DNA of 64,000 bases from positions 2,990,176 through 3,054,175 of the forward strand of contig NZ_CP051236.1 in NCBI RefSeq assembly GCF_017794765.1, read 5' to 3'. The notes below the pieces were generated by a model, which saw nothing but the letters and a program-made list of their open reading frames with translations, did no database searches and had not been told where the DNA came from. Below, one piece after another: positions 1 to 64,000 of this stretch. Within the stretch, counting starts at the first letter, position 1. Every line of letters starts with the position of its first letter. The stretch comes from Nitratireductor sp. GTDB lineage: Bacteria; Pseudomonadota; Alphaproteobacteria; Rhizobiales; Rhizobiaceae. Both the position numbers and the translations under genes were made by a program.

Positions 1-10
1 GCGGGCATAA

Positions 11-39
11 AAAAACTCCGGCAGGGCCTGCCGGAGTTT
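11..39 (-). terminator. Intrinsic terminator for the first minus-strand gene
   Basis: A 13-bp inverted repeat (AAACTCCGGCAGG and its complement) with almost no loop is followed on the minus strand by seven T residues, the layout of a rho-independent terminator. It lies about 60 nt beyond the stop of the small secreted-protein gene. The right arm is the first of three tandem copies of a CCGGAGTTTG-like unit running to about position 60. Confidence 0.75.
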
Positions 40-96
40 GCCGGAGTTTGCCGGAGTTTATTGACCAGGGCGTTCGACGCCCTGCAGATGATGCAG

Positions 97-369
97 TCAG
101 CGCACGCGTCCACGGCCCTCGGAAATCTCGACCGTTTCGGAACCAGTCAGCACCTCGCGATCGCCATTGGGCATGGTTACAAAGCAGCCGGCCGCGCAGA
201 ATTCGATGGTTTCGCCTGCACCCACCACGATCTCGGATTGCGAGCCGCCTTCAGTCACCAGAATGGTCTGTGGTTCGCTGTCGCGGTTGACCACACTGGC
301 CGCAAAGGCCGAACCGCCTGCGAAAATTAACGTGGCGGTCGCCAGTACAAATGTCTTCATGGTCTTCAT
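97..369 (-). CDS. Small secreted hypothetical protein with a CxxxC pair
   Basis: The product is about 90 aa. It has a clear Sec signal peptide (MKTMKTF, a hydrophobic core, then an AFA-A cleavage site) and a short mature domain of alternating polar and hydrophobic residues that suggests beta structure. A CAAGC motif near the middle could form a disulfide in the periplasm. I chose the ATG at 369 because a GGGGTGG/GTGAAG purine run precedes it; a second ATG at 360 is also possible, and the upstream codons do not look like signal peptide. It is followed by a strong terminator, so it is probably monocistronic. I do not recognise a family; the exported location is the only functional inference. 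Confidence 0.6.
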   Translation of the reverse strand: MKTMKTFVLATATLIFAGGSAFAASVVNRDSEPQTILVTEGGSQSEIVVGAGETIEFCAAGCFVTMPNGDREVLTGSETVEISEGRGRVR

Positions 370-473
370 CGGTGCTTCACCACCCCTGTAACAGCGGGCC
401 ATACAGCCCTTTGGCCTCGTTTATAGAGATTTCAACCTGAACGGCAACTGAACGGCGCTTTCAGCCCTTGCCA

Positions 474-2939
474 CTATTCCGGATCGACTTTGCGCCGGCG
501 CCGGCGTTTGCCTGCCGGCAAATCATCCTGCTCTTCCATAGTGTCCTCCGCCGGCTCTTCATCGTTCGGCGTCTTATCCGGCTCCTGTTGCCCGAACAGC
601 CCGGAGCGCACGTGGATATCGCGTTGCGGAAACGGAATTTCGATCCCCTCCGCCTCAAATGCATCGACGATGGCAAAACGGATATCGTTCTGCACGTTGA
701 GTTGCATGAGGATGTCCGAAAGATAGACACGTATTTCGAAATCGAGAGAAGAGTCGCCAAAGCCGGCAAACAGTACGAATGGTTCCGGGTTCTTGAGAAC
801 AAGCGGATGTGACCTGGCGATTTCAAGAAGAATTTCGTGCACGCGTCGCACATCGGATCCATAGGCGACACCGATGGGTATCTCCATCCGTCCAAGCTTG
901 TTGCGGTGGGTCCAGTTGCCGACGGCCGCGTTGATCAGTTCGGAATTCGGCAGGATCACCGACTGGCGCTGGAACGTTTCGATCTCCGTTGCGCGCACGG
1001 AAATTTTCTTCACCGTGCCGGACACCCCCCCGGCGACGATCCAGTCACCCGCCTTGAACGGACGCTCGGCGAGCAGGATCAGACCCGAGACGAAGTTCGA
1101 GACGATATTCTGAAGGCCGAAGCCAATCCCGAGAGAAAGCGCACCCGCGACGAGGGCGAGATTGGACAGATTGATGCCGGCCGCCGAGATACCGATCAGC
1201 GCCGCTATCACCAGCCCGACATAGCCAATACCGGTGCGAATGGAATTGCGCACGCCGGAATCCATCCGGCTGCGGGCCATCACCTTCCCGTCGAGCCAGC
1301 TCTGAAACCAGCGCGTGAGGAAATAGCCGATCACGAAGACAAGAATGCCGGTGAGGATTCCCACGATGGAGAACGAGAGGGAACCGACCTGAATCTTGCC
1401 GGCGATCCGATAGCTCCACGCCGTCAGATCGGCCCAGCGGAACCCCCACTGCAGAAGGATGAGCGGCACGCCGATCAGGACCACGATCATGTTGATCAGC
1501 ATGCCGGTGACGAGGCCGAGCTGGTCGAGCGCGGTTTCATCGAAAGCCGTGTAACGCTCCAGCCGCCGTGCCAGCCAGGAATTGGCGAACGCGCCCTCCG
1601 ACGTAATCGCCCCCGCTGTCAGGAAGCCGATATACATCGTGGCGATGATCGCGCCCGTGACCACCGCCTGCTGGGAAAGGAACCGTGCGAAGCCGATATA
1701 GCCAAGCATCGCCGCGATAATGATTGCGGCACCGAGAGCAAACAGGAGATAGCGGAACTTGAGCGGCCAGGGTTTCGGATTACCCTCGTCGTCATCCAGA
1801 GGGCTGACACCGCCAATCGCCATGATGAGCAGACCTACGATAACGGTGGCCACAAGGCTGGTGGCCACCGTCAGCGAGAGCTGAGAGCCGAACAGCAGAT
1901 AGACCTGGTCCATGAAATAATCAAACCCGGTCGCGATTGCGGTGACCACGGCCAGAACAAGCAGCCATTGAGCCGCCTGTGAGCGCACCGGCAAAAGCCG
2001 CCAGTTGGGCCGCCTGGGCGCAAGAATGGCGCGCGCCAGACGGTAGACGAAATAAACCAGGATAACGACGGAAAAAAGCGACCAGAGAAGTGGTTGAATA
2101 TCGCTGCGCAGAAGGCTGAAATAGTCAAGGAAGTAGTAGGTCGAAGCCAGAAAAACGCCAATCGACAGCGACGGTATCAAGGTGGAGAAGAGCGCCTGCG
2201 AAAGGCGGCTGAGATAGGTGGGCTCTGTCTCGGCAGGGTCAGGCTCCATGAAATCGCCGAAAAGCCGCCGCCCCCCGAAAAGTAGGGTAAGGGCGGCGAT
2301 CGTCGCCAGCGCTGTGGCGAGCAGGAGGGATTTGAGGCGGTATTTGAAAACGAAGGTCAGCCAGGCGGAGACCCGCTGATAAACGCGCCCGACCTCCTGT
2401 GTAAACTCCCCGGCGACATCCGCACTCAAGGCGGCGGTAACGTCGTAGCGGCGGGAAAGCGTCCGCGTGAAGAGATCACGCCGAAGTTCGGCGATGCCGT
2501 CGACGACACTGTTGATGCGAACTGAAAGTCTTTCGGCATCGCCGATCAGCACATTGAAACTCGCCTTCTCGTCGAGCAGGCGGGTACGTTCCCGCGTCAC
2601 CTCCTCCGGCTCGGCCGGTTCGCCCTCCTTGCGCGGTTCGCCCAATTGTTCGAGGCGCGTGTTGATCTCCGAAAGTCTCGGACGAAATGCCAGGCTTGCG
2701 TCGAAAACCTCCCGAGCTAGCTTCTCCAGCTCAACACGGACCGAGACGAGTTCACCATCGTCTGTGGCCTGATCGTCAATCTCGCTTTCCAGGCTGACGA
2801 CGGTGGATTCGATTTCTGACAGTTTCTCGCGTTGCGTCTGCAGGAAGCTTTCCGGCCCCTGAGCCACCGCCGGCGCTAGGATGGCCAACTGGAAAACGAG
2901 ACACAGGAAAACCGGCAAGGCGCGAAATTTCAGCAACAT
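474..2939 (-). CDS. MscS-family mechanosensitive channel with DUF3772-like N-terminal domain
   Basis: The product is about 821 aa, in the size class of large MscK/MscM-type channels rather than the roughly 290-aa MscS. It starts with a signal peptide ending in APAVAQ, followed by a periplasmic coiled-coil region (about residues 30-180) with many Glu, Leu and Arg heptads. Multiple membrane segments follow. Near residue 590 comes the MscS pore-lining helix, with ALSLGIGFGLQNIVSNFVSG, then the beta domain (ERPFKAGDWIV, IILPNSELIN-like text) and a charged tail of consecutive Arg residues. Such channels release solutes during hypo-osmotic shock. A GTG 18 nt upstream also opens the frame, but the ATG at 2939 gives the better signal peptide. 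Confidence 0.88.
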   Translation of the reverse strand: MLLKFRALPVFLCLVFQLAILAPAVAQGPESFLQTQREKLSEIESTVVSLESEIDDQATDDGELVSVRVELEKLAREVFDASLAFRPRLSEINTRLEQLGEPRKEGEPAEPEEVTRERTRLLDEKASFNVLIGDAERLSVRINSVVDGIAELRRDLFTRTLSRRYDVTAALSADVAGEFTQEVGRVYQRVSAWLTFVFKYRLKSLLLATALATIAALTLLFGGRRLFGDFMEPDPAETEPTYLSRLSQALFSTLIPSLSIGVFLASTYYFLDYFSLLRSDIQPLLWSLFSVVILVYFVYRLARAILAPRRPNWRLLPVRSQAAQWLLVLAVVTAIATGFDYFMDQVYLLFGSQLSLTVATSLVATVIVGLLIMAIGGVSPLDDDEGNPKPWPLKFRYLLFALGAAIIIAAMLGYIGFARFLSQQAVVTGAIIATMYIGFLTAGAITSEGAFANSWLARRLERYTAFDETALDQLGLVTGMLINMIVVLIGVPLILLQWGFRWADLTAWSYRIAGKIQVGSLSFSIVGILTGILVFVIGYFLTRWFQSWLDGKVMARSRMDSGVRNSIRTGIGYVGLVIAALIGISAAGINLSNLALVAGALSLGIGFGLQNIVSNFVSGLILLAERPFKAGDWIVAGGVSGTVKKISVRATEIETFQRQSVILPNSELINAAVGNWTHRNKLGRMEIPIGVAYGSDVRRVHEILLEIARSHPLVLKNPEPFVLFAGFGDSSLDFEIRVYLSDILMQLNVQNDIRFAIVDAFEAEGIEIPFPQRDIHVRSGLFGQQEPDKTPNDEEPAEDTMEEQDDLPAGKRRRRRKVDPE

Positions 2940-3138
2940 GTCTAGCAGTCTTCTCACAGAATCACATGCAATCGGAGATAGGCTTCAGTCAAAGGACATT
3001 GCCTGAGCCATGCCTGCGCAGCAAGCGTATCGCCGTGCCGGGGTCGGGTCTGTAAAAAGCCATGGCGCATTATTTGCCTCCGGCGTCCCGGGTGTCCTAT
3101 AGCTTTAGTCTGGGTTCTGGCAAAAAGAATGGCGGCGC

Positions 3139-4398
3139 ATGGCGGAATATTCAGCTCTTTCGCTTTTTAAGAATGCCTTTTCCGGCAATCGTGATTGGAA
3201 GCCGGCCTGGCGCAAGCCCGATCCCAAGCCTAGCTACGATGTCATCATCATCGGTGGCGGCGGCCATGGTCTGGCAACCGCCTATTATCTGGCGGCCGAA
3301 CACGGCATCACCAACGTCGCCGTTCTGGAGAAGGGCTGGCTCGGCTCCGGCAATATAGGCCGCAACACCACCATTGTGCGCTCCAACTATCTTTTACCAG
3401 AATCCGTCCGTTTCTACGAGTTCTCGATGAAACTCTGGGAAAACCTCTCCCATGAGCTCAACTACAACGTGATGTTCTCCCAGCGCGGTGTTCTGAACCT
3501 CGCCCACAGCCCGGGCCAGGCCGACGCCTTCATTCGCCGTGGCAATGCCATGCGCCATGGCGGCGTCGATGCCGAATGGCTGACCCCGCAGCAGATCGCA
3601 CGCAAGGTACCGGGCCTCGACACGTCAAAGTCGGCGCGCTTTCCGGTCGTCGGGGGGCTTTTGCAGCCGCGCGCGGGCACCGCACGCCATGATGCGGTTG
3701 CGTGGGGCTATGCGCGGGCTGCCGACCGGCGCGGCGTCGACCTGATCGAGAACTGCGAGGTGACGGGCTTCCTCCGCGAGGGCGATCAGATCACTGGCGT
3801 TTCCACCGCAAGAGGCGACATCCGTGCAAAGAAGGTGGCGCTGGCCGTTGCCGGCAGCACCAGCCACGTGCTGCAGCGTGCTGGCATCGAGCGCCTGCCC
3901 ATTGAAAGCCATGTCCTTCAGGCCTTCGTTTCCGAGGCCATCAAGCCCTTTGTGGACTGCGTTGTGACCTTCGGTGCCGGTCATCTCTACATGTCGCAAT
4001 CCGACAAGGGTGGGCTGGTTTTCGGCGGCAGCCTCGATTTCTACAATTCCTATGCCCAGCGTGGAAACCTGCCCACGGTCGAAGATGTGATGAGCGAAAT
4101 TTGCGCCATGTTCCCATCGGTGGCACGGCTGAGGCTCCTACGCTCCTGGGGTGGTGTAATGGACATGTCGATGGACGGGTCCCCCATCATCACCAAGGGT
4201 CCCCTGCCCGGTCTCTATCTCAATTGCGGCTGGTGTTATGGCGGGTTCAAGGCGACACCCGCTTCCGGCTATTCCTTTGCATGGACCATCGCCAGGGACG
4301 AACCCCACGCCATCAACGCGCCATTCACGCTCAGCCGCTTCGAGCGCGGCGCGGTGATCGACGAAACGGGTCACGGCCCGACACCCAAACTGCATTGA
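3139..4398 (+). CDS. soxB: Sarcosine oxidase, beta subunit
   Basis: This 419-aa subunit of heterotetrameric sarcosine oxidase carries the site of sarcosine demethylation, with FAD and a covalently attached FMN at the interface with the alpha subunit. The dinucleotide-binding motif IIIGGGGHGLATAYY starts near residue 36, and the first 30 residues (AEYSALSLFKNAF) match the usual start of this subunit. An ARHDA stretch near residue 184 is about where the family's FMN-linking histidine lies; I cannot confirm the exact residue by eye. It is the first gene of soxB-soxD-soxA-soxG, with only 10 nt to soxD. The 180-nt upstream gap separates it from the divergent channel gene and presumably holds the promoter. 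Confidence 0.96.
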   Translation: MAEYSALSLFKNAFSGNRDWKPAWRKPDPKPSYDVIIIGGGGHGLATAYYLAAEHGITNVAVLEKGWLGSGNIGRNTTIVRSNYLLPESVRFYEFSMKLWENLSHELNYNVMFSQRGVLNLAHSPGQADAFIRRGNAMRHGGVDAEWLTPQQIARKVPGLDTSKSARFPVVGGLLQPRAGTARHDAVAWGYARAADRRGVDLIENCEVTGFLREGDQITGVSTARGDIRAKKVALAVAGSTSHVLQRAGIERLPIESHVLQAFVSEAIKPFVDCVVTFGAGHLYMSQSDKGGLVFGGSLDFYNSYAQRGNLPTVEDVMSEICAMFPSVARLRLLRSWGGVMDMSMDGSPIITKGPLPGLYLNCGWCYGGFKATPASGYSFAWTIARDEPHAINAPFTLSRFERGAVIDETGHGPTPKLH

Positions 4399-4408
4399 GG
4401 GACACGCC

Positions 4409-4684
4409 ATGCTCATCGACTGCCCGCATTGCGGCTCCCGCGATCTTGCAGAATTCTCCTATCAGGGGGATGCGACACGCGCCCGCCCTGACCTCGCCTC
4501 CACGGACACGAAGGCCTGGCTCGACTATGTCTACAATCGGCCAAACCCGGCCGGACGACACCGCGAATTCTGGCAGCACGCAGGCGGGTGCCGCGCGCAT
4601 CTGGTGGTGGAACGCGACACGCTTACCCATGAAATTCTCACGGTCGCTTTCGCCCGAGACGCCGCTGGCGGAGATGCGGCATGA
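4409..4684 (+). CDS. soxD: Sarcosine oxidase, delta subunit
   Basis: This 91-aa subunit binds zinc and is structural for the sarcosine oxidase heterotetramer. The N-terminus MLIDCPHCG has the CxxC pair, and FWQHAGGCRAH near residues 57-67 supplies the His and Cys that complete the family's zinc site. The length is normal for the family. It overlaps soxA by 4 nt (ATGA), indicating translational coupling. Confidence 0.95.
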   Translation: MLIDCPHCGSRDLAEFSYQGDATRARPDLASTDTKAWLDYVYNRPNPAGRHREFWQHAGGCRAHLVVERDTLTHEILTVAFARDAAGGDAA

Positions 4685-7674
4685 GCCCGCGCCGAACCAG
4701 TGCCGGCGGGCTGATCGACCGCACCCGAACCATCCGCTTCACCTTCGACGGCGAGAGCCTGACCGGCCATGCAGGCGACACGCTGGCCTCGGCCCTGCTT
4801 GCCAGCGGCATTTCGCTCATGGGCCGCTCCTTCAAGTACCACCGTCCCCGCGGCGTCTTCACTGCCGGGATCGATGAACCGAACGCCCTTGTAACTCTCT
4901 TGCGTGAAGGCGTCCGTGAACCCAATATTCCCGCCACCCAGATCCAGATCTACGACGGTCTGCGCGCCGAAAGCCAAAACCGCTTTCCATCCCTCGCCTG
5001 GGATATTGGAGCGGTAAATCAGCTCGGCGGCCGGCTACTTGGAGCGGGATTCTACTACAAGACCTTCATGGGTCCGGTGATGGGCCCGCTGAAGGGCACG
5101 CGCTTCTGGATGATGTGTGAGCATTTCATCCGCAGAGCCGCTGGCCTTGGCCGGGCCGACTTTGAGCCCGACCCGTCACACTACGAACAGACCAATGCCT
5201 TCTGCGACGTTTTGATCGTCGGCGGTGGTATTGCCGGCCTCATGGCGGCAGAAGCGGCGGCGAAGGCCGGAAAACGTGTGATCCTTGCCGAACAAGAGCC
5301 CATAACAGGCGGCTTTGCCCGCTGGTCCGGCGAAACCATTGAGGGAAAGCCGGCCCACGAATGGGTTTCAAACCTGACAGCACGGCTTGCCAGCCTCGAC
5401 CATGTGCGCCTTTTAACGCGCACTGCGGTCTGGGGCTATTACGACGGCAACACACTCGCAGCGCTCGAACGCGTCAACGACCATGTCGCCCGCCCGCCGA
5501 AAGGGCACCCCCGCCAGCGGCACTGGACGATCCGCGCTACGGATGTTGTGCTTGCAACGGGCGCGCTCGAACGCCCGATCGTCTTTCCGGGCAATGATCG
5601 TCCGGGGATCATGCTCGCTGGCGCCATGCGCCGCTATGCTGAAGAATTCGGTGTCTTGCCCGGAAGCAGAACGATCTTCTTCACCAACAATGACAGTGCC
5701 TACGAGGCGGCAGCCAACTTGAGACGCGCCGGCGGCCACGTGGCGGCCATTGTGGATGTGCGTGCGAAGATCAGCAGTGCCGCCAGCGAACTTGCCACCG
5801 CGGCGGGCGTGTCGCCGCTCATCGGACACGCCATCGTCGGCAGCAGGGGCGGCAAGGCGCTTTCACGTGTTTTTGTTCAGGCCTTCGATGCAGCATCGGG
5901 AACGCTGTCAGGAGATGCCAGGCAGCTCGAGTGCGACAGTCTTGCCGTTTCGGGTGGTTGGCAGCCAGTTCTCCACCTGGCAAGCCAGGCCGGTGCAAAA
6001 CCTGTCTGGGATGGGGAAAAGCAGGCCTTCCTTCCGCCTCCGCCAACACAGCGCTGGACTGGCGCTGGTGCATTCCTTGGAAAGTTCGGCACAACCGATG
6101 CCCTTGCGAGCGGCCGTGATGCTGGCCTCAAATGCGCCGGCAAGCGAGCCTCACGCGGCCAACTTCCCGCCATTGCGCCTGAAGCCCTCGACCTGACGCC
6201 AGCCCCGGTTCTCGAGATCCGGGCCAGGGGCAGGGCGTTCGTCGATTTCCAGCACGATGTGACCGCCGACGATGTGCGGCTTGCCCATCGCGAAGGCTTT
6301 GTCAGCGTCGAGCACCTGAAGCGCTACACCACGCTCGGCATGGCGACCGATCAGGGAAAGACGTCGAATGTTCCCGGCCTCGCCATCATGGCCACGGCGC
6401 GCGGCATCACGATCCCCGAGGTCGGCACAACGCGGTTTCGACCGCCCTATTCACCGGTGGCCATCGGCGCGCTGGCAGCGGAACGTTATGGCGATCTCAA
6501 ACCCGAGCGCTATACGCCCATGCATGACTGGCATGTGGAACGCGGCGCCGAGATGACCCCGGCAGGGCTCTGGAACCGCCCGCTGATCTATGCCGCTGCC
6601 GGCGAAACGGTCGAGCAGGCCTATATCCGCGAGGCGGCAGCAGTACGGCGCTCCGTGGGCATTGTCGATGTTTCCACACTGGGCAAGATCGCGGTCAAGG
6701 GACCCGACGCCGCCACCTTCCTTGATCGGGTCTACACCAACACCTTCTCCACGCTGAAAGTAGGCAAGGCGCGCTATGGCCTGATGCTGCGCGAAGACGG
6801 GATCGCCTTTGACGACGGCACCACCTGGCGGCTCGGCGAAACCAACTTCCTCGTGACCACCACCACCGCCAATGCGGGCGCGGTGATGCAGCATCTGGAA
6901 TATTGCCTCGACATTCTCTGGCCCGAACTGAAAGTCCACCTCACCTCGGTGACGGACCAATGGGCCGGCGCGGCCATTGCCGGCCCAAAGGCCCGCGCCG
7001 TGCTGGAGGGCTGCGTCACCGGAACGAAGGTCGACAATGAAACGCTGCCCTTCATGGGCATCGTGCATGGCCAGATTGATCGCGCGCCAGTCATGATATG
7101 CCGCCTCTCCTTTTCCGGCGAGCTTGCTTATGAGGTCTATAGCGGTGCCGGCCACGGCACACATGTCTGGGAAACCTTGATGGAGGCGGGCGAACCGTTC
7201 GACATCACTCCCTACGGTATGGAAGCCCTCGGCGCGCTGCGCATCGAAAAAGGCCATGTCACCGGCGCCGAGATCGACGGACGAACCACCGCCCGTGATC
7301 TCTATCTCGACTGGATGCTGTCAAAGAAAAAGCCGTTCATCGGTTCGGGCCTGATGGACCGCCCGGCCCTGATCGACAAAAACCGGCTGAGGCTTGTCGG
7401 CGTCATCTCTCTCGATGGACAGAAGCTTGGCGGGGGCGCACATCTGGTTGAGCGCGGCAGCGCTGATGAGCCGGGCGAGAGCATCGGCCATGTGACAGCC
7501 TTCTGCTACTCGCCCACACTACAGAACTATATCGGTCTCGCCCTCGTCAGAGGCGGCAAGCTGCGCCATGGCACCAGGGCTTATCTCTCGGACCCGTTGC
7601 GCGGGCGTTTCGGTCAGGTCGAGATCGTCAGCCATCATTTCTTCGATCCGGATGGAGAACGCATGCATGGTTGA
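4681..7674 (+). CDS. soxA: Sarcosine oxidase, alpha subunit
   Basis: This 997-aa subunit has three recognisable parts. Residues about 15-75 resemble the 2Fe-2S-ferredoxin-like domain found in this family (FTFDGESLTGHAGDTLASAL, then SFKYHRPRG). An NAD-type Rossmann region starts near residue 174 (DVLIVGGGIAGLMAAEAA). The C-terminal third (about 600-990) is a T-protein/aminomethyltransferase domain that takes the methylene group to tetrahydrofolate. The enzyme converts sarcosine, O2 and tetrahydrofolate into glycine, H2O2 and 5,10-methylene-tetrahydrofolate. It shares 4 nt with soxD and 8 nt with soxG. The length is as expected and no disruption is seen. Confidence 0.96.
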   Translation: MSPRRTSAGGLIDRTRTIRFTFDGESLTGHAGDTLASALLASGISLMGRSFKYHRPRGVFTAGIDEPNALVTLLREGVREPNIPATQIQIYDGLRAESQNRFPSLAWDIGAVNQLGGRLLGAGFYYKTFMGPVMGPLKGTRFWMMCEHFIRRAAGLGRADFEPDPSHYEQTNAFCDVLIVGGGIAGLMAAEAAAKAGKRVILAEQEPITGGFARWSGETIEGKPAHEWVSNLTARLASLDHVRLLTRTAVWGYYDGNTLAALERVNDHVARPPKGHPRQRHWTIRATDVVLATGALERPIVFPGNDRPGIMLAGAMRRYAEEFGVLPGSRTIFFTNNDSAYEAAANLRRAGGHVAAIVDVRAKISSAASELATAAGVSPLIGHAIVGSRGGKALSRVFVQAFDAASGTLSGDARQLECDSLAVSGGWQPVLHLASQAGAKPVWDGEKQAFLPPPPTQRWTGAGAFLGKFGTTDALASGRDAGLKCAGKRASRGQLPAIAPEALDLTPAPVLEIRARGRAFVDFQHDVTADDVRLAHREGFVSVEHLKRYTTLGMATDQGKTSNVPGLAIMATARGITIPEVGTTRFRPPYSPVAIGALAAERYGDLKPERYTPMHDWHVERGAEMTPAGLWNRPLIYAAAGETVEQAYIREAAAVRRSVGIVDVSTLGKIAVKGPDAATFLDRVYTNTFSTLKVGKARYGLMLREDGIAFDDGTTWRLGETNFLVTTTTANAGAVMQHLEYCLDILWPELKVHLTSVTDQWAGAAIAGPKARAVLEGCVTGTKVDNETLPFMGIVHGQIDRAPVMICRLSFSGELAYEVYSGAGHGTHVWETLMEAGEPFDITPYGMEALGALRIEKGHVTGAEIDGRTTARDLYLDWMLSKKKPFIGSGLMDRPALIDKNRLRLVGVISLDGQKLGGGAHLVERGSADEPGESIGHVTAFCYSPTLQNYIGLALVRGGKLRHGTRAYLSDPLRGRFGQVEIVSHHFFDPDGERMHG

Positions 7675-8257
7675 ACGCGCATCACCGCTGGGCAGCGATT
7701 TCCGCCCCGGCTTCCATGGCGACTTCGCTGAAGGGACCGGCGTCACGATCTTGGAAGCCATAAAGGGATCGATCGTCGAGGCCAACGCCTGGCCTGGCGA
7801 GGAAAAGACGCTGACGGAAAATCTTTCCGCCATCTGCCGTCTAAAACTTTCGGCTGCACCGGGAAGCGGCGCTGCCAACCGTGAAGGCACGTGCGCCTTC
7901 AACATCGGCCCCGGCCGATTTCTCCTGAGTGGGCAGGATGAAGCTCTGGCCGGCGATCTCATTGCGGCCATTGATGAGACCACGGGAACCGTAACGGATC
8001 TTTCCCACGGGCGCACGGTTTTCGCCATAGAAGGCTCTCAGGTGGAATGGGTTCTGGCGAAGCTTTTCGCGCTCGATTTCAGTCTCTCTGCCTTTCCCGT
8101 CCACACCGGACGGGCCACAGCGCATCACGACCTGTTTGTGCAAATCCAGCGCCGGGGCGAAAAGCGCTTCGAGCTTTATGTCTTCCGCTCATTTGCGCGA
8201 GCCTTCGCGAAGACGCTCCGCCGCGCGTCGGAGGATGTGGGCTACACGATAAGATAG
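7667..8257 (+). CDS. soxG: Sarcosine oxidase, gamma subunit
   Basis: The product is about 196 aa and is the last subunit of the soxBDAG operon. The start at 7667 (MVERASPLGSDF) overlaps the soxA stop by 8 nt; the frame is open further upstream but that part lies inside soxA. Residues such as PLGSDFRPGFHG, GPGRFLLSG and DLSHGRTVF fit the SoxG/GcvT-like fold. The gamma subunit is needed for assembly and contributes to the folate-side chamber. Confidence 0.93.
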   Translation: MVERASPLGSDFRPGFHGDFAEGTGVTILEAIKGSIVEANAWPGEEKTLTENLSAICRLKLSAAPGSGAANREGTCAFNIGPGRFLLSGQDEALAGDLIAAIDETTGTVTDLSHGRTVFAIEGSQVEWVLAKLFALDFSLSAFPVHTGRATAHHDLFVQIQRRGEKRFELYVFRSFARAFAKTLRRASEDVGYTIR

Positions 8258-8284
8258 GCCCGGCGCGGCGACACCGGACCTATC
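8253..8284. terminator. Hairpin between soxG and the EF-hand gene
   Basis: GATAGGCCCGG (8253-8263) pairs with CCGGACCTATC (8274-8284) with one C/A mismatch, which becomes a G-U wobble on the minus strand. The left arm contains the soxG stop codon. No T run follows, so it may be a rho-assisted end or mRNA-protecting hairpin at this convergent junction. Confidence 0.35.
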
Positions 8285-8358
8285 AACCGATCCGCGGAGC
8301 CCCCACGAACCGGTTTGATCATCCGCAAGGCGCCATCGGCGCCTCCCGGCATGCCTCA

Positions 8359-8955
8359 TCAGCCATTGTCGCCATCAGGCGCCATTTCCGCCGGCGGATT
8401 GCCCGAACGCATTTTATCGCGCATCTCACCGTGCGGGCCGCCTCTGTGGTCACGCTTGTGGTGCATCATCTTTCCGTGACGTCCGCCACGTTCACCTGCC
8501 ATCTGGCGGAAGCCACGGCGCATTTCGCGCTGGTCGACTTTGCCGTCATCATTGGCGTCCATCAGCGCAAAGCGCTTTGCCTGCTGGCTTTCAATCTCCG
8601 CGATCGTGACGGTGCCGTCACCGTCAACGTCGAGACGCTGTGCAGCGCGCTTCGCCCGGCGCTCGGCCATGCGCTTCGTTGCCATATCCTGAAGTTCGGC
8701 TTCAGAAAGCACCCCGTCACCATCGGCATCGGCGGCCTTCAAACGCTCGATATGAGCGGAGGAAAACTCTTCGATGGTGAGGTTCCCATCGCCGTCGGAA
8801 TCGATGCGGGCAAAACCCCGCATCATCTTGCCGTCTTTCATTCTCTCGCCTGCGGCCGGCGGTGCGGCCTGGTCGGATGAAGCTTCCTGGGCGATCGCAG
8901 CGGAACCGGCGATCAGGCTCAGGGCCATGGCCGACAACAGAATCTTGTTTTTCAT
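8359..8955 (-). CDS. Secreted EF-hand calcium-binding protein
   Basis: The product is about 198 aa with a signal peptide (MKNKILLSAMALSLIAGSAAIAQ). It has four EF-hand-type loops in order: DSDGDGNLTIEEF, DADGDGVLSEAEL, DVDGDGTVTIAEI and DANDDGKVDQREM. Each has the acidic or polar positions 1, 3, 5 and 12 needed for calcium. The C-terminus is rich in His, Gly and Met, possibly metal binding. The start at 8955 has a GAGGAG ribosome binding site 6 nt upstream; an upstream open stretch in frame is probably 5' UTR. Periplasmic calcium binding or sensing is likely, but the physiological partner is unknown. Confidence 0.88.
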   Translation of the reverse strand: MKNKILLSAMALSLIAGSAAIAQEASSDQAAPPAAGERMKDGKMMRGFARIDSDGDGNLTIEEFSSAHIERLKAADADGDGVLSEAELQDMATKRMAERRAKRAAQRLDVDGDGTVTIAEIESQQAKRFALMDANDDGKVDQREMRRGFRQMAGERGGRHGKMMHHKRDHRGGPHGEMRDKMRSGNPPAEMAPDGDNG

Positions 8956-9046
8956 GTCAGTCTCCTCGTAAGGGGGGCGCCGCATGGAGGTTGCGGCAGG
9001 GAACGAGGAGATAGTCGCCCATCGCACATTACGACGACCTTGCCGG

Positions 9047-9064
9047 GAAATTACAATTTCGTAA
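9047..9064 (-). promoter_or_regulatory. Palindromic site upstream of the EF-hand gene
   Basis: GAAATTACAATTTC (9047-9060) is a 6-2-6 perfect inverted repeat, and TTACAATTTCGTAA (9051-9064) forms a second overlapping repeat. It lies about 90 nt upstream of the EF-hand start codon in the 137-nt gap before the nitroreductase stop, where a promoter is expected. A GTAA-type motif suggests an OmpR-family response regulator site, but that assignment is speculative. Confidence 0.35.
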
Positions 9065-9092
9065 GCAACAATTGGCAGGGCGGAAGGCCGTT

Positions 9093-9800
9093 TCAGCGAA
9101 CGAAGGAGACAAATTCCTCGAGCGGCGCCCGTTCACTGCGCAGGGCATTCTCCGGTTTTGAGGCATCCTCGTAGCCAAGCGCCATGCCGCATACGACGAT
9201 TTCCTCATCGGGAATGCCGAGGATCGGGCGGATCTGCTTGTGATACGGCGCAAACGCAGCCTGCGGGCAGGTATGGAGATCACGCCCGCGTGCTGCAATC
9301 ATCACCGATTGCACAAACATGCCGAGATCGATCCATGACCCTTTGTTCAACCGACGGTCGATTGTGAAGATCAGGCCCACGGGTGCATCGAAGAAGGTGA
9401 AATTGCGGTCATGCTGGGCACGCATGCGATCCACTTCACGCCGTCCGATGCCCAAAAGACTATAGAGCGCATAGCCGACCGCACGGCGGCGCGACAGATA
9501 GGGCTCGAAAAACTTGTCGGGATAGTATTTGTATTCGTCCCACTCGATCTTTTCCGGGCGTACACCGGAAGAAAGAATAGCGTCGGAAAGCGCCTGTTTG
9601 CGCTCGCCCGACACCACATAGACCTTCCAGGGCTGCATGTTGGTGCCCGAAGGCGCGCGCGCGGCAACGCGAAGAATATCCCTGATCGTCTCGTCATCGA
9701 CAGGATCTGGCAAAAAAGCCCGCACAGAGCGCCGCGTCAGCATCGCCTGATCGACAATGTCGGTAATGGACAGTTCGTTCTTCTTGTCAGGGGCCAACAT
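9093..9800 (-). CDS. Nitroreductase family flavoprotein
   Basis: This 235-aa FMN-dependent NAD(P)H oxidoreductase begins with a region typical of the family: AMLTRRSVRAFLPDPV near residue 19 (FMN phosphate-binding Arg residues) and ARAPSGTNMQPWKVYVVSG near residues 48-66. FVQSVMIAAR and GMALGYEDASKPEN near the end match the conserved C-terminal FMN/dimer segments. The substrate is unknown; family members reduce nitroaromatics, quinones or enals. It stands alone on the minus strand and diverges from the aminotransferase at 10007. Confidence 0.9.
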   Translation of the reverse strand: MLAPDKKNELSITDIVDQAMLTRRSVRAFLPDPVDDETIRDILRVAARAPSGTNMQPWKVYVVSGERKQALSDAILSSGVRPEKIEWDEYKYYPDKFFEPYLSRRRAVGYALYSLLGIGRREVDRMRAQHDRNFTFFDAPVGLIFTIDRRLNKGSWIDLGMFVQSVMIAARGRDLHTCPQAAFAPYHKQIRPILGIPDEEIVVCGMALGYEDASKPENALRSERAPLEEFVSFVR

Positions 9801-10006
9801 GCCGCTATCCTTCCTGGCGGTCCATTGAGATGCGCGACAATGCCCCCTGCATCAATATCGCGATCCATTCAGGACCAAATGCATTCACTCACTACGCTGT
9901 TCTCACGCCGGTCGATTTGCTAAAAGGCCGACCAATGCGCCGGTCCTCGTAGTCGAAGGGCCTGTTTTTTTCAAGTCGAATGCCAAGTTCGCCTCTGGAG
10001 CTCCCC

Positions 10007-11209
10007 ATGCCAAAGCCCTCATCCCGCATTTCAGGCATCGTCCCGTCCGGCAAGAATGGCTGGGAAATTCATTTCGCCGCCATGGCCCGCAAACAGGCTG
10101 GCGACAAGGTCATCATGCTCTCTGTCGGCGATCATGACTTTGACACCCCGGAAGGAACGGTCGAGGCCTGCGTGGATGCCGTGCGGGGTGGGCATCATCA
10201 CTATACCCAGCTTCCTGGCCTGCCCCGGCTGCGAAGCGCGTTGGCGAAACTATCCGCGGAATGCACGGGCACCGAGACAGGTGCCGACGAGATCATGGTC
10301 ACGATTGGCGGCCAGGGCGCACTCTACGCAGCCTTCCAGGGAGTGCTCGATCCGGGTGCCCATGCCGTGATCGTCTCACCGTATTACGCCACCTACCCCG
10401 GCACGGTCCGCGCCGCCGGAGGGCGTTACACGGAAATTGAAACCCATGCGGAAAACGACTTCGAGCCGAGCCTTGAAGAAATCGAACAGGCACTCGAAGC
10501 CGACACGCGCGCAATCCTGATCAACTCCCCGAACAACCCGACCGGCGCCGTCTACTCTCGCGCGACCATCGAGCGTATTGCGGAGATCTGCCGCGAACGT
10601 GATCTGTGGCTCCTTTCCGACGAAGTCTACTGGACCATCCGGTCCGAGAAGGAGCACATCTCGCCCCGCGCGCTGCCCGGGATGAAGGAGCGCACGCTGG
10701 TGATCAATTCACTGTCGAAGAGCCACGGCATGACCGGGTGGCGTGTCGGGTGGCTCACCGGCCCGGCCGAAATGATCTCCGTGTTGACCAATCTCAATCT
10801 CGTCGCCACCTATGGCCTGCCCGATTTCACCTCTCACGCTGCCATTGCTGCCGCCGAGAACGGTTTCGGCCTTCGTGAGATCGCGGAACTCTACACGAGA
10901 AGGCGCGAAGCGTTTCTTGAGGCGGTACGCGGCTTGAACGGCCTGATCGTACGCGGCTCTCAGGGTGGCATGTATGTGATGCTCGACATCCGGGCGATCG
11001 AAGAGGATTGCGAGAAATTTGCCTGGGACTTCCTCAACCAGGAAGATGTTGCGGTCTTACCGGGCGCCAGCTTCGGCGAAGCAGCCAAAGGACACATCCG
11101 AATTTCAATGTGCCAGAACGAAGAAACGCTGCGCGAGGCGGCCAGACGGTTGCAGCGCTTCATCGCGGCCCGATTCGACAAGCCAGGGAAAAAAGCCGCA
11201 GCGGGCTGA
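10007..11209 (+). CDS. PLP-dependent class I/II aminotransferase
   Basis: The product is about 400 aa with fold-type I features: NNPTGAVYSRATIERI near residue 176, SDEVYWTIR near 204, and the PLP lysine in NSLSKSHGMTGWRVGWL near 237-250. The C-terminal RISMCQNEETLREAARRL carries the substrate-carboxylate-binding Arg. The start at 10007 is preceded by GGAG 7 nt upstream and gives MPKPSSRISGI; an in-frame ATG 27 nt upstream lacks such a site. Amino-donor specificity cannot be read from sequence, and aspartate- or aromatic-type activity are both possible. It has no operon partner. Confidence 0.9.
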   Translation: MPKPSSRISGIVPSGKNGWEIHFAAMARKQAGDKVIMLSVGDHDFDTPEGTVEACVDAVRGGHHHYTQLPGLPRLRSALAKLSAECTGTETGADEIMVTIGGQGALYAAFQGVLDPGAHAVIVSPYYATYPGTVRAAGGRYTEIETHAENDFEPSLEEIEQALEADTRAILINSPNNPTGAVYSRATIERIAEICRERDLWLLSDEVYWTIRSEKEHISPRALPGMKERTLVINSLSKSHGMTGWRVGWLTGPAEMISVLTNLNLVATYGLPDFTSHAAIAAAENGFGLREIAELYTRRREAFLEAVRGLNGLIVRGSQGGMYVMLDIRAIEEDCEKFAWDFLNQEDVAVLPGASFGEAAKGHIRISMCQNEETLREAARRLQRFIAARFDKPGKKAAAG

Positions 11210-11218
11210 ACCGGAAAT

Positions 11219-11240
11219 GGGCGCATTCGGAGGCGCGCCC
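11219..11240. terminator. Hairpin between aminotransferase and DUF3008 genes
   Basis: GGGCGC (11219-11224) and GCGCCC (11235-11240) form a 6-bp stem between two convergent genes, ending at the DUF3008 stop codon. No T run is present, so termination is plausible but not proven. Confidence 0.35.
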
Positions 11241-11422
11241 TACTCCTTCCGGTCTGGCAGCCCCTTGCGGTCGGTTTCCGCCAACTCCTCGAGTTCTGCT
11301 TCGCTCATCGATTCGTACATTTCTTTCGATGCGCCCTGAAGCTGGGATTTGGGCGTTTCGCCGCGCTTGGCTGCAAGAGCCGCGCCGGCGGCCTTTTGCT
11401 GCGCCTTGGATTTTGCCGGCAT
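11240..11422 (-). CDS. DUF3008 family small protein
   Basis: This 60-aa basic/acidic protein starts MPAKSKAQQKAAGAALAAKR, the characteristic opening of the DUF3008 family found across proteobacteria. The second half is acidic (MSEAELEELAETDRK). No signal peptide or membrane segment is visible. The family has no established function; its highly charged, low-complexity composition suggests a nucleic-acid- or stress-related role, which is inference only. An AGGAGGCAAAG ribosome binding site precedes the ATG. Confidence 0.85.
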   Translation of the reverse strand: MPAKSKAQQKAAGAALAAKRGETPKSQLQGASKEMYESMSEAELEELAETDRKGLPDRKE

Positions 11423-11490
11423 CTTTGCCTCCTGTTTGAGATATCAACTCAGGGAGAAGACTCCGAACACGGCTAGGTTCCCGAAATCAA

Positions 11491-13593
11491 TCAGTTTGCA
11501 GGCAATTTCCGCCAGTGCGGGTCTGGTTTGAAGCGGTCGCCGTGTTGCGCCTGCAAGCGTTCAAGCGCGCCAACAATCTCCTCCACACCGCGTGTACGCG
11601 CATATCTCAGGGGCCCGCCCCGAAACGGAGCAAACCCCGTGGCAAAGATCATCGCCCCCTCCAGCGTCTTTTCGTCACCCACAACGCCTTCGCGCAGGCA
11701 GGTCACGCAGGTGTTGAGCATGGGGAGGATCAGGCGATCCGTGATGGCCGAATGCGGCTCGGGATACTTTGTGCTTTTTCTCGGCTCGCCATTGCGATCA
11801 TAGGTATAAAGTCCACGCCCCGCCTTCCGGCCGGTGCGCCCTTCCGCCACCATGGATTCCAGCCAGCCCGGCACGTCCGGTAATGCGATGTCGAGGCCGG
11901 ATTGCATCGTGCGCGCCACCTCGAGACAAATGTCCAGACCAACGCGGTCGGCAAGTTCGATCGGTCCCATCGGCATGCCGAACGAAACGGCAGCCTGATC
12001 GATGGTTTCTTTCTGGACGCCTTCGTCGAGCATCACGAACGCCTCGGTGAGGTAAGGCGTAAGGACGCGGTTGATGAGAAAGCCCGGCGAACTCTTCACC
12101 AGCGCGGGAAGCCTGTCTATGGAACCACAGAAAGCGGCCAGCCGCGCCAGCGCCGCATCCGAAACCCGGTCATGTGAAACGACTTCGACGAGTTCCATGC
12201 GCGCCACTGGATTGAAGAAGTGAAGCCCCAGCAGCCTTTCAGGAAACGGAACAGCCGTTCGCAGTTCTTTCAGGGGAATGCTGGACGTGTTGGTCGCCAG
12301 AATCGCGTCCTTCTTCATCAAAGGCGCGATCATCCCGAAAACCTTGCGCTTGACTTCGGCCTTTTCCGCCACCGCCTCGATCACCAGATCAGCCTGCTTG
12401 ACACCGTCACCCGCGAAATCCGGTGTCAGCCGATCTGACGCATCGCGTCTGGCGACACCGCTATGCAGACGTTTGTCAAAAAGCTTCCCTGCCCTTCCGA
12501 TTGCCGCCGCAAGAGCCTGTTCATTAAGATCGGACAGCGTGACCCTGAGACCTCGCGCCGCGCACCATGCGGCAATATCCCCGCCCATTGTTCCGGCACC
12601 GATGACGTGCACATGCGCGATGCCGCTCGCCCCCTTGCCCCCGGCCTTAAGGGATTCACGCAGGAAGAAGACATGAATGAGGTTCTGCGCCGTCTCCCCG
12701 GTCAAAAGACGCGCGAAGGAGTGGATTTCCTCCTTCTGCATCACCTCTTTCTTCCCGGCACCGTGGTGCTCCCACAGATCGATCAATCGATGAGGAGCAG
12801 GATAATGCTCTTCCGGCGCACGCTTTGCAGCCATGGAACGCATCCTGCGCGCGGCGAAACCGCGGTAAAACGAGAAGCGGCTCAACCCCGCGCCGCGCTT
12901 TGTCGGCTTCAGCTCTCCCGAGATGGCCGCCTTGACCGCGTTCACTACATGTCGCTCCTCGACCACGGCGTCGACCAGGCCGAGCCTCCGCGCCTTTGCC
13001 GTGTGCACGGATTTTCCAGTCAGCATCATCTTCATTGCTTCGAGCGGTTCTATCAGCGCCGGCAGCCGAAACGTCCCTCCCAGTCCCGGATGAAGGCCGA
13101 GAAGCACTTCGGGAAACCCGAAAACCGCTCCCTCGACGGCAATCCTGTTCCTGCAGGCAAGTGCAAGCTCAAGCCCGCCGCCAAGACAATGGCCGTGGAC
13201 GACGGCAACGCTCGGCATCGGTAAGGCTGCGAGACGATCAACGAGTGCATGTGCCTGCGTCATGCGGCCTTCCACCACGTCCCTCTGAGAAACTCCTGCA
13301 AAGTCACGTATATCGGCGCCTGCGATAAAACCTCCGGGTTTGCCCGAGCGTAGAACCAGCCCCTTAGGCTGCAACGCTTCCACCTGCCCCAACAGGGTCT
13401 CCAACTCGGTCATCACCGGTTCGGACAGCGTGTTTGTGCTCTCTCCTGCACGGTCGAGCACCAGCCAGGCAATCGCGTCCGCGTCCCTGAGCAGTGACCA
13501 GTGCGTGGTTTTCGCGATCTCCTGCGCATCGGGGCCGAGCGTAAGCCGGTTTCGATTGAGATGCTTGCCAGCGGGTATCCTTCCAACAGCCAT
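11491..13593 (-). CDS. fadJ: Multifunctional enoyl-CoA hydratase / 3-hydroxyacyl-CoA dehydrogenase
   Basis: This 700-aa protein catalyses the hydration and NAD-dependent dehydrogenation steps of fatty-acid beta-oxidation. The N-terminal crotonase domain (about residues 30-200) shows GFIAGADIRDF, HGHCLGGGLELALACR and GFPEVLLGLHPGLGGT, including the two catalytic-loop acidic positions. The dehydrogenase half starts near residue 330 with HVIGAGTMGGDIAAW, followed by NTSSIPL, GLHFFNPVARMELVE and SPGFLINRVLTPYL. The start at 13593 overlaps the stop of the thiolase gene by one base (TGATG), so the two are translationally coupled. No acyl-CoA dehydrogenase or ligase is adjacent. Confidence 0.93.
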   Translation of the reverse strand: MAVGRIPAGKHLNRNRLTLGPDAQEIAKTTHWSLLRDADAIAWLVLDRAGESTNTLSEPVMTELETLLGQVEALQPKGLVLRSGKPGGFIAGADIRDFAGVSQRDVVEGRMTQAHALVDRLAALPMPSVAVVHGHCLGGGLELALACRNRIAVEGAVFGFPEVLLGLHPGLGGTFRLPALIEPLEAMKMMLTGKSVHTAKARRLGLVDAVVEERHVVNAVKAAISGELKPTKRGAGLSRFSFYRGFAARRMRSMAAKRAPEEHYPAPHRLIDLWEHHGAGKKEVMQKEEIHSFARLLTGETAQNLIHVFFLRESLKAGGKGASGIAHVHVIGAGTMGGDIAAWCAARGLRVTLSDLNEQALAAAIGRAGKLFDKRLHSGVARRDASDRLTPDFAGDGVKQADLVIEAVAEKAEVKRKVFGMIAPLMKKDAILATNTSSIPLKELRTAVPFPERLLGLHFFNPVARMELVEVVSHDRVSDAALARLAAFCGSIDRLPALVKSSPGFLINRVLTPYLTEAFVMLDEGVQKETIDQAAVSFGMPMGPIELADRVGLDICLEVARTMQSGLDIALPDVPGWLESMVAEGRTGRKAGRGLYTYDRNGEPRKSTKYPEPHSAITDRLILPMLNTCVTCLREGVVGDEKTLEGAMIFATGFAPFRGGPLRYARTRGVEEIVGALERLQAQHGDRFKPDPHWRKLPAN

Positions 13594-14975
13594 CAAACCA
13601 CCTCCACCAGCATCGCGCCGCCAAGTCCGCCACCGATACATTCGGTTGCAACGCCGCGTCTGAGGCCACCTCTGCGCAGGGCGTTCACGAGATGAAGTAC
13701 GATCCGGTTGCCGCTGGTTCCCACCGGGTGCCCGAGGCTGATTGCTCCCCCATCCACATTAAGGCGATTGTGGTCGATGCGGCCGAACGGAGCTTCGAGC
13801 CCGAGAACATGGCGGCAATAGTCGTCATCCTCCCACGCCGCGAGGCATGCAAGAACCTGCGCCGCAAAAGCCTCATTCAGCTCCCACAGTTCGATATCCT
13901 CACGGGTCAGACGACGCCGTTCGAGGAGCGCTGTCGAACACAGTGTCGGCCCCAGTCCCATGATCGACGGATCCAGGCCAGACCACTCACTGTCCACAAT
14001 CCGGGCAAGCGGTGTGAGACCATGTTTCTTGAGCGCCGTTTCGGAAGCGAGGATGACCCAGGAGGCGCCATCGGTAATCTGCGAGGAATTGCCCGGGGTC
14101 ACGCTGCCATAAGGCTTTTCAAAAGCCGGCTTAAGCTTGGCAAGCCGCTCCATCGAGGTGTCCGGACGAACGCCGTCATCGTGATCGTAAAGCATCCCCT
14201 CGCGCGTCACCGCGGGAACCACTTCCCCTTTGAGAGCACCGCTTTTCTGCGCCCGGGCCAGACGCTGGTGACTTTCGAGCGCGTATGCATCCGCCGCTTC
14301 TCGCGATATGTTGAAGATATGGCCGATTTTCTCGGCCGTCTGCCCCATATTGAGCTGGGTGACAGGGTCGGTCAGTCCACGCTCAAGTCCGATGACCGGT
14401 TTGAGCATGCGCGGTCGCAAAGCGCCCAGGGCAGAAAGCCTCTCAAGAAGCGATCTGGCAAAAGCGAAACGGCCGAACCACGCCGCTCCTTCCTGCGGCC
14501 ACACCAGCGGAGCGTGGGAAAGTGCTTCCGTTCCTCCTGCCAGGATGAGATCCGCCTTTCCTGCTTCTATCGTGCGGAATGCGGTGTCTATCGACTGCAT
14601 CCCCGAACCACAATTGATCTGAACGGTGAAGGCCGGCATCGCATCGCCCATGCCCAGACGCAGCGCCGCTACCCTTGCCGGGTTCATCTCGTCGGCAAGC
14701 ACGTTGACACAGCCGAGGATAACCTTGTCGAAACTAGCGGGAGAAAAATTCTGCCTGGCCAGCAGGGGCCGCCCGCATTGCACGGCAAGGTCCACTGGCG
14801 TAAACGGCCCGGGCTTGCCCCTGGCTCTCAGAAACGGGGTCCGCGCGCCATCCACAATGAAGACGGGCCTGTCTTTGCTCTCAAGATTATTCGACTGACG
14901 GGCAGAGGACGCCCGTTTCGAACGCGTGGGCGGTTTCCGGTTAACGCGCTCCTGCTTTCGGGGCAATTGTGCCAT
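13593..14975 (-). CDS. fadI: Acetyl-CoA acyltransferase (thiolase)
   Basis: This thiolase of about 460 aa cleaves 3-ketoacyl-CoA in the last step of beta-oxidation and is the first gene of the fadI-fadJ pair. The nucleophilic cysteine sits in QINCGSGMQS, the catalytic His in GGAISLGHPVGTSGNR and the second Cys in ATECIGGGLGGAM. NEAFAAQVLACL is also conserved. The basic N-terminal extension before DRPVFIVDGARTPF is usual in rhizobial FadI. I used the ATG at 14975; a GTG at 15062 (with AAAGG 5 nt upstream) would add 29 residues. The 299-nt gap to tamA has no gene and should hold divergent promoters. Confidence 0.92.
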   Translation of the reverse strand: MAQLPRKQERVNRKPPTRSKRASSARQSNNLESKDRPVFIVDGARTPFLRARGKPGPFTPVDLAVQCGRPLLARQNFSPASFDKVILGCVNVLADEMNPARVAALRLGMGDAMPAFTVQINCGSGMQSIDTAFRTIEAGKADLILAGGTEALSHAPLVWPQEGAAWFGRFAFARSLLERLSALGALRPRMLKPVIGLERGLTDPVTQLNMGQTAEKIGHIFNISREAADAYALESHQRLARAQKSGALKGEVVPAVTREGMLYDHDDGVRPDTSMERLAKLKPAFEKPYGSVTPGNSSQITDGASWVILASETALKKHGLTPLARIVDSEWSGLDPSIMGLGPTLCSTALLERRRLTREDIELWELNEAFAAQVLACLAAWEDDDYCRHVLGLEAPFGRIDHNRLNVDGGAISLGHPVGTSGNRIVLHLVNALRRGGLRRGVATECIGGGLGGAMLVEVV

Positions 14976-15274
14976 GCCACACGCACCTTTCCTGAAAAAA
15001 ACCTGACGACCGGCGATGGTTTGGTCCAGTCGACCCAGTTGAGCATCTTTGTTGACAGGCACACAACCTTTCAGGGCGTTCCAGGTTCCGATCTCGCTTC
15101 CTTCCCAATAACGCCGGCTTTAAGCCACAATTGTCTGGCCTGACCCGATAAGCCGCATTGGCCACAAAAGCGGTTTGTGATTTAACCGCACTGTTTTGCA
15201 GCATACGGGCCACAGGCGTTAACGTCACTGCAAGGTTGGTGACCGACACTTCGGCTTGAGAATGGGAGACGGGT

Positions 15275-17206
15275 TTGAGTGGAATCGACGCGAGACCGTC
15301 GATGGGTCGGCGTTTGCACGGGCCGTTGCTGCTCGCGCTTATGCTCGCCTTTTCGCCGCCCTCTGCCAATGCTTTCGAGCTCTTCGGCTTAAAACTGTTT
15401 GGCAAGGACAAGACTGCCGAGGAGCCGGACACGATCGGCGAACCGTGGAACTACACGGTGGAGTTTGTCCTCCCCTATGGTGCAGACGAGACTGAAAAGA
15501 AACTCAAGGGCGCCTCGTCTCTATGGGCAGACCGGGAGAAACCCGCCTCCGGCGCAGCCGGGCTCATCGTCAAGGCACGCGGCGACTATCGCCGCCTTCT
15601 GAATACGCTCTACGGCTCAGCGCTTTATGGCGGTTCCATCAGCATCACCATTGACGGACAAGAGGTTTCCGACCTTCCGATTGACGCTGAGATAGCCAAT
15701 CCGGCCAGCGTTCGGGTCGCCGTCGACCCAGGCTCCGTCTTTCATTTCGGCCAGGCGCGCATCGTCAACCAGGCGCCGCCGCCACTCAACCGCAATGATC
15801 GCGTCGAAGATCCCGCAAAAGAAGGTTTCCAGTCAGGAGAAGTCGCCGCCTCCGGAACCATCCTGAGAGCCGGACGCCTCGCAGTCGAGGCCTGGCGTCA
15901 TCAAGGGCATGCAAAGGCCGCGATAGCGGAGAGGCGCGTCACCGCTGCTCATGAAACCGGGACGGTGGACGCAGTGCTGACCATCGAGCCCGGTCGCCGC
16001 GCGGCATATGGCACCGTTACCGTCAGCGGGACAGAACGGATGGACCCCGACTTCGTGGCGCGCCAGACCGGCCTCATCCCAGGTCGTGAATACGATCCGG
16101 ACGATCTCGATCGTGCCCGCGAGCGCCTGTCGAAGCTTGATGTTTTTCGCTCAGCCCGGATCGAGGAAGCAGACGAGATCGGCGCAGACGGCATCTTGCC
16201 GCTTGCCGTCATCGTCCAGGAGCGCCTGCCTCGCCGGTTCGGTGTCGGCGGCACCTATTCAACGCTGGACGGACTAGGAGTCCAGGCCTACTGGATGCAC
16301 CGAAACCTCTTTGGCCGTGCTGAACGGCTGCGCTTTGAAGGGCAGGTTTCCGGCATCGGCAACACTTTCAAGCCTGAAGATCTGACCTACCGCGTTGGCG
16401 CCACTTTCATCAAGCCCGGTGTCTATACGCCCGATACCGATTTCCAGGCCTCGATATTCGGCGACCGCGAAGTATTGGAACGCTATACACGCACGGCAGT
16501 CAGCGCCGAGCTTGGCTTCCGGCACGAGTTTACTGAAGCCCTGTCGGGCAGCCTGTTCGCCAATGCCGGCCGCGCCCGCTTCGAAGATGACTTCGGAACG
16601 CGGGATTTCACCACGATCGGGCTCTCGGGCACACTCACCTATGACAGCCGGGACAACCCCGCCGACGCGACCGAAGGCTATTTCGCCGAATTGTCGCTCG
16701 AACCATTCTACGAAATGGAATATCGCAACCTGGCCGCACGCATGCTTCTGGAAGGCCGCGCCTACTATGATTTCGGGAGCGATGGCCGCTTCGTTCTGGC
16801 TGGACGCGCCAAGATCGGCGCCCTGGTCGGAGCTCCGATTGATGAAACACCACCCGACAAGCTGTTCTTTGCTGGCGGTGGCGGTTCGGTTCGTGGTTAT
16901 GCCTATCGGAATATCGGCGTCGAGATGGAGGACGGTATCGCGGGCGGCCGCTCGCTGATGGAAGCCTCGGCCGAGCTGCGCGCGCGCGTCACCAGTTCCA
17001 TCGGCGTGGTCGGCTTCATCGACGCCGGAACCGTGGGTGCGGAATCTTTCCCCGATTTCTCGGAGGATGTACGGATCGGCGTTGGCGCCGGTCTGCGCTA
17101 TCTTACCCCGTTGGGTCCCGTGCGTCTCGACGTCGCCGTGCCGCTTGATCGACGCGACGGCGACCCGGGCGTCGCCTTTTACGTCGGAATAGGACAAGCG
17201 TTTTGA
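15275..17206 (+). CDS. tamA: Omp85-family outer membrane assembly protein TamA
   Basis: The product is about 643 aa. A signal peptide (HGPLLLALMLAFSPPSANA) is followed by POTRA domains (about residues 40-310), then a 16-stranded-type barrel (about 320-643) with Omp85 features such as FFAGGGGSVRGYAYRNIGVE and a C-terminal DPGVAFYVGIGQAF ending in Phe. TamA works with TamB to insert some outer-membrane proteins and in envelope lipid homeostasis. The frame starts at a TTG (15275) preceded by GGGAGACGGG; an ATG at 15302 is the alternative. It overlaps tamB by 4 nt. Confidence 0.93.
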   Translation: MSGIDARPSMGRRLHGPLLLALMLAFSPPSANAFELFGLKLFGKDKTAEEPDTIGEPWNYTVEFVLPYGADETEKKLKGASSLWADREKPASGAAGLIVKARGDYRRLLNTLYGSALYGGSISITIDGQEVSDLPIDAEIANPASVRVAVDPGSVFHFGQARIVNQAPPPLNRNDRVEDPAKEGFQSGEVAASGTILRAGRLAVEAWRHQGHAKAAIAERRVTAAHETGTVDAVLTIEPGRRAAYGTVTVSGTERMDPDFVARQTGLIPGREYDPDDLDRARERLSKLDVFRSARIEEADEIGADGILPLAVIVQERLPRRFGVGGTYSTLDGLGVQAYWMHRNLFGRAERLRFEGQVSGIGNTFKPEDLTYRVGATFIKPGVYTPDTDFQASIFGDREVLERYTRTAVSAELGFRHEFTEALSGSLFANAGRARFEDDFGTRDFTTIGLSGTLTYDSRDNPADATEGYFAELSLEPFYEMEYRNLAARMLLEGRAYYDFGSDGRFVLAGRAKIGALVGAPIDETPPDKLFFAGGGGSVRGYAYRNIGVEMEDGIAGGRSLMEASAELRARVTSSIGVVGFIDAGTVGAESFPDFSEDVRIGVGAGLRYLTPLGPVRLDVAVPLDRRDGDPGVAFYVGIGQAF

Positions 17207-20200
17207 TCCGCTTTTTCGCAGCTCTGCTCCTGCTTTTCATTCTGCTGCCAGCCATGGCGCAGGATACCCCCAGCGAGCGCACGCCCGATGAGGAGCGCTC
17301 ATTCTTCACACGGCTTCTGGAGGACCAGCTCTCCACGCCGAACCGGCAGATTCGCATTTCCGGCATTTCCGGTGCCCTGTCTTCGCAGGCCACCATCAGT
17401 GAAATCACCATTGCCGACCGAGAGGGCATCTGGCTGCGCATCAGCAACGCATCAATCGACTGGAGTCGCTCCACGCTCCTGCTGCGCCAGCGTCTTGAAG
17501 TGCAAATGCTTGCCGCCGAAAGTATCGAGGTCACGCGCCGCCCGTTGCCAGACGAAGGTTTGCCTTCACCGGAATCGCGTTCTTTCCAGGTCCCCGAACT
17601 GCCGCTTGCCGTCAACCTTGAACAGCTCGAGGTGAAACAGGCATCCTTCGGACAGAACGTTTTCGGCCTTGCCGCCGACCTCGCTCTGACCGGCGCTCTC
17701 AAAATCGACAGTGGAACCCTCGAGAGCAGTTTCGAAGTGCAACGTCTGGACGGTCCCGGTGGCCAGTTTGCGCTCGAAGCGGCTTACTCCAACGAAACCG
17801 AGATACTGGATCTCGATCTGGTCCTTGATGAACCCGCAGATGGCGTGGTTGCGAACCTTCTCAACGTCCAGGGCCGCCCGCCCCTCAAGCTCACCCTCGC
17901 CGGCAGCGGTCCGCTGAGCATGCTCGATATCAAGCTGGCTCTTGAGGCAGACGGCATACCCGCTTTTGGCGGCACGGCAAGGCTCCGCGAACGTGAAGAG
18001 GGCCTGGGCTTTTCCGCCCGCCTCGCTGGTTCCATTAAAAGGCTCGTGCCGGCTCAGTTTCAGGATTTCTTCGGCGCAGGAACCCGCATCAACGTCAATG
18101 GCGTATCGAAGGATGGCGGCGGAATCCTGCTTGAAAATTTTCAGGTCACCAGCGCCTCCATGCGCATCGAGGCCGTTGCAGAGACAAGCAGCGACAATTT
18201 TCTCACCGCTCTCTCCCTTGGCGCTTCGGTGGCCAACCCCAAGGGCGACCGCGTACTGCTGCCCGTTTCAGGCGGACAGACCTCTCTTCAATCGGCAAAA
18301 CTCGACATCACCTTCGGCGAGGCAGGTTCGGAGCGCTGGAACGGAAAACTCGAGCTGGATGGACTTCAAACCGCAGAACTGTCCGCCGGGCGCACGGTCG
18401 TTACGATGGGCGGGCTGGCGCAAAACCTGAATGATCCGCTTTCCCGTCGGATAAGCTTCGAGATCGACGGAGAGCTTTCCGAGATCACCGCCAGGCAAGC
18501 CAAGATCGCCAGGGCACTCGGCGATACCCTTGATGTCTTGGCGCGCGGGGACTGGCAGGCAGGCAATCCGGTTTCGCTTGAAAACGTCAGCATCTCCGGG
18601 AACGGGCTGGAAACCGCCCTCACCGGCCAGATCGACGACTTCGCGTTCACCGGCGACATCAAACTGAAGGCAGCCGACATTGCTCCCTTCTCCGGCCTTG
18701 CAGATCAGGCGCTGGGCGGCTCGGTCAATCTCGTCGCAAATGGCACGCTGCGCCCCATCAGCGGCGCCTTCGACCTCAACCTCGACGGAACGGCAACCGA
18801 TCTGCGTATCGAAAACGAAATTGCCGGGAACCTGCTTGCTGGAACCACTCGCATAGAGGGCGGTGTGGCGCGCGGACCCGAAGGATTGACCGCGCGCACA
18901 TTGTCCCTGACAAACAATCAGTTCAACATACAGGCCGACGGCAACTTTGCGACCGGAGCAGCAAACTTCCGCTTCGATGCCACGTTGGAGGACATGGCCC
19001 TCCTCGCGGAAACTGCGTCGGGCCGTCTGACAGCCACAGGCCGCGCCGAAGGGGCTGAGGGACGCATCAATCTCACGGTGAAAGCCGATGCACCGCGCGG
19101 CAGACTTTCCGGCCGCGATCTCAGCGAGGCCACTCTCGGTTTTGATGGCCAGCTCGAGGATGAGATCCTGACGGGGGCCGTTGACGGCACCGCATTTCTG
19201 GCCGGAGAGCGCGTGGACCTTTCAGGCCAGCTGGTCCTTTCGCCGGATCAACGGCGGCTGACTGAATTTGCCTTCCGCGCAGGAGGTGCGACTGCCACCG
19301 GCAACCTCGTCCAGAATGTGCGCAAAAACCTGATCGATGGTCGGATCAGCATCGACGCCGCCGACGTCTCCACCGCCGCCGCGCTGCTGCTGCGTGAGGC
19401 AACCGGCAGTGTGAAGGCCGACCTCTCCCTCTCAAACGTCGACGAGCGCCAGATTGCCGATATCAACGCCACCATCCGCGATCTGAATGTCGATCAGACG
19501 CGCATTTCAAATGCTGCGCTCGCTGCCACAATCGAAGATTTGTTCGGGGTACCCTCCGCCGTCGGCTCGATCAATGCCAAGGGGATCAGTGCAGGCGGCC
19601 TGAATGTTACATTGGTCGAAGCCACCGCGCGCCAGAACGAAGGCGCCACGGATTTCGAGGGCAAAGCCCTCCTTGAACAGGGCACCGAGATTGAGACCCA
19701 GGGCGCACTGGCATCTGAAGGCGATGGCTATCGCGTACGGCTCAACGAGCTCCGCCTGGAACAGGGCGCCGTAAAGGCCCGTCTTGTGGAACCCGCTTCC
19801 CTTCTTGTGGAAGGCAGCGCCTTCACACTCGATCCGCTGGCGATCGATGTCGCGGGCGGTCGCATCACGGCCGGAGGTCGCTTCGCCAATGCTCTCGATC
19901 TTGTGGTCAATCTTCAAAGTGTCCCGCTTTCCATCGCCAACACGATCAAGCCCGAGCTCGGTCTTGGCGGCACACTCGACGGCAGGGCGCAGATCAGGGG
20001 CACCCGCGACAGACCCCTTGTGAACTTCGACATCGACGGACGCGAGATCACCTCCCCGGTTCTGGCGCAAGCGGGTCTCGGGACGCTGACGATCAATGCT
20101 GCTGGAACCAGCGAAGGCGAACGGCTGAACGTCGACACCAGCATCACCAGCCCGGAAGGTTTGAACGCCACCGCACGTGGCGCGGTCCCCTTCGATGACG

Positions 20201-21822
20201 GGCAGCTTTCCCTGGATGTTGCTCTCAACGCTTTCCCTCTGGCCGCCCTGAATCGTGTCGTGCGCGGTCAGGATCTTGCTGGGCAGTTGACAGGCAGCGC
20301 CCGGGTGACCGGCAGGCTCACGGAGCCGCAGGCAAATTTCGACATGCGCGCCACCGGCCTACGGGCCGCACCCTTGTCCAGTGCAGGCCTGGGGCCGCTT
20401 CAGCTCGCCGCCAGCGGCCGTTATGCAGACAATGCAGTACAGCTTGTCCGGCTGACGGCTGACGGTCCGTCCGGGCTGGGCATTGAAGCGAGCGGCACGG
20501 TTCCGCTTTCCGGGTCCGGCCTTGGGCTGAATGTTGCAGGCACCGCGCCGCTTTCTATCGCCAATCGCGTTCTCGCTGATCGTGGAACCCAGCTTTCGGG
20601 AACGGCATCCGCCAATATCCGCGTCTCCGGCGCGTTGGCCGATCCCGTCATCAACGGCACAATCTCGACTGCCAACGCATCCGCAGTCGATCCCCTCACA
20701 AATCTGCGCATTGGCGATGTGCGCCTCGCCGCTGCCGTTAATGGCGATCGGGTTTCGATCACGGAAGGGTCGGCGGCCCTGGCGGCAGGCGGCAGGGTTT
20801 CCGTTTCCGGCACGATATCGACCAATGCGCAGGCGGGCTTTCCCGCCGATCTCAGGATCGGTCTCAACAATGCCAGACACACCGATGGAGAAATGGTGAC
20901 GGCAACCGTGAACGGTGCCCTGACCATGACAGGTCCCCTCACCCGCGATCCGCTGCTTGCTGGCGAGGTGAATGTGGAGCGTGCCGAAATCCTTGTGCCT
21001 GAAAGCATCGGTGGCGGCGCTGCACAGATCAACGTGCGCCATCTCAATCCGCCTCCCGCTGTGCAGCGCACCCTTGAGCGCGCGCGCGCAGATGACGGCA
21101 CGCCCATGCCCTCGGCACGTCCGAGCGTCATGCGGCTGAATGTCAATGTGACGGCGCCGGCCCGCATTTTCGTGCGTGGACGCGGCCTCGATGCCGAACT
21201 CGGCGGCTCGGTGAGGTTGACCGGCCCGGTAACGAACATTCAGCCGGTCGGAGGTTTCAAGCTCATTCGCGGCCGACTGTCCATCATCGGTCAGCGCATA
21301 ACCTTCGACGAAGGAGAAGTCACCCTGGTGGGCGATCTTGATCCGCAACTCGACTTCATCGCCCGCTCGCGCGGCAACGATATCATCGTATTCATCAATG
21401 TGAACGGCCGCGTCTCCGACCTCAACATCACGTTCTCTTCTCAACCCGAACTGCCCGAGGATGAAGTGCTTGCGCGCCTCGTCTTCAACCGCGGCATCGA
21501 CGAGCTGTCCGCCGTCCAGATCGCACAGCTTGCGGCAGCCGCCGCCGAACTTGCAGGTGGGTCCAACACCTCCCTCCTGGGGTCCTTGCGCAATGCGACG
21601 GGGCTCGACGATCTGGACGTCGTCACCGATAGTGAGGGCAACGCGGCGGTGCGCGCGGGTCGCTACATTCAGGACAATATCTATCTCGGGGTGGAGGCCG
21701 GCGCGAAAGGAACGACACGCGGCACGATCAATCTCGACATTACCGAAGACCTCAAGGCCCGTGGCGCAGTTGGATCCGACGGCAATTCAAGCCTCGGCAT
21801 CTTCTTCGAAAAAGACTATTGA
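17203..21822 (+). CDS. tamB: Translocation and assembly module protein TamB (DUF490)
   Basis: This 1539-aa protein starts with an N-terminal signal anchor (IRFFAALLLLFILLPAMAQ) and continues as a long repetitive region of beta-strand-like segments rich in Gly, Leu, Asp and Ala. This is the expected hydrophobic groove bridging the periplasm. The final DUF490 domain (about residues 1200-1539) includes GGFKLIRGRLSIIGQRITFDEG and ends FFEKDY. It is translated from a TTG overlapping the tamA stop. The length is typical for alphaproteobacterial TamB. A hairpin follows at 21838. Confidence 0.94.
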   Translation: MIRFFAALLLLFILLPAMAQDTPSERTPDEERSFFTRLLEDQLSTPNRQIRISGISGALSSQATISEITIADREGIWLRISNASIDWSRSTLLLRQRLEVQMLAAESIEVTRRPLPDEGLPSPESRSFQVPELPLAVNLEQLEVKQASFGQNVFGLAADLALTGALKIDSGTLESSFEVQRLDGPGGQFALEAAYSNETEILDLDLVLDEPADGVVANLLNVQGRPPLKLTLAGSGPLSMLDIKLALEADGIPAFGGTARLREREEGLGFSARLAGSIKRLVPAQFQDFFGAGTRINVNGVSKDGGGILLENFQVTSASMRIEAVAETSSDNFLTALSLGASVANPKGDRVLLPVSGGQTSLQSAKLDITFGEAGSERWNGKLELDGLQTAELSAGRTVVTMGGLAQNLNDPLSRRISFEIDGELSEITARQAKIARALGDTLDVLARGDWQAGNPVSLENVSISGNGLETALTGQIDDFAFTGDIKLKAADIAPFSGLADQALGGSVNLVANGTLRPISGAFDLNLDGTATDLRIENEIAGNLLAGTTRIEGGVARGPEGLTARTLSLTNNQFNIQADGNFATGAANFRFDATLEDMALLAETASGRLTATGRAEGAEGRINLTVKADAPRGRLSGRDLSEATLGFDGQLEDEILTGAVDGTAFLAGERVDLSGQLVLSPDQRRLTEFAFRAGGATATGNLVQNVRKNLIDGRISIDAADVSTAAALLLREATGSVKADLSLSNVDERQIADINATIRDLNVDQTRISNAALAATIEDLFGVPSAVGSINAKGISAGGLNVTLVEATARQNEGATDFEGKALLEQGTEIETQGALASEGDGYRVRLNELRLEQGAVKARLVEPASLLVEGSAFTLDPLAIDVAGGRITAGGRFANALDLVVNLQSVPLSIANTIKPELGLGGTLDGRAQIRGTRDRPLVNFDIDGREITSPVLAQAGLGTLTINAAGTSEGERLNVDTSITSPEGLNATARGAVPFDDGQLSLDVALNAFPLAALNRVVRGQDLAGQLTGSARVTGRLTEPQANFDMRATGLRAAPLSSAGLGPLQLAASGRYADNAVQLVRLTADGPSGLGIEASGTVPLSGSGLGLNVAGTAPLSIANRVLADRGTQLSGTASANIRVSGALADPVINGTISTANASAVDPLTNLRIGDVRLAAAVNGDRVSITEGSAALAAGGRVSVSGTISTNAQAGFPADLRIGLNNARHTDGEMVTATVNGALTMTGPLTRDPLLAGEVNVERAEILVPESIGGGAAQINVRHLNPPPAVQRTLERARADDGTPMPSARPSVMRLNVNVTAPARIFVRGRGLDAELGGSVRLTGPVTNIQPVGGFKLIRGRLSIIGQRITFDEGEVTLVGDLDPQLDFIARSRGNDIIVFINVNGRVSDLNITFSSQPELPEDEVLARLVFNRGIDELSAVQIAQLAAAAAELAGGSNTSLLGSLRNATGLDDLDVVTDSEGNAAVRAGRYIQDNIYLGVEAGAKGTTRGTINLDITEDLKARGAVGSDGNSSLGIFFEKDY

Positions 21823-21837
21823 TCTGAACAGAAGAAA

Positions 21838-21859
21838 GCCGGCCAGAAGACTGGCCGGC
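21838..21859 (+). terminator. Hairpin terminator after tamB
   Basis: GCCGGCCAG (21838-21846) pairs perfectly with CTGGCCGGC (21851-21859) around an AAGA loop, 15 nt after the tamB stop. There is no T run after it, so it may act with Rho. The rest of the 171-nt gap to pcm holds nothing I recognise. Confidence 0.5.
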
Positions 21860-21993
21860 AAACGGCGCGCGGGGTTCGGGTCGGGGGGATGGTGGGTGCG
21901 CGCCTTGTCTGAAAACACCGCCAGGCAACAAAGGTTCCGCAAAAATTTCGTCTCTGCGTTTCCCGCGACCGGGCACTCATGGGAGACGATGTT

Positions 21994-22662
21994 TCAGCGC
22001 TGCCAGCCCTGGGCGCCTATCAGAGGAACGAAGGACACCGTCGCCAGGACCTCAGTGCGGAAGGCACTCTCCCCTTCACGCACGACGCAATTGAGCTGCT
22101 GGGCTCCATGAGCAGAACCGACCGGCATGACGAGCCGTCCGTTGAGAGCGAGCTGCGCCTGCAGCGCCTCAGGGATACGCGGTCCTGCCGCGGCGACGAT
22201 AATGGCATCGAACGGCCCTTCCTCCGGCAGCCCCAGCGTGCCGTCACCAACAACAATGCTCACATTGTCCAGGTAGCCCGCGTCTGCCAGGCGCCGGCGC
22301 GCCGCGATGGCGAGCGAATCGTGCCGTTCAATCGAAAAAACATGTCCTGCGATCCGCGACAGGATGGCCGTGGAATACCCCGACCCCGTACCCACCTCGA
22401 GAACGCGGCTTTGCGGCTTGAGATCGGCGGCCTCGGTCATCAGCGAAACGATATAGGGCTGCGATATGGTCTGCCCGTCGCCAATGGGCAGCGCCCCATC
22501 CTCATAAGCGAGCTCGGCAAGATGCTTCGGCACAAACAGTTCGCGCGGCACTTCGGCCATAGCGTTGAGCACTCTTTCGGAGACTATGCCACGCCGTCTC
22601 AACACCGCCAGCATCGCGCGGCGGCGATCTTCGTTCTGATCGATATGTTGCTTGCTGTTCAA
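21994..22662 (-). CDS. pcm: Protein-L-isoaspartate O-methyltransferase
   Basis: The product is about 222 aa. It uses S-adenosylmethionine to methylate isoaspartyl residues in damaged proteins and start their repair. VPRELFVP, IGDGQTISQPYIVSLMTEAADL and RVLEVGTGSGYSTAILSRI (SAM motif I) are all family-diagnostic, and FDAIIVAAAGPRIPEAL and NGRLVMPVG follow in the right order. The frame begins at a TTG (22662) with AGG just upstream; an ATG at 22614 (MLAVLRRRG) would still keep the whole domain. It stands alone on the minus strand and convergently faces tamB. Confidence 0.92.
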   Translation of the reverse strand: MNSKQHIDQNEDRRRAMLAVLRRRGIVSERVLNAMAEVPRELFVPKHLAELAYEDGALPIGDGQTISQPYIVSLMTEAADLKPQSRVLEVGTGSGYSTAILSRIAGHVFSIERHDSLAIAARRRLADAGYLDNVSIVVGDGTLGLPEEGPFDAIIVAAAGPRIPEALQAQLALNGRLVMPVGSAHGAQQLNCVVREGESAFRTEVLATVSFVPLIGAQGWQR

Positions 22663-22833
22663 ACCTGCCAGCTTCGGTCATGAAGAAAAACTCGAGCCCC
22701 TATAATGCCGCCAAATGGTTCTGACCGTCCATCCTTGCGGCCATGAACTTATGCATGGCAACGCAGGCAGCGCGCATAGCTCGCCAAGCCTAGGCCCAGA
22801 CATTTCTTCTGAAATCTGCTTAAAAAGGTTTAT

Positions 22834-22909
<76 letters not shown>

Positions 22910-23015
22910 GACCATTTCGGGCGGCGATCAGGTCGCCGTCAACCGAATGACCGGCTCCTTAAACGGTTTCGGCCACGCATGCAAGACACTCTGACACGAG
23001 TTTGTCACTTATTGC

Positions 23016-23933
23016 TCAAATCAACAGTTTCCCTTCCGCCACGCGCACCGCATGACCGCCGATGCGGGCAGAAGCGATCGCTCCGTGGTGGACGTCGACC
23101 TCCAGGCGGATGCTGGAAGGCCGTCCCATTTCAATGCCTTGCTCGATCAGGAACCCATGCGCTCCATCGACGAGCGCATCATGCTTCATGATGGCGCCGG
23201 CAAAGGCAGCCGCCGCCGAACCCGTCGCCGGATCCTCGGGAATCCCGTCATCAGGGGCAAACATGCGGACATGAAATGCGTGATCGTGATTGACCGTCTC
23301 CCGGCAGTAAACATAGGGAGCCGCAGACGGTCCATCCATCTGCGGAAGAAGCGAACGCCACAGACCAGCATCGACCCGCGCACGGCGTGCCACCCCCAGA
23401 TCGGCCACCGGCACGCAGACATAAGGCACGCCCGCACTCCAGGTGCTGATCGTATGGTTCTCGAACCCGATCTCATGATGGCCGAGGCCGAGCGCCGCGG
23501 CCACCGCTTCCGGCTCTATCGGAAACGGAACCGACACTGGAAGCCTGGGCAGGTCGAATTCTGCATAAGCCGCCCCCTTCCCCGCCGTCACGGCGCAGCG
23601 CACTGGCCCCACCGTCTCCTCCAGCATCAGGATCGAAGTCTGGGAACTTCCATCACCCGTTCCCGCCAGCTCGGCAAGTGCGATCGCGGCTCCGACCGTC
23701 GGATGACCGGCGAAGGGCAGCTCCGTACGCGGCGTGAAGATGCGGAGACGTGCTGAATGGTTCTCGCTCTCCGCCTGTTTGACGAAAACGGTCTCCGAGA
23801 GATTGAATTCGCCCGCGATCCGCTGCATCGCCGCGTCGTCCATCCCGTCCGCATCAAACACCACCGCCAATGGGTTTCCCGAAAGCGGCTCATCGGAAAA
23901 AACGTCATAAATATAATAGTTTCTACCAGTCAT
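23016..23933 (-). CDS. PhzF family isomerase
   Basis: The product is about 305 aa. PhzF-fold proteins have two similar halves and act as isomerases or epimerases on diverse substrates. Family marks include YDVFSDEPLSGNPLAVVFDADG near residue 8, the catalytic-Glu region FNLSETVFV near 42, FTPRTELPFAGHPTVGAA near 68 and DPATGSAAAAFAGAI near 240. The ATG at 23933 has GAGAGG upstream. The frame stays open for 165 nt upstream, but that stretch reads like intergenic repeat. It diverges from the exporter operon. Substrate unknown. Confidence 0.88.
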   Translation of the reverse strand: MTGRNYYIYDVFSDEPLSGNPLAVVFDADGMDDAAMQRIAGEFNLSETVFVKQAESENHSARLRIFTPRTELPFAGHPTVGAAIALAELAGTGDGSSQTSILMLEETVGPVRCAVTAGKGAAYAEFDLPRLPVSVPFPIEPEAVAAALGLGHHEIGFENHTISTWSAGVPYVCVPVADLGVARRARVDAGLWRSLLPQMDGPSAAPYVYCRETVNHDHAFHVRMFAPDDGIPEDPATGSAAAAFAGAIMKHDALVDGAHGFLIEQGIEMGRPSSIRLEVDVHHGAIASARIGGHAVRVAEGKLLI

Positions 23934-23956
23934 CTCGCCTCTCACAGAAAAAGTAC

Positions 23957-23979
23957 CCGTCATTGCGGCAATGCGACGG
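23957..23979. repeat. Short intergenic palindrome of Rhizobiales repeat type
   Basis: CCGTCATTGCGGCAATGCGACGG has paired outer arms (CCGTC/GACGG) and inner arms (ATTGC/GCAAT). A second GTCATTGC occurs about 65 nt downstream in the same gap. It resembles the interspersed CGTCATTGC elements common in alphaproteobacterial intergenic DNA. Only this region was examined, so repeat status is inferred. Confidence 0.35.
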
Positions 23980-24069
23980 TGCAGGCACTGCTTTGCCATC
24001 TTTTGCCCACTTTCCTCATACCACGTCATTGCCAAAAGGGGGCGCCGCAAACGACAGGCGACCACGCAA

Positions 24070-25293
24070 ATGACCAACCATGAAGTCGACGGGTCCAAAA
24101 CCGCCTCAGATCAGGGCCCCGGCACCAGCCCCCTCCGAAAGCGCCGTCGCTGGCCGTTGCTGCTCGCGGTCGCCGCGGTTCTGGCGGCAGGCATATGGGT
24201 GTTTTCCGGCGCTCGATCAGGCCAGACAGGCCCTGCATATACGATCCAGCCCGTCGAGCGGGGCAATCTCGTCGCGCAGGTGGCAACAACAGCAGTGTTG
24301 CATCCGCGAACCCAGATCGACATCTCGAGCGAACTGAAAGGCACGGTGCAGTCGGTTCCCGTAAGGCAAAGCCAGCGCATCCGCCGTGGCGAGGTCCTCG
24401 CGACACTCGATTCCACGGTTTTCGAATACGCCGTGGAACGTGCAGAAGCGCTTGTGGCCACGGCAAGGGCGAGCCTCTCAGACGCTGAGATTTCCTTGCG
24501 CGAAGCCGAACGCAAGCTCGAACGGGCCCAGGCTCTGAAAGCCAGAAACGCACTCAGCGAACAGAAGCTCGAGGAGATGCAGGCCGAGCGCGACCGTGCA
24601 GAAAACCGGGTCATCACGGCAACAGCCGATCTTGCGGCCAATCAGGCCGAGCTCAAGTTGAAGCGCTTCGATCTCAGCCGGACGACAATCCGCTCACCGA
24701 TCGATGGGGTGGTGTTGGCGCGCAAGGCCGAGCCCGGCAAAACCATGTTCGCCTCCTCCGACGACGGTGTGCTGTTTGTTCTCGCCGAGAATCTGGAGCA
24801 GATGGAACTGGTCGCAAAGATCAACGAGGCCGATATTGGCGCGGTGCAGCGTGGGCAACAGGCGAGTTTTACCGTCGAAGCCTACCCCGACCAGACCTTT
24901 GGCGCGACAATCCGGGATGTCTCCTTTGCCCATAAGACCGAAAACGATCTGGTGACTTATGAGGCAAATCTCGATGTACGCAACGCCGATCTGAAGCTGC
25001 GTCCTGGCATGACAGCCTCTGTTTCGATCAAGACAAACGAAACGCAGAACGCCCTCCTCATTCCCACCAGCGCATTGCGATATCGGCCACGCACCTTTGA
25101 AGACGTATCCCCCTCGATCCCGTCAGAAGCTTCCAGCGATCTGGCACTTGTCCACGTGCTTGAGAACAACGAGCCAAAAGCGGTTCGGGTTAAGCTTGGC
25201 GTGCGCAACTGGGAGAAAGCCGAGGTCCTGTCCGGCCTGTTGGCTGGACAGAATGTGATCACCGGAGAACAGATCGGTGGACTGACCCAATGA
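24070..25293 (+). CDS. MacA-like periplasmic adaptor of an ABC exporter
   Basis: The product is about 407 aa. After a basic N-terminus, one membrane anchor (WPLLLAVAAVLAAGIWVF, about residues 35-55) leads to a membrane-fusion protein: lipoyl-like half (VLHPRTQIDISSELKGTVQSV), a long coiled-coil hairpin (about 125-215) with KARNALSEQKLEEMQAERDRA, then IRSPIDGVVLARKAEPGKTM and a beta-barrel. The stop overlaps the ATPase start by 4 nt (ATGA). It should couple the ABC pair to an outer-membrane channel encoded elsewhere. The start at 24070 gives MTNHEVDGS and excludes an upstream repeat-derived stretch. Confidence 0.88.
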   Translation: MTNHEVDGSKTASDQGPGTSPLRKRRRWPLLLAVAAVLAAGIWVFSGARSGQTGPAYTIQPVERGNLVAQVATTAVLHPRTQIDISSELKGTVQSVPVRQSQRIRRGEVLATLDSTVFEYAVERAEALVATARASLSDAEISLREAERKLERAQALKARNALSEQKLEEMQAERDRAENRVITATADLAANQAELKLKRFDLSRTTIRSPIDGVVLARKAEPGKTMFASSDDGVLFVLAENLEQMELVAKINEADIGAVQRGQQASFTVEAYPDQTFGATIRDVSFAHKTENDLVTYEANLDVRNADLKLRPGMTASVSIKTNETQNALLIPTSALRYRPRTFEDVSPSIPSEASSDLALVHVLENNEPKAVRVKLGVRNWEKAEVLSGLLAGQNVITGEQIGGLTQ

Positions 25294-26006
25294 ACGCGCC
25301 GGTCCGCTCCACGCCGCTCCTCGTCTTCTCCAGGGTCTGGCGCAGTTATGGCGAAGGCGACACGCAGATCCATGCCCTCTCGGATGTCAGCTTCGAGATC
25401 GAACAGGGTGCCTTCGTGGCCGTCACCGGCCCCTCAGGTTCGGGAAAGTCCACTGCAATGAACATTCTGGGCTCGCTCGATATACCCTCCCGTGGCGCTT
25501 ACTGCTTCATGGGCAACGACGCTGGCAGGATGGACAGGGTGGCCCGCGCCGAGCTGCGCAACAGGCATATCGGCTTCGTGTTTCAGGGTTACAATCTCCT
25601 GCCACGAACCAAGGCACTCGAAAACGTGGAACTGCCTCTCGTCTATCGCGGTCTTTCGGCGCACCGACGTCGCGCCCTTGCCGGAAAAGCGCTGGCACAG
25701 GTCGGGCTGGAGGGTCGTGAGCATCACAGGCCGGGCGCCCTGTCCGGGGGTCAGCAGCAGCGGGTTGCGATTGCCCGCGCCCTGGTGTCGGAACCGACCC
25801 TGCTCGTGGCCGACGAACCGACCGGAAATCTGGATACCGAACGCAGCCACGAAATCATGGCGCTTCTCACAGAACTCAACCGACAACAGGGCTTGACCAT
25901 TGTGATGGTCACTCACGAAGCCGATATGGCAGCCTTCGCCGGCCGGCAGATCGGCTTTCGTGACGGGAAGATCGCCTTTGACACCGATCATGAGGCGGCA
26001 CGCTGA
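25290..26006 (+). CDS. MacB/LolD-type ABC transporter ATPase
   Basis: This 238-aa nucleotide-binding protein has Walker A GPSGSGKSTAMN near residue 48, a Q-loop in FVFQGYNLLP, the signature LSGGQQQRVAIARAL near 152, Walker B LLVADEPTGNLD and the switch His in MVTHEAD. It is closest in type to MacB, LolD and FtsE ATPases. The permease is encoded by the next gene, overlapping by one base (TGATG), rather than fused as in MacB. Confidence 0.93.
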   Translation: MNAPVRSTPLLVFSRVWRSYGEGDTQIHALSDVSFEIEQGAFVAVTGPSGSGKSTAMNILGSLDIPSRGAYCFMGNDAGRMDRVARAELRNRHIGFVFQGYNLLPRTKALENVELPLVYRGLSAHRRRALAGKALAQVGLEGREHHRPGALSGGQQQRVAIARALVSEPTLLVADEPTGNLDTERSHEIMALLTELNRQQGLTIVMVTHEADMAAFAGRQIGFRDGKIAFDTDHEAAR

Positions 26007-27214
26007 TGCTGCTGGAATCGGTTCACCTGGCGCTTCTCTCCATCGCCCGCAACAAGATGCGCTCCCTGCTCACACTGCTTGGGGTGATTATCGGCGTGGC
26101 TGCAGTGATCGCGCTGCTCACGATAGGCGGTGGTGCGCGGGAAAAAATTCGCGCCGAAATGGCCGGTTTTGGAAGCCGTCTGATCTTTGTCTTCGCCGGT
26201 ATGCCCCCTGATCCGTCTGCTCCGGCTATGGCCAGGGCACGGGCGCTCACAAACACACATCTGATCAACATGGAAAAAGCCATCAGCCGATACGCCACCG
26301 TGGCAGCGAATGCAGAAACCCGGCTTCGCGTTTCCTATGGCGCGCGTGGTCTCTCCGCGCAGCTTCGCGGCGTCAGCAAGTCCTATTTCGCCCTGCGCGA
26401 CTGGCCCCTGACCCGCGGCCGCCTGCCCACGGCCCCCGAACTGGCCAGCAATGCCAGCATCTGCGTTGTGGGAAGCAGGGTGTCGGAAGCGCTTTTCGGC
26501 ATGGAGAACCCGGTCGGTGCCCGCATACGGATTGGCCAGACCCACTGTCGTGTTATCGGACAGCTTTCCGACAGGGGCGCTTCATTTTCCGGAGATCAGG
26601 ACATACTCGTAATGATGCCGCTCGGGCTGTTTCAAACCCGGATCAGCGGCAAAAACGAAATCGAGCAGATATTGATCAATGCGCCCAGCGAGGCATCGAT
26701 CCCCCTTCTCAAAACGAAAGTCAGGGAGGAGATGCGCCGTCTGCGCCGGATTGCGCCAGGACGCAGCGATGATTTTCAGGTCGAGGACATGGCCGAGTAT
26801 ATGCGCCAGGCAAGCAGCATCATTGGCAATGTGACGGCGATACTCGGCGCAATCGCCGCCATCAGCCTTCTGGTCGGCGGTATCGGTATCATGAACATCA
26901 TGCTGGTATCGGTAACCGAGCGCACCCGCGAGATCGGCATCCGCATGGCCATCGGCGCGCGCCAGCGCGATATTCTACTCCAGTTCCTGACAGAAGCCTC
27001 GGTGCTCTCGCTGCTCGGCGGGCTGATCGGCATCGGCTTCGGCCTTGCCATTGCATGGGCCGGAACCACCCTCATGAATGTGGACTTCGTGCCCAGTCTT
27101 GCCGCGATTGCGGCAATCGCGGCAGTTTCTGCGATCATCGGGATCGTGTTCGGCTTTTTTCCAGCGCTACGTGGCGCCCGTCTCGATCCTATCGAAGCCC
27201 TTCGACACGAGTGA
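26006..27214 (+). CDS. MacB-type ABC transporter permease
   Basis: The product is about 402 aa. It has a first membrane helix near residues 20-45 (RSLLTLLGVIIGVAAVIALLTIG), a periplasmic domain of about 220 residues, and three C-terminal helices of the FtsX domain (about 275-400). SVTERTREIGIRMAIGARQRDIL and LRHE at the C-terminus are typical of MacB permeases. With the upstream adaptor and ATPase it forms a tripartite exporter lacking only the outer-membrane factor. Substrate unknown; macrolides, lipopeptides and peptides are family precedents. Convergent with the next gene, 21 nt apart. Confidence 0.92.
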   Translation: MLLESVHLALLSIARNKMRSLLTLLGVIIGVAAVIALLTIGGGAREKIRAEMAGFGSRLIFVFAGMPPDPSAPAMARARALTNTHLINMEKAISRYATVAANAETRLRVSYGARGLSAQLRGVSKSYFALRDWPLTRGRLPTAPELASNASICVVGSRVSEALFGMENPVGARIRIGQTHCRVIGQLSDRGASFSGDQDILVMMPLGLFQTRISGKNEIEQILINAPSEASIPLLKTKVREEMRRLRRIAPGRSDDFQVEDMAEYMRQASSIIGNVTAILGAIAAISLLVGGIGIMNIMLVSVTERTREIGIRMAIGARQRDILLQFLTEASVLSLLGGLIGIGFGLAIAWAGTTLMNVDFVPSLAAIAAIAAVSAIIGIVFGFFPALRGARLDPIEALRHE

Positions 27215-27235
27215 TCGCTTCTGCTCTCCGGCCGG

Positions 27236-28351
27236 TCAGGTTATGTCGAGTTGAACCACCACCGGACAATGGTCTGAGGCTTTTGGTCTGTCCCAGCCCA
27301 CACGCGGGAACCGGGACACCTCCTGTTCCGGCGGAAAAACCGTGCGCCAGGGCTGTCCGGATCGGATGATTTCGGGGATCGCACGCGGATTGCGTTCGGC
27401 GAGCGCTTTCGAAGCCAGGAGGTAATCGAGCTGGCAGAGATGCCGCTCTTCCGGCCCTCTGGTGTGATAAAGCGTCCAGCGATCCATCTCGGGTCGGCGC
27501 TCTACGAGGTTCTCGCAAAATCCGCCGGCGGTCAGCGTGTTGATGCTGGAAAGCGTCTCCTGCACAGGCTCGAACCGATAACCTTCATGCGCTTCACCGG
27601 TAATGACCAGGCGCTCGCGATAGTCGTTCAAATCGCCACAGATGACCCAGCGCTTCGCAGACGCCCGGTCAGCACCGCCGAAACGTTCCTCGATGATACG
27701 TCGAACAGCAGCTGCCTCGGCCATTCGCACGGGCATGGAGGCGGACCGCCCGTCCATGCCGTTGCGCGGCGGACTCATCGCCTTGAAATGCACGACATAG
27801 AGCGTCATGGGACGGCCGCCGACCTTGATGTCGAGTTCCAGACAATCCCTGCGGAACAAGCGATCCTGCGGTTCGATACCAAGCTCCGCCAGAGCGTCGT
27901 TGTGCAGGTCCAGATCAGAGAAGGTCAGGTGGGCATGACTGGTCATGCGCTCGAATTCGATTGGCTGTCCATGCGTAGTCGCCGGCCGCATCATGACCGC
28001 CACGTCGATGCCGCGTGAATCATTGCCCGAAGCAGAATACTTCTCGCGATAACCGTTGCCGATCATCTTGAAGAGATAGCCATACTCGAACGCCTTGAGC
28101 GCGGCCAGATTGTCGACTTCCTGAAGGCACAGGATATCTGCTCGCGTCGCTGCGATGGCAAGTGCAGTCAACTGCCTCGCATCATCCGTCAACGCTACGG
28201 CCCGCGCCTGTTCGAGCGCGCGATAATGCGCTTCATCCTTGATCTCATAGAGCGACAGCGCGCGGTCACGATGGAGATCGTTGCGGAAACCGGAGAAATC
28301 GAACCGGTTCATCAGATTTTCAACGTTGAAGGTGGCGAGCCGGAGCGACAT
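27236..28351 (-). CDS. Endonuclease/exonuclease/phosphatase-fold protein
   Basis: This 371-aa protein starts LRLATFNVENLMNRFDFSG with the conserved Asn and Glu metal-site region of the EEP fold. It continues with ADILCLQEVDNLAALKAFEYGY (catalytic Glu), VVHFKAM, VICGDLNDYRERL (Asp and Asn) and ends with ASDHCPVVVQLDI (Asp-His). This places it in the DNase I/exonuclease III-like superfamily. No signal peptide is seen. It could be a nuclease or a phosphodiesterase; the exact substrate is not evident. Confidence 0.88.
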   Translation of the reverse strand: MSLRLATFNVENLMNRFDFSGFRNDLHRDRALSLYEIKDEAHYRALEQARAVALTDDARQLTALAIAATRADILCLQEVDNLAALKAFEYGYLFKMIGNGYREKYSASGNDSRGIDVAVMMRPATTHGQPIEFERMTSHAHLTFSDLDLHNDALAELGIEPQDRLFRRDCLELDIKVGGRPMTLYVVHFKAMSPPRNGMDGRSASMPVRMAEAAAVRRIIEERFGGADRASAKRWVICGDLNDYRERLVITGEAHEGYRFEPVQETLSSINTLTAGGFCENLVERRPEMDRWTLYHTRGPEERHLCQLDYLLASKALAERNPRAIPEIIRSGQPWRTVFPPEQEVSRFPRVGWDRPKASDHCPVVVQLDIT

Positions 28352-28535
28352 GCAAGAACGTTTAAACGGTGCAGCACGGATTACAAGCCTCGGTTCGGCC
28401 CAAAACCGGCAACGTTTCCATTCATCACACGTTCATGGAGATTGTGCTTGCTTCTGATACTATAAGCATCTCTGACATTGCTTGATTGAAGGGATGTGGG
28501 GGCTTTTTCGGGGGTCTGGAAACCAGGAGACCACT

Positions 28536-28982
28536 ATGAAACACGGACTGACAAAAATCGCCTGTTCGGGCCTGATCGCCCTCGGGTTTGTTTTCGTCGG
28601 AGCGCCTGCAAACGCCAACGCGCTTGGTATCGCCGGTAGCGCGGCTTCCGGGGCGGTAGAGCGTTCGGCAGCGGAAACACCTGTGACAAAGGTAGACCAC
28701 CGCCACCATAGGAAGTGGCGCCACCACCACGAACGCCGCAAGTGGCGCCGACATCGTCCGCGCGCTGGCTTCTACTTGGAATTCGGCCGGCCCGCTCCCT
28801 ACTATTACCCGCCCTACCACGTGCGCCCGCGGCCCGCGCGCCCTTATTATGGTCAGCCCGTCAGGCTGTCGCGCGCGCATGTGCGCTGGTGCTATAACCG
28901 GTATCGTTCCTACCGGGCTTCCGACAACACCTTCCAGCCCTACCACGGCCCACGCCGGCCCTGCCGTTCACCGTATTACTGA
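28536..28982 (+). CDS. BA14K family secreted protein, copy 1
   Basis: The product is about 148 aa with a signal peptide ([20 protein letters not shown]) and a His/Arg-rich middle ([16 protein letters not shown]), then Pro/Tyr-rich text. It ends in a BA14K domain: [20 protein letters not shown] followed by a [13 protein letters not shown] tail with two Cys. BA14K is the Brucella 14-kDa immunoreactive, lectin-like family, exported to the envelope. The start at 28536 has AGGAGA upstream. It is followed by an intrinsic terminator and then by a second BA14K gene. Confidence 0.88.
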
Positions 28983-29006
28983 TCGGCAACGGGACTGATT
29001 TCTGAC

Positions 29007-29038
29007 AATGGCGCGGGATCGTCCGCGCCATTTTCTTT
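29007..29038 (+). terminator. Intrinsic terminator after BA14K copy 1
   Basis: AATGGCGCGG and CCGCGCCATT form a 10-bp stem around GATCGT, followed by TTCTTT, 24 nt after the stop codon. It separates the two BA14K genes into independent transcripts. Confidence 0.85.
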
Positions 29039-29147
29039 ATGCAGTTTTTCCTGTCGCACGGACTTGAGACGATTTTAGCGACAATTTCGCTTTTTCAACC
29101 TTCCCGGCGCGATTAAAAATCCGGATTTCTATCTGGAGTTGTGTACG

Positions 29148-29687
29148 ATGCGTTGTTTGAAACTGATTCTGGTTGTCGCACTTTGTCTTGTCGGCACACA
29201 AATTGCGACTGCCGGTCGGCTTTTATCAGCAACCAGCAGCCGCATATGCCTGGACGGCTGGAACGAGCGTCGCGCGATGCGGCACCTCTTTCCCGGCCGA
29301 ATGCAGTTGACACTGGGCGACATGCATCGTCGCCATTGGCTCGAGCGTTGCCGCACTGACTATCGCTTGCACCACCGTCCGATTCCCTCATGGTCGCCCT
29401 GGCACGATCCGCATGGCCGCTTTGCAGGCTATTTTTACGGTTTCAACGATGTGTACGGTCCCGGCCGCCGGCCATTGTTAAGGCCGCGCCACGGTGCACG
29501 GTCGTTCTACTGGCGCTATCGGCCTGCGCAGCGCACAGGGGTGGCGCGCGCTTATCCCGGCCATGCTGCTCGAGCAGCACATCTTGCCTGGTGCGACAGT
29601 AAATATCGTTCGTTTCGAGCGTCCGATAACACGTTTCAGCCCTATCGCGGCCCACGCAAACACTGTGTTTCACCCTATGGCCGGTAG
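29148..29687 (+). CDS. BA14K family secreted protein, copy 2
   Basis: The product is about 179 aa with a signal peptide ([21 protein letters not shown]), a long Arg/His/Tyr-rich central part, and a C-terminal BA14K domain ([20 protein letters not shown], then [14 protein letters not shown]). The domain is nearly identical to copy 1 over about 30 residues, but the central regions differ, so the pair has diverged. GGAG lies 9 nt before the ATG. The next gene is convergent, with only about 30 nt between stops. Function beyond envelope location is not known. Confidence 0.85.
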
Positions 29688-29716
29688 GGCGACCTTTCGC
29701 AAAACGGAAGATGCGC

Positions 29717-30577
29717 TCAACCGTGAAACCGCGCCCGATAAGCTCTGGGCGTCATGCCGCGCAGTGCCTTGAACTGCCGGTTGAAATTGGCCAATGAGCG
29801 ATAGCCGACTGCAGCAGCCACATGGCCGATTGGCTGCTCACTCGAGGAAAGCCGCATGCACGCTTCGCCAATGCGCAGCCGCATTACGTAGTCTGAAATG
29901 CTGGTCCGCGTGTGTCGGCGAAACAGTCGATGCAGGCCGGAGGGACTGAGCGCCGCGATCTCGGCCAGCTCTCCGTTGGTAACCCCATCAGCGTAGTGTT
30001 TGTGAATATGCGCCAGCACGCGATCTATCCGTTCGCGGTCAGCCCGGTCGAGATCGCGCGCCGCCACCGTGCTTGCAAGAGGCTCCGCCTCCGCATCCTC
30101 CGCCAGAAGCAGCAGAACCCGTACCAGCGCCAGAAATCGCTCGCCCGGACCCGCCTCGAAAAGGTCCTCGATCAGGGGCCGTACCCGCTCGGAAATCTGC
30201 GGCGAAAAGGCAAGCCCGGTTTCCGCCCTGGCCAGGAGCCCTGCGATGGGACGTAACTCCGCAAAGCCCTCCCCCAAAGCCGCTGCCCATTCGTGACGAA
30301 ACCACATGACCAGCGCCACATGGGGGTGCGATGGGTTCCGCCGTGCGCGCGAAGCCCATGTATGTGGCAGGTTAGCGCCCACCAGCACCAGATCGCCGTC
30401 GTCATACTCCCCCACATGATCGCCGACGAAGCGCTGCCCCGTGGAATTGAGCGTCAGCGTCAGCTCGTATTCGGGATGATGATGCCATTCAAAGGGAATG
30501 CCATCCTCGAGCCGGCGATTGAGCATGCTCCAGGAGGCACCCGGCACGGTCGGCAAGGTCTCCAGAAACGGCCTCAT
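29717..30577 (-). CDS. AraC family transcriptional regulator
   Basis: The product is about 286 aa. An N-terminal cupin-like sensor (WHHHPEYELTLTLNSTGQRF, GDLVLVGANLPHTW, about residues 25-80) resembles those binding small sugars or acids. The C-terminal double helix-turn-helix (about 190-286) includes GELAEIAALSPSGLHRLFRR and the second helix plus signature AAAVGYRSLANFNRQFKAL, then GMTPRAYR. It diverges from the dioxygenase gene across 119 nt and is the likely regulator of that gene. Upstream in-frame codons up to 30673 are probably not translated. Confidence 0.88.
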   Translation of the reverse strand: MRPFLETLPTVPGASWSMLNRRLEDGIPFEWHHHPEYELTLTLNSTGQRFVGDHVGEYDDGDLVLVGANLPHTWASRARRNPSHPHVALVMWFRHEWAAALGEGFAELRPIAGLLARAETGLAFSPQISERVRPLIEDLFEAGPGERFLALVRVLLLLAEDAEAEPLASTVAARDLDRADRERIDRVLAHIHKHYADGVTNGELAEIAALSPSGLHRLFRRHTRTSISDYVMRLRIGEACMRLSSSEQPIGHVAAAVGYRSLANFNRQFKALRGMTPRAYRARFHG

Positions 30578-30696
30578 CCAGCGCTCCACAACTATTAAAC
30601 GCCATAATCGTATCAATATTGGCCAGCTGAGTACAACACCGCTCCGTTGGTCGCGGTATTCTGAGGCCTGCAATCGAGGATATCCGGGAGGAAACC

Positions 30697-31647
30697 ATGC
30701 AGGAAGCCGTCATCAAGCGCGATGCGCACCCCTCGACCAGCAAGGTCGGCACGCAGCTCAAGGACATCGTAAAGACACTTCCGCTGCGCGTTCTCTCTGA
30801 AAACGACTGGCAACACTGGGTTACCAGAGGCTACGTCATCGTGCGTCAGGCCGTGCCGAGCGAGAATGTCGAGCGTCTCGTCGACCTGCTATGGGCGTTT
30901 GACGAAAAAGACCCCAACGACCCTTCGACCTGGTATGCCCCGCAGCGCCGCGAGCACAGGATGAAGGAGCTCAACAACACCGGCATGCTGGAGATTTATA
31001 ATCACCAGTATCTGTGGGACAATCGCATGGAACAGCGTATCTACGATGCCTTCGTTGACATCTGGGACCGTGAAGACCTCTGGGTCACCATCGACCGTGC
31101 CAATCTGAACGCGCCAAAGAAAAACCCCGGCAATCCGAACGGTTTCATCCACTGGGATGCAGACACTTCGCTCCGCCCCCTGCCCATCGGTGTTCAGGGT
31201 GTGTTGAGCCTGAAGAAGCAGGACGGCGATGTCGGAGGTTTCCAGTGCATTCCCGAGCTCTTCGAGCATTTCGACGAGTGGGTCGAAACCCAGCCCGCCG
31301 ATCGTGACCCGATGCATCCAGACACGACCGGCTTCAAGATCACCAATATCGACATGGAGGCAGGCGATCTCCTGATCTTCAACTCGCTTCTGGCGCATGG
31401 TGTCCGGCCCAACCATTCGAAGGACCGGGTCCGGATGGCGCAATACATCTCCATGCACCCGGCCGAGTTCGAGAATGAGGAAGAACGCCTCGAACGCATC
31501 CGCCTCTGGCGCGAACTCGACCACCCCAAACGCGACGCCTTCCCCGGCGACCCACGCGAATGGGAAAAGAAGCACGCGAAAACGGCAGAGCTTACGGAGC
31601 TGGGAGAGAGGCTGCTGGGATTGAAGCGCTGGCCACTCGGGACCTGA
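30697..31647 (+). CDS. Phytanoyl-CoA dioxygenase (PhyH) family protein
   Basis: This 316-aa protein looks like an Fe(II)/2-oxoglutarate oxygenase. The facial triad can be read as HWDAD (about residues 148-152, His and Asp) and LLAHGVRPNHSKDRVRMAQY (about 228-247, second His and the 2-oxoglutarate-binding Arg). GYVIVRQAVPSENVERLV near residue 48 is the usual family entry. A GGGAGGAAACC ribosome binding site precedes the ATG. The divergent AraC regulator implies substrate-induced expression, perhaps on a catabolic substrate. The substrate is unknown. Confidence 0.85.
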   Translation: MQEAVIKRDAHPSTSKVGTQLKDIVKTLPLRVLSENDWQHWVTRGYVIVRQAVPSENVERLVDLLWAFDEKDPNDPSTWYAPQRREHRMKELNNTGMLEIYNHQYLWDNRMEQRIYDAFVDIWDREDLWVTIDRANLNAPKKNPGNPNGFIHWDADTSLRPLPIGVQGVLSLKKQDGDVGGFQCIPELFEHFDEWVETQPADRDPMHPDTTGFKITNIDMEAGDLLIFNSLLAHGVRPNHSKDRVRMAQYISMHPAEFENEEERLERIRLWRELDHPKRDAFPGDPREWEKKHAKTAELTELGERLLGLKRWPLGT

Positions 31648-31676
31648 CAACGCAAGCCAATGACTTGCGCATGGCT

Positions 31677-32012
31677 TCACTCTCCTGTCAGCGCTCGCGC
31701 TCCTGGCAGGAGAGGACTTATATCCAGCCCTTTCGACAACCTCACAACGTCCGTCTCTGCGTCGACAAGGCAGACAAAGACCGGCCGATAGGCATCCGAC
31801 AAGCTGGGGCCAGCCACCACCGCCACGTCATAGCCTGGCAAACCACCAGCGTCCGGCAAGACAATAGGATCCGGCCAAATCTCACGGGCCGCCTCAAAAC
31901 AACGCGAAGTCACCTCCATCTGCCTTTCGAATTGAATGGAAGCGTCATCAGCCGAAGCTGTTGAAGAATATAAAATTAAACACTGCAAAAAATATATATT
32001 AAATAACCGCAT
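31677..32012 (-). CDS. Orphan small secreted protein in AT-rich DNA
   Basis: The product is 111 aa with a probable signal peptide (FNIYFLQCLILYSSTASA, cleavage after ASA). A mature part of about 88 aa has two Cys and readable alternating hydrophobicity (PGYDVAVVAGPSLSDAYRPVFVCLVD). I do not recognise a family. The 5' part of the gene and its upstream region are strikingly AT-rich compared with neighbours, and no strong ribosome binding site precedes the ATG. It is convergent with the dioxygenase gene. Either a recently acquired gene or a fast-evolving secreted protein would fit. Confidence 0.5.
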   Translation of the reverse strand: MRLFNIYFLQCLILYSSTASADDASIQFERQMEVTSRCFEAAREIWPDPIVLPDAGGLPGYDVAVVAGPSLSDAYRPVFVCLVDAETDVVRLSKGLDISPLLPGARALTGE

Positions 32013-32100
32013 GATATAACCAACAACTCAAAAGAAAAGGAACATAATCACAAATATCTCTACGGAAAAGTAAGATTTTTTATTTATTTAAAAAAAGCGG
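31965..32100. other. AT-rich patch
   Basis: This stretch is dominated by A and T, with runs such as AAAAAATATATATTAAATAA and TTTTTTATTTATTTAAAAAAA, in a window that is otherwise clearly GC-rich. It covers the start of the orphan secreted gene and its upstream region. It may be promoter DNA, a target of a nucleoid silencer, or the edge of a transferred segment. No transposase, att-like repeat or integrase is seen beside it. Confidence 0.6.
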
Positions 32101-32134
32101 GTGAGAACGATAATTTTGGGAGGCCGCCTGAGGC

Positions 32135-32428
32135 TCACCGAAAAGCCACGCCGATCTCCGTCAGGCTGCGCCAGCGGATCACAGCCATGCGGACACGGTC
32201 GCTGCCCTCAATCTCGACGTAGAACTCATCGGGCACCGCACAGATGTCGCCGAAGCGGATGCGGGCGCCGCTTTCGCTCAGATCGCGCACCATCCCCAGA
32301 AGCATGCAGGTGCCGTTGTTCCAGAAGAGCCGGGCGTGCCGCTCCAGGGGATCGCGCGGTTCGTTGCGTCGCTCGGTGGAAGCCGGGCGCCCCGAAGATA
32401 ATCGTCTTTCCGCATCCGAAATCATCAC
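32135..32428 (-). CDS. PilZ domain protein
   Basis: This 97-aa protein is essentially one PilZ domain. ERRNEPRDPLERHARL holds the Arg-rich c-di-GMP-binding start (RxxxR-like), and VRDLSESGARIRFGD carries the D/N-x-S-x-x-G motif. The last strands (VRMAVIRWRSLTEIGVAFR) close the barrel. It is probably a cytoplasmic c-di-GMP receptor; no output domain is attached. A GGDEF diguanylate cyclase lies 11.5 kb away in the same window, with no evidence that the two are partners. Confidence 0.85.
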   Translation of the reverse strand: MMISDAERRLSSGRPASTERRNEPRDPLERHARLFWNNGTCMLLGMVRDLSESGARIRFGDICAVPDEFYVEIEGSDRVRMAVIRWRSLTEIGVAFR

Positions 32429-32525
32429 CGTCTCCTCGGATTTGCCCTCTCCTGGAGAGCCGCGCTGCGAAAGTCGTGCCAGCAGTCCGTTTCATGGTGG
32501 GACAGGCATATGAAGGAGCGGTAAA

Positions 32526-32557
32526 GAAAAAGGCCGCGGACGGTGCCGCGACCTCTC
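32526..32557 (-). terminator. Intrinsic terminator after ilvC
   Basis: On the minus strand GGTCGCGG pairs with CCGCGGCC (one U-G wobble) around CACCGT and is followed by TTTTTCTTT, about 22 nt beyond the ilvC stop. This is a standard rho-independent terminator. Confidence 0.85.
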
Positions 32558-32578
32558 TTTCTGGAATGTGGAAAAAGA

Positions 32579-33646
<1,068 letters not shown>

Positions 33647-34297
33647 CTAGACCCTGTCCCGGCCTGCCGTCTCTCCTTTTCGCACTCCGAAGAGCACGAA
33701 AAACTGATCTACCGCCTCCTCTGCAAGCGCAGCATGATTTTCCGGTCGGCGGACGCCGGCCTCGCCCAGAAGCATGCGCACATGAAGGTCGCGCACGATC
33801 AGGCCGTAAAACGTGTGATAGGCAGCATCCCGGTCATGATAGGCGATGAGCCCGCGCTGCCGGCCCGCCTCCAGCAGCGCGCCTGCGCGCTTGTCGATGC
33901 CATGTCGCCCCCGCTCGATGAGCAGCGCCCCCAGCCGGCTGCCCTCACGGCTCGCCTGCCCGATCGCCAGCCGATTGAGCGCCAGCGAAACGTCCCCGCT
34001 CAAAACCTGCAGAAGATCATTGGCGAAATCCACCAGATGCGCACGAAAGCGGCCATGGTCGAGCTTTTCGCCACTGTCGATCCGGGCGCGTACCTTGCTC
34101 GCCTGATGGGCGATCATCGCAGCCAGAAGCCCGTCGCGGTCGCCGAACCATTTGTACAGGCTTTCCTTGGAGCAATTGGCCGCCCGCGCAAGTCCTGCGG
34201 TCGTCAGCGCGCGTTCACCGCCCTCCACCAGAAGCCCGAGCGCCTTGTCCAGAACCGCGCGCTGGCGCGGTGTATATTCGTCCTGCATTTCCGGCAT
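33647..34297 (-). CDS. TetR/AcrR family regulator next to ilvC
   Basis: The product is about 216 aa with an N-terminal TetR DNA-binding domain: AVLDKALGLLVEGGERALTTAGLARAANCSKESLYKWFGDRDGLLAAMI, helix-turn-helix near residues 30-55. The C-terminal ligand domain is all-helical and I cannot assign an effector. Several starts are possible (GTG 34306, ATG 34297, ATG 34288); none has a strong ribosome binding site. A perfect 16-bp palindrome upstream (34333-34348) is the likely self-operator. Co-orientation with ilvC suggests, but does not prove, control of it. Confidence 0.88.
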   Translation of the reverse strand: MPEMQDEYTPRQRAVLDKALGLLVEGGERALTTAGLARAANCSKESLYKWFGDRDGLLAAMIAHQASKVRARIDSGEKLDHGRFRAHLVDFANDLLQVLSGDVSLALNRLAIGQASREGSRLGALLIERGRHGIDKRAGALLEAGRQRGLIAYHDRDAAYHTFYGLIVRDLHVRMLLGEAGVRRPENHAALAEEAVDQFFVLFGVRKGETAGRDRV

Positions 34298-34332
34298 GTG
34301 GCGCACGAAGGTTTCTGTTCCCGCTTCTCTAT

Positions 34333-34348
34333 CGTACCGTACGGTACG
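34333..34348. promoter_or_regulatory. Perfect 16-bp palindrome, probable TetR operator
   Basis: CGTACCGTACGGTACG is self-complementary over all 16 bases and lies 36 nt upstream of the ATG at 34297. A palindrome of this size just before a TetR-family gene is the usual pattern of an autoregulatory operator. The rest of the 242-nt gap up to 34540 contains no gene I can support. Confidence 0.65.
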
Positions 34349-34539
34349 GTTCTGTCACACCAGCCACCGGATTGCAAGCCGGATCGCGAGCAACAGCTCC
34401 GACTTTCGGGAAAGCATCGAGAAGAGGCGAAAATCCCCGCTTCCGGGCAGAATGCGGGGAGCGTATGGACATTCTGTTGCTGCCTGGAGCATTCGCCGCG
34501 AGGCAGCACAGAGGCCCTTTCAGGAAAACCGATAAAGCT

Positions 34540-35121
34540 CTACCGCCCGCACTGGCGCATCTGCTGAGCGTATTGATTGGCCATGCTCGCGGCCTTTCGG
34601 GCCGATTTCTGCATATGGGGATTGTTGCGCCACACGCCGCGTCGATATCCTGCATGCCCGGCATAATAGTTTAGATAGAGCCCATAAGCGTCGTTGAGTG
34701 CGACACCGTTGGTCCTGTGGCTGGTCTGATGATACCAGCCGACAAAGTCGACGGCATCGGCAAAGCTCGTGCGCCGCGCCATCATATTACCGGTTTCGCG
34801 CTTGTAGCGCTGCCAGGTGCCATCGAGCGCCTGCGAATAGCCATAAGCGCTTGAAGCGCGTTTCCACGGTATGAAGCCGAGCAGCTTCCTGCGCGGCGGG
34901 CGTGCATCCGCATCAAAGCCGGATTCGATCCGGATCGTCGCCATCAACACCTCCGCAGGCACACCATATTTGCGCTCGGCGCGCTTGGCCTCCGTGTACC
35001 AACCGCCAAAAAGGCCCTGCTTCTGGTCGAAGACGGTACAAACATTGTTGATGCTGCGCGGCGTCGAAGCACAGCCTGCCAACGCCAGCGCGAGCAGCAT
35101 GGTCACTGCAGCTATACGCAT
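34540..35121 (-). CDS. Lytic transglycosylase-like lipoprotein
   Basis: The product is about 193 aa and has a lipobox (MLLALALAGCAS, Cys at about residue 19), so it should be a lipoprotein. The SLT/lysozyme-like fold is seen in VPAEVLMATIRIESGFDADAR (catalytic-type Glu near residue 72), AYGYSQALDGTWQRY and YGLYLNYYAGHAGY. Family enzymes cleave peptidoglycan glycan strands. I used the ATG at 35121, which gives the signal peptide; an upstream open stretch to 35184 lacks this logic. It stands alone on the minus strand. Confidence 0.82.
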   Translation of the reverse strand: MRIAAVTMLLALALAGCASTPRSINNVCTVFDQKQGLFGGWYTEAKRAERKYGVPAEVLMATIRIESGFDADARPPRRKLLGFIPWKRASSAYGYSQALDGTWQRYKRETGNMMARRTSFADAVDFVGWYHQTSHRTNGVALNDAYGLYLNYYAGHAGYRRGVWRNNPHMQKSARKAASMANQYAQQMRQCGR

Positions 35122-35239
35122 GGAACACCTCAAAACCCGCACCCCATGCATAGGCTGGCGAATCCTAAGAAACCCTATTCGCACGCGTTAACGCTCTGGG
35201 CAATTCCGTGACCAGATGCGGCTCAAATGGAGCGCAGGC

Positions 35240-35980
35240 TCACCCTTCGCAGGCCCGCATGAAGCGACGGACGGTTTGTGCCATGCCATGTTCCAGCGCA
35301 TCGGCAGTAAGCCCATGCCCGATAGAGACTTCACAAAGGCCGGGTATGCGAAGCGCCAGCGCAGGAAGGTTCGCCACCGTCAGATCGTGCCCAGCATTGA
35401 CACCGAGCCCGACCGCCATGGCGGCATCTGCCGTTTTACCTAGCTTTTCCAGTTCGATAGCGGCTTTTTCGGAATCATCGTGGCAAGCACCATACGGCCC
35501 CGTGTACAATTCGATCCGGTCCGCCCCCAGCGCGGCAGCGGTCGGCACCTGCTCCGGATCCGGGTCGGCAAAGAGCGAGACCCGAAAGCCCTGCTTTTTC
35601 AGCCGCGCGATAATGGGCTGAAGAAACTCGCCCTGCCCGGAAAAATCCCAGCCATGGTCCGAGGTCGCCTGCGCCGGGTCGTCCGGCACCAGCGTCACCT
35701 GTTCTGGCTGGTGCTCTTCCACGAGAGCAAGAAATTCCTCAGTGGGATACCCCTCGATGTTGAACTCGCGGTCGGGAAATTCGTCATCCAGCAACGCCCG
35801 GATCTCCGGCAGGTCGGAAAAGCGGATATGCCGCTGGTCCGGTCTGGGATGGACCGTCAGCCCGCTGGCACCCGCCTCCAGGGCAATACGGCCAAGTCCC
35901 GTAACGCTCGGCCATGGCAGGTCGCGCCGATTGCGCAGCATGGCAATAGCATTGAGATTGACGGAGAGTTTTGCCGGCAT
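35240..35980 (-). CDS. pdxJ: Pyridoxine 5'-phosphate synthase
   Basis: This 246-aa TIM-barrel enzyme condenses 3-amino-2-oxopropyl phosphate with 1-deoxyxylulose 5-phosphate in the DXP-dependent vitamin B6 pathway. Diagnostic stretches in order are [67 protein letters not shown] and [13 protein letters not shown]. The start at 35980 gives [10 protein letters not shown], as usual for the family; the open frame extends upstream without support. It is divergent from the 36100 gene. Confidence 0.96.
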
Positions 35981-36099
35981 TGTCGATTTCAGCTTTCTAA
36001 GACGTTTTGGATCGTCCCCGCTCCATAGCGCGATCAGACGGGAACGGACAGGCCCAGACAGCGTTGATAATGCAAGCAGCAAGCGGTCAGGAGAGAAAA

Positions 36100-36507
36100 A
36101 TGACCATCAACGATACTCCTCCGAATGTACGGCGCATCGAGACCAGTCGCGAGGATGCCTACGCTTTCGAGGTCGTGGGACACATCACGGCAGCCGACGT
36201 GGAGAACCTTTATGGTCTTCTCGAAGGCGCCTATGAGGTGCATGACAAGATCGACCTGCTTGTGATCATCCACGACTATGAAGGGTTTGACTGGCAGGCG
36301 GCCTTCAAGGAACAGACGATACTGGGCAAAACCCACGCACTGAAGCACATTCGCAAATATGCCGTGGCAGGCGGCCCCGCCTGGATGGGCACGACCATCG
36401 CCCTTTTCCGCCCGTTCTTCACCATGGAGATGGAACACTTCCCTTATGAGAAGGTCGAAGAAGCGTGGAAATGGCTGGGAGCCGAACCCGCTTCTCCACC
36501 GGGATGA
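36100..36507 (+). CDS. SpoIIAA-like (STAS-fold) family protein
   Basis: This product of about 135 aa has the SpoIIAA-like family pattern: [21 protein letters not shown], then [22 protein letters not shown], then [22 protein letters not shown] and the C-terminal [10 protein letters not shown]. These soluble STAS-fold proteins of unknown function are common in proteobacteria. The ATG at 36100 is preceded by AGGAGAG. A 36-nt convergent gap separates it from the helicase gene. Confidence 0.85.
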
Positions 36508-36543
36508 TCGCCTCTGGCACAATTCCGGGAGCGTGGACGCGCC

Positions 36544-37671
36544 CTACCGCACGATGGTCAGACGCTCGGAAGCGCGGGTGATCGCCGTATAGAGCCAGCG
36601 CTGGCGGGTATCGCGGAAGGCATAACTCTCATCAAAGAGCACCACCTCGTCCCACTGCGAGCCCTGCGCCTTGTGAACTGTCAGTGCATAGCCGTAATCG
36701 AAATCGTCGAACCGCTTCTTGGTCTGCCATGGAATTTCCGCTTCCGGATCTTCAAAGGCCGCCTTAAGCAGCTTGATCTTGGCCACGCCGCGATCAGGGT
36801 CGTCTTCCTCCGGTGAGACCAGAAGATTGATGCCCGGTTTCACCGTTTCCCTGGAAGAGGTCATCACCTTCCAAAGCGACCCGTTGAGCAGCCCCTTGGC
36901 CGGATCATTGCGCAAGCATACGAGCTTGTCTCCGGCCTGAGGATAATCGGCATCAAATCCCTTCAATTCGCGCAGGCGCTGATTGTAGCGCCGGCGTGTG
37001 CGGTTGGTTCCTACCAGGACCTGATCTGCCGAAAGCACAAGGTCCTGATCGACCTCGGCCTTCGAGATCACCTTTGCAGCGCCATAATCGCCATGGGAGA
37101 TTTCGCGCCCTTCACGCACATCGAGCGCAAGCTGAATGATGGGATTGTCCCGCGCTTGCCGATGAATTTCCGTCAGAAGGTGGTCGGGTTCATGCTCGGT
37201 GAAAAATCCGCCCCCGGAAATCGGCGGAAGCTGGCCGGGATCCCCCAGAACCAGGATGGGCGTTCCAAACGACATCAGGTCACGGCCAAGTGCCTCGTCA
37301 ACCATCGAGCATTCGTCAATGATTACCATGGCTGCCTTGGCAATGGGACTTTGCCGGTTGAGCGAGAACGTCGGAGAGATGGACGTGCGCCCCGTCAGTT
37401 CATCCTCCACTTCCTCCTCGCCACGCGGACGATAAATGAGCGAATGAATGGTACGGGCATTACTGGCCCCGCGCGAGCGCAGAACCTGAGCCGCCTTGCC
37501 GGTGAACGCGGCGAACTGAACATCGCCGTCCACATGTTCGGCAAAATAGCGCGCCAGCGTCGTCTTTCCTGTCCCGGCATAGCCGAACAGACGGAAAACT
37601 TGGCTTTGACCGGCCTTGAGCCAGCTTGCCACGGCGTTGAGCGCCGCGTCCTGTTGCGGGGAGAATTCCAT
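36544..37671 (-). CDS. RecD/Dda-like superfamily 1 helicase
   Basis: This 375-aa ATP-dependent DNA helicase is short and carries the SF1 motifs in order: FGYAGTGKTTLARYFA (Walker A, near residue 29), KAAQVLRSRG (Ia), MVIIDECSMVDEAL (II), LVLGDPGQLPPI (III), YALTVHKAQGSQWDEVVLFDE (V-like) and YTAITRASERLTIV (VI). It lacks the N-terminal regions of RecD2, so it resembles Dda or TraA/RecD-type single-stranded DNA helicases. No neighbouring recombination gene is present. Confidence 0.9.
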   Translation of the reverse strand: MEFSPQQDAALNAVASWLKAGQSQVFRLFGYAGTGKTTLARYFAEHVDGDVQFAAFTGKAAQVLRSRGASNARTIHSLIYRPRGEEEVEDELTGRTSISPTFSLNRQSPIAKAAMVIIDECSMVDEALGRDLMSFGTPILVLGDPGQLPPISGGGFFTEHEPDHLLTEIHRQARDNPIIQLALDVREGREISHGDYGAAKVISKAEVDQDLVLSADQVLVGTNRTRRRYNQRLRELKGFDADYPQAGDKLVCLRNDPAKGLLNGSLWKVMTSSRETVKPGINLLVSPEEDDPDRGVAKIKLLKAAFEDPEAEIPWQTKKRFDDFDYGYALTVHKAQGSQWDEVVLFDESYAFRDTRQRWLYTAITRASERLTIVR

Positions 37672-37719
37672 GCTGTCCAGAAAGCAGATTCGCTTTCGCC
37701 TGAACAGGCCGCAGCAGCG

Positions 37720-38217
37720 CTAATGATGGGGGGAAAAATCCCGGCCCGGCCAGGTGGTGACCGGAGGCTCCGGCATGACGTCTTCACCAAGATGGCTTGT
37801 TACATAGAAGACATCTTGCCAAAGCTCGTCATCGCCCCTGTCGCTCAGCACCCGGAGCATGATGAGATAGCGTTTGCGCGCTCTAACACCACAGACCGGC
37901 GGCGACCGCAGACTGTATCGCCTGCGCCAGCGCTGGGCACGCTCACGAACCACGTAATAACCGTTTCCGGCAGGGTCTTCGAAACTCGCCTCAATGATCA
38001 TGCCATGACGGAGTGGTCGAACTTCCTTGACCGAAAGATCGTACCGGATCTCCGCCTTGTTGTGATCAATGGTAAAACCTCCCCCAACGATATCAAGCAG
38101 CGGCCTCTTGGAAGGCGGCTCGTAAGTGGCCCAGCCGATGGTGAACAGAAGGATTGAAACCGCAAATGTGCACAGGAACAACCGCCAGGTCACCGTGGAT
38201 TCATCGAGTCTCGCCAT
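37720..38217 (-). CDS. Membrane-anchored hypothetical protein
   Basis: The product is about 165 aa. A single N-terminal transmembrane segment (WRLFLCTFAVSILLFTIGWATY, about residues 12-33) precedes a basic, beta-rich domain (EIRYDLSVKEVRPLRHGMIIEASFEDPAGNG) and a His-ending tail. The domain is predicted to be periplasmic. I do not recognise a family. The ATG at 38217 gives MARLDESTVTWR. The preceding 143-nt gap is partly AT-rich (TAATATATTATATG) and probably contains its promoter. Confidence 0.65.
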   Translation of the reverse strand: MARLDESTVTWRLFLCTFAVSILLFTIGWATYEPPSKRPLLDIVGGGFTIDHNKAEIRYDLSVKEVRPLRHGMIIEASFEDPAGNGYYVVRERAQRWRRRYSLRSPPVCGVRARKRYLIMLRVLSDRGDDELWQDVFYVTSHLGEDVMPEPPVTTWPGRDFSPHH

Positions 38218-38360
38218 GCGACCACTCCACCGCGCTGCGGGAAGCATATAAAGTAGCCGGCTAATATATTATATGCAAGCACCCGGCTTGCGATTGCCGT
38301 TCCAGCCCTTCTGGGCCGGCGACCCTTCACAAGCTTTGGGAGAAGCAGAAACGCTCTACT

Positions 38361-38957
38361 CTAGCGCAGCATTGGCCACAGTGTTGCGGCCAGCGCGATG
38401 CCCATGGCGATGTTGAACCATTTGAGCCGAACGGGATCGGCCAGAAAGCCACGCAGCGCGACGCCGAAGCTGGCCCATACCGAAACACTTGGAAAATTGA
38501 CGATCACGAAAGCGAACGCCACCAGGAACACGGTGAGAAACGGTGCCGCCGGATCCGTGTAGACCGCCATCGCTGTCAGGGCCATGACCCATGCCTTGGG
38601 ATTGACCCATTGAAAGGCCGCCGCTTCAAGAAAAGTCATTGGCTCGGCTTTGCCGTCCCCCGCCTCTCCCAGCGCCCGCGACATGGCAATACGCCAGGCG
38701 AGATACAGAAGGTAGGCCCCGCCTGCGATCTTCAAAACGGTGTGGAGCGCCGGCACCGCGGTGAGCACTGCTCCAAGACCGAAGCCAACGGCGAGAAGCA
38801 GCGAGGCGAAACCACCGGCAATGCCAAGCATGTGCGGAATTGTACGCCGAAAACCGAAATTCACGCCGGACGCCAACAGCATGAAATTGTTGGGTCCCGG
38901 CGTAACAGAAGAAACGAAAGAGAAGACAAGCAAGGCGAGGAAGACCTCAGACGACAT
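38361..38957 (-). CDS. LysE/RhtB family amino acid exporter
   Basis: This 198-aa inner-membrane protein has the family signature FVSSVTPGPNNFMLLASGVNFG near residues 14-35. A repeated-helix pattern of about six segments follows, with ILK(I)AGGAYLLYLAWR near 75 and AAAFQWVNPKAWVMALTAM near 112. The family exports basic or other amino acids and homoserine lactones. The start at 38957 is the last plausible ATG before the first helix; upstream codons are open but unconvincing. The ilvH gene lies upstream on the same strand (129 nt), so co-transcription is possible. Confidence 0.92.
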   Translation of the reverse strand: MSSEVFLALLVFSFVSSVTPGPNNFMLLASGVNFGFRRTIPHMLGIAGGFASLLLAVGFGLGAVLTAVPALHTVLKIAGGAYLLYLAWRIAMSRALGEAGDGKAEPMTFLEAAAFQWVNPKAWVMALTAMAVYTDPAAPFLTVFLVAFAFVIVNFPSVSVWASFGVALRGFLADPVRLKWFNIAMGIALAATLWPMLR

Positions 38958-39085
38958 CCGTTTGCTCCCAGACAGCCACCCGAAAAGGGCACGAAGGTCA
39001 GTATTATTGACCCGGCTTCCGGCGCAGGCCATTTGAAACTTGTCCCCCTGCGCCGAAAAATTGTCCCTCGCCCCGCCCCGGTTCC

Positions 39086-39658
39086 TTACATTCCCTCGGG
39101 GCCCCGGTTCATTGCCGCAACACCCGTGCGGCACACCTCCACCAGGCCAAGCGGCTTCATGATGGCGATGAACTGCTCGATCTTGGAGACCCGCCCGGTG
39201 ATCTCAAAGATGAAATGCTCTGTATTGGCATCGATCACCTGAGCACGGAAAGCATCGGCCAGGCGCAGTGCCTCCACACGGTCGTCTCCCTGTCCCCTCA
39301 CCTTCACCAGCGCCAGCTCACGCTCCATCGGGCGATCATGGCCCCGTTCGTCCGCCACCACCGAGAGATCAACCACGCGGTGAACGGGCACGATGCGTTC
39401 GAGCTGATGCTTGATCTGCTCAAGAACATGGCCTGTGCCACGGGTCACGATCGTGATGCGCGAAAGATGCCTCTCGTGCTCCGTCTCCGAAACAGTCAGG
39501 CTGTCGATGTTGTAGCCGCGGCCGGAAAAAAGGCCGATCACGCGGGCGAGAACTCCCGGTTCGTTGTCGACAAGAACCGCCAGCGTGTGCGTTTGTGCGG
39601 CTTCGGTTTCCTTGGTGATGAAGTAGGCAGAGCCGGTGGGTTGTAGTTGCGCGTTCAT
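39086..39658 (-). CDS. ilvH: Acetolactate synthase, small regulatory subunit
   Basis: This 190-aa subunit regulates acetolactate synthase and confers valine feedback inhibition. The ACT domain opens HTLAVLVDNEPGVLARVIGLFSGRGYNIDSLTV (about residues 22-54), with the conserved Gly/Asn/Leu pattern, and the C-terminal domain contains VAADERGHDRPMEREL-like text. It follows ilvI on the same strand with 85 nt between. The start at 39658 gives MNAQLQPTG; upstream in-frame codons are not family-like. Confidence 0.95.
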   Translation of the reverse strand: MNAQLQPTGSAYFITKETEAAQTHTLAVLVDNEPGVLARVIGLFSGRGYNIDSLTVSETEHERHLSRITIVTRGTGHVLEQIKHQLERIVPVHRVVDLSVVADERGHDRPMERELALVKVRGQGDDRVEALRLADAFRAQVIDANTEHFIFEITGRVSKIEQFIAIMKPLGLVEVCRTGVAAMNRGPEGM

Positions 39659-39743
39659 TGCGTGAATCTCTTCTGCAAAACCATTGTGTAACTGACTGAA
39701 ATCAAAGCGTCTCTGCCACATCGTGAGACGCACCCCGATACCG

Positions 39744-41546
39744 TCAGACCAATTGCCGACCCTCTTCGTCGATCGCGTTGGCAACCGCTTCGTCACTTGC
39801 TTCGTCGGGAAGCAGCATCTCGTTGTGCGCCTTGCCGGAGGGGATCATGGGGAAACAGTTGGCGAGCGCCGCCACACGGCAATCGAAGATCACCGGCTTG
39901 TCCACCGCGATCATCTCGCGGATGGCATCGTCCAGCTCAGCCGGCTTGTCGCACCGGATTCCGTGACAGCCATAGGCTTCAGCCAGCTTGACGAAATCGG
40001 GCATGGCCTCCGTGTAGGAATGCGACAGCCGGTTTCCGTGCAGAAGCTGCTGCCACTGGCGTACCATGCCCATATACTGGTTGTTCAGGATGAATATCTT
40101 GATCGGCGCGTTGTGCTGAACCGCCGCGCTCATCTCCTGAATGGTCATCTGCACCGAGGCGTCACCGGCGATGTCTATCACCAGCGCGTCGGGATGCGCG
40201 ATCTGAACGCCCAGCGCGGCAGGCAGACCGTACCCCATCGTGCCCAGTCCGCCGGACGTCATCCAGCGATTGGGCGCTTCGAAGCCGAAATGCTGTGCCG
40301 CCCACATCTGATGCTGACCAACCTCGGTCGTCACATAGACCTCGCGATCCCTTGTCAGCTCGTAAAGCCGCTGGATCGCATACTGGGGCATGATCACGTC
40401 ATCGTTCGGCCGGTAAGCCAGGGAATCGCGAGCCCGCCAGATGTCGATCTGCGTCCACCAGGGCTTGAGCGCGGCCTTGTTGGGCTTGGCGGTCGCGCGC
40501 CACAGGCGCACCATATCTTCCAGTATCCGCCCGGCATCGCCGATGATCGGCACATCCACGCGAACATTCTTGTTGATCGAAGAGGGATCGATATCGATGT
40601 GGATCTTGCGCGAATTCGGAGAGAACGCGTCGAGGCGCCCGGTGATACGGTCATCGAAGCGCGCACCGACACACAGCATCACGTCGCAATCGTGCATGGC
40701 CATATTGGCTTCATAGGTGCCATGCATGCCCAGCATGCCGAGCCAATTGTCACCGGAAGCCGGATAGGCGCCCAGTCCCATCAGTGTCGACGTGATCGGA
40801 AAGCCCGTGAGATCCACCAGTTCGCGGAGCAAATGGCTTGCCTCCGGCCCGGCGTTGATCACACCGCCGCCCGAGTAGATCACGGGCCGCTTGGCATGCG
40901 CCATCAGCTCGATCGCCGCCTTTATCTGGTTGATGTCGCCCTGTTCCTGGGGCTGGTAGCTGGTACGAGGCGCCGTCTGCGGCGGAGTGTATGTCCCCTT
41001 GGCGAACTGGATATCCTTGGGAATGTCCACAACGACCGGTCCGGGGCGCCCCGTGGTCGCCACATGAAAAGCCTCATGGATGATCGCGGCGAGCTGGTTC
41101 ACGTCCTTCACGAGCCAGTTGTGCTTCGTACAGGGACGCGTGATACCCACCGTATCGCACTCCTGAAAGGCATCCGAACCGATCAGCGCCGTAGGCACCT
41201 GGCCGCTGATGCAGACGAGCGGAATGGAGTCCATCAGCGCATCCTGCAGCGGCGTCACCGCGTTGGTGGCGCCCGGGCCGGAGGTCACCAGCATGACGCC
41301 GGCCTTTCCGGTAGCCCGCGCATAGCCCTCGGCCGCGTGGCCTGCGCCCTGCTCATGACGCACCAGGATGTGCCGGACCTCTTCCTGTTGAAAGAGCTCA
41401 TCGTAGATGGGAAGCACAGCGCCGCCCGGATATCCGAATATAGTCTCGACCCCGTTATCCTTGAGCGCCTGCACAACGATTTCCGCACCCGTCATCTCGT
41501 TGTGGGCGGATGTATCCGCTGCTGGCTCCGACACTGCCTTGTTCAT
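39744..41546 (-). CDS. ilvI: Acetolactate synthase, large catalytic subunit
   Basis: This 600-aa ThDP-, FAD- and Mg-dependent enzyme makes acetolactate and acetohydroxybutyrate, the first committed step to branched-chain amino acids. TGAEIVVQALKDNGVETIFGYPGGAVLPIYDEL at residues 19-51 includes the region before the catalytic Glu (in LVRHEQGAGHAAEGYARATG). The ThDP motif is seen in IDIAGDASVQMTIQEMSAAV...ILNNQYMGMVRQWQQ. The length is normal. It is preceded by a leader ORF and attenuator terminator (41.62-41.77 kb) and followed by ilvH. Confidence 0.97.
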   Translation of the reverse strand: MNKAVSEPAADTSAHNEMTGAEIVVQALKDNGVETIFGYPGGAVLPIYDELFQQEEVRHILVRHEQGAGHAAEGYARATGKAGVMLVTSGPGATNAVTPLQDALMDSIPLVCISGQVPTALIGSDAFQECDTVGITRPCTKHNWLVKDVNQLAAIIHEAFHVATTGRPGPVVVDIPKDIQFAKGTYTPPQTAPRTSYQPQEQGDINQIKAAIELMAHAKRPVIYSGGGVINAGPEASHLLRELVDLTGFPITSTLMGLGAYPASGDNWLGMLGMHGTYEANMAMHDCDVMLCVGARFDDRITGRLDAFSPNSRKIHIDIDPSSINKNVRVDVPIIGDAGRILEDMVRLWRATAKPNKAALKPWWTQIDIWRARDSLAYRPNDDVIMPQYAIQRLYELTRDREVYVTTEVGQHQMWAAQHFGFEAPNRWMTSGGLGTMGYGLPAALGVQIAHPDALVIDIAGDASVQMTIQEMSAAVQHNAPIKIFILNNQYMGMVRQWQQLLHGNRLSHSYTEAMPDFVKLAEAYGCHGIRCDKPAELDDAIREMIAVDKPVIFDCRVAALANCFPMIPSGKAHNEMLLPDEASDEAVANAIDEEGRQLV

Positions 41547-41620
41547 CTTGGTCTTTCCGTTCTGTCTACCGGCGAAGTTGGTTTAGCCGCCCCGTGCCCC
41601 CAGGGAAACACCGGGCCAAT

Positions 41621-41643
41621 AAAAAAGGCCCCCGAAGGAGCCT
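41621..41643 (-). terminator. Attenuator terminator upstream of ilvI
   Basis: On the minus strand AGGCTCC pairs with GGGGCCT (one U-G wobble) around a TTCG loop and is followed directly by a T run (TTTTTT). It lies 33 nt after the leader ORF stop and 75 nt before the ilvI start, where it would stop transcription before ilvI unless leader translation stalls. Confidence 0.85.
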
Positions 41644-41675
41644 GTGTTTCGCGCATGGGAGCTTTCGCCAGACGG

Positions 41676-41729
41676 CTACGCCGCCTTGCCCATGCGCCTT
41701 CCTACGATAAGAATGTTTCGTGTCATCAT
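41676..41729 (-). CDS. Branched-chain amino acid leader peptide (attenuation)
   Basis: A 17-codon ORF reads MMTRNILIVGRRMGKAA with a TAG stop. Ile-Leu-Ile-Val at residues 6-9 are exactly the amino acids made by the pathway, as in classical ilv leader peptides that stall ribosomes when charged tRNA is scarce. The peptide is basic and otherwise featureless. A 9-bp perfect stem joins its codons for Arg-Met-Gly (41689-41697) to CCCATGCGC (41651-41659). The predicted transcription start is about 2 nt before the first ATG, so it may be leaderless. A second ATG follows immediately. I did not find a long antiterminator pairing by eye. Confidence 0.8.
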   Translation of the reverse strand: MMTRNILIVGRRMGKAA

Positions 41730-41737
41730 GGTGGCGC

Positions 41738-41766
41738 ACAATAAGGTTGCTTGAGCGGTCCGTCAA
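41738..41766 (-). promoter_or_regulatory. Sigma70-type promoter of the ilvI leader
   Basis: Minus strand TTGACG (41766-41761), 17-bp spacer, TATTGT (41743-41738). Both boxes are near consensus and spacing is optimal. The expected start near 41731 places the leader ORF start codon almost at the 5' end of the RNA. Confidence 0.7.
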
Positions 41767-41881
41767 CCGGCAAACGCAGAACGGTTGAACGGTTCTGTTT
41801 ACCCCTCCTCAACCATTCCCAAACACGCGGTCTTAACCTCGTGCCTCTAGGCTTGTGGATTAGGGAAAATGGGGTGGCACG

Positions 41882-43777
41882 ATGTATTTGGAAGGCGGAA
41901 CGACGCAGGGCGAAACCACGTCGCAGGAACGGCGCGCTGCCGATCAGCCGCGCCGGCGCCTGCTCGGTCATGTGGTGCACTGTGATGGCGCCCGTGCGAC
42001 CATTGCTGCCGATACCGAAGTAGACGATGCAGGCCAGTCGAACTACTGGACTGTCGGCAAGATGATCTCCATCAACATGGGAACGACGCGCACGGTCGGC
42101 CTTGTCTACGCTGTCGAACGGCCGCAACATCGCTGGCGCGATGGCGAAGCCAATCCCATTGCCATCTCCGTCGAACTGGTCGGTGAGGTCCGTGACCGTG
42201 GTTCGGAACCCGTCTTCGACCGCGGCATCACCGAGTACCCTTATGTCGGTGCGCCCGCTCATCGTATCCGTTCGCGCGACTTGCAGGCGGTCTATGATCT
42301 CGCCGGTCGTCAGCAGGCGGTTATCGGCAAGCTTTCGCAGGACGAGGCCATCGATGCGTGCATAGCCGTTGACGACACGCTCAATCGTCATTTCGCGGTG
42401 GTCGGCACCACGGGCGTGGGCAAGTCCTCCGCTGTTTCGCTGCTCCTGCGCAAGACCATAGCCTCCCGCCCGGATCTGCGCGTCCTGATCCTCGACCCGC
42501 ACAATGAGTTTGCCTCGGCGCTGCCCGAACATGCGGTTCGGGTCGACACGAACACGCTGGACCTTCCCTTCTGGCTCTTTCGCCTGGAAGAGCTTGTCGA
42601 GGTTCTTTTCAGGGGCCGCGAGCCCGCTCCCGAAGAGGTGGAGCTTCTGCGCGACCTCATTCCCAACGCCAAGCATCACTACCGCAACCCCGGTACGGCG
42701 GCCGCCCTGCGACGCAGCAATGATGCCAGCGGCCTGACAGCCGACACACCCGTGCCCTATCGCATGGCTGACGTGCTCAAGGAGATCGACGAACGGATAG
42801 GCCAGCTCGAAAACAAGGTGGAACGGCCGCTCTACCGCAGCCTGAAGACGCGCATCGAAGCAGCCATCAATGATCCGCGCTACCGCTTCATGTTTGCCGC
42901 CCGGGTTATCGAAGACACCATCCACGAAACCATCGGGAGGCTTTTCCGCGTCCCGAGTCATGGCAAGACCGTGACCTGTTTCGAAATGGCGGGAATGCCG
43001 CCGGAAGTGGTCAATTCCGTCTGCTCGGTTATGGCCCGTCTGGCTTTTGACCTTGCACTGTGGAGCGAGGGGAAACTCAATCTGCTCGTCGTCTGCGAAG
43101 AGGCGCATCGATATATGCCGGCCGATCCGCGTCTTGGCTTTGCACCCACGCGCCATGCTTTGGCACGCATCGCAAAGGAAGGGCGTAAATACGGTTGCTA
43201 TCTCGGCGTTGTGACCCAGCGGCCGGGCGAGCTTGACCCAACCGTTCTCTCGCAGTGCTCAACCGTCTTCGCCATGCGGCTTGCCAATGATCAGGACCAG
43301 GCGATCATCCGCTCCGCGATTGCGGATTCGTCCGCCTCCATGCTCTCCTTCCTGTCTGCCATGGGCCGCCGGGAAGCGATTGCCTTCGGTGAGGGCGTGG
43401 CGACGACCATGCGGATGAAGTTCGAATCTCTTCCGCCACACGCCCTGCCGGGCGTGCGCGATACCGACAGGCGCAAGGCCTCCAACCCCGAAGAGATCGA
43501 CCGAGAAGTGGACCTTGTCTCCATCGTCAGCCGTTTGCGTGACACCGGGCGCACACTTCGCGCGCAGGCGGAGACACCCCCGCATATCGGAGCACCCGTT
43601 CCTTCCAGTCTGCAGGCTGGTGATCGGGGTTATGCCGCCGGCTATGTCAGCCAGCCGGGTGAAACCGGGGTGAGCCGGCCATCGGCACTGTCCCCCTTGC
43701 ATCCGGCGGGTGAACCGTCGCTCGGCCGCTACACGAGCGCGGCCCCCAACCCCCGGGGAAAATTCGGAACCCGCTGA
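41882..43777 (+). CDS. HerA-like ATPase (HAS-barrel plus DUF87)
   Basis: The product is 631 aa. The N-terminal part (about residues 25-120) reads as an HAS-barrel (LLGHVVHCDGARATIAADTE, WTVGKMISINMGTTRTVGLVYAVE). The ATPase core follows: Walker A VVGTTGVGKSSAVSLLLRK near residue 177, Walker B LNLLVVCEEAHRYMPA near 400, then GVVTQRPGELDPTVLSQCSTVFAMRL (arginine-finger/sensor region). It belongs to the FtsK-HerA superfamily of hexameric translocases. No NurA nuclease neighbour is present. The C-terminal about 90 residues are low-complexity. It ends with an 18-bp tandem repeat that copies its own stop codon. Confidence 0.85.
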   Translation: MYLEGGTTQGETTSQERRAADQPRRRLLGHVVHCDGARATIAADTEVDDAGQSNYWTVGKMISINMGTTRTVGLVYAVERPQHRWRDGEANPIAISVELVGEVRDRGSEPVFDRGITEYPYVGAPAHRIRSRDLQAVYDLAGRQQAVIGKLSQDEAIDACIAVDDTLNRHFAVVGTTGVGKSSAVSLLLRKTIASRPDLRVLILDPHNEFASALPEHAVRVDTNTLDLPFWLFRLEELVEVLFRGREPAPEEVELLRDLIPNAKHHYRNPGTAAALRRSNDASGLTADTPVPYRMADVLKEIDERIGQLENKVERPLYRSLKTRIEAAINDPRYRFMFAARVIEDTIHETIGRLFRVPSHGKTVTCFEMAGMPPEVVNSVCSVMARLAFDLALWSEGKLNLLVVCEEAHRYMPADPRLGFAPTRHALARIAKEGRKYGCYLGVVTQRPGELDPTVLSQCSTVFAMRLANDQDQAIIRSAIADSSASMLSFLSAMGRREAIAFGEGVATTMRMKFESLPPHALPGVRDTDRRKASNPEEIDREVDLVSIVSRLRDTGRTLRAQAETPPHIGAPVPSSLQAGDRGYAAGYVSQPGETGVSRPSALSPLHPAGEPSLGRYTSAAPNPRGKFGTR

Positions 43778-43795
43778 AAATTCGGAACCCGCTGA
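43760..43795 (+). repeat. 18-bp direct repeat duplicating the end of the HerA-like gene
   Basis: AAATTCGGAACCCGCTGA occurs twice in tandem (43760-43777 and 43778-43795). The unit is six codons in frame (Lys-Phe-Gly-Thr-Arg-stop), so the gene's last five codons and stop are copied exactly. Readthrough of the first stop would add five residues and stop again. Confidence 0.95.
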
Positions 43796-43930
43796 CGGCT
43801 CGTCTCTTCTTCACAAGTTGATAGACACTGCTGATCTTCGGCAAGGTTCGCTGCGGTCAGAGCACTTGCTTGCCCGTGCGATCATCCGACAGACGGGTTC
43901 TTCAGAAAGAACCGGCTCTTCTTGACAGGA

Positions 43931-43955
43931 AAGAAAAGCGCCGCAGCTCAGGCGC
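43931..43955 (-). terminator. Intrinsic terminator overlapping the GGDEF gene stop
   Basis: On the minus strand GCGCC (43955-43951) and GGCGC (43942-43938) form a short stem around TGAGCTGC, followed by TTTTCTTT. The left arm lies inside the last codons and stop of the diguanylate cyclase gene. Confidence 0.6.
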
Positions 43956-44748
43956 AAACGCGATTGCGCCCCAGGCGTTTGGCCTCATAGAGCATTTTGT
44001 CGGCGCGGCGATAAAACTCTTCGGCGGATTCCCGACCGTTCCAGATCGACAACCCGACACTTATCGTCACCCGAATGTTCACATTCGAGGTTTCGATAAC
44101 AAGCGCGCCAACCGCACGGCGAATGCGCTCTGCGAGTTTCACTAGAGATTCGTTGTTCATGTTCGGCGCAACAATGGCGAATTCCTCGCCCCCCATGCGC
44201 GCCACCACATCGTGATAACGTGTGAGGTCCTTCAGGCAACGTGCCACCGCGCGCAGCACCTCGTCCCCCACATCGTGACCATGCGTATCGTTCACCTGTT
44301 TGAAGTGGTCGAGATCGAGCACCATCAAGCCGACAGGCTTCTCGATACGGCGGAACTCCTGGAGATATTCCCGCAACGCATCATCGAAGAAGCGCCGGTT
44401 TTGCATACCAGTAAGACTGTCTGTCAGCGCGGCGTGCTGGAGAGATTCTGATCGTGCGCTGAGTGTTTCCGTCATCGCCCGTAACTTCCCCTCCTCCTGC
44501 ACCTGGGTGCGGATCAACGGATAGATGAAGAACAGACCGAAGAGGGTGGCTGTGGCGAGCAGAACACCTGAAATGAACAAAAGCTGGATAAAGCTCCCAG
44601 GCTCCCGGGGAGCAGGAAGTGTAGCGATATCGGAGCGCAGGAGCCAATAGGCATAGGCGAGCATCCCACCCGCTCCAAGGACGAGCGAAATGAATACAAA
44701 AAACGCCGACTCCGCTTTGTGGAAACGCATGCTGGCCCCGAACGACAC
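43948..44748 (-). CDS. Membrane diguanylate cyclase (GGDEF)
   Basis: The product is about 266 aa with two N-terminal transmembrane segments (FFVFISLVLGAGGMLAYAYWLL, and IQLLFISGVLLATATLFGLFFIY), a short linker helix, and a GGDEF domain. DSLTGMQNRRFFDDAL marks the domain start, LDLDHFKQVNDTHGHDVGDEVL binds metal and GTP, and the active motif is GGEEF. A RYHD pair five residues before GGEEF is an intact RxxD inhibitory site, so product feedback is expected. No EAL domain is present. The start could instead be the ATG at 44730. Confidence 0.93.
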   Translation of the reverse strand: MSFGASMRFHKAESAFFVFISLVLGAGGMLAYAYWLLRSDIATLPAPREPGSFIQLLFISGVLLATATLFGLFFIYPLIRTQVQEEGKLRAMTETLSARSESLQHAALTDSLTGMQNRRFFDDALREYLQEFRRIEKPVGLMVLDLDHFKQVNDTHGHDVGDEVLRAVARCLKDLTRYHDVVARMGGEEFAIVAPNMNNESLVKLAERIRRAVGALVIETSNVNIRVTISVGLSIWNGRESAEEFYRRADKMLYEAKRLGRNRVCA

Positions 44749-44820
44749 CCTTTCAGCCGTTCTCGCACAGCCTTACTTACGCAAGGTTAATCTCCACAGG
44801 TAGAAGTGGCGGGATGTCGC

Positions 44821-45765
44821 CTATTTGAGATTGTTTTTGATGAAAATCACAAGATCATCCGTTGTTTCTGTGCGCGCGCTGATGGGCAGCCTCCACCACT
44901 GATCGTCGAGTTGGTGGCGAAACCAGGTGGCCTGTCTCTTGGAATAGCGCCGGGTGGCAGTTTTTGCTTTTGTTACGGCCTCGTCCAGAGTGCACTCGTG
45001 CCGCAAATACGCAGCCAGTTCTGGAACCCCGATAGCCTTCATCGCCGGAAGGGACGCGGCAAGATCAAGTGCAAGGAGAGCCCTGACTTCGTCGAGCGCT
45101 CCCTCGTCGACCATACTGTCAAAACGGCGCTCGATACGGTCGACAATGAATGAGCGCTCCGGCTCAAGGACGATACAGGTGCTGCTCTTCCGGTTGACCA
45201 ATGGCGTGCTTGTTTCGCCCTGCCAGACGCTTAGCGCCTTGCCCGTGGCATCGTGAACCTCCAGGGCGCGCGTGATGCGCTGCCCGTCCGTGAGCCCAAT
45301 TGCAGCCGCAGCCGTGGCATCGCGCTCCGAGAGGAGACGGTGTAGCGCTTCCGGTCCTTCAACCGCAAGCCGTTGCCGCCAATGAAAGCGCACGGCTTCC
45401 GGCACCGCTGGCGTGGGTGCGATACCATTGAGAAGTGCATGAAAATAAAGCCCCGTACCGCCCACAAAGATCGGGCGACAACCTCCCAAAACACCCTTTT
45501 CACAGAGTACGGCCACGTCGTCCAGCCATGCCCCGGTAGAATACGCGACGGAAGGTGGTACGTGACCATAAAGATGGTGCGGTACCCTCGCCAGATCATC
45601 TGCCCCCGGTCGCGCTGAAAGAACGCGAAGCACGTCATAGACCTGCATGGAGTCGGCATTGATGATCGCACCGCCAACCTCCATGGCCAGACGCAGCGCC
45701 AGCGCAGACTTGCCGCTGGCCGTTGGCCCGGCTATCAGGATCGCATCGTTCAGCATGCCTGCCAT
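44821..45765 (-). CDS. miaA: tRNA dimethylallyltransferase
   Basis: This 314-aa enzyme adds the isopentenyl group to A37 of tRNAs reading UNN codons. ILIAGPTASGKSALALRLA (P-loop) starts near residue 9, INADSMQVYDVLRVLSARPG follows, and FVGGTGLYFHALLNG and TGKALSVWQGE are family marks. The C-terminal zinc-finger-like helix region has YSKRQATWFRHQL. It diverges from serB with only 21 nt between start codons, so the promoters overlap the coding regions. An alternative start at 45756 (MLND) is possible. Confidence 0.96.
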   Translation of the reverse strand: MAGMLNDAILIAGPTASGKSALALRLAMEVGGAIINADSMQVYDVLRVLSARPGADDLARVPHHLYGHVPPSVAYSTGAWLDDVAVLCEKGVLGGCRPIFVGGTGLYFHALLNGIAPTPAVPEAVRFHWRQRLAVEGPEALHRLLSERDATAAAAIGLTDGQRITRALEVHDATGKALSVWQGETSTPLVNRKSSTCIVLEPERSFIVDRIERRFDSMVDEGALDEVRALLALDLAASLPAMKAIGVPELAAYLRHECTLDEAVTKAKTATRRYSKRQATWFRHQLDDQWWRLPISARTETTDDLVIFIKNNLK

Positions 45766-45786
45766 TCAAGCTCCTGGAAAGCGCCC

Positions 45787-46674
45787 ATGTCCCTCGTTGC
45801 AACCCTCATCTCACATCCGGAAAAACGTATGCTCACGCCGGACGTTGCGACTATGGCCATGAAGGCGCTCGATGCAAGCGCCATCGACTGGCTGGGGGAA
45901 AACCTCGCTTGTGATATCGCTGTCAAACCCGGGGTCGAGTCTGCAGAGGCAGACGCCAAGCTGCGCGTTACCCTCGCCCGCATACCAGTGGACATCGCGG
46001 TGCAAGAAGCACAGAACCGCCGCAAGAAAATGCTGATCGCCGACATGGATTCAACCATGATTGATCAGGAATGCATCGATGAGCTGGCGGCCGAACTCGG
46101 GCTAAAGCAAGCTGTAGCAGAGATAACCCGTCGGGCCATGAACGGCGAGATCGCATTTGAGCCCGCACTTGAAGAACGCGTCGCTTTGCTCAGGGGCTTG
46201 CCCCTCGATGTCATCGACAGCGTCATTGAAAAACGCATCACGCTCGCTTCCGGCGGTCGTACTCTGGTCGCCACAATGAAGGCGTCTGGAGCATTCACGG
46301 CCCTGGTGTCGGGCGGCTTCGAGCAGTTCACGGGGCCCGTCGGCGGAAAACTCGGCTTTCATACCCAGCAGGCGAATCGGCTCCTTACCCATGAAGGGAA
46401 GCTCAGCGGCGAAGTGGCAAAACCCATTCTGGGCCGCGCCGCCAAGGCCGAAGCGCTTGATCGCCTCATCGCCCAACTTGGCATCACACGGCAGGATGTG
46501 CTGGCTGTTGGCGATGGAGCCAACGATCTCGACATGATCGAACGGGCCGGCCTCGGCGTAGCGCTTCACGCCAAGCCCGCCGTTGCGGCTCAGGCCGGTG
46601 TGCGCATCGATCACGGAGATCTCACCGCACTCCTCTTCCTGCAGGGTTACCGGGAAGCGGAATTCGTCCAATGA
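45787..46674 (+). CDS. serB: Phosphoserine phosphatase
   Basis: This 295-aa HAD enzyme removes phosphate from O-phospho-L-serine in the last step of serine synthesis. An N-terminal domain of about 80 residues precedes the catalytic core: IADMDSTMIDQECIDELA (DxDST, near residue 89), ALVSGGFEQFTGPV, and AVGDGANDLDMIERAGLGVALHAKP. The stop overlaps the acetyltransferase start by 4 nt (ATGA). Confidence 0.95.
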   Translation: MSLVATLISHPEKRMLTPDVATMAMKALDASAIDWLGENLACDIAVKPGVESAEADAKLRVTLARIPVDIAVQEAQNRRKKMLIADMDSTMIDQECIDELAAELGLKQAVAEITRRAMNGEIAFEPALEERVALLRGLPLDVIDSVIEKRITLASGGRTLVATMKASGAFTALVSGGFEQFTGPVGGKLGFHTQQANRLLTHEGKLSGEVAKPILGRAAKAEALDRLIAQLGITRQDVLAVGDGANDLDMIERAGLGVALHAKPAVAAQAGVRIDHGDLTALLFLQGYREAEFVQ

Positions 46675-47234
46675 CGCTTTTGAAGACCGAGCGCCTGATT
46701 CTGCGCAACTGGTGCGAGGAAGATCGTCCGTTCTTTCATCGTATCAATTCCGATGATGAGATCATGGAGTATTTCCCTTTCCGCCGGAGCCGCGGGGAGG
46801 CGGACGCCGTCATGGAACGAATTCGTGATGGCATCGCGCAAAACGGCTTCGGCTTCGCGGCTGCGGTTCTGAAGGAGACCGGCCAGCCGATCGGCTTTGT
46901 GGGGCTCCACAGGCCGTCGGGACTAGCTAACCTGCCGGAAGGAACCGTAGAAATCGGCTGGCGGCTGGCACCGGAATTCTGGGGCAAAGGCTACGTCACG
47001 GAGGCCGCTCGCGCCTGGCTCGCTTTCGGCTTTGAAAAGCTTGGGTTTGAGGAAATCGTCTCTTTTGCGGTCGTTGACAATGAACGTTCCACTGCCGTCA
47101 TGCGCCGTATCGGCATGCACCATGACCCGAATGGCGACTTTGACCATCCCGGCGTTCCAGACAGCCACCCGCACCTGAAGTCCCATGTGCTTTACCGACT
47201 TCGGCGGTCGGATTGGCGCGCCACGCAAAAATGA
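46671..47234 (+). CDS. GNAT family N-acetyltransferase
   Basis: This 187-aa RimJ/RimL-type acetyltransferase starts TLLKTERLILRNWCEEDRPFFHRINSD. GTVEIGWRLAPEFWGKGYVTEAARAWLAFGFE near residue 85 is the acetyl-CoA-binding region (Q/RxxGxG/A-like). Conserved ENxxS-like text appears as VVDNERSTAVMRRIGM. It is coupled to serB by a 4-nt overlap. The acceptor (ribosomal protein or small molecule) is unknown. Confidence 0.9.
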   Translation: MTLLKTERLILRNWCEEDRPFFHRINSDDEIMEYFPFRRSRGEADAVMERIRDGIAQNGFGFAAAVLKETGQPIGFVGLHRPSGLANLPEGTVEIGWRLAPEFWGKGYVTEAARAWLAFGFEKLGFEEIVSFAVVDNERSTAVMRRIGMHHDPNGDFDHPGVPDSHPHLKSHVLYRLRRSDWRATQK

Positions 47235-47238
47235 TAAA

Positions 47239-47262
47239 GCCCGGTGGTTACCACCACCGAGC
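47239..47262. terminator. Bidirectional terminator between acetyltransferase and degP
   Basis: On the minus strand GCTCGGTGGT pairs with ACCACCGGGC (U-G wobble) around GGTA, followed by TTTAT and more T. The plus strand has the same stem with one mismatch, followed by GTTTTG. It can serve both convergent genes. Confidence 0.7.
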
Positions 47263-47291
47263 CGTTTTGATTTGGCGGAATATGGATGAAG

Positions 47292-48791
47292 TCAGTCCAT
47301 CCGCAAAGTGACAAAGCGAAGCTCACCATTCTTCGAGGCCAGCATCAGCAGTGCATTCCGGCGCCCCTGCCCTTTCAGCTCCTCAAGCCGGTCCAGCGCT
47401 TCCTTGGGTGTTGAGACCGTAGCCTGTGCGATCTCAACGATGACGTCGCCCGCGGCCACACCTTTTGTGGATGCCGGCGAGCTCTCATCCACCTTGGTGA
47501 TCACCACACCGCTGACATCGGCGGAGATTTCAAACTGTTCTCGCAGTTGGTCATCCAGAGTGGCCATGTGCATTCCCAGAACAGCCGCCGAGGAGACAGC
47601 CTCGCTGTCACCAGCGGACTTGTTCGTTCTTGTCTCTGCAGAAGCCAGTTTCTCGCCGTCTTCAAGCCGTCCGAGGGTCACCCGCACGGTTTGCTCCTCG
47701 CCCTTGCGGACCACGACGACGTCCACTTCCTTGCCAACCGGGCTCTCGGCAACGACGCGCGGCAGTTCGCGCACATTCTCCACAGCCTTTCCGTCGAACT
47801 CCACGATCACGTCACCGGGTTGAATGGAGCCATCGTCCACTGGGCCACCTTCGATGACGCCACTCACCATCGCACCCATGGCTTTTTCCATGCCCAGGCT
47901 TTCGGCGATCTCGTCGGTAACTTCTTGAATACGCACACCGAGCCAGCCGCGCCGCGTCTCCCCGAACTCACGCAACTGATCCACCACCTTGATGGCCAGC
48001 GCCGAGGGGATGGAAAAGCCGATGCCGATCGAGCCACCGGTTGGCGAAATGATGGCCGTGTTGATGCCGATCACCTCACCGTCCATATTGAACAGCGGCC
48101 CGCCGGAGTTGCCACGATTGATGGCCGCATCCGTCTGGATGAAATCGTCATAGGGACCGGAGCCGATCTCGCGGTTGCGCGCCGAGACAATGCCGACAGT
48201 CACCGTTCCACCAAGACCGAACGGATTACCAATCGCCATCACCCAGTCGCCGATCCGCATCTTGTCGGAATCCCCGAACGGAACGTCCTGCAATTTGCGT
48301 TGGCCGGGATCAATCTTGAGCACAGCCAGATCCGTCTTCGTGTCAACGCCCAATAGTTCCGCGTCGAGTTTACCTCCGTCAGTGAAATTGACGACGATCT
48401 CGTCTGCGCCGGAGATCACGTGGTTGTTGGTGACAACAATGCCTTCTTCCGCGTCGATCACGAAGCCAGAGCCCAGAGACTGCGCCTGCCGCGGTCCCTG
48501 CTCCTGTTCAGGCTCATCCTGGAAGAAGTCGTCAAAAAACTCCTGCAGCGGCGAGCCTTCCGGCAGCTTTGGCAAAGGGACCCGCCCCGAAGCGCCACTG
48601 TCCGTGGAACGCGAAGTGGAGATGTTGACCACCGCGCCAGCAAGCCGCTCGGCCAGGTCCGCCACCGAGGCCGGACCTTCCGCCCTTGCTTCCTGAGCCA
48701 GGATCACGGGAGCGGAGCTGAGACCACCCAGCGCGATCAGCGCGGCGACTGGTGCCACCCGCGTGGCGCGTAAAATCTTCGTCGGGAACAT
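47292..48791 (-). CDS. degP: Do/DegP-family periplasmic serine protease
   Basis: The product is 499 aa with a signal peptide (about the first 33 residues, ending near ILAQEARA). The trypsin-like domain shows the catalytic triad: His124 in TNNHVISGADEI, Asp154 in TDLAVLKI and Ser229 in INRGNSGGPLF. Two PDZ domains follow (about 290-380 and 400-490). It degrades or refolds misfolded envelope proteins. The start at 48791 gives MFPTKILRATR. The upstream hflK-hflC-DUF2065 cluster is on the same strand with 192 nt between, so degP probably has its own promoter. Confidence 0.96.
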   Translation of the reverse strand: MFPTKILRATRVAPVAALIALGGLSSAPVILAQEARAEGPASVADLAERLAGAVVNISTSRSTDSGASGRVPLPKLPEGSPLQEFFDDFFQDEPEQEQGPRQAQSLGSGFVIDAEEGIVVTNNHVISGADEIVVNFTDGGKLDAELLGVDTKTDLAVLKIDPGQRKLQDVPFGDSDKMRIGDWVMAIGNPFGLGGTVTVGIVSARNREIGSGPYDDFIQTDAAINRGNSGGPLFNMDGEVIGINTAIISPTGGSIGIGFSIPSALAIKVVDQLREFGETRRGWLGVRIQEVTDEIAESLGMEKAMGAMVSGVIEGGPVDDGSIQPGDVIVEFDGKAVENVRELPRVVAESPVGKEVDVVVVRKGEEQTVRVTLGRLEDGEKLASAETRTNKSAGDSEAVSSAAVLGMHMATLDDQLREQFEISADVSGVVITKVDESSPASTKGVAAGDVIVEIAQATVSTPKEALDRLEELKGQGRRNALLMLASKNGELRFVTLRMD

Positions 48792-48983
48792 TGAGAGCGT
48801 TTCTCCAGATGGCTTGCTTGGTGGAACGGCCTGTAGCTGGAACGGTAAACAGGGCCCCTGGTTGAACTTTAGGCTCAACACTGACCAAATTCCATTAACA
48901 GGCGTTTCACATCTGCATGATTGAGCCTGATTACGGCACGTTTGCGGCCCGCACGGGAATTCCATGCGGGCCGCAAGATTGCT

Positions 48984-49169
48984 TCATCCTCGAATGAGCC
49001 AGATCACCATCACACCGAGCACCATGGCCGAGATGCCAGCCGTGCGAAGCGCACTGTCCGGCATTTCGAGAACCTGCTCGGCGAGCCTTCTGGCCAGCCT
49101 TGGCATGCCGCCGTAGACCAGACCCTCGATAACGAGAACCAGGCCCAGGGCGGCAATGAAATCGCTCAT
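48984..49169 (-). CDS. DUF2065 family small membrane protein (YjeT-like)
   Basis: This 61-aa protein has two hydrophobic segments (FIAALGLVLVIEGLVYGG and ISAMVLGVMVIWLIRG), the usual DUF2065 layout. DUF2065 genes typically sit beside hflC in proteobacteria, as here, 12 nt downstream of hflC. Function unknown, possibly linked to HflKC. Confidence 0.88.
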   Translation of the reverse strand: MSDFIAALGLVLVIEGLVYGGMPRLARRLAEQVLEMPDSALRTAGISAMVLGVMVIWLIRG

Positions 49170-49181
49170 GTCAGCCGCCGG

Positions 49182-50111
49182 TCACTGGCCGGTGGTCGCG
49201 CCCTGAGCAGCCGGCGCTGACGAACGGGCTCCACCACCGCTGGAGTCGTTGAAGAAACGGAAGAATTCCGAATCGGGCGACAAAAGCATGGTGGTGCCGT
49301 TGGGGTCCAGCGCCTGCTGATAGGCGTTCATCGAGCGATAGAACTCGAAGAAGTCCTGATCCCGCGAAAATGCCCCGGCGAAGATGGCGTTGCGTTCCGC
49401 CTCGCCCTCACCGCGCAGGATCTCGGCTTCACGCTGTGCGGCGGCCAGAATTTCGACCACCTCACGGTCGGCACGGGCGCGGATGCGGGCTGCGGCCTCA
49501 CGGCCACGGGCACGCAGGCGTTCGGCCTCCGCCAGACGCTCGGCCTTCATGCGGTCATAGGTCTGCTGTGAGACCTCGGCCGTCAGGTCCGTACGACGAA
49601 TGCGAACATCTTCTATCTCAAGCCCCAGAGACGCGGCGGCAGGCCGCAGCTCCTCGGCCACCTCGCGCATCATGGACGCTCGTTCTTCCGAAAGTGCCGC
49701 TTCGAAGCCACGCAGACCGTAAACCCGGCGCAACGCAGCGTCGAGACGTGTGCGCAGCCGCTGTTCAGCCAGCGTGACACTGCCCGAAACAGCCTGACGG
49801 AAACGACGGGGATCGTTGATCGAATAGGCGATGAACGCATCCACTTCGTAGAACTTGCCGCCCGAAACCTGCACGCGGATATCATCGAGATCGAAGCGCA
49901 GAATCCGGTCTTCGATGATCTGCACATTGTCTGCCTCAACAAACGCGAAAGGCAGTTTGAAATAGAGACCGGGTTCGGTCTTCACATCGACGATCTCACC
50001 GAAACGAAGAACGATGGCCTGCTGACGCTCGTTGACGACGAAGATCGCCGAATAGAGCAGGAACAGCAGGACCGCGCCGATCACGACGAGTATGGGAAGA
50101 CGGTTGGACAT
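49182..50111 (-). CDS. hflC: HflC, modulator of FtsH protease
   Basis: This 309-aa SPFH/band 7 membrane protein has one N-terminal membrane anchor (LPILVVIGAVLLFLLYSAIFVV) and a periplasmic SPFH domain (VNERQQAIVLRFGEIVD, about residues 25-45). An alanine/arginine-rich coiled coil follows (AERLRARGREAAARIRARADRE). With HflK it forms a cage around the FtsH protease. Its ATG overlaps the hflK stop by one base. Confidence 0.96.
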   Translation of the reverse strand: MSNRLPILVVIGAVLLFLLYSAIFVVNERQQAIVLRFGEIVDVKTEPGLYFKLPFAFVEADNVQIIEDRILRFDLDDIRVQVSGGKFYEVDAFIAYSINDPRRFRQAVSGSVTLAEQRLRTRLDAALRRVYGLRGFEAALSEERASMMREVAEELRPAAASLGLEIEDVRIRRTDLTAEVSQQTYDRMKAERLAEAERLRARGREAAARIRARADREVVEILAAAQREAEILRGEGEAERNAIFAGAFSRDQDFFEFYRSMNAYQQALDPNGTTMLLSPDSEFFRFFNDSSGGGARSSAPAAQGATTGQ

Positions 50112-51217
50112 CAGTTGCTCCCTCCCGCGGTTCCACGCGGCTGCTGCTGGGATTGCTGGCGAAGCTCGGGCAAAGGCAGGTAAGGCACGACGCCCTGGCC
50201 GCCATTCTGCTCGACGATCACCTTGTTCGAACCACGCAGCACGCCTTCCATGGTCTCCAGGAAGAGGCGTTTGCGCGTCACCTCGGGAGCCTTGGCATAC
50301 TCGTCATAGACGGAGATGAAGCGCTGCGCCTCACCCTCGGCTTCCTGAACGACACGGTTTTTGTAGGCAGCAGCCTCTTCGCGAATCTGCGCCGCTTCAC
50401 CACGCGCCTGACCCAGTTTCTGGTTGGAGTACTGGTTCGATTCCTCGACAAAACGGTCTTCGTCCTGCTCGGCGCGCTGCACCTCGTCGAACGCGTCTGC
50501 CACCTCGCGCGGCGGCGCCGCGTCCTCGATCGAAAGTGCGTTGACCGTCAGTCCCGTCCCGTATTCGTCGAGCGCGGTCTGGATGGTCACCCGAACATCC
50601 TCGGCTATGCCCTGGCGGTCGTCACGGAAGATGTCCTGTGCCGGGCGCCGGCCGACAACCTCACGCATGGCGCTTTCGGCGACCTGGCGCAACGTCTCGT
50701 CGGGATTGGCCACGTTGAAGAGATAGGCAGCAGGGTCGGCAACCTGATAGGCAACGGAGAATTTCACATCAACGATGTTCTGGTCGCCAGAAAGCATGAG
50801 CCCGCTTGAAGCCCCGCCCCTGGTCTGGCCGATATCCACCAGCCGTTCGGCAACGGAAGCTTTCTCGACAGTCTCGATGGGCCACCAATGGAAGTGCAGT
50901 CCCGGCTCTGAAAGTTCGGGTTTCGGCTTGCCGAAACGCAGCTCCACGGCCAGTTCGTCCGGCTGCACGGTGTAGACGGATTTGAACAGCCACAGGCCGG
51001 CAAGCGCCAGAAGCACCAGGCCGATCATCGCCGGGCTGACACCGCCGCCACCGGGCAGCGCGCTTTTCAGCCTGTCCTGGCCTCGCTTGATGATCTCTTC
51101 CAGATCCGGCGGAGATCCCTGCGGTCCACTCGGCCCACGCGGCCCCTGATCCCAGGGGCCTCCGTTATTGCCGCCGCCCCAAGGGCCGCCTCCGCCACTT
51201 TGATTGTTCCAGGGCAT
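50111..51217 (-). CDS. hflK: HflK, modulator of FtsH protease
   Basis: This 368-aa partner of HflC has an Asn/Gly/Pro-rich N-terminus (MPWNNQSGGGGPWGGGNNGG), a membrane segment (GVSPAMIGLVLLALAGLWLF, near residue 62) and an SPFH domain (VYTVQPDELAVELRFGKP). The Gln-rich C-terminus ends RQQSQQQPRGTAGGSN. The ATG at 51217 was chosen over the upstream open codons because of this conserved Gly/Trp-rich start. A sigma70-like promoter lies at 51276-51304. Confidence 0.96.
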   Translation of the reverse strand: MPWNNQSGGGGPWGGGNNGGPWDQGPRGPSGPQGSPPDLEEIIKRGQDRLKSALPGGGGVSPAMIGLVLLALAGLWLFKSVYTVQPDELAVELRFGKPKPELSEPGLHFHWWPIETVEKASVAERLVDIGQTRGGASSGLMLSGDQNIVDVKFSVAYQVADPAAYLFNVANPDETLRQVAESAMREVVGRRPAQDIFRDDRQGIAEDVRVTIQTALDEYGTGLTVNALSIEDAAPPREVADAFDEVQRAEQDEDRFVEESNQYSNQKLGQARGEAAQIREEAAAYKNRVVQEAEGEAQRFISVYDEYAKAPEVTRKRLFLETMEGVLRGSNKVIVEQNGGQGVVPYLPLPELRQQSQQQPRGTAGGSN

Positions 51218-51275
51218 TCTTGTTCCTTTTCTCGATCCGGGTTCCGTCCGTCGAGGACAGCTCTCCCATCGGTCA

Positions 51276-51304
51276 GTTATAGGTAGCGGCAAATCCTCTT
51301 TCAA
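51276..51304 (-). promoter_or_regulatory. Sigma70-type promoter of hflK-hflC
   Basis: Minus strand TTGAAA (51304-51299), 17-bp spacer, TATAAC (51281-51276), giving a start near 51269 and a 5' UTR of about 50 nt. An AACGCGG/CCGCGTT hairpin (51303-51323), probably the folA transcript end, partly overlaps the -35 box. Confidence 0.7.
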
Positions 51305-51364
51305 CGCGGCAGCCCGCCGCGTTTTCCGCTCTTTTCAGCGATTAGAGAGCCCTGCCCTGCCTCG

Positions 51365-51859
51365 TCACCGTCGTTGGTAGACCACATAGGAGGTGGCGTA
51401 AACGTCCTTTTCGCCGGCGGGCACCTCCAGGCGGGTCAACTCTTCCCATATTTCCGGGTCGATTTCCGGGAACACGGTGTCGCCGTCGATCTCCGCGTGC
51501 ACATGAGTGACATGCAGGCGGTCGGCCTTGTCGATCGCTTCCCGGTAAATCTGTCCGCCCCCAATCACGCAGACATCCTGGCCGGGGTCATCCGCGGCTG
51601 CCAGCGCAAGCCCCACTTCCAGGGAAGACACGCATTCAGCCCCTTCGGCCAAATAGTCCGCCTGCCGTGTGACGACGATGTTGCGCCGCCCCGGCAGTGG
51701 CTTGCCGATGCTTTCCCAGGTCTTGCGCCCCATGATTACCGGCTTTCCCATGGTAACGGCCTTGAAACGCTTTAGATCGGTCGAAAGTCGCCACGGCAGA
51801 TCACCGTCGCGCCCGATGACCCCGTTCTGCGCCATTGCAACGACCAGTTCGACACTCAT
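51365..51859 (-). CDS. folA: Dihydrofolate reductase
   Basis: The product is about 164 aa. It reduces dihydrofolate with NADPH, regenerating the cofactor spent by thymidylate synthase. VELVVAMAQNGVIGRDGDLPWRLSTDLKRFK spans the substrate site (Asp/Trp/Leu), KPVIMGRKTWESIGKPLPGRRNIVVTR covers the NADPH site, and VIGGGQIYREAI follows. The ATG at 51859 is 5 nt after GGAGG; the ATG directly before it (51862) would be too close. It follows thyA by 13 nt in the same direction. Confidence 0.96.
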   Translation of the reverse strand: MSVELVVAMAQNGVIGRDGDLPWRLSTDLKRFKAVTMGKPVIMGRKTWESIGKPLPGRRNIVVTRQADYLAEGAECVSSLEVGLALAAADDPGQDVCVIGGGQIYREAIDKADRLHVTHVHAEIDGDTVFPEIDPEIWEELTRLEVPAGEKDVYATSYVVYQRR

Positions 51860-51872
51860 CATCCCCTCCCGG

Positions 51873-52667
51873 TCATACCGCAATCGGTGCGCGGATCGTC
51901 GGATCGGCCACATAGCCATCGAGCCGGAAATCCTCGAACCGGAAGGCGAAGAGATCGGTTACGTCCGGGTTGATCCACATGGTCGGCAGCGGCTTGGGCG
52001 TCCGTGTCAGCTGCTCGCGCGCCTGTTCGAAATGGTTGGAATAAAGATGTGCATCGCCCAGCGTATGCACGAAATCACCGGCGCGCAGCCCCGTCACCTG
52101 CGCCACCATCATGGTCAGAAGCGCATAGGAAGCGATGTTGAAGGGCACGCCGAGAAAGATATCGGCCGACCGCTGGTAAAGCTGGCAGGAGAGCCGCCCG
52201 TCAGCCACATGAAACTGGAAAAGGCAGTGGCACGGCGGCAGCGCCATGGAATCGACCTCGGCCGGGTTCCAGGCCGAAACCACATGCCGGCGCGAATGAG
52301 GATTGTCACGCAAACCTTTAAGAAGATTCGCGATCTGATCGATCTGCCCACCGTCCGGAGCAGGCCACGAACGCCATTGGGCCCCATAGACGGGGCCGAG
52401 GTCGCCATTCTCATCCGCCCACTCGTCCCAGATCGAAACCCCATTGTCCTTGAGATAGGCGATGTTCGTATCGCCCTTCAGAAACCACAGCAATTCGTGA
52501 ATGATGGAGCGCAGGTGCAGCTTTTTCGTGGTGAGAACCGGAAACCCCTCCTCCAGATTGAAGCGCATCTGATAGCCGAAAACGCCGCGCGTACCCGTTC
52601 CCGTACGATCGTCGCGGTCGACACCGTTTTCGAGGACATGGGAAAGAAGATCGAGATACTGGCGCAT
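51873..52667 (-). CDS. thyA: Thymidylate synthase (ThyA type)
   Basis: This 264-aa enzyme is the length of E. coli ThyA. It methylates dUMP using 5,10-methylenetetrahydrofolate, yielding dihydrofolate for the folA product downstream. The catalytic Cys is in [13 protein letters not shown], preceded by [36 protein letters not shown] and [14 protein letters not shown] are also conserved. thyA and folA probably form one transcription unit. Confidence 0.97.
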
Positions 52668-52767
52668 GGCGGTCCGATTCGGGCTGGCGTTATCGCCGCA
52701 TCATAAAGCAGCTGACCGGCACGAAAAGTGCGGGCCCTGCGAATATCGGTCTCGTCCACACGCGCGC

Positions 52768-52805
52768 ATGAAAACGCCCCCACCGGCAAGGGAGGAGGCG
52801 TTTGA
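52768..52805 (-). terminator. Intrinsic terminator after the DUF2853 gene
   Basis: On the minus strand AAACGCCTCC pairs with GGGGGCGTTT, using a U-G wobble that would be an A-C mismatch on the plus strand, so it favours the minus strand. It is followed by TTT and lies about 20 nt past the DUF2853 stop. Confidence 0.7.
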
Positions 52806-52825
52806 AGGTCAGGTCGCGTGGCGGT

Positions 52826-53137
52826 TCAGAGGCTGGAAAGCTTGCCCAGATGCTTCGCGACGAGATAGTAAAACGTCACGCGGCTTTTCGAATTGTCGCC
52901 GGACATCGTCTCGCAGACCTTTTCAATGATGGAATCGCATTTTGCGCCATCGGTTTCGCCGAGCTTCTTCATGCACCAGCTCTCGCGCACGCGATCAAGT
53001 TCGCTGGAATCGCTGCAGGAGACCAGCGACGAGTCCCGGTTGCGCAACGCGATGCCAAGATGCTTCACGATCTTCTTGACGACGTCTTCGTCAGCGGTTG
53101 CATCATATTTGCGGACATCCGCGAGATAATCGGCCAT
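52826..53137 (-). CDS. DUF2853 family protein
   Basis: This 103-aa soluble helical protein reads MADYLADVRKYDATADEDVV, then RESWCMKKLGETDGAKCDSIIEKVCETMSGDNSKSRVTFYYLVAKHL, the typical length and residue pattern of DUF2853. Four Cys residues are present. Function is unknown. An AAACGAGGGAAAAATC ribosome binding site precedes the ATG. It lies alone, on the opposite strand to the tmRNA gene; the 192-nt gap between them holds no other gene I recognise. Confidence 0.85.
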   Translation of the reverse strand: MADYLADVRKYDATADEDVVKKIVKHLGIALRNRDSSLVSCSDSSELDRVRESWCMKKLGETDGAKCDSIIEKVCETMSGDNSKSRVTFYYLVAKHLGKLSSL

Positions 53138-53329
53138 GATTTTTCCCTCGTTTCAAATCGTGGGCCCCTTCGACACGATCCGGCCAACAACGCAACCTCA
53201 ACGTTTGCCAAAGTTCTTCCCACACCGTTGCAGACATTCCGCAAAGCATGACGTCAAGTCAATGCCGAAAAGACTTTTCGCCAGAATCCCCCTTTTCTTG
53301 CTCCGGCGGCCTCACTATATTCGCACCGT

Positions 53330-53660
53330 CGGCTCGACCGACTATGGCGATAAACTGCCGGTGTAATAAACCATTCGGACCCGGGGGCAGTGCCCGGCGC
53401 CTCCACCACAAACCGTCGAAGACCATGCGTCCGCTGACGGCTTCTGATGGGGGCGAAACAGGATCGACGAGGGTGTAAAGATCGGACTTTCGCTCGGCAT
53501 GATACCACCGTTATCGGGTCAAACCAGTAGTTGCAAACGACAACTATGCGGAGGCACGTCTCGCTGCTTAATGCAGTGCGACAGCTTCACTTAAACTCCT
53601 GAGGGTTCGCACCTTCAGGCGGGGTTCGGAGGCACCTGGCAACAGAAGCCTCCACTCCTC
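53330..53660 (+). ncRNA. ssrA: Transfer-messenger RNA, permuted two-piece type
   Basis: The gene is circularly permuted, as in alphaproteobacteria. The acceptor piece comes first and ends GCCCGGCGCCTCCACCA at 53408. An intervening loop (53409-53448) follows, then the coding piece starts GGGGGCGAAACAGGATCGAC at 53449, whose first seven bases pair with CGCCTCC of the acceptor piece. The tag frame starts GCA at 53533 and encodes ANDNYAEARLAA before TAA at 53569. It rescues stalled ribosomes and tags the released peptide for proteolysis. A TATATT box at 53316 is a likely -10. Outer ends are approximate. Confidence 0.93.
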
Positions 53661-53716
53661 CTTTTGTTGGTTTTGCCAGTTTCCGCCTTCCCGGCAGGCG
53701 TCAGCCGTTCGCATGC

Positions 53717-53740
53717 AAAAGAAAGGGCGCCTCAGCGCCC
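53717..53740 (-). terminator. Intrinsic terminator after the Bcr/CflA exporter gene
   Basis: GGGCGC (53725-53730) and GCGCCC (53735-53740) form a 6-bp stem around a 4-nt loop; on the minus strand TTTCTTTT follows. It lies about 34 nt beyond the exporter stop codon. Confidence 0.75.
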
Positions 53741-53773
53741 CTCCAGAACCAATCTTGCCAGTCGTATCCGACC

Positions 53774-54979
53774 TCATTCGGCGGCAGCCCGCGCAGGCTG
53801 TTGATCGCGTCCCAGCGTCAGATGCGTCAACGCAAGCGCAAGCACGGCACACACGGCAATGCTCGTCACCATCGGCAACGGTGTTCCGTCGAAGAACAGG
53901 CCTGAAACAGCCATCGCCAGAGCCCCGGTGGCAAAATGCAGCGTTCCCATCAGTGCCGAGGCCGTGCCGGCAATAGTGCCGTGATCATCCATCGCAAGAA
54001 CCGATGTCGTGGGAATGACGAGCCCCAGAAACCCGTAGCCGACGAAAAGGAATGAGGCCAGCACCCATAGCGACTGCAGACCGGATGCCATCACGACCAG
54101 CATGGCCACGATCATCGTCGCATAAGAAACGACGGCGAGCCGCACGACACGACGCAAACCATATCGCTCCGTCAGCCGCCCCGTGAGCTGCGACATGGTG
54201 AAAAATGCCACCGCATTCATGGAAAAGAAGACACTGTAGAGCGTCGGCGACAACCCGTAATGGTCTATCAGCACAAAGGAGGAGTTGGACAGATAAACGA
54301 AGAAACTGGAAATGCCGAACCCTCCGATGAAGGTCAGGCCCATGAACTTCCGGTCCCCGAGAAGAAAACGGTAGCCGGCAAGCGCCGTGCGCAGTGAACT
54401 GCCTTTCCTTTCCTCAACGGGCCTGGTTTCCTTGAGGGCCGTTGCCAGAAGAAAAAGGCCAAGAACCGCAGCGATGGTTACGGACCAGAACACGGCCCGC
54501 CAGCCGAGAGAAGCGATGATCATGCTTCCCGTCAGCGGAGCCAGAATGGGCGAAATGGAGAAGACGAGCATCAGGAGCGACATCAGCCGCGCCGCTTCCG
54601 TGCCGGTATGAAGATCGCGTACCACAGCGCGCGGCACGACCATCCCGGCCGAAGCCCCGAGCCCCTGCAGAAACCGAAACGCGATCAGCATTTCGATGTT
54701 GCTGGCCAGCGCCGATCCGATACTACCGATGATGAAAACGACCAGGCCCGCATAGAGTGGCGCTTTGCGGCCCACCATGTCGGAAATCGGCCCAACGATA
54801 ATCTGGGCCAGTCCCATCGAGAGAAAGAACACCAGAAGAGACATTTGCACCGGCACGGTGCCTGCATCGAGATCCGCGCCAATCGAGGGAAGCGCCGGCA
54901 GATACATGTCGATGGCGAACGGACCGACGGCAGTCAGAAGGCCAAGAACCAGCGCAATGCGCAAAAATCTTGTGGTCAT
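53774..54979 (-). CDS. Bcr/CflA family multidrug efflux MFS transporter
   Basis: This 401-aa protein has about 12 transmembrane helices. The first reads FLRIALVLGLLTAVGPFAIDMYLPALPSIGADL, the signature of the Bcr/CflA family, and GPISDMVGRKAPLYAGLVVF is the MFS motif A loop. Relatives export bicyclomycin, chloramphenicol, fosfomycin or sulfonamides. A divergent TetR gene lies 164 nt away with a likely operator between them, so this exporter is probably repressed by it. Confidence 0.93.
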   Translation of the reverse strand: MTTRFLRIALVLGLLTAVGPFAIDMYLPALPSIGADLDAGTVPVQMSLLVFFLSMGLAQIIVGPISDMVGRKAPLYAGLVVFIIGSIGSALASNIEMLIAFRFLQGLGASAGMVVPRAVVRDLHTGTEAARLMSLLMLVFSISPILAPLTGSMIIASLGWRAVFWSVTIAAVLGLFLLATALKETRPVEERKGSSLRTALAGYRFLLGDRKFMGLTFIGGFGISSFFVYLSNSSFVLIDHYGLSPTLYSVFFSMNAVAFFTMSQLTGRLTERYGLRRVVRLAVVSYATMIVAMLVVMASGLQSLWVLASFLFVGYGFLGLVIPTTSVLAMDDHGTIAGTASALMGTLHFATGALAMAVSGLFFDGTPLPMVTSIAVCAVLALALTHLTLGRDQQPARAAAE

Positions 54980-55107
54980 GGATTTTCACTTTCAGAAAAG
55001 ATGGCGCCACGATCGGCGTCAAACTAAAGACAAAACACTGGGGAGAGGCCCGGCACAGGGTTGCCGGAGGGCACAGCCCGCAAAACTGATCTGTAGCGAC
55101 TATATTT

Positions 55108-55125
55108 TTGGACAGCCTTGTCTAA
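55108..55125. promoter_or_regulatory. Probable operator between the MFS and TetR genes
   Basis: TTGGACA-GCCT-TGTCTAA is an 18-bp inverted repeat with one mismatch, sitting between the divergent exporter and repressor starts. A shorter palindrome ACATATATGT (55138-55147) overlaps the first possible start codon of the regulator. Size and position fit a TetR-family binding site. Confidence 0.55.
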
Positions 55126-55143
55126 TATGTCAATCGCACATAT

Positions 55144-55845
55144 ATGTTTTTTATGGATGCGATCAACGCTACTGACAGGCTCCCGACACGCGGACATGCG
55201 GCCAAGCGGCTGTCCATTCTCGAAGCGGGCGCGCGTGTTTTCTGCCGGGAAGGCTATTCGGGCGCGAACATTGACATGATCGCTGCCGAAGCCGCGGTCT
55301 CGCGACAAACCGTTTACAATCACTATGGCGACAAGGATAAGCTGTTCGCAGCCGTCGTCACCGAGATCACCCAGCGCTGCAACGCCCGCAGCTTCGAAGT
55401 GCTCGCAACCTTTCCCGATCAACCCGAAAACCTCGAGAACGAGCTCATCGCCTTTGCAGTGCGCCTGACACGGAACTGTCTGTGCGACGAAGACGGGAAG
55501 TATCTTCGCAAACTCATTCAAAGTGAGGGTGAGAGGCATCCTCAGCTCTTTGCAGGCTGGCGCACGGACGGTCCGGGCAAGGTGTGGTCAGCGCTCGCTG
55601 CCCGCTTCGCCCGTCTTGCCTATGCCGGACACCTCGATCTGGACGACCCTGACATCGCGGCGCGTCAATTCCTCGCCCTCGTGAACACCGAACTGCAGAT
55701 CCCCGCTCTTTTTGGCGAGAAGCTGGAGAGCAGCCGACTACAGGAAACAGCCGCCTGCGCGGTCAGGACCTTCCTGCGCGCCTATGGCAGAAACCGGTCG
55801 GACAGCCAGGAAATGGCGCGCGGCGAGCGGGCTTTGCGTGCCTGA
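55144..55845 (+). CDS. TetR/AcrR family regulator of the adjacent exporter
   Basis: The product is about 233 aa. The N-terminal DNA-binding domain reads LSILEAGARVFCREGYSGANIDMIAAEAAVSRQTVYNHYGDKDKLFAAVV (about residues 20-70), with a complete helix-turn-helix. The C-terminal part resembles the AefR-type ligand domain. It diverges from the Bcr/CflA exporter and most likely represses it and itself. The start is ATG 55144 or ATG 55153; neither has a recognisable ribosome binding site. Confidence 0.9.
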   Translation: MFFMDAINATDRLPTRGHAAKRLSILEAGARVFCREGYSGANIDMIAAEAAVSRQTVYNHYGDKDKLFAAVVTEITQRCNARSFEVLATFPDQPENLENELIAFAVRLTRNCLCDEDGKYLRKLIQSEGERHPQLFAGWRTDGPGKVWSALAARFARLAYAGHLDLDDPDIAARQFLALVNTELQIPALFGEKLESSRLQETAACAVRTFLRAYGRNRSDSQEMARGERALRA

Positions 55846-55931
55846 CGCTGCGGAACTCTCCTTTTGCCGGTTTACCTGAGCACTGTCCTTGATTAGAGGT
55901 AGGGCGAAGATTCACAAACCGGTTCCCGTTG

Positions 55932-56510
55932 ATGGCCGAAGACCGCATAAGATACGATATTCTCGCTCAGGATGCCCTGCGTGGCGTTATGCGCAAGGTT
56001 CTGGCAGAGGTTGCGCGCACCGGGCTTCCCGGTGAGCACCACTTCTTCATCACCTTCCTGACCAACGCTCCGGGCGTCCGCGTCTCCTCACGGCTCCGTG
56101 AGCGTTATCCCGAGCAGATGACAATCGTATTGCAGTATCAGTACTGGGATCTGAAAGTGAGTGAGACTGGCTTTGAGGTCGGTTTGTCCTTTGCCGACGT
56201 TCCCGAAATGCTGAGCGTGCCCTTCTCCGCCGTCCGCGGTTTCTACGATCCTTCGGTCAATTTCGAGCTGGAGTTCGACGTCAAGCCGGAGCAAGGCGAG
56301 CAGTCCGCGGATATCACCGAGGTCTATCCCGAAGCAGCAGACGAACCGCAAAAGCCTGCTGCCAGGAAGAAGCCTGCCAAAAAGGCCAGGAAGGAAAAGG
56401 CGGAGACTGAAAACGACTCCGCAAAGGAAGAAGCTCCCGCATCCGAAGGCAAAGGGACTGAAGGCAAGGGGGCCGACGTCGTCTCTCTCGACGCATTCCG
56501 AAAGAAGTGA
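55932..56510 (+). CDS. sspB: SspB, ClpXP adaptor protein
   Basis: This 192-aa adaptor delivers ssrA-tagged proteins to the ClpXP protease. The SspB fold starts RYDILAQDALRGVMRKVLAEV and continues HHFFITFLTNAPGVRVSSRLRERYPEQMTIVLQYQYWDL, with GFEVGLSFADVPEMLSVPFSA following (substrate-groove region). A long Lys/Glu/Ala linker (about 125-180) ends in the short conserved ClpX-binding tail VSLDAFRKK. It is the first gene of a three-gene run and lies 2.3 kb from the tmRNA gene. Confidence 0.94.
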   Translation: MAEDRIRYDILAQDALRGVMRKVLAEVARTGLPGEHHFFITFLTNAPGVRVSSRLRERYPEQMTIVLQYQYWDLKVSETGFEVGLSFADVPEMLSVPFSAVRGFYDPSVNFELEFDVKPEQGEQSADITEVYPEAADEPQKPAARKKPAKKARKEKAETENDSAKEEAPASEGKGTEGKGADVVSLDAFRKK

Positions 56511-56512
56511 CG

Positions 56513-56710
56513 ATGGGCGAACTGATCAATCTCAGGCAGCGGCGCAAGCGCCGCGCCCGCGAAGAGAAAGAGCAGCGAGCCACAGAAAACCGTGTTCTTC
56601 ACGGTCGCACCAAAGCCGAACGCACCCGGCAAGAGAACGCAAAGGCCCGTTCGGTAGCCCGGCTCGAAGGGCACAAACGCGAAGAGAACCGGGACGAAGC
56701 TCCCAGATGA
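56513..56710 (+). CDS. DUF4169 family small basic protein
   Basis: The product is about 65 aa, very rich in Arg, Lys and Glu (GELINLRQRRKRRAREEKEQRA), the pattern of DUF4169, an alphaproteobacterial family of unknown function often next to sspB. No signal or membrane segment. The ATG at 56513 lies 2 nt after the sspB stop, and its own stop overlaps the next gene's ATG (ATGA). Confidence 0.8.
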   Translation: MGELINLRQRRKRRAREEKEQRATENRVLHGRTKAERTRQENAKARSVARLEGHKREENRDEAPR

Positions 56711-56937
56711 GCCGGATCGCCAAGCGTTCGGTCAGCATTCGTGGCCATCGGACAAGCGTATCTTTGGAAGAGCCGTTCCTCGCCGAGCTGGAGAGCATCG
56801 CCCACCGCAGAAACATCTCGTTGGCAGCGCTCATTGCTGAGATAGACGCCGGTCGTGAAGACGAAAACAATCTCTCTTCCCAATTGCGTCTCTATGTCCT
56901 CCAGGATCTGAAGACCCGGACGCTCCCCCGCTCCTGA
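56707..56937 (+). CDS. Ribbon-helix-helix domain protein
   Basis: This 76-aa protein has a short basic N-terminus (RIAKRSVSIRGHRTSVSLEEPFLAEL) where the beta-strand RTSVSLE would contact DNA in the RHH_4-type family, then two helices (FLAELESIAHRRN, SLAALIAEIDAGRED). It is probably a DNA-binding autoregulator of the sspB operon, but no operator was identified. It is translationally coupled to the DUF4169 gene. Confidence 0.78.
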   Translation: MSRIAKRSVSIRGHRTSVSLEEPFLAELESIAHRRNISLAALIAEIDAGREDENNLSSQLRLYVLQDLKTRTLPRS

Positions 56938-56945
56938 CCGTCAGT

Positions 56946-59900
56946 TCACCCTCCGTCTGAGCCCAGAAGTTCGCGCAGTCTTTCGGGTGAAAGGTTCTTC
57001 GAGCGAAAAAACTCTGAAACCGCATCAGGTGAGTTCGCGCCTTCCGGAGCCTCCAGCGGCGCTCGCTCGACTTCTGAGGGTGTGGTGCGTCCCCGGGGGA
57101 CACTTTGCTGCTGGCGCTTGCGCGCTTCGGCTGCCCGCGCCGCCTCCCGGGCCCGGCGGCGCGCGGCTTCGGCCTCTCGCTGCGCCTGTCGACGTGCCGC
57201 TTCCTCCGCCTCGCGCTTCTGGCGAAGTTCGCGCTCCAGTCTCTGGCGCTCTGCTTCTGCCCGCTCGCGCTCGGACTGGAGTGCCGCGAAATAGCGTGCC
57301 TCCCGGCGCAATCTCTGCTTTTCAAGTAGCACAGACTGCATGCGCTCGACCCGCACCTGTTCACGTTCCAGCGCCCGCTGGGTCAAGAACTGCGCGAGCG
57401 GACCGGCCGAAAGCGAAAGCCCTACATCGCCGAACGGGCCCGACGCGGCCAGATCCACACGAGGCTCCGCCCCCACAACGGCTTCGAGACCGGGATCGAA
57501 GACCAGTGCCCCGGTCGTCTCGACCGTCATGCGCTGCAGATCGGCCGACGCGGTCGTGGTCAAGATGGCTCCCTCTGCCTCAAGCCGCATCGGTGGTGTA
57601 CGAACAACGCCACCGGCAACGGTAAAGGCGAACTCTGTGCTCCCCACCTGAAACGTGCCATTGCGGATGATGGGGGGCGCGAAAATCTCGGTTTGTGCGA
57701 CATCGATCTCATTGCCCAGCGCATCCGCTTTCTCAAGAATCAGCGGCAGCGCCTTCGGGTTGAGATCTCGGATGCTCAAATCGTTCACGGTGACCGAGCC
57801 GGACCCGGTCAGAGCCGAGGCCATGCCGTTCACCGTCTTGCCGCTGGCGGTCACGCTCGCATGGCCACTCAGGCGTCCTTCAAGGCTCCCCTGCGGCATA
57901 AGCGCTTCCAGCGCCGTATCTTTCAATCCGATTTGCGCCGTGAGCAAGCCTGTTCCGGCATTGTTTTTGAGCGTTGCAAACCCCTCGATCGAACCGTCAA
58001 AAGCCGCCGCCTTCAGATCGGAAACCGTCAGCCCCTCATCGTCGAGCTTCAGCTTCAGGCTGGCCGCCTGTCCAGCCGGGAAAAAACCGGCCCAGAGCGC
58101 ATCCGTCTGAAGGTCGAGATCGACTGCAAACGGCAAATCGACGTCACCGCTGAACGGTTCTTCGGGCCAGGCCCCGCTCTCCTCCCCCGACAACACATCC
58201 GGCCCCAGAACGAGCTCCGCCGCCGGCGCAAGGTCGAAACGCGCCAGGCGAAGCGCGCCGTCGATACGCGGTTTGCCGCCATCGCGCAGGATGTTGAAAT
58301 CGCCACTCAGGTCAGTTCCGGCCACCACGCCGGAAAGCCCCGAGAGCACGACAACCTCCTCGCTCCACTCGAGCCCGGCTTCCAGCTCAACCGGCAATCC
58401 AAGTCCGAAGCCCGGCAATACGACACCGCCAACGGCCAGCCATGGCTCGACATCATCGCTTTCGATCCGCACCTTCCCGGCAAGAGCCGGGGTCGAAAGG
58501 GCATTGGCCAGCCCTCCGTCGAAACTCGCAGTAAAGCCCTCGCCCGTGACGGAGGCCTGTGTGCTGACCGCGTCTGCCAGCGAGCCCGCAGCCGTGAGTT
58601 CGAGCTTGGCATCTCCGACCAGCCCGAGCGGAAGCGCCGGCAGGCCCGCAAGGCCATAGAGCACCGCAGCATCGTCATTTCTGGCCGTCACCGAAAGCTT
58701 GAAATTCCCCTGCAGCGGATCGTCCCGGGGACTGCGATCGGAGAGCGAAAAGCTGAGATCAGTGCCACCGGCCTCCCCTTCCGCGCTCACCGCAAGCCCC
58801 ACCGTGCCATCCCCGTTATCGGCAGCGCTGGCCACGAGATTGATTTCCGCGTTCTCAAGCAGGCCGGGGAAAGCCTTAACCCGGTGGGCAATGGCCTCCA
58901 GAGCACGATTTTGCGGAAAACGGCCAGCCGCCATCATGGCAAGGTCGGCGAGATCGGTCGACAGGATGGTTGCATCAATCTGGCCCGTCAGCGCGGTGGA
59001 GAAATCGCGGAGCTGCCCCGTGGCGCTGATTTGTGCGCCTGCAAGCCCACCCAGTGTCAGCCTGTCGATCTCAAGCACGCCCGCGCGCAGACGCAGCGCG
59101 GTATCAACCGTTTCCGCCTCAACACCCCCGGCAGCGACAGGCCCCGCCTTGACGGCGAGATCCACATCATGGCCGGAAAGCCTGTTCACACCGGCATCAT
59201 TCACGAAAAGCGAGACAAAAGCACGAATACCGTCAAGATCGAGTGCCTCCCCCTCGAGCGCAATGTCCAGAGAGGGTTTGGCATCGTCCGGCGCCTGCCG
59301 TTCAACGCGGCCATTGAAGCGTGCGCCGCCCAGGATGAGTTCCAGCGTTTCGAATGTCTGTGCGCGCTGCGAGAGGTCCACATCGGCGCTGAAGCCAGCC
59401 GAAGAGAGGCGCCGGATGGCATCATCCACATCGCGCGAAATCCATGCAGCAAAACCCGATGGCTGCGCGATCGCCAGCAGCATGCGCCCCTTGAACGCGA
59501 GGGCATCGCGCGTCGTCAACAGACCGCTGGCTTCCAGCCGCGTCCGACCGGGCAGGGTCGCAGCCACCGAGCCGATAGACCAGCCGCGGTCCGCCGGCTG
59601 CGCACGCAGTTCGATATTCCGGATCGTCGTATCGCCAGCCACAATGGCCGGCAGATTGATTGCGATCTCACCGGGGATGCCCGGTGCCGGCAGAGCCCGC
59701 ATAAGAGCCGAAAACGCGTTGAAACGCGCATTGAGGTCCAGTCCGGCAATAGAGCCGCTTTCTCCATCCTCCGCTTCGAAACGAAGCTGGGCTCCGTCCG
59801 CCTCGACCAGAAAACGCGGAGCGCCGCCAAACTCGATGCGCGCCCTGCCCTCGGCACTATAGGGAGCATCAACCGGTCCCGTCTCGAAGCGAAACGCGTC

Positions 59901-60719
59901 CACCAAAAGCCGATCGTGCCTGAGGTCGAAGCTGCCGGTCAGTCGGTTGCTCGCCGCCGCCGTGGTGAGCGCCGGAGCTCGCCCGTCCTCCTCGCGCAGC
60001 GCGGCCATCGCCTCCTGGCTATAGGTGTTCAAAGTAAAAGTGCCGTCATAGTAGGCGGCTTCGTCTTCGATACGAGCCTGGCCATCCATGGCAAGCCTGA
60101 CGGGAAGATCGTCAGGCAACGCGTCGATCCGCAACCGCATCCGCCCATCATCCCCAAGCGTACCGGTCGAAACGGAAACCTGCATCGGCAAACCATCGAA
60201 AGCGAGCGATCCGCCAATCCGCCAGGGTCCTGCCAGGCTGCGAGCGGAAAGCTCCGCATCGATATCGGACACCTGATGAGTCTGCCCACTAGCTTCATGG
60301 CGAAGCGTCACCGAGCCATCGACAATGCTGACGCTTTCAAGCGTTACCTGCCGCGGGTCGAAGGGGCCGGAAGGACGCACGGCCCAGTCGATGCCACCAT
60401 CTGCAGCCACAGCAATACGCGCCTTTGGCCGCGTGAGCTGCATGTCGAAAATCAGCACCTCGCCGCGCAGAAACGGAGCAAGCTCGGCATGCATGGAGAA
60501 TTCATCCACCGTCATGCCCGGTGCATCCGGCGTTTCGCCGGCCACAACCACATCGGTGAAGGTCAGCGAGGGAAATGGCAAAAGCCGTGCCCGCGCAGTG
60601 CCCTCCACCCGCACATCGCGGCCAAGCACGCGCCCCGCTTCCCGCTCAAATGCGGAACGGTAGTGGTTCCAGTCGATGAAATAGGGGGCAATGAGCGCCG
60701 AGGTGAGCGCCAGCACCAC
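56946..60719 (-). CDS. AsmA family large envelope protein
   Basis: The product is 1257 aa from GTG 60719. The opening LTSALIAPYFIDWNHYRSAFEREAGRVLGRDVRVEGTA is the AsmA N-terminal signature, followed by beta-rich repeats (for example DLDGIRAFVSLFVND, DVDLAVKAGPVA) and a C-terminal Arg/Glu/Ala-rich coiled coil (about residues 1150-1230). AsmA-like proteins are thought to bridge inner and outer membranes for lipid transport. The reading frame continues upstream through ARLFVFFGGLVV, so a CTG at 60752, preceded by AGGGAGAG, may be the true start. It convergently faces the RHH gene with 8 nt between. Confidence 0.85.
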   Translation of the reverse strand: MVLALTSALIAPYFIDWNHYRSAFEREAGRVLGRDVRVEGTARARLLPFPSLTFTDVVVAGETPDAPGMTVDEFSMHAELAPFLRGEVLIFDMQLTRPKARIAVAADGGIDWAVRPSGPFDPRQVTLESVSIVDGSVTLRHEASGQTHQVSDIDAELSARSLAGPWRIGGSLAFDGLPMQVSVSTGTLGDDGRMRLRIDALPDDLPVRLAMDGQARIEDEAAYYDGTFTLNTYSQEAMAALREEDGRAPALTTAAASNRLTGSFDLRHDRLLVDAFRFETGPVDAPYSAEGRARIEFGGAPRFLVEADGAQLRFEAEDGESGSIAGLDLNARFNAFSALMRALPAPGIPGEIAINLPAIVAGDTTIRNIELRAQPADRGWSIGSVAATLPGRTRLEASGLLTTRDALAFKGRMLLAIAQPSGFAAWISRDVDDAIRRLSSAGFSADVDLSQRAQTFETLELILGGARFNGRVERQAPDDAKPSLDIALEGEALDLDGIRAFVSLFVNDAGVNRLSGHDVDLAVKAGPVAAGGVEAETVDTALRLRAGVLEIDRLTLGGLAGAQISATGQLRDFSTALTGQIDATILSTDLADLAMMAAGRFPQNRALEAIAHRVKAFPGLLENAEINLVASAADNGDGTVGLAVSAEGEAGGTDLSFSLSDRSPRDDPLQGNFKLSVTARNDDAAVLYGLAGLPALPLGLVGDAKLELTAAGSLADAVSTQASVTGEGFTASFDGGLANALSTPALAGKVRIESDDVEPWLAVGGVVLPGFGLGLPVELEAGLEWSEEVVVLSGLSGVVAGTDLSGDFNILRDGGKPRIDGALRLARFDLAPAAELVLGPDVLSGEESGAWPEEPFSGDVDLPFAVDLDLQTDALWAGFFPAGQAASLKLKLDDEGLTVSDLKAAAFDGSIEGFATLKNNAGTGLLTAQIGLKDTALEALMPQGSLEGRLSGHASVTASGKTVNGMASALTGSGSVTVNDLSIRDLNPKALPLILEKADALGNEIDVAQTEIFAPPIIRNGTFQVGSTEFAFTVAGGVVRTPPMRLEAEGAILTTTASADLQRMTVETTGALVFDPGLEAVVGAEPRVDLAASGPFGDVGLSLSAGPLAQFLTQRALEREQVRVERMQSVLLEKQRLRREARYFAALQSERERAEAERQRLERELRQKREAEEAARRQAQREAEAARRRAREAARAAEARKRQQQSVPRGRTTPSEVERAPLEAPEGANSPDAVSEFFRSKNLSPERLRELLGSDGG

Positions 60720-60849
60720 AAGTCCACCGAAGAATACAAACAGCCGGGCCAGATCGCTCTCCCTGGTTCAAACGCTGTTGGCCTACACTAGTGCAATTCC
60801 AGGCAAAGTGGAAACCGCTTTCCGGATGGAATTGCGTAAAAACAACAAG

Positions 60850-60890
60850 TTAGAGCGCCTGACATTTCAGCGAAAAGCGCAAACGCTCCA
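60850..60890. repeat. Intergenic inverted-repeat element
   Basis: TTAGAGCG (60850-60857) and CGCTCCA (60884-60890) flank a spacer of GAAAAGCGC-like sequence; this style matches palindromic interspersed elements of Rhizobiales. It lies in the 229-nt gap between the AsmA-like gene and the GlcD-like gene, where I see no other feature. Assignment is by resemblance only. Confidence 0.3.
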
Positions 60891-60947
60891 GCGTGTTTTC
60901 GACGGCATTAAACAGGCTGTGGCTCACATGGTTGCATAAGGTGTTGC

Positions 60948-62366
60948 TTATAGCCGTCGGGATCCGACGATCTTGCCCGGGTTCATGATGTTGAGCGGAT
61001 CGATAGCCTGTTTGACCGCCCGCATCACGTCCACCGCTTCGCCGAGCTCTTCTTCCAGGAAGCGCATCTTGCCCTGCCCGATCCCGTGTTCACCCGTGCA
61101 GGTGCCGTCCATGGCGAGTGCCCTCTTGTTGAGGCGCGCGACAAAAGCTTCTGCCTGCTCGATTTCCTTCGGATCCTCCATGTCCATCAGGACGAGCACA
61201 TGAAAATTGCCGTCGCCCACATGGCCGAGCACCGTGGCCATAAGCCCCTGCTCCTCGATATCCGCCTCGGTTTCCAGAATGCACTCGGCCAGCCTGGAGA
61301 TGGGAACGCAGACATCGGTCGAGATGCCGCGCGTTCCTGGTCGCAGCGCCACGCTCGCCCAATAGGCGTTGTGGCGTGCCTTCCACAGCTTGGTGCGCTC
61401 CTCCGCGACACTCGTCCACTGAAATGGGCCGCCACCGAACTCTTCCGCGATTTCGCCAAAGGTTTCAGCCTGCTCCTTTACGCCGGCATCACTCCCGTGA
61501 AACTCGACAAACAGACACGGGCTTTCAGGGTAATTCAGATCGGAATAGGCGTTGATCGCCTTCATCGCGAGTGCATTGACGAACTCGATACGCGCCACCG
61601 GCACACCCATCTGGATCGTCGTGATCACCGCCTGGCACGCCGACTCCACGTCAGGGAACGGACATACGCCACCCGAGATGGCCTGGGGAATGCCATAAAG
61701 CTTCAACGTCAACGCGGTGATGATGCCCAGCGTGCCCTCCGCACCGATCAGAAGCCGCGTGAGATCGTAGCCGGCGGATGTCTTGCGTGCGCGCCGCGCC
61801 GTGGTGATCAGCCGTCCATCCGGCATCACGGCCTGCAGGTTCACCACATTGTCGCGCATCGTGCCGTAGCGCACCGCATTGGTGCCCGAGGCCCGCGTTG
61901 AGGCCATGCCTCCCAGGCTTGCATTGGCGCCGGGGTCGATCGGAAAAAACAGGCCCGTATCGCGCAGATAGTGGTTGAGATCCTCGCGGGTCACGCCGGG
62001 TTCCACCGTGCAATCCAGATCTTCGGTATTGACCGACAGGATGCGGTTCATGTTCATCAGGTCCAGCGAGATCCCGCCACCTGGCGCATTCACATGTCCC
62101 TCCAGGGAAGACCCGGTTCCGAAAGGGATGACGGGCACACGATGCTCTGCGCACATGCGCACCACATCCTGAACCTCCTCGACAGTATGCGGCGCGAACA
62201 CCGCATCCGGCAGCTGCGGAGGAATATAACTGGTGGAATGGGCATGCTGCTCGCGAACCGAATGTCCGGTAGCAAGTCGCTCCCCGTAACGCTGACGCAA
62301 AAGGTTCAGCACAAGCCGAACACCTTCTTCGTTCCTTGCTACCTGTTCCAGTTCCGCAAGCGCCAT
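60948..62366 (-). CDS. FAD-binding oxidase, GlcD/D-lactate dehydrogenase type
   Basis: This 472-aa flavoprotein has a PCMH-type FAD domain (about residues 40-215): VPVIPFGTGSSLEGHVNAPGG (diphosphate loop) and VEPGVTREDLNHYL. The C-terminal FAD-oxidase domain includes VGDGNFHVLVLMD (metal/substrate His-like region) and TCTGEHGIGQGKMRFL. Members oxidise D-lactate, glycolate or other 2-hydroxy acids; substrate cannot be fixed from sequence. It diverges from the thioesterase gene across 111 nt. Confidence 0.92.
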   Translation of the reverse strand: MALAELEQVARNEEGVRLVLNLLRQRYGERLATGHSVREQHAHSTSYIPPQLPDAVFAPHTVEEVQDVVRMCAEHRVPVIPFGTGSSLEGHVNAPGGGISLDLMNMNRILSVNTEDLDCTVEPGVTREDLNHYLRDTGLFFPIDPGANASLGGMASTRASGTNAVRYGTMRDNVVNLQAVMPDGRLITTARRARKTSAGYDLTRLLIGAEGTLGIITALTLKLYGIPQAISGGVCPFPDVESACQAVITTIQMGVPVARIEFVNALAMKAINAYSDLNYPESPCLFVEFHGSDAGVKEQAETFGEIAEEFGGGPFQWTSVAEERTKLWKARHNAYWASVALRPGTRGISTDVCVPISRLAECILETEADIEEQGLMATVLGHVGDGNFHVLVLMDMEDPKEIEQAEAFVARLNKRALAMDGTCTGEHGIGQGKMRFLEEELGEAVDVMRAVKQAIDPLNIMNPGKIVGSRRL

Positions 62367-62477
62367 TCAGCTTCTCCAATCAGGTGGTCCAACCCTTGCC
62401 GCACAGGATCGTTTTCGTTTCTATCCGAATCTGATGCAAGTCGAACATAGTCCGCAGACCAGGGATAGAGAAACACA

Positions 62478-62966
62478 ATGCCAGACGAAGCACCTCATTG
62501 CTCATCTGTCTTCGAGCTGCAGAAGGACTGGATCGACTTCAACGGTCATCTGAACATGGCCTATTACACGGTTCTTTTCGACCGCGCCTATGAAGAAGTG
62601 TCTGAGGGGTTTGGAATGGGTGCGCGCTATGCGGCAGAGCGGCGCCTGACCACCTACACGGCAGAAATCCACCTTTGCTACCTGCGCGAACTTCATCTTG
62701 AAGACAAGGTTCGTGGCACCTATCAGCTGCTTGATCATGACGAAAAGCGCCTTCATTCCTATCAGGAGCTGCGCCATGCGGAGGAAGGCTGGCTGGCGGC
62801 CACCTGCGAGACGCTGACGCTGCACATCGATATGTCAGGCCCGAAGGTCACGCCCTTTCCCGCAGATGTGCTTGGCCGCATCGAAACGATGTACGCGATG
62901 CACAAATCGCTCCCGCAACCGGAACAGGCCGGCCGCTCCATCGCCATCCGCCGCCGGACGCGCTAG
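62478..62966 (+). CDS. Hotdog-fold acyl-CoA thioesterase
   Basis: This 162-aa protein of the 4-hydroxybenzoyl-CoA/YbgC-type hotdog family reads FELQKDWIDFNGHLNMAYYTVLFDRAYEEV, where DFNGHLN carries the usual Asp/His region. LCYLRELHLEDKVRGTYQLLD and WLAATCETLTLHIDM follow. Substrate unknown; betainyl- or carnitine-related thioesters are common for this subgroup. It is followed 8 nt later by the channel gene. Confidence 0.85.
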   Translation: MPDEAPHCSSVFELQKDWIDFNGHLNMAYYTVLFDRAYEEVSEGFGMGARYAAERRLTTYTAEIHLCYLRELHLEDKVRGTYQLLDHDEKRLHSYQELRHAEEGWLAATCETLTLHIDMSGPKVTPFPADVLGRIETMYAMHKSLPQPEQAGRSIAIRRRTR

Positions 62967-62974
62967 GGTTTCGC

Positions 62975-64000
62975 ATGCCTCTTCTCAAGCTGATACAGCG
63001 CCTGCCACAGATTCTGCGAACGTGGATCGAGCCGAATATCAGCGCCTTCCTCGAGGCGCGGCTACCACTCGTTTGGCTCCTGTCGCTGTTTCTCGGCCTT
63101 GCAGTGGCGGTCGCGGCCATTGCATTCCGCGAGCTGATCGGCTTCTTCCAGCTCTTCTGGCTCGGCACCAGCTCTGAACGCGTGTTTACAGCGGCCCTCT
63201 CCCTGCCCTGGTACTGGATCATGGCAGGTCCAGTTGTCGGTGGTCTCCTGGTCGGCATTCTCCTCACACGCCTTGAAGCGCGGCGCACCGGCGCCGTGGC
63301 CGATGTGATCGAAGCCCGTGCCTTGTCAGGGCGCAAACTGAGATTTCGTGAGGGCCTGCTTTCCGCTTTCGTCACCGCACTGTCACTCGGCTCAGGCGCA
63401 AGCGCAGGACGCGAGGGCCCTGTGGTCCATCTGGGCGCCGTTCTGGCAACAGCGATTGCATGGCGCGCCAGTCTTCCCGAATGGTGCCGGCGCACCCTCT
63501 TGGGTGCAGGTGTTGCCAGCGCGATTTCCGCCTCCTTCAACGCCCCCATTGCCGGTGTTCTTTTTGCCCATGAGGTCATCCTCGGCCATTACGCCATGCG
63601 CTCCTTCGTCCCCATCGTCATCGCGTCAGCTGCTGGCGCGGTGGCATCCCGGCTGTGGTTCGGGAGCGCCGCCGCGTTCCTGGTCCCCACACACCAGATC
63701 AGCTCATTCTGGGAATTCCCGGCCTTCGCCCTTCTGGGAGTCACGGCTGCCGTGGTGGCGATCCTCTTTCAGTTCTCGCTCTTCGTCTCGGATTATGCGG
63801 CTCGTGGGATCCGTATCCCGCTCTGGACGCGTCCCCTTGTCGGCGGTCTGATTGTCGGGGGCATCGCCGTCATCTTCCCGCATGTGCTGGGCGTGGGCTA
63901 CGAAGTTACCGACATGGCTCTGTGGAACCGTCTGCCGCTCATGACCATGCTGGCGCTGATCGTTGTCAAAACGGCCGCGACGTCCATAACGCTCGCCATG
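62975..64000 (+). CDS. ClC-family chloride channel/transporter, 3' end outside the window
   Basis: The open frame runs from ATG 62975 to the window edge (342 codons) without a stop. The N-terminus MPLLKLIQRLPQILRTWIEP precedes membrane helices (LPLVWLLSLFLGLAVAVAAIAF). The ClC filter region reads GSGASAGREGPVVHLGA, a variant of the GSGIP...GREGP pattern that keeps the gating Glu, followed by SFNAPIAGVLFAHEVIL. It is probably a chloride channel or H+/Cl- exchanger. The Tyr of the filter and any CBS domains would lie outside. Confidence 0.9.
   Translation, partial: MPLLKLIQRLPQILRTWIEPNISAFLEARLPLVWLLSLFLGLAVAVAAIAFRELIGFFQLFWLGTSSERVFTAALSLPWYWIMAGPVVGGLLVGILLTRLEARRTGAVADVIEARALSGRKLRFREGLLSAFVTALSLGSGASAGREGPVVHLGAVLATAIAWRASLPEWCRRTLLGAGVASAISASFNAPIAGVLFAHEVILGHYAMRSFVPIVIASAAGAVASRLWFGSAAAFLVPTHQISSFWEFPAFALLGVTAAVVAILFQFSLFVSDYAARGIRIPLWTRPLVGGLIVGGIAVIFPHVLGVGYEVTDMALWNRLPLMTMLALIVVKTAATSITLAM

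Follow-up and report, generated by a model that had tools for sequence, protein, structure and literature searches.

A leader of the ilvI-ilvN operon in Nitratireductor very probably acts as a ribosome-mediated transcription-attenuation element. Its parts are conserved among relatives, its first stem (helix 1) covaries, and ilvI lies downstream. The full-length match to a described RNA family, the conserved control codons, the covarying stem, the conserved terminator and the downstream ilvI gene all bear out the attenuation leader that an earlier note on this DNA had proposed. Units of the same build are also found before transporter genes.

Results

The element lies in the window, by which we mean the whole 64,000-nt stretch of DNA analyzed (positions 2990176-3054175 of a 3.70-Mb single-contig Nitratireductor genome). 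The sigma70-like promoter, the ORF with Ile-Leu-Ile-Val codons, the 9-bp stem and the TTCG terminator named in the earlier note are all present on the minus strand, as seen in the sequence, in the scans and in the fold (Table 1). The terminator is 74 nt upstream of ilvI-ilvN on that strand, and the leader ORF begins 1-2 nt past the predicted transcription start. Helix 1 encloses an inner hairpin (approximately 41686-41670), which holds the stop codon, and a small hairpin at 41669-41660. Between 41500 and 41900, the promoter scan returned one site compared with 0.1 (sd 0.3) in shuffled sequence, and the terminator scan one site compared with 0.6 (sd 0.7), which is not significant by itself. When folded, the leader RNA of the window had a z-score of -3.34, with 1 of 200 shuffles being equally good.

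Table 1. Features of the leader locus in the window, and the leader loci linked to MFS genes.
Feature	Position (strand) or loci	Description and evidence
sigma70-like promoter	41738..41766 (-)	TTGACG 41766-41761, spacer 17 nt, TATTGT 41743-41738; promoter scan
Atu_C8 (RF02502) leader RNA, full model length	41610..41730 (-)	cmscan 105.9 bits, E 3.2e-22
Leader ORF MMTRNILIVGRRMGKAA, 17 codons	41729-41679 (-), stop TAG 41678-41676	sequence; comparable ORFs in relatives
Control codons ATT CTT ATC GTA (Ile Leu Ile Val)	41703..41714 (-)	sequence, conservation
Helix 1	41651..41697 (-)	9-bp: GCGCATGGG (41697-41689) with CCCATGCGC (41659-41651); fold
Intrinsic terminator AGGCTCC-TTCG-GGGGCCT and T run	41621..41643 (-)	stem 41643-41626, TTCG loop, T run to 41621; scan, fold
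ilvI, acetolactate synthase large subunit (putative regulated gene)	39744..41546 (-)	NCBIfam NF006581, 1214.9 bits, cut-off 974
ilvN/ilvH, acetolactate synthase small subunit	39086..39796 (-), ORF as listed	NCBIfam NF008864, 221.1 bits, cut-off 119
Divergent DUF87/HerA-type ATPase gene	41882-43777 (+)	other flank of the leader, opposite ilvI
MFS-linked leader loci	L022, L023, L041, L042, L129-L135, L137-L139, L141, L145, L147-L150, L152	
MFS-linked leader loci, continued	L166-L168, L173, L174, L176-L178, L180	

The true start of ilvN/ilvH is probably inside the ORF given in Table 1, since the family match begins at residue 68. A Sinorhizobium meliloti record (L204) shares the gene order of DUF87 gene, leader, ilvI (acetolactate synthase large subunit) and ilvN, and its leader has the same layout as that of the window, with TTGAC 37 nt 5′ of the AUG. 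Elsewhere in the window, a LysE-type translocator gene (38361-39134, minus strand) is found directly 3′ of ilvN, and an alphaproteobacterial (permuted) tmRNA gene can be seen at 53289-53656 on the plus strand (RF01849, 302 bits).

The Rfam family RF02502 (Atu_C8) covers the leader from end to end (model positions 1-122 of 122), exceeding the 50-bit gathering score along its whole length and reaching 11 nt past 41621, where the earlier note had placed the end. This is the sole RF02502 match in its genome. A match, the promoter and the leader ORF are all present in 10 of 10 Nitratireductor genomes, which together with the full-length match settles that the element is real. In the window's own family (f1), 381 of the 394 sampled genomes contain RF02502 matches, 374 of them over the cut-off, and five of the 13 genomes that lack a match are 1.4-1.6-Mb genomes of a single genus. 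Matches were also obtained in 121 of 136 genomes (90 over the cut-off) from f6, a second family that includes Pelagibacterium and Devosia, and in 161 of 297 genomes sampled across the order (E ≤ 0.001; 49 over the cut-off). The element in the window is a full-length member of a described RNA family, within a regulatory class that had already been predicted.

We inspected 182 leader loci, a non-random set made up of search returns and of regions picked for a wide range of families and for second copies. The gene downstream is ilvI in 150 loci and an MFS gene in 30, in all 180 cases on the same strand as the leader; of the other two loci, one is upstream of an ABC-exporter-like gene and one is cut by a contig end. 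The estimated start of the downstream gene is at most 176 nt from the end of the RF02502 match (median 22). Rfam assigns the family the type "Gene; sRNA", and if that label were followed the element would be an independent trans-encoded sRNA gene that merely adjoins ilvI. The constant sense position 5′ of ilvI or a transporter gene, together with the conserved ORF and its branched-chain codons, makes such a reading barely credible.

The branched-chain codons, whose conservation in relatives the earlier note had made a touchstone of its reading, are fixed just 5′ of helix 1. Counted back from this helix, codons -3, -4 and -6 specify Ile, Leu or Val in every one of the 58 distinct f1 ilvI leaders, and codon -5 does so in 57 (locus L098, which lacks the anchor, was excluded from the codon and promoter counts). 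Across the 10 Nitratireductor genomes the control codons are identical in nucleotide sequence, third positions included (pN = pS = 0). The rare Val codon GTA is enriched, accounting for 30 of the 125 Val codons in f1 ilvI leaders compared with 74 of 1283 (5.8%) in the ORFs of the window. Two hallmarks of an attenuator can therefore be recognized, namely a leader ORF whose run of Ile/Leu/Val codons is kept in relatives and an intrinsic terminator between that ORF and a biosynthetic gene, ilvI (NF006581).

Compensatory changes, which the earlier note had proposed to look for among relatives, are seen in helix 1. In a 57-sequence structure alignment drawn from the 182 loci, 97.3% of the cells of this helix are paired and seven of its nine pairs have changed on both sides. 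The covariation score of the whole structure is 0.350, compared with 0.188 (sd 0.009) for shuffled and at most 0.104 for slid alignments; cruder covariation measures are less decisive, with 13 and 49 of 500 shuffles reaching the observed both-sided pairs and pair types, respectively. The terminator pairs vary mainly on one side, and five T residues of the T run are invariant in 57 of 57 aligned leaders. As aligned, the inner hairpin has 67.5% of its cells paired. RNAalifold predicted helix 1 and the terminator hairpin (in a slightly shifted register) and did not predict the inner hairpin.

The near-leaderless start claimed in the earlier note is backed by the conserved distance between promoter and AUG, the start itself being predicted. 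If an in-frame start that suits a TTGAC is preferred, 64 of 66 f1 ilvI leaders have their start codon 36-38 nt from TTGAC; this choice favours the leaderless reading, and a mechanical count that takes the 5′-most ATG or GTG was kept alongside, giving the leaderless distance (35-38 nt) in 51 of 66. Two loci, L159 (given a TTG start by the script, though an ATG stands at the usual place) and L162 (without upstream sequence), were scored as misses. The alternative of a conventional 5′ UTR, with the true start further upstream and the ORF initiated from a Shine-Dalgarno sequence, would fit many ilvI leaders from other families of the order, where a Shine-Dalgarno-like motif occurs in 36 of 83 and no TTGAC is found 30-45 nt before an in-frame start in 62 of 83. 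Within f1, by contrast, only 1 of 66 ilvI leaders has such a motif, the promoter-to-AUG distance is nearly fixed while the leader peptides differ in length and N-terminal sequence, and the first position of the RF02502 model falls on the G of the AUG in many leaders, or 1 nt ahead of that codon in the window, all of which renders a conventional 5′ UTR highly improbable here. The Atu_C8 seed is reportedly based on RNA sequencing in Agrobacterium. These observations suggest that the ilv leaders of the window's family conserve, as a design, the bare-AUG arrangement known from trpL. As TTGAC is placed at 35-38 nt in 16 of the 83 ilvI leaders outside f1, the layout is typical of this family and not restricted to it.

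In the attenuation mechanism that we propose, RNA polymerase would initiate 0-2 nt ahead of the leader AUG, and a ribosome would load on the nearly bare 5′ AUG and translate the Ile-Leu-Ile-Val codons. With ample charged tRNA, the ribosome would proceed to the stop codon within the inner hairpin and the terminator would form, releasing an RNA of about 110 nt that would match the species listed elsewhere under the sRNA name Atu_C8. When the supply of charged Ile-, Leu- or Val-tRNA falls short, the ribosome would stall just 5′ of helix 1, and polymerase would read through into ilvI by a predicted defeat of the terminator. Helix 1 starts two codons past the last control codon, so that a halted ribosome would cover and mask its 5′ arm.

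A classical attenuator requires a structure that competes with the terminator. We looked for a pairing partner of the terminator arm by folding the window leader with ribosome footprints (on Ile6 to Val9 and on the stop codon) and as truncated transcripts, by a duplex search in 33 selected leaders, by mutual information across 172 distinct leaders and across a subset of 89 that belong to f1 or are MFS-linked, and by computing partition functions of 164 distinct leaders under four ribosome states. None of these approaches revealed a conserved one. For the mutual-information alignment, identical leaders were collapsed and those shorter than 105 nt dropped, which kept 172 of 182. The antiterminator search put forward in the earlier note thus yielded no conserved or stable alternative pairing. 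With a footprint on the control codons of the 58 f1 ilvI leaders the terminator still forms (with average probabilities of 0.94 and 0.97, depending on which of two footprint sizes is used), as it does with a footprint at the stop (0.95). Before the 3′ arm of the terminator is made, its 5′ arm is tied up with a probability of 0.42 for a halted ribosome, 0.21 for no ribosome and 0.44 for a ribosome at the stop in f1 ilvI leaders; occupancy is equal at the control codons and at the stop, and hence does not discriminate between these two states. The best duplex has -8.0 kcal/mol in the window leader and -14 to -16 kcal/mol in isolated leaders of other families (L048, L055 and L069). Inspection of the alignment by eye also dismissed the idea that the 3′ arm of helix 1 mimics the terminator arm, a resemblance that fails in most f1 leaders. 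Given that the terminator stays formed under the footprints and that no conserved partner was found in these searches, a classical two-state switch is unproven. From the position of helix 1 we infer that its formation is what the ribosome controls; the link to termination may be kinetic or made through pairings too weak for these searches.

The promoter-leader-terminator unit also precedes Bcr/CflA-type MFS genes, in 30 of the 182 loci of a sample in which second copies were sought (Table 1). Among 18 f1 genomes with two matches, the second copy is found before an MFS gene in 11, a second ilvI in five, an ABC-exporter-like gene in one and a contig end in one; one of these MFS-linked copies, L180, scores only 30.5 bits with RF02502. 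An MFS-linked copy is present in at least 19 of the 136 genomes from f6. The MFS protein of Pelagibacterium matches TIGR00710 (Bcr/CflA family) with 217.0 bits (cut-off 200.9), and that of a Rhizobium etli plasmid has the same model as its best match, at 168.4 bits and under the cut-off. The R. etli plasmid gene is annotated as "MFS transporter" and its counterpart in IE4803 as "Bcr/CflA subfamily drug resistance transporter protein". The placement of L131 and L173 in a tree of the 30 MFS proteins was disregarded, as both are on long branches and probably in the wrong frame.

A scan for the stem variant with a TAG stop returned 23 loci, 12 before ilvI and 11 before an MFS gene, a ratio that is no census as the pattern was built from such copies. 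Nine of the 11 MFS loci were already among the 30 (in Devosia, Pelagibacterium, Paramesorhizobium deserti and one unclassified MAG); those beyond the 30 are in Nisaea nitritireducens and in a MAG titled Kaiparowitsia. Kaiparowitsia implicata is a cyanobacterium, and the locus in the MAG of that title (L191) carries a Devosia-like leader-MFS unit, perhaps on a mis-binned contig.

The promoter spacing is preserved in the MFS-linked copies. With the fitting start, the promoter distance is 35-37 nt in 19 of 19 f6 copies and 36-37 nt in 10 of 11 f1 copies; under the mechanical rule (35-38 nt) the counts are 18 of 19 and 8 of 11. The leader ORF has 18-19 codons in 29 of 30 copies, L180 being the exception. 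Plasmids of Rhizobium gallicum and Phyllobacterium sp. also carry a leader-MFS unit, in which the AUG follows TTGAC at 36 nt and the ORF is MKIAMVLVVVIGRMGRMV or similar. On a plasmid of R. etli IE4771 (L205, 3945-4115), the MFS-linked ORF has lost its usual stop and extends to 30 codons, which counts against an intact switch in every MFS-linked copy.

The MFS-linked leaders of f6 bear a helix arm of the f1 type, GCGCATGGGC or close to it, whereas the arm of the f6 ilvI leaders is GCGCATCGGC, GCGCATCGCA or GCGCATTGGC in 18 of 18. Their mean identity is 0.62 to the ilvI leaders of f1 compared with 0.54 to those of f6. The f1-type arm and the higher identity to f1 suggest that promoter, leader and MFS gene moved together, by horizontal spread. 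Most control codons of the f6 MFS-linked leaders are Val (-3 in 19 of 19, -4 in 18 and -5 in 16), with Met or Phe at -6 in 14 and with GTA making up 36 of 53 Val codons.

Like leaders were observed before other genes as well. At L175 (match at 1141-1260), a leader with the ORF MMRMKTALMVVIGRMGRMV is found upstream of the ABC-exporter-like gene, and other leaders (L040, L155, L158, L159 and L160) stand before a second ilvI, which is 70-78% identical to the ilvI of the window. Several leader peptides of these second ilvI genes (MKIAMV...) resemble those of f1 MFS-linked leaders, and on this resemblance the MFS leader may derive from the second-ilvI paralog.

No earlier report linking an ilv-type leader to efflux genes was found in a small search of the open-access literature, and the transporter-linked copies look new, attenuation at these genes being a prediction. 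One reading of these copies, to which we give slightly less than an even chance, sees in the leaderless ilv attenuator a mobile cassette for gene control, whose promoter, leader ORF, stem and terminator were copied together before Bcr/CflA-type efflux genes and one ABC-exporter-like gene. Through the valine-rich control codons, efflux would then set in once charged Val-tRNA declines or a drug halts ribosomes on the leader, and the ilvI leader of the window would be the biosynthetic parent form.

A trans-acting RNA or peptide, which the earlier note had also raised, gained no support. Such a dual-function leader would attenuate in cis and in addition release the terminated Atu_C8 RNA or the 17-aa peptide to act in trans, as reported for rnTrpL and peTrpL of S. 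meliloti; the near-leaderless architecture resembles that of trpL as described in the available parts of two sources (PMC7298713, PMC10117765), and RF02502 bears an sRNA label in Rfam. No orphan copy occurs among the 181 loci that could be classified (180 ilvI or MFS, one ABC-exporter-like), although leader copies too diverged for the RF02502 model would escape this count. The unpaired segments are the least conserved, with a mean column conservation of 0.56-0.67 for N-terminal codons, linker and loop compared with 0.98-0.99 for the arms of helix 1 and 0.97-0.99 for those of the terminator. Constraint on the peptide beyond the control and stem codons was inconsistent across six genome groups, in which N-terminal pN/pS was 0.44, 0.32, 0.99, 0, 0.73 and 1.84, all from small numbers. 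The group with synonymous changes only (pN 0.000, pS 0.200) and those at 0.44 and 0.32 would suit a selected peptide, while the values of 0.99, 0.73 and 1.84 in the other three do not fit one. On balance we consider a dual function unlikely. Poor conservation does not argue decisively against a trans role, since the function of peTrpL is described, in the part of the source available, as conserved despite low sequence conservation (PMC7298713).

Discussion

The leader of the window shares with Atu_C8 the full-length match, helix 1, the inner hairpin and the terminator, and departs from the Rfam entry in one respect: the family is filed as an sRNA gene, whereas 181 of 181 classifiable copies here are directly 5′ of a gene. 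Corynebacterium, where a leader of similar composition has been described, belongs to another phylum. In the accessible portions of that description (PMC10272879), the ilvB-II motif has a uORF, usually 15-17 codons long and with many branched-chain codons, followed by a first stem and a terminator; it differs in that an antiterminator is modelled there, and it is said there to occur once per genome, whereas leaders of the Atu_C8 type are also found before transporter genes.

Attenuators of ilv genes in alphaproteobacteria were predicted by Vitreschak et al. (2004), as cited in two sources available in part (PMC1273637, PMC2573895); an S. meliloti element is tabulated there as "ilvIH cis regulatory" with reference to that work. 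Caulobacter ilvIH is described, in the available text of a further source, as attenuated via a leader CDS, ilvL (PMC4117421). The alphaproteobacterial ilvIH/ilvB attenuators outlined in these partial sources (PMC1273637, PMC2573895, PMC4117421) have in common with the present element a leader peptide and ilvI or ilvB downstream. The trpL leader of S. meliloti (rnTrpL/peTrpL) resembles it in its leaderless start, short leader peptide and terminated small RNA, as far as the available sections report (PMC7298713, PMC10117765), and differs in having Trp codons in place of Ile/Leu/Val codons and in the trans action reported for it.

What a specialist might not have expected is the family-wide leaderless geometry and, above all, the transporter-linked copies. 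A catalogued "sRNA" family is tied here to a plain cis job, and Atu_C8 reads in expression data may consequently gauge attenuation of ilvIN. A cassette placed before efflux-type genes would couple a pump to the amino-acid or ribosome state of the cell. If the cassette reading is true, what induces the pump would be the action of an inhibitor of translation or of a synthetase, with no drug-binding regulator involved.
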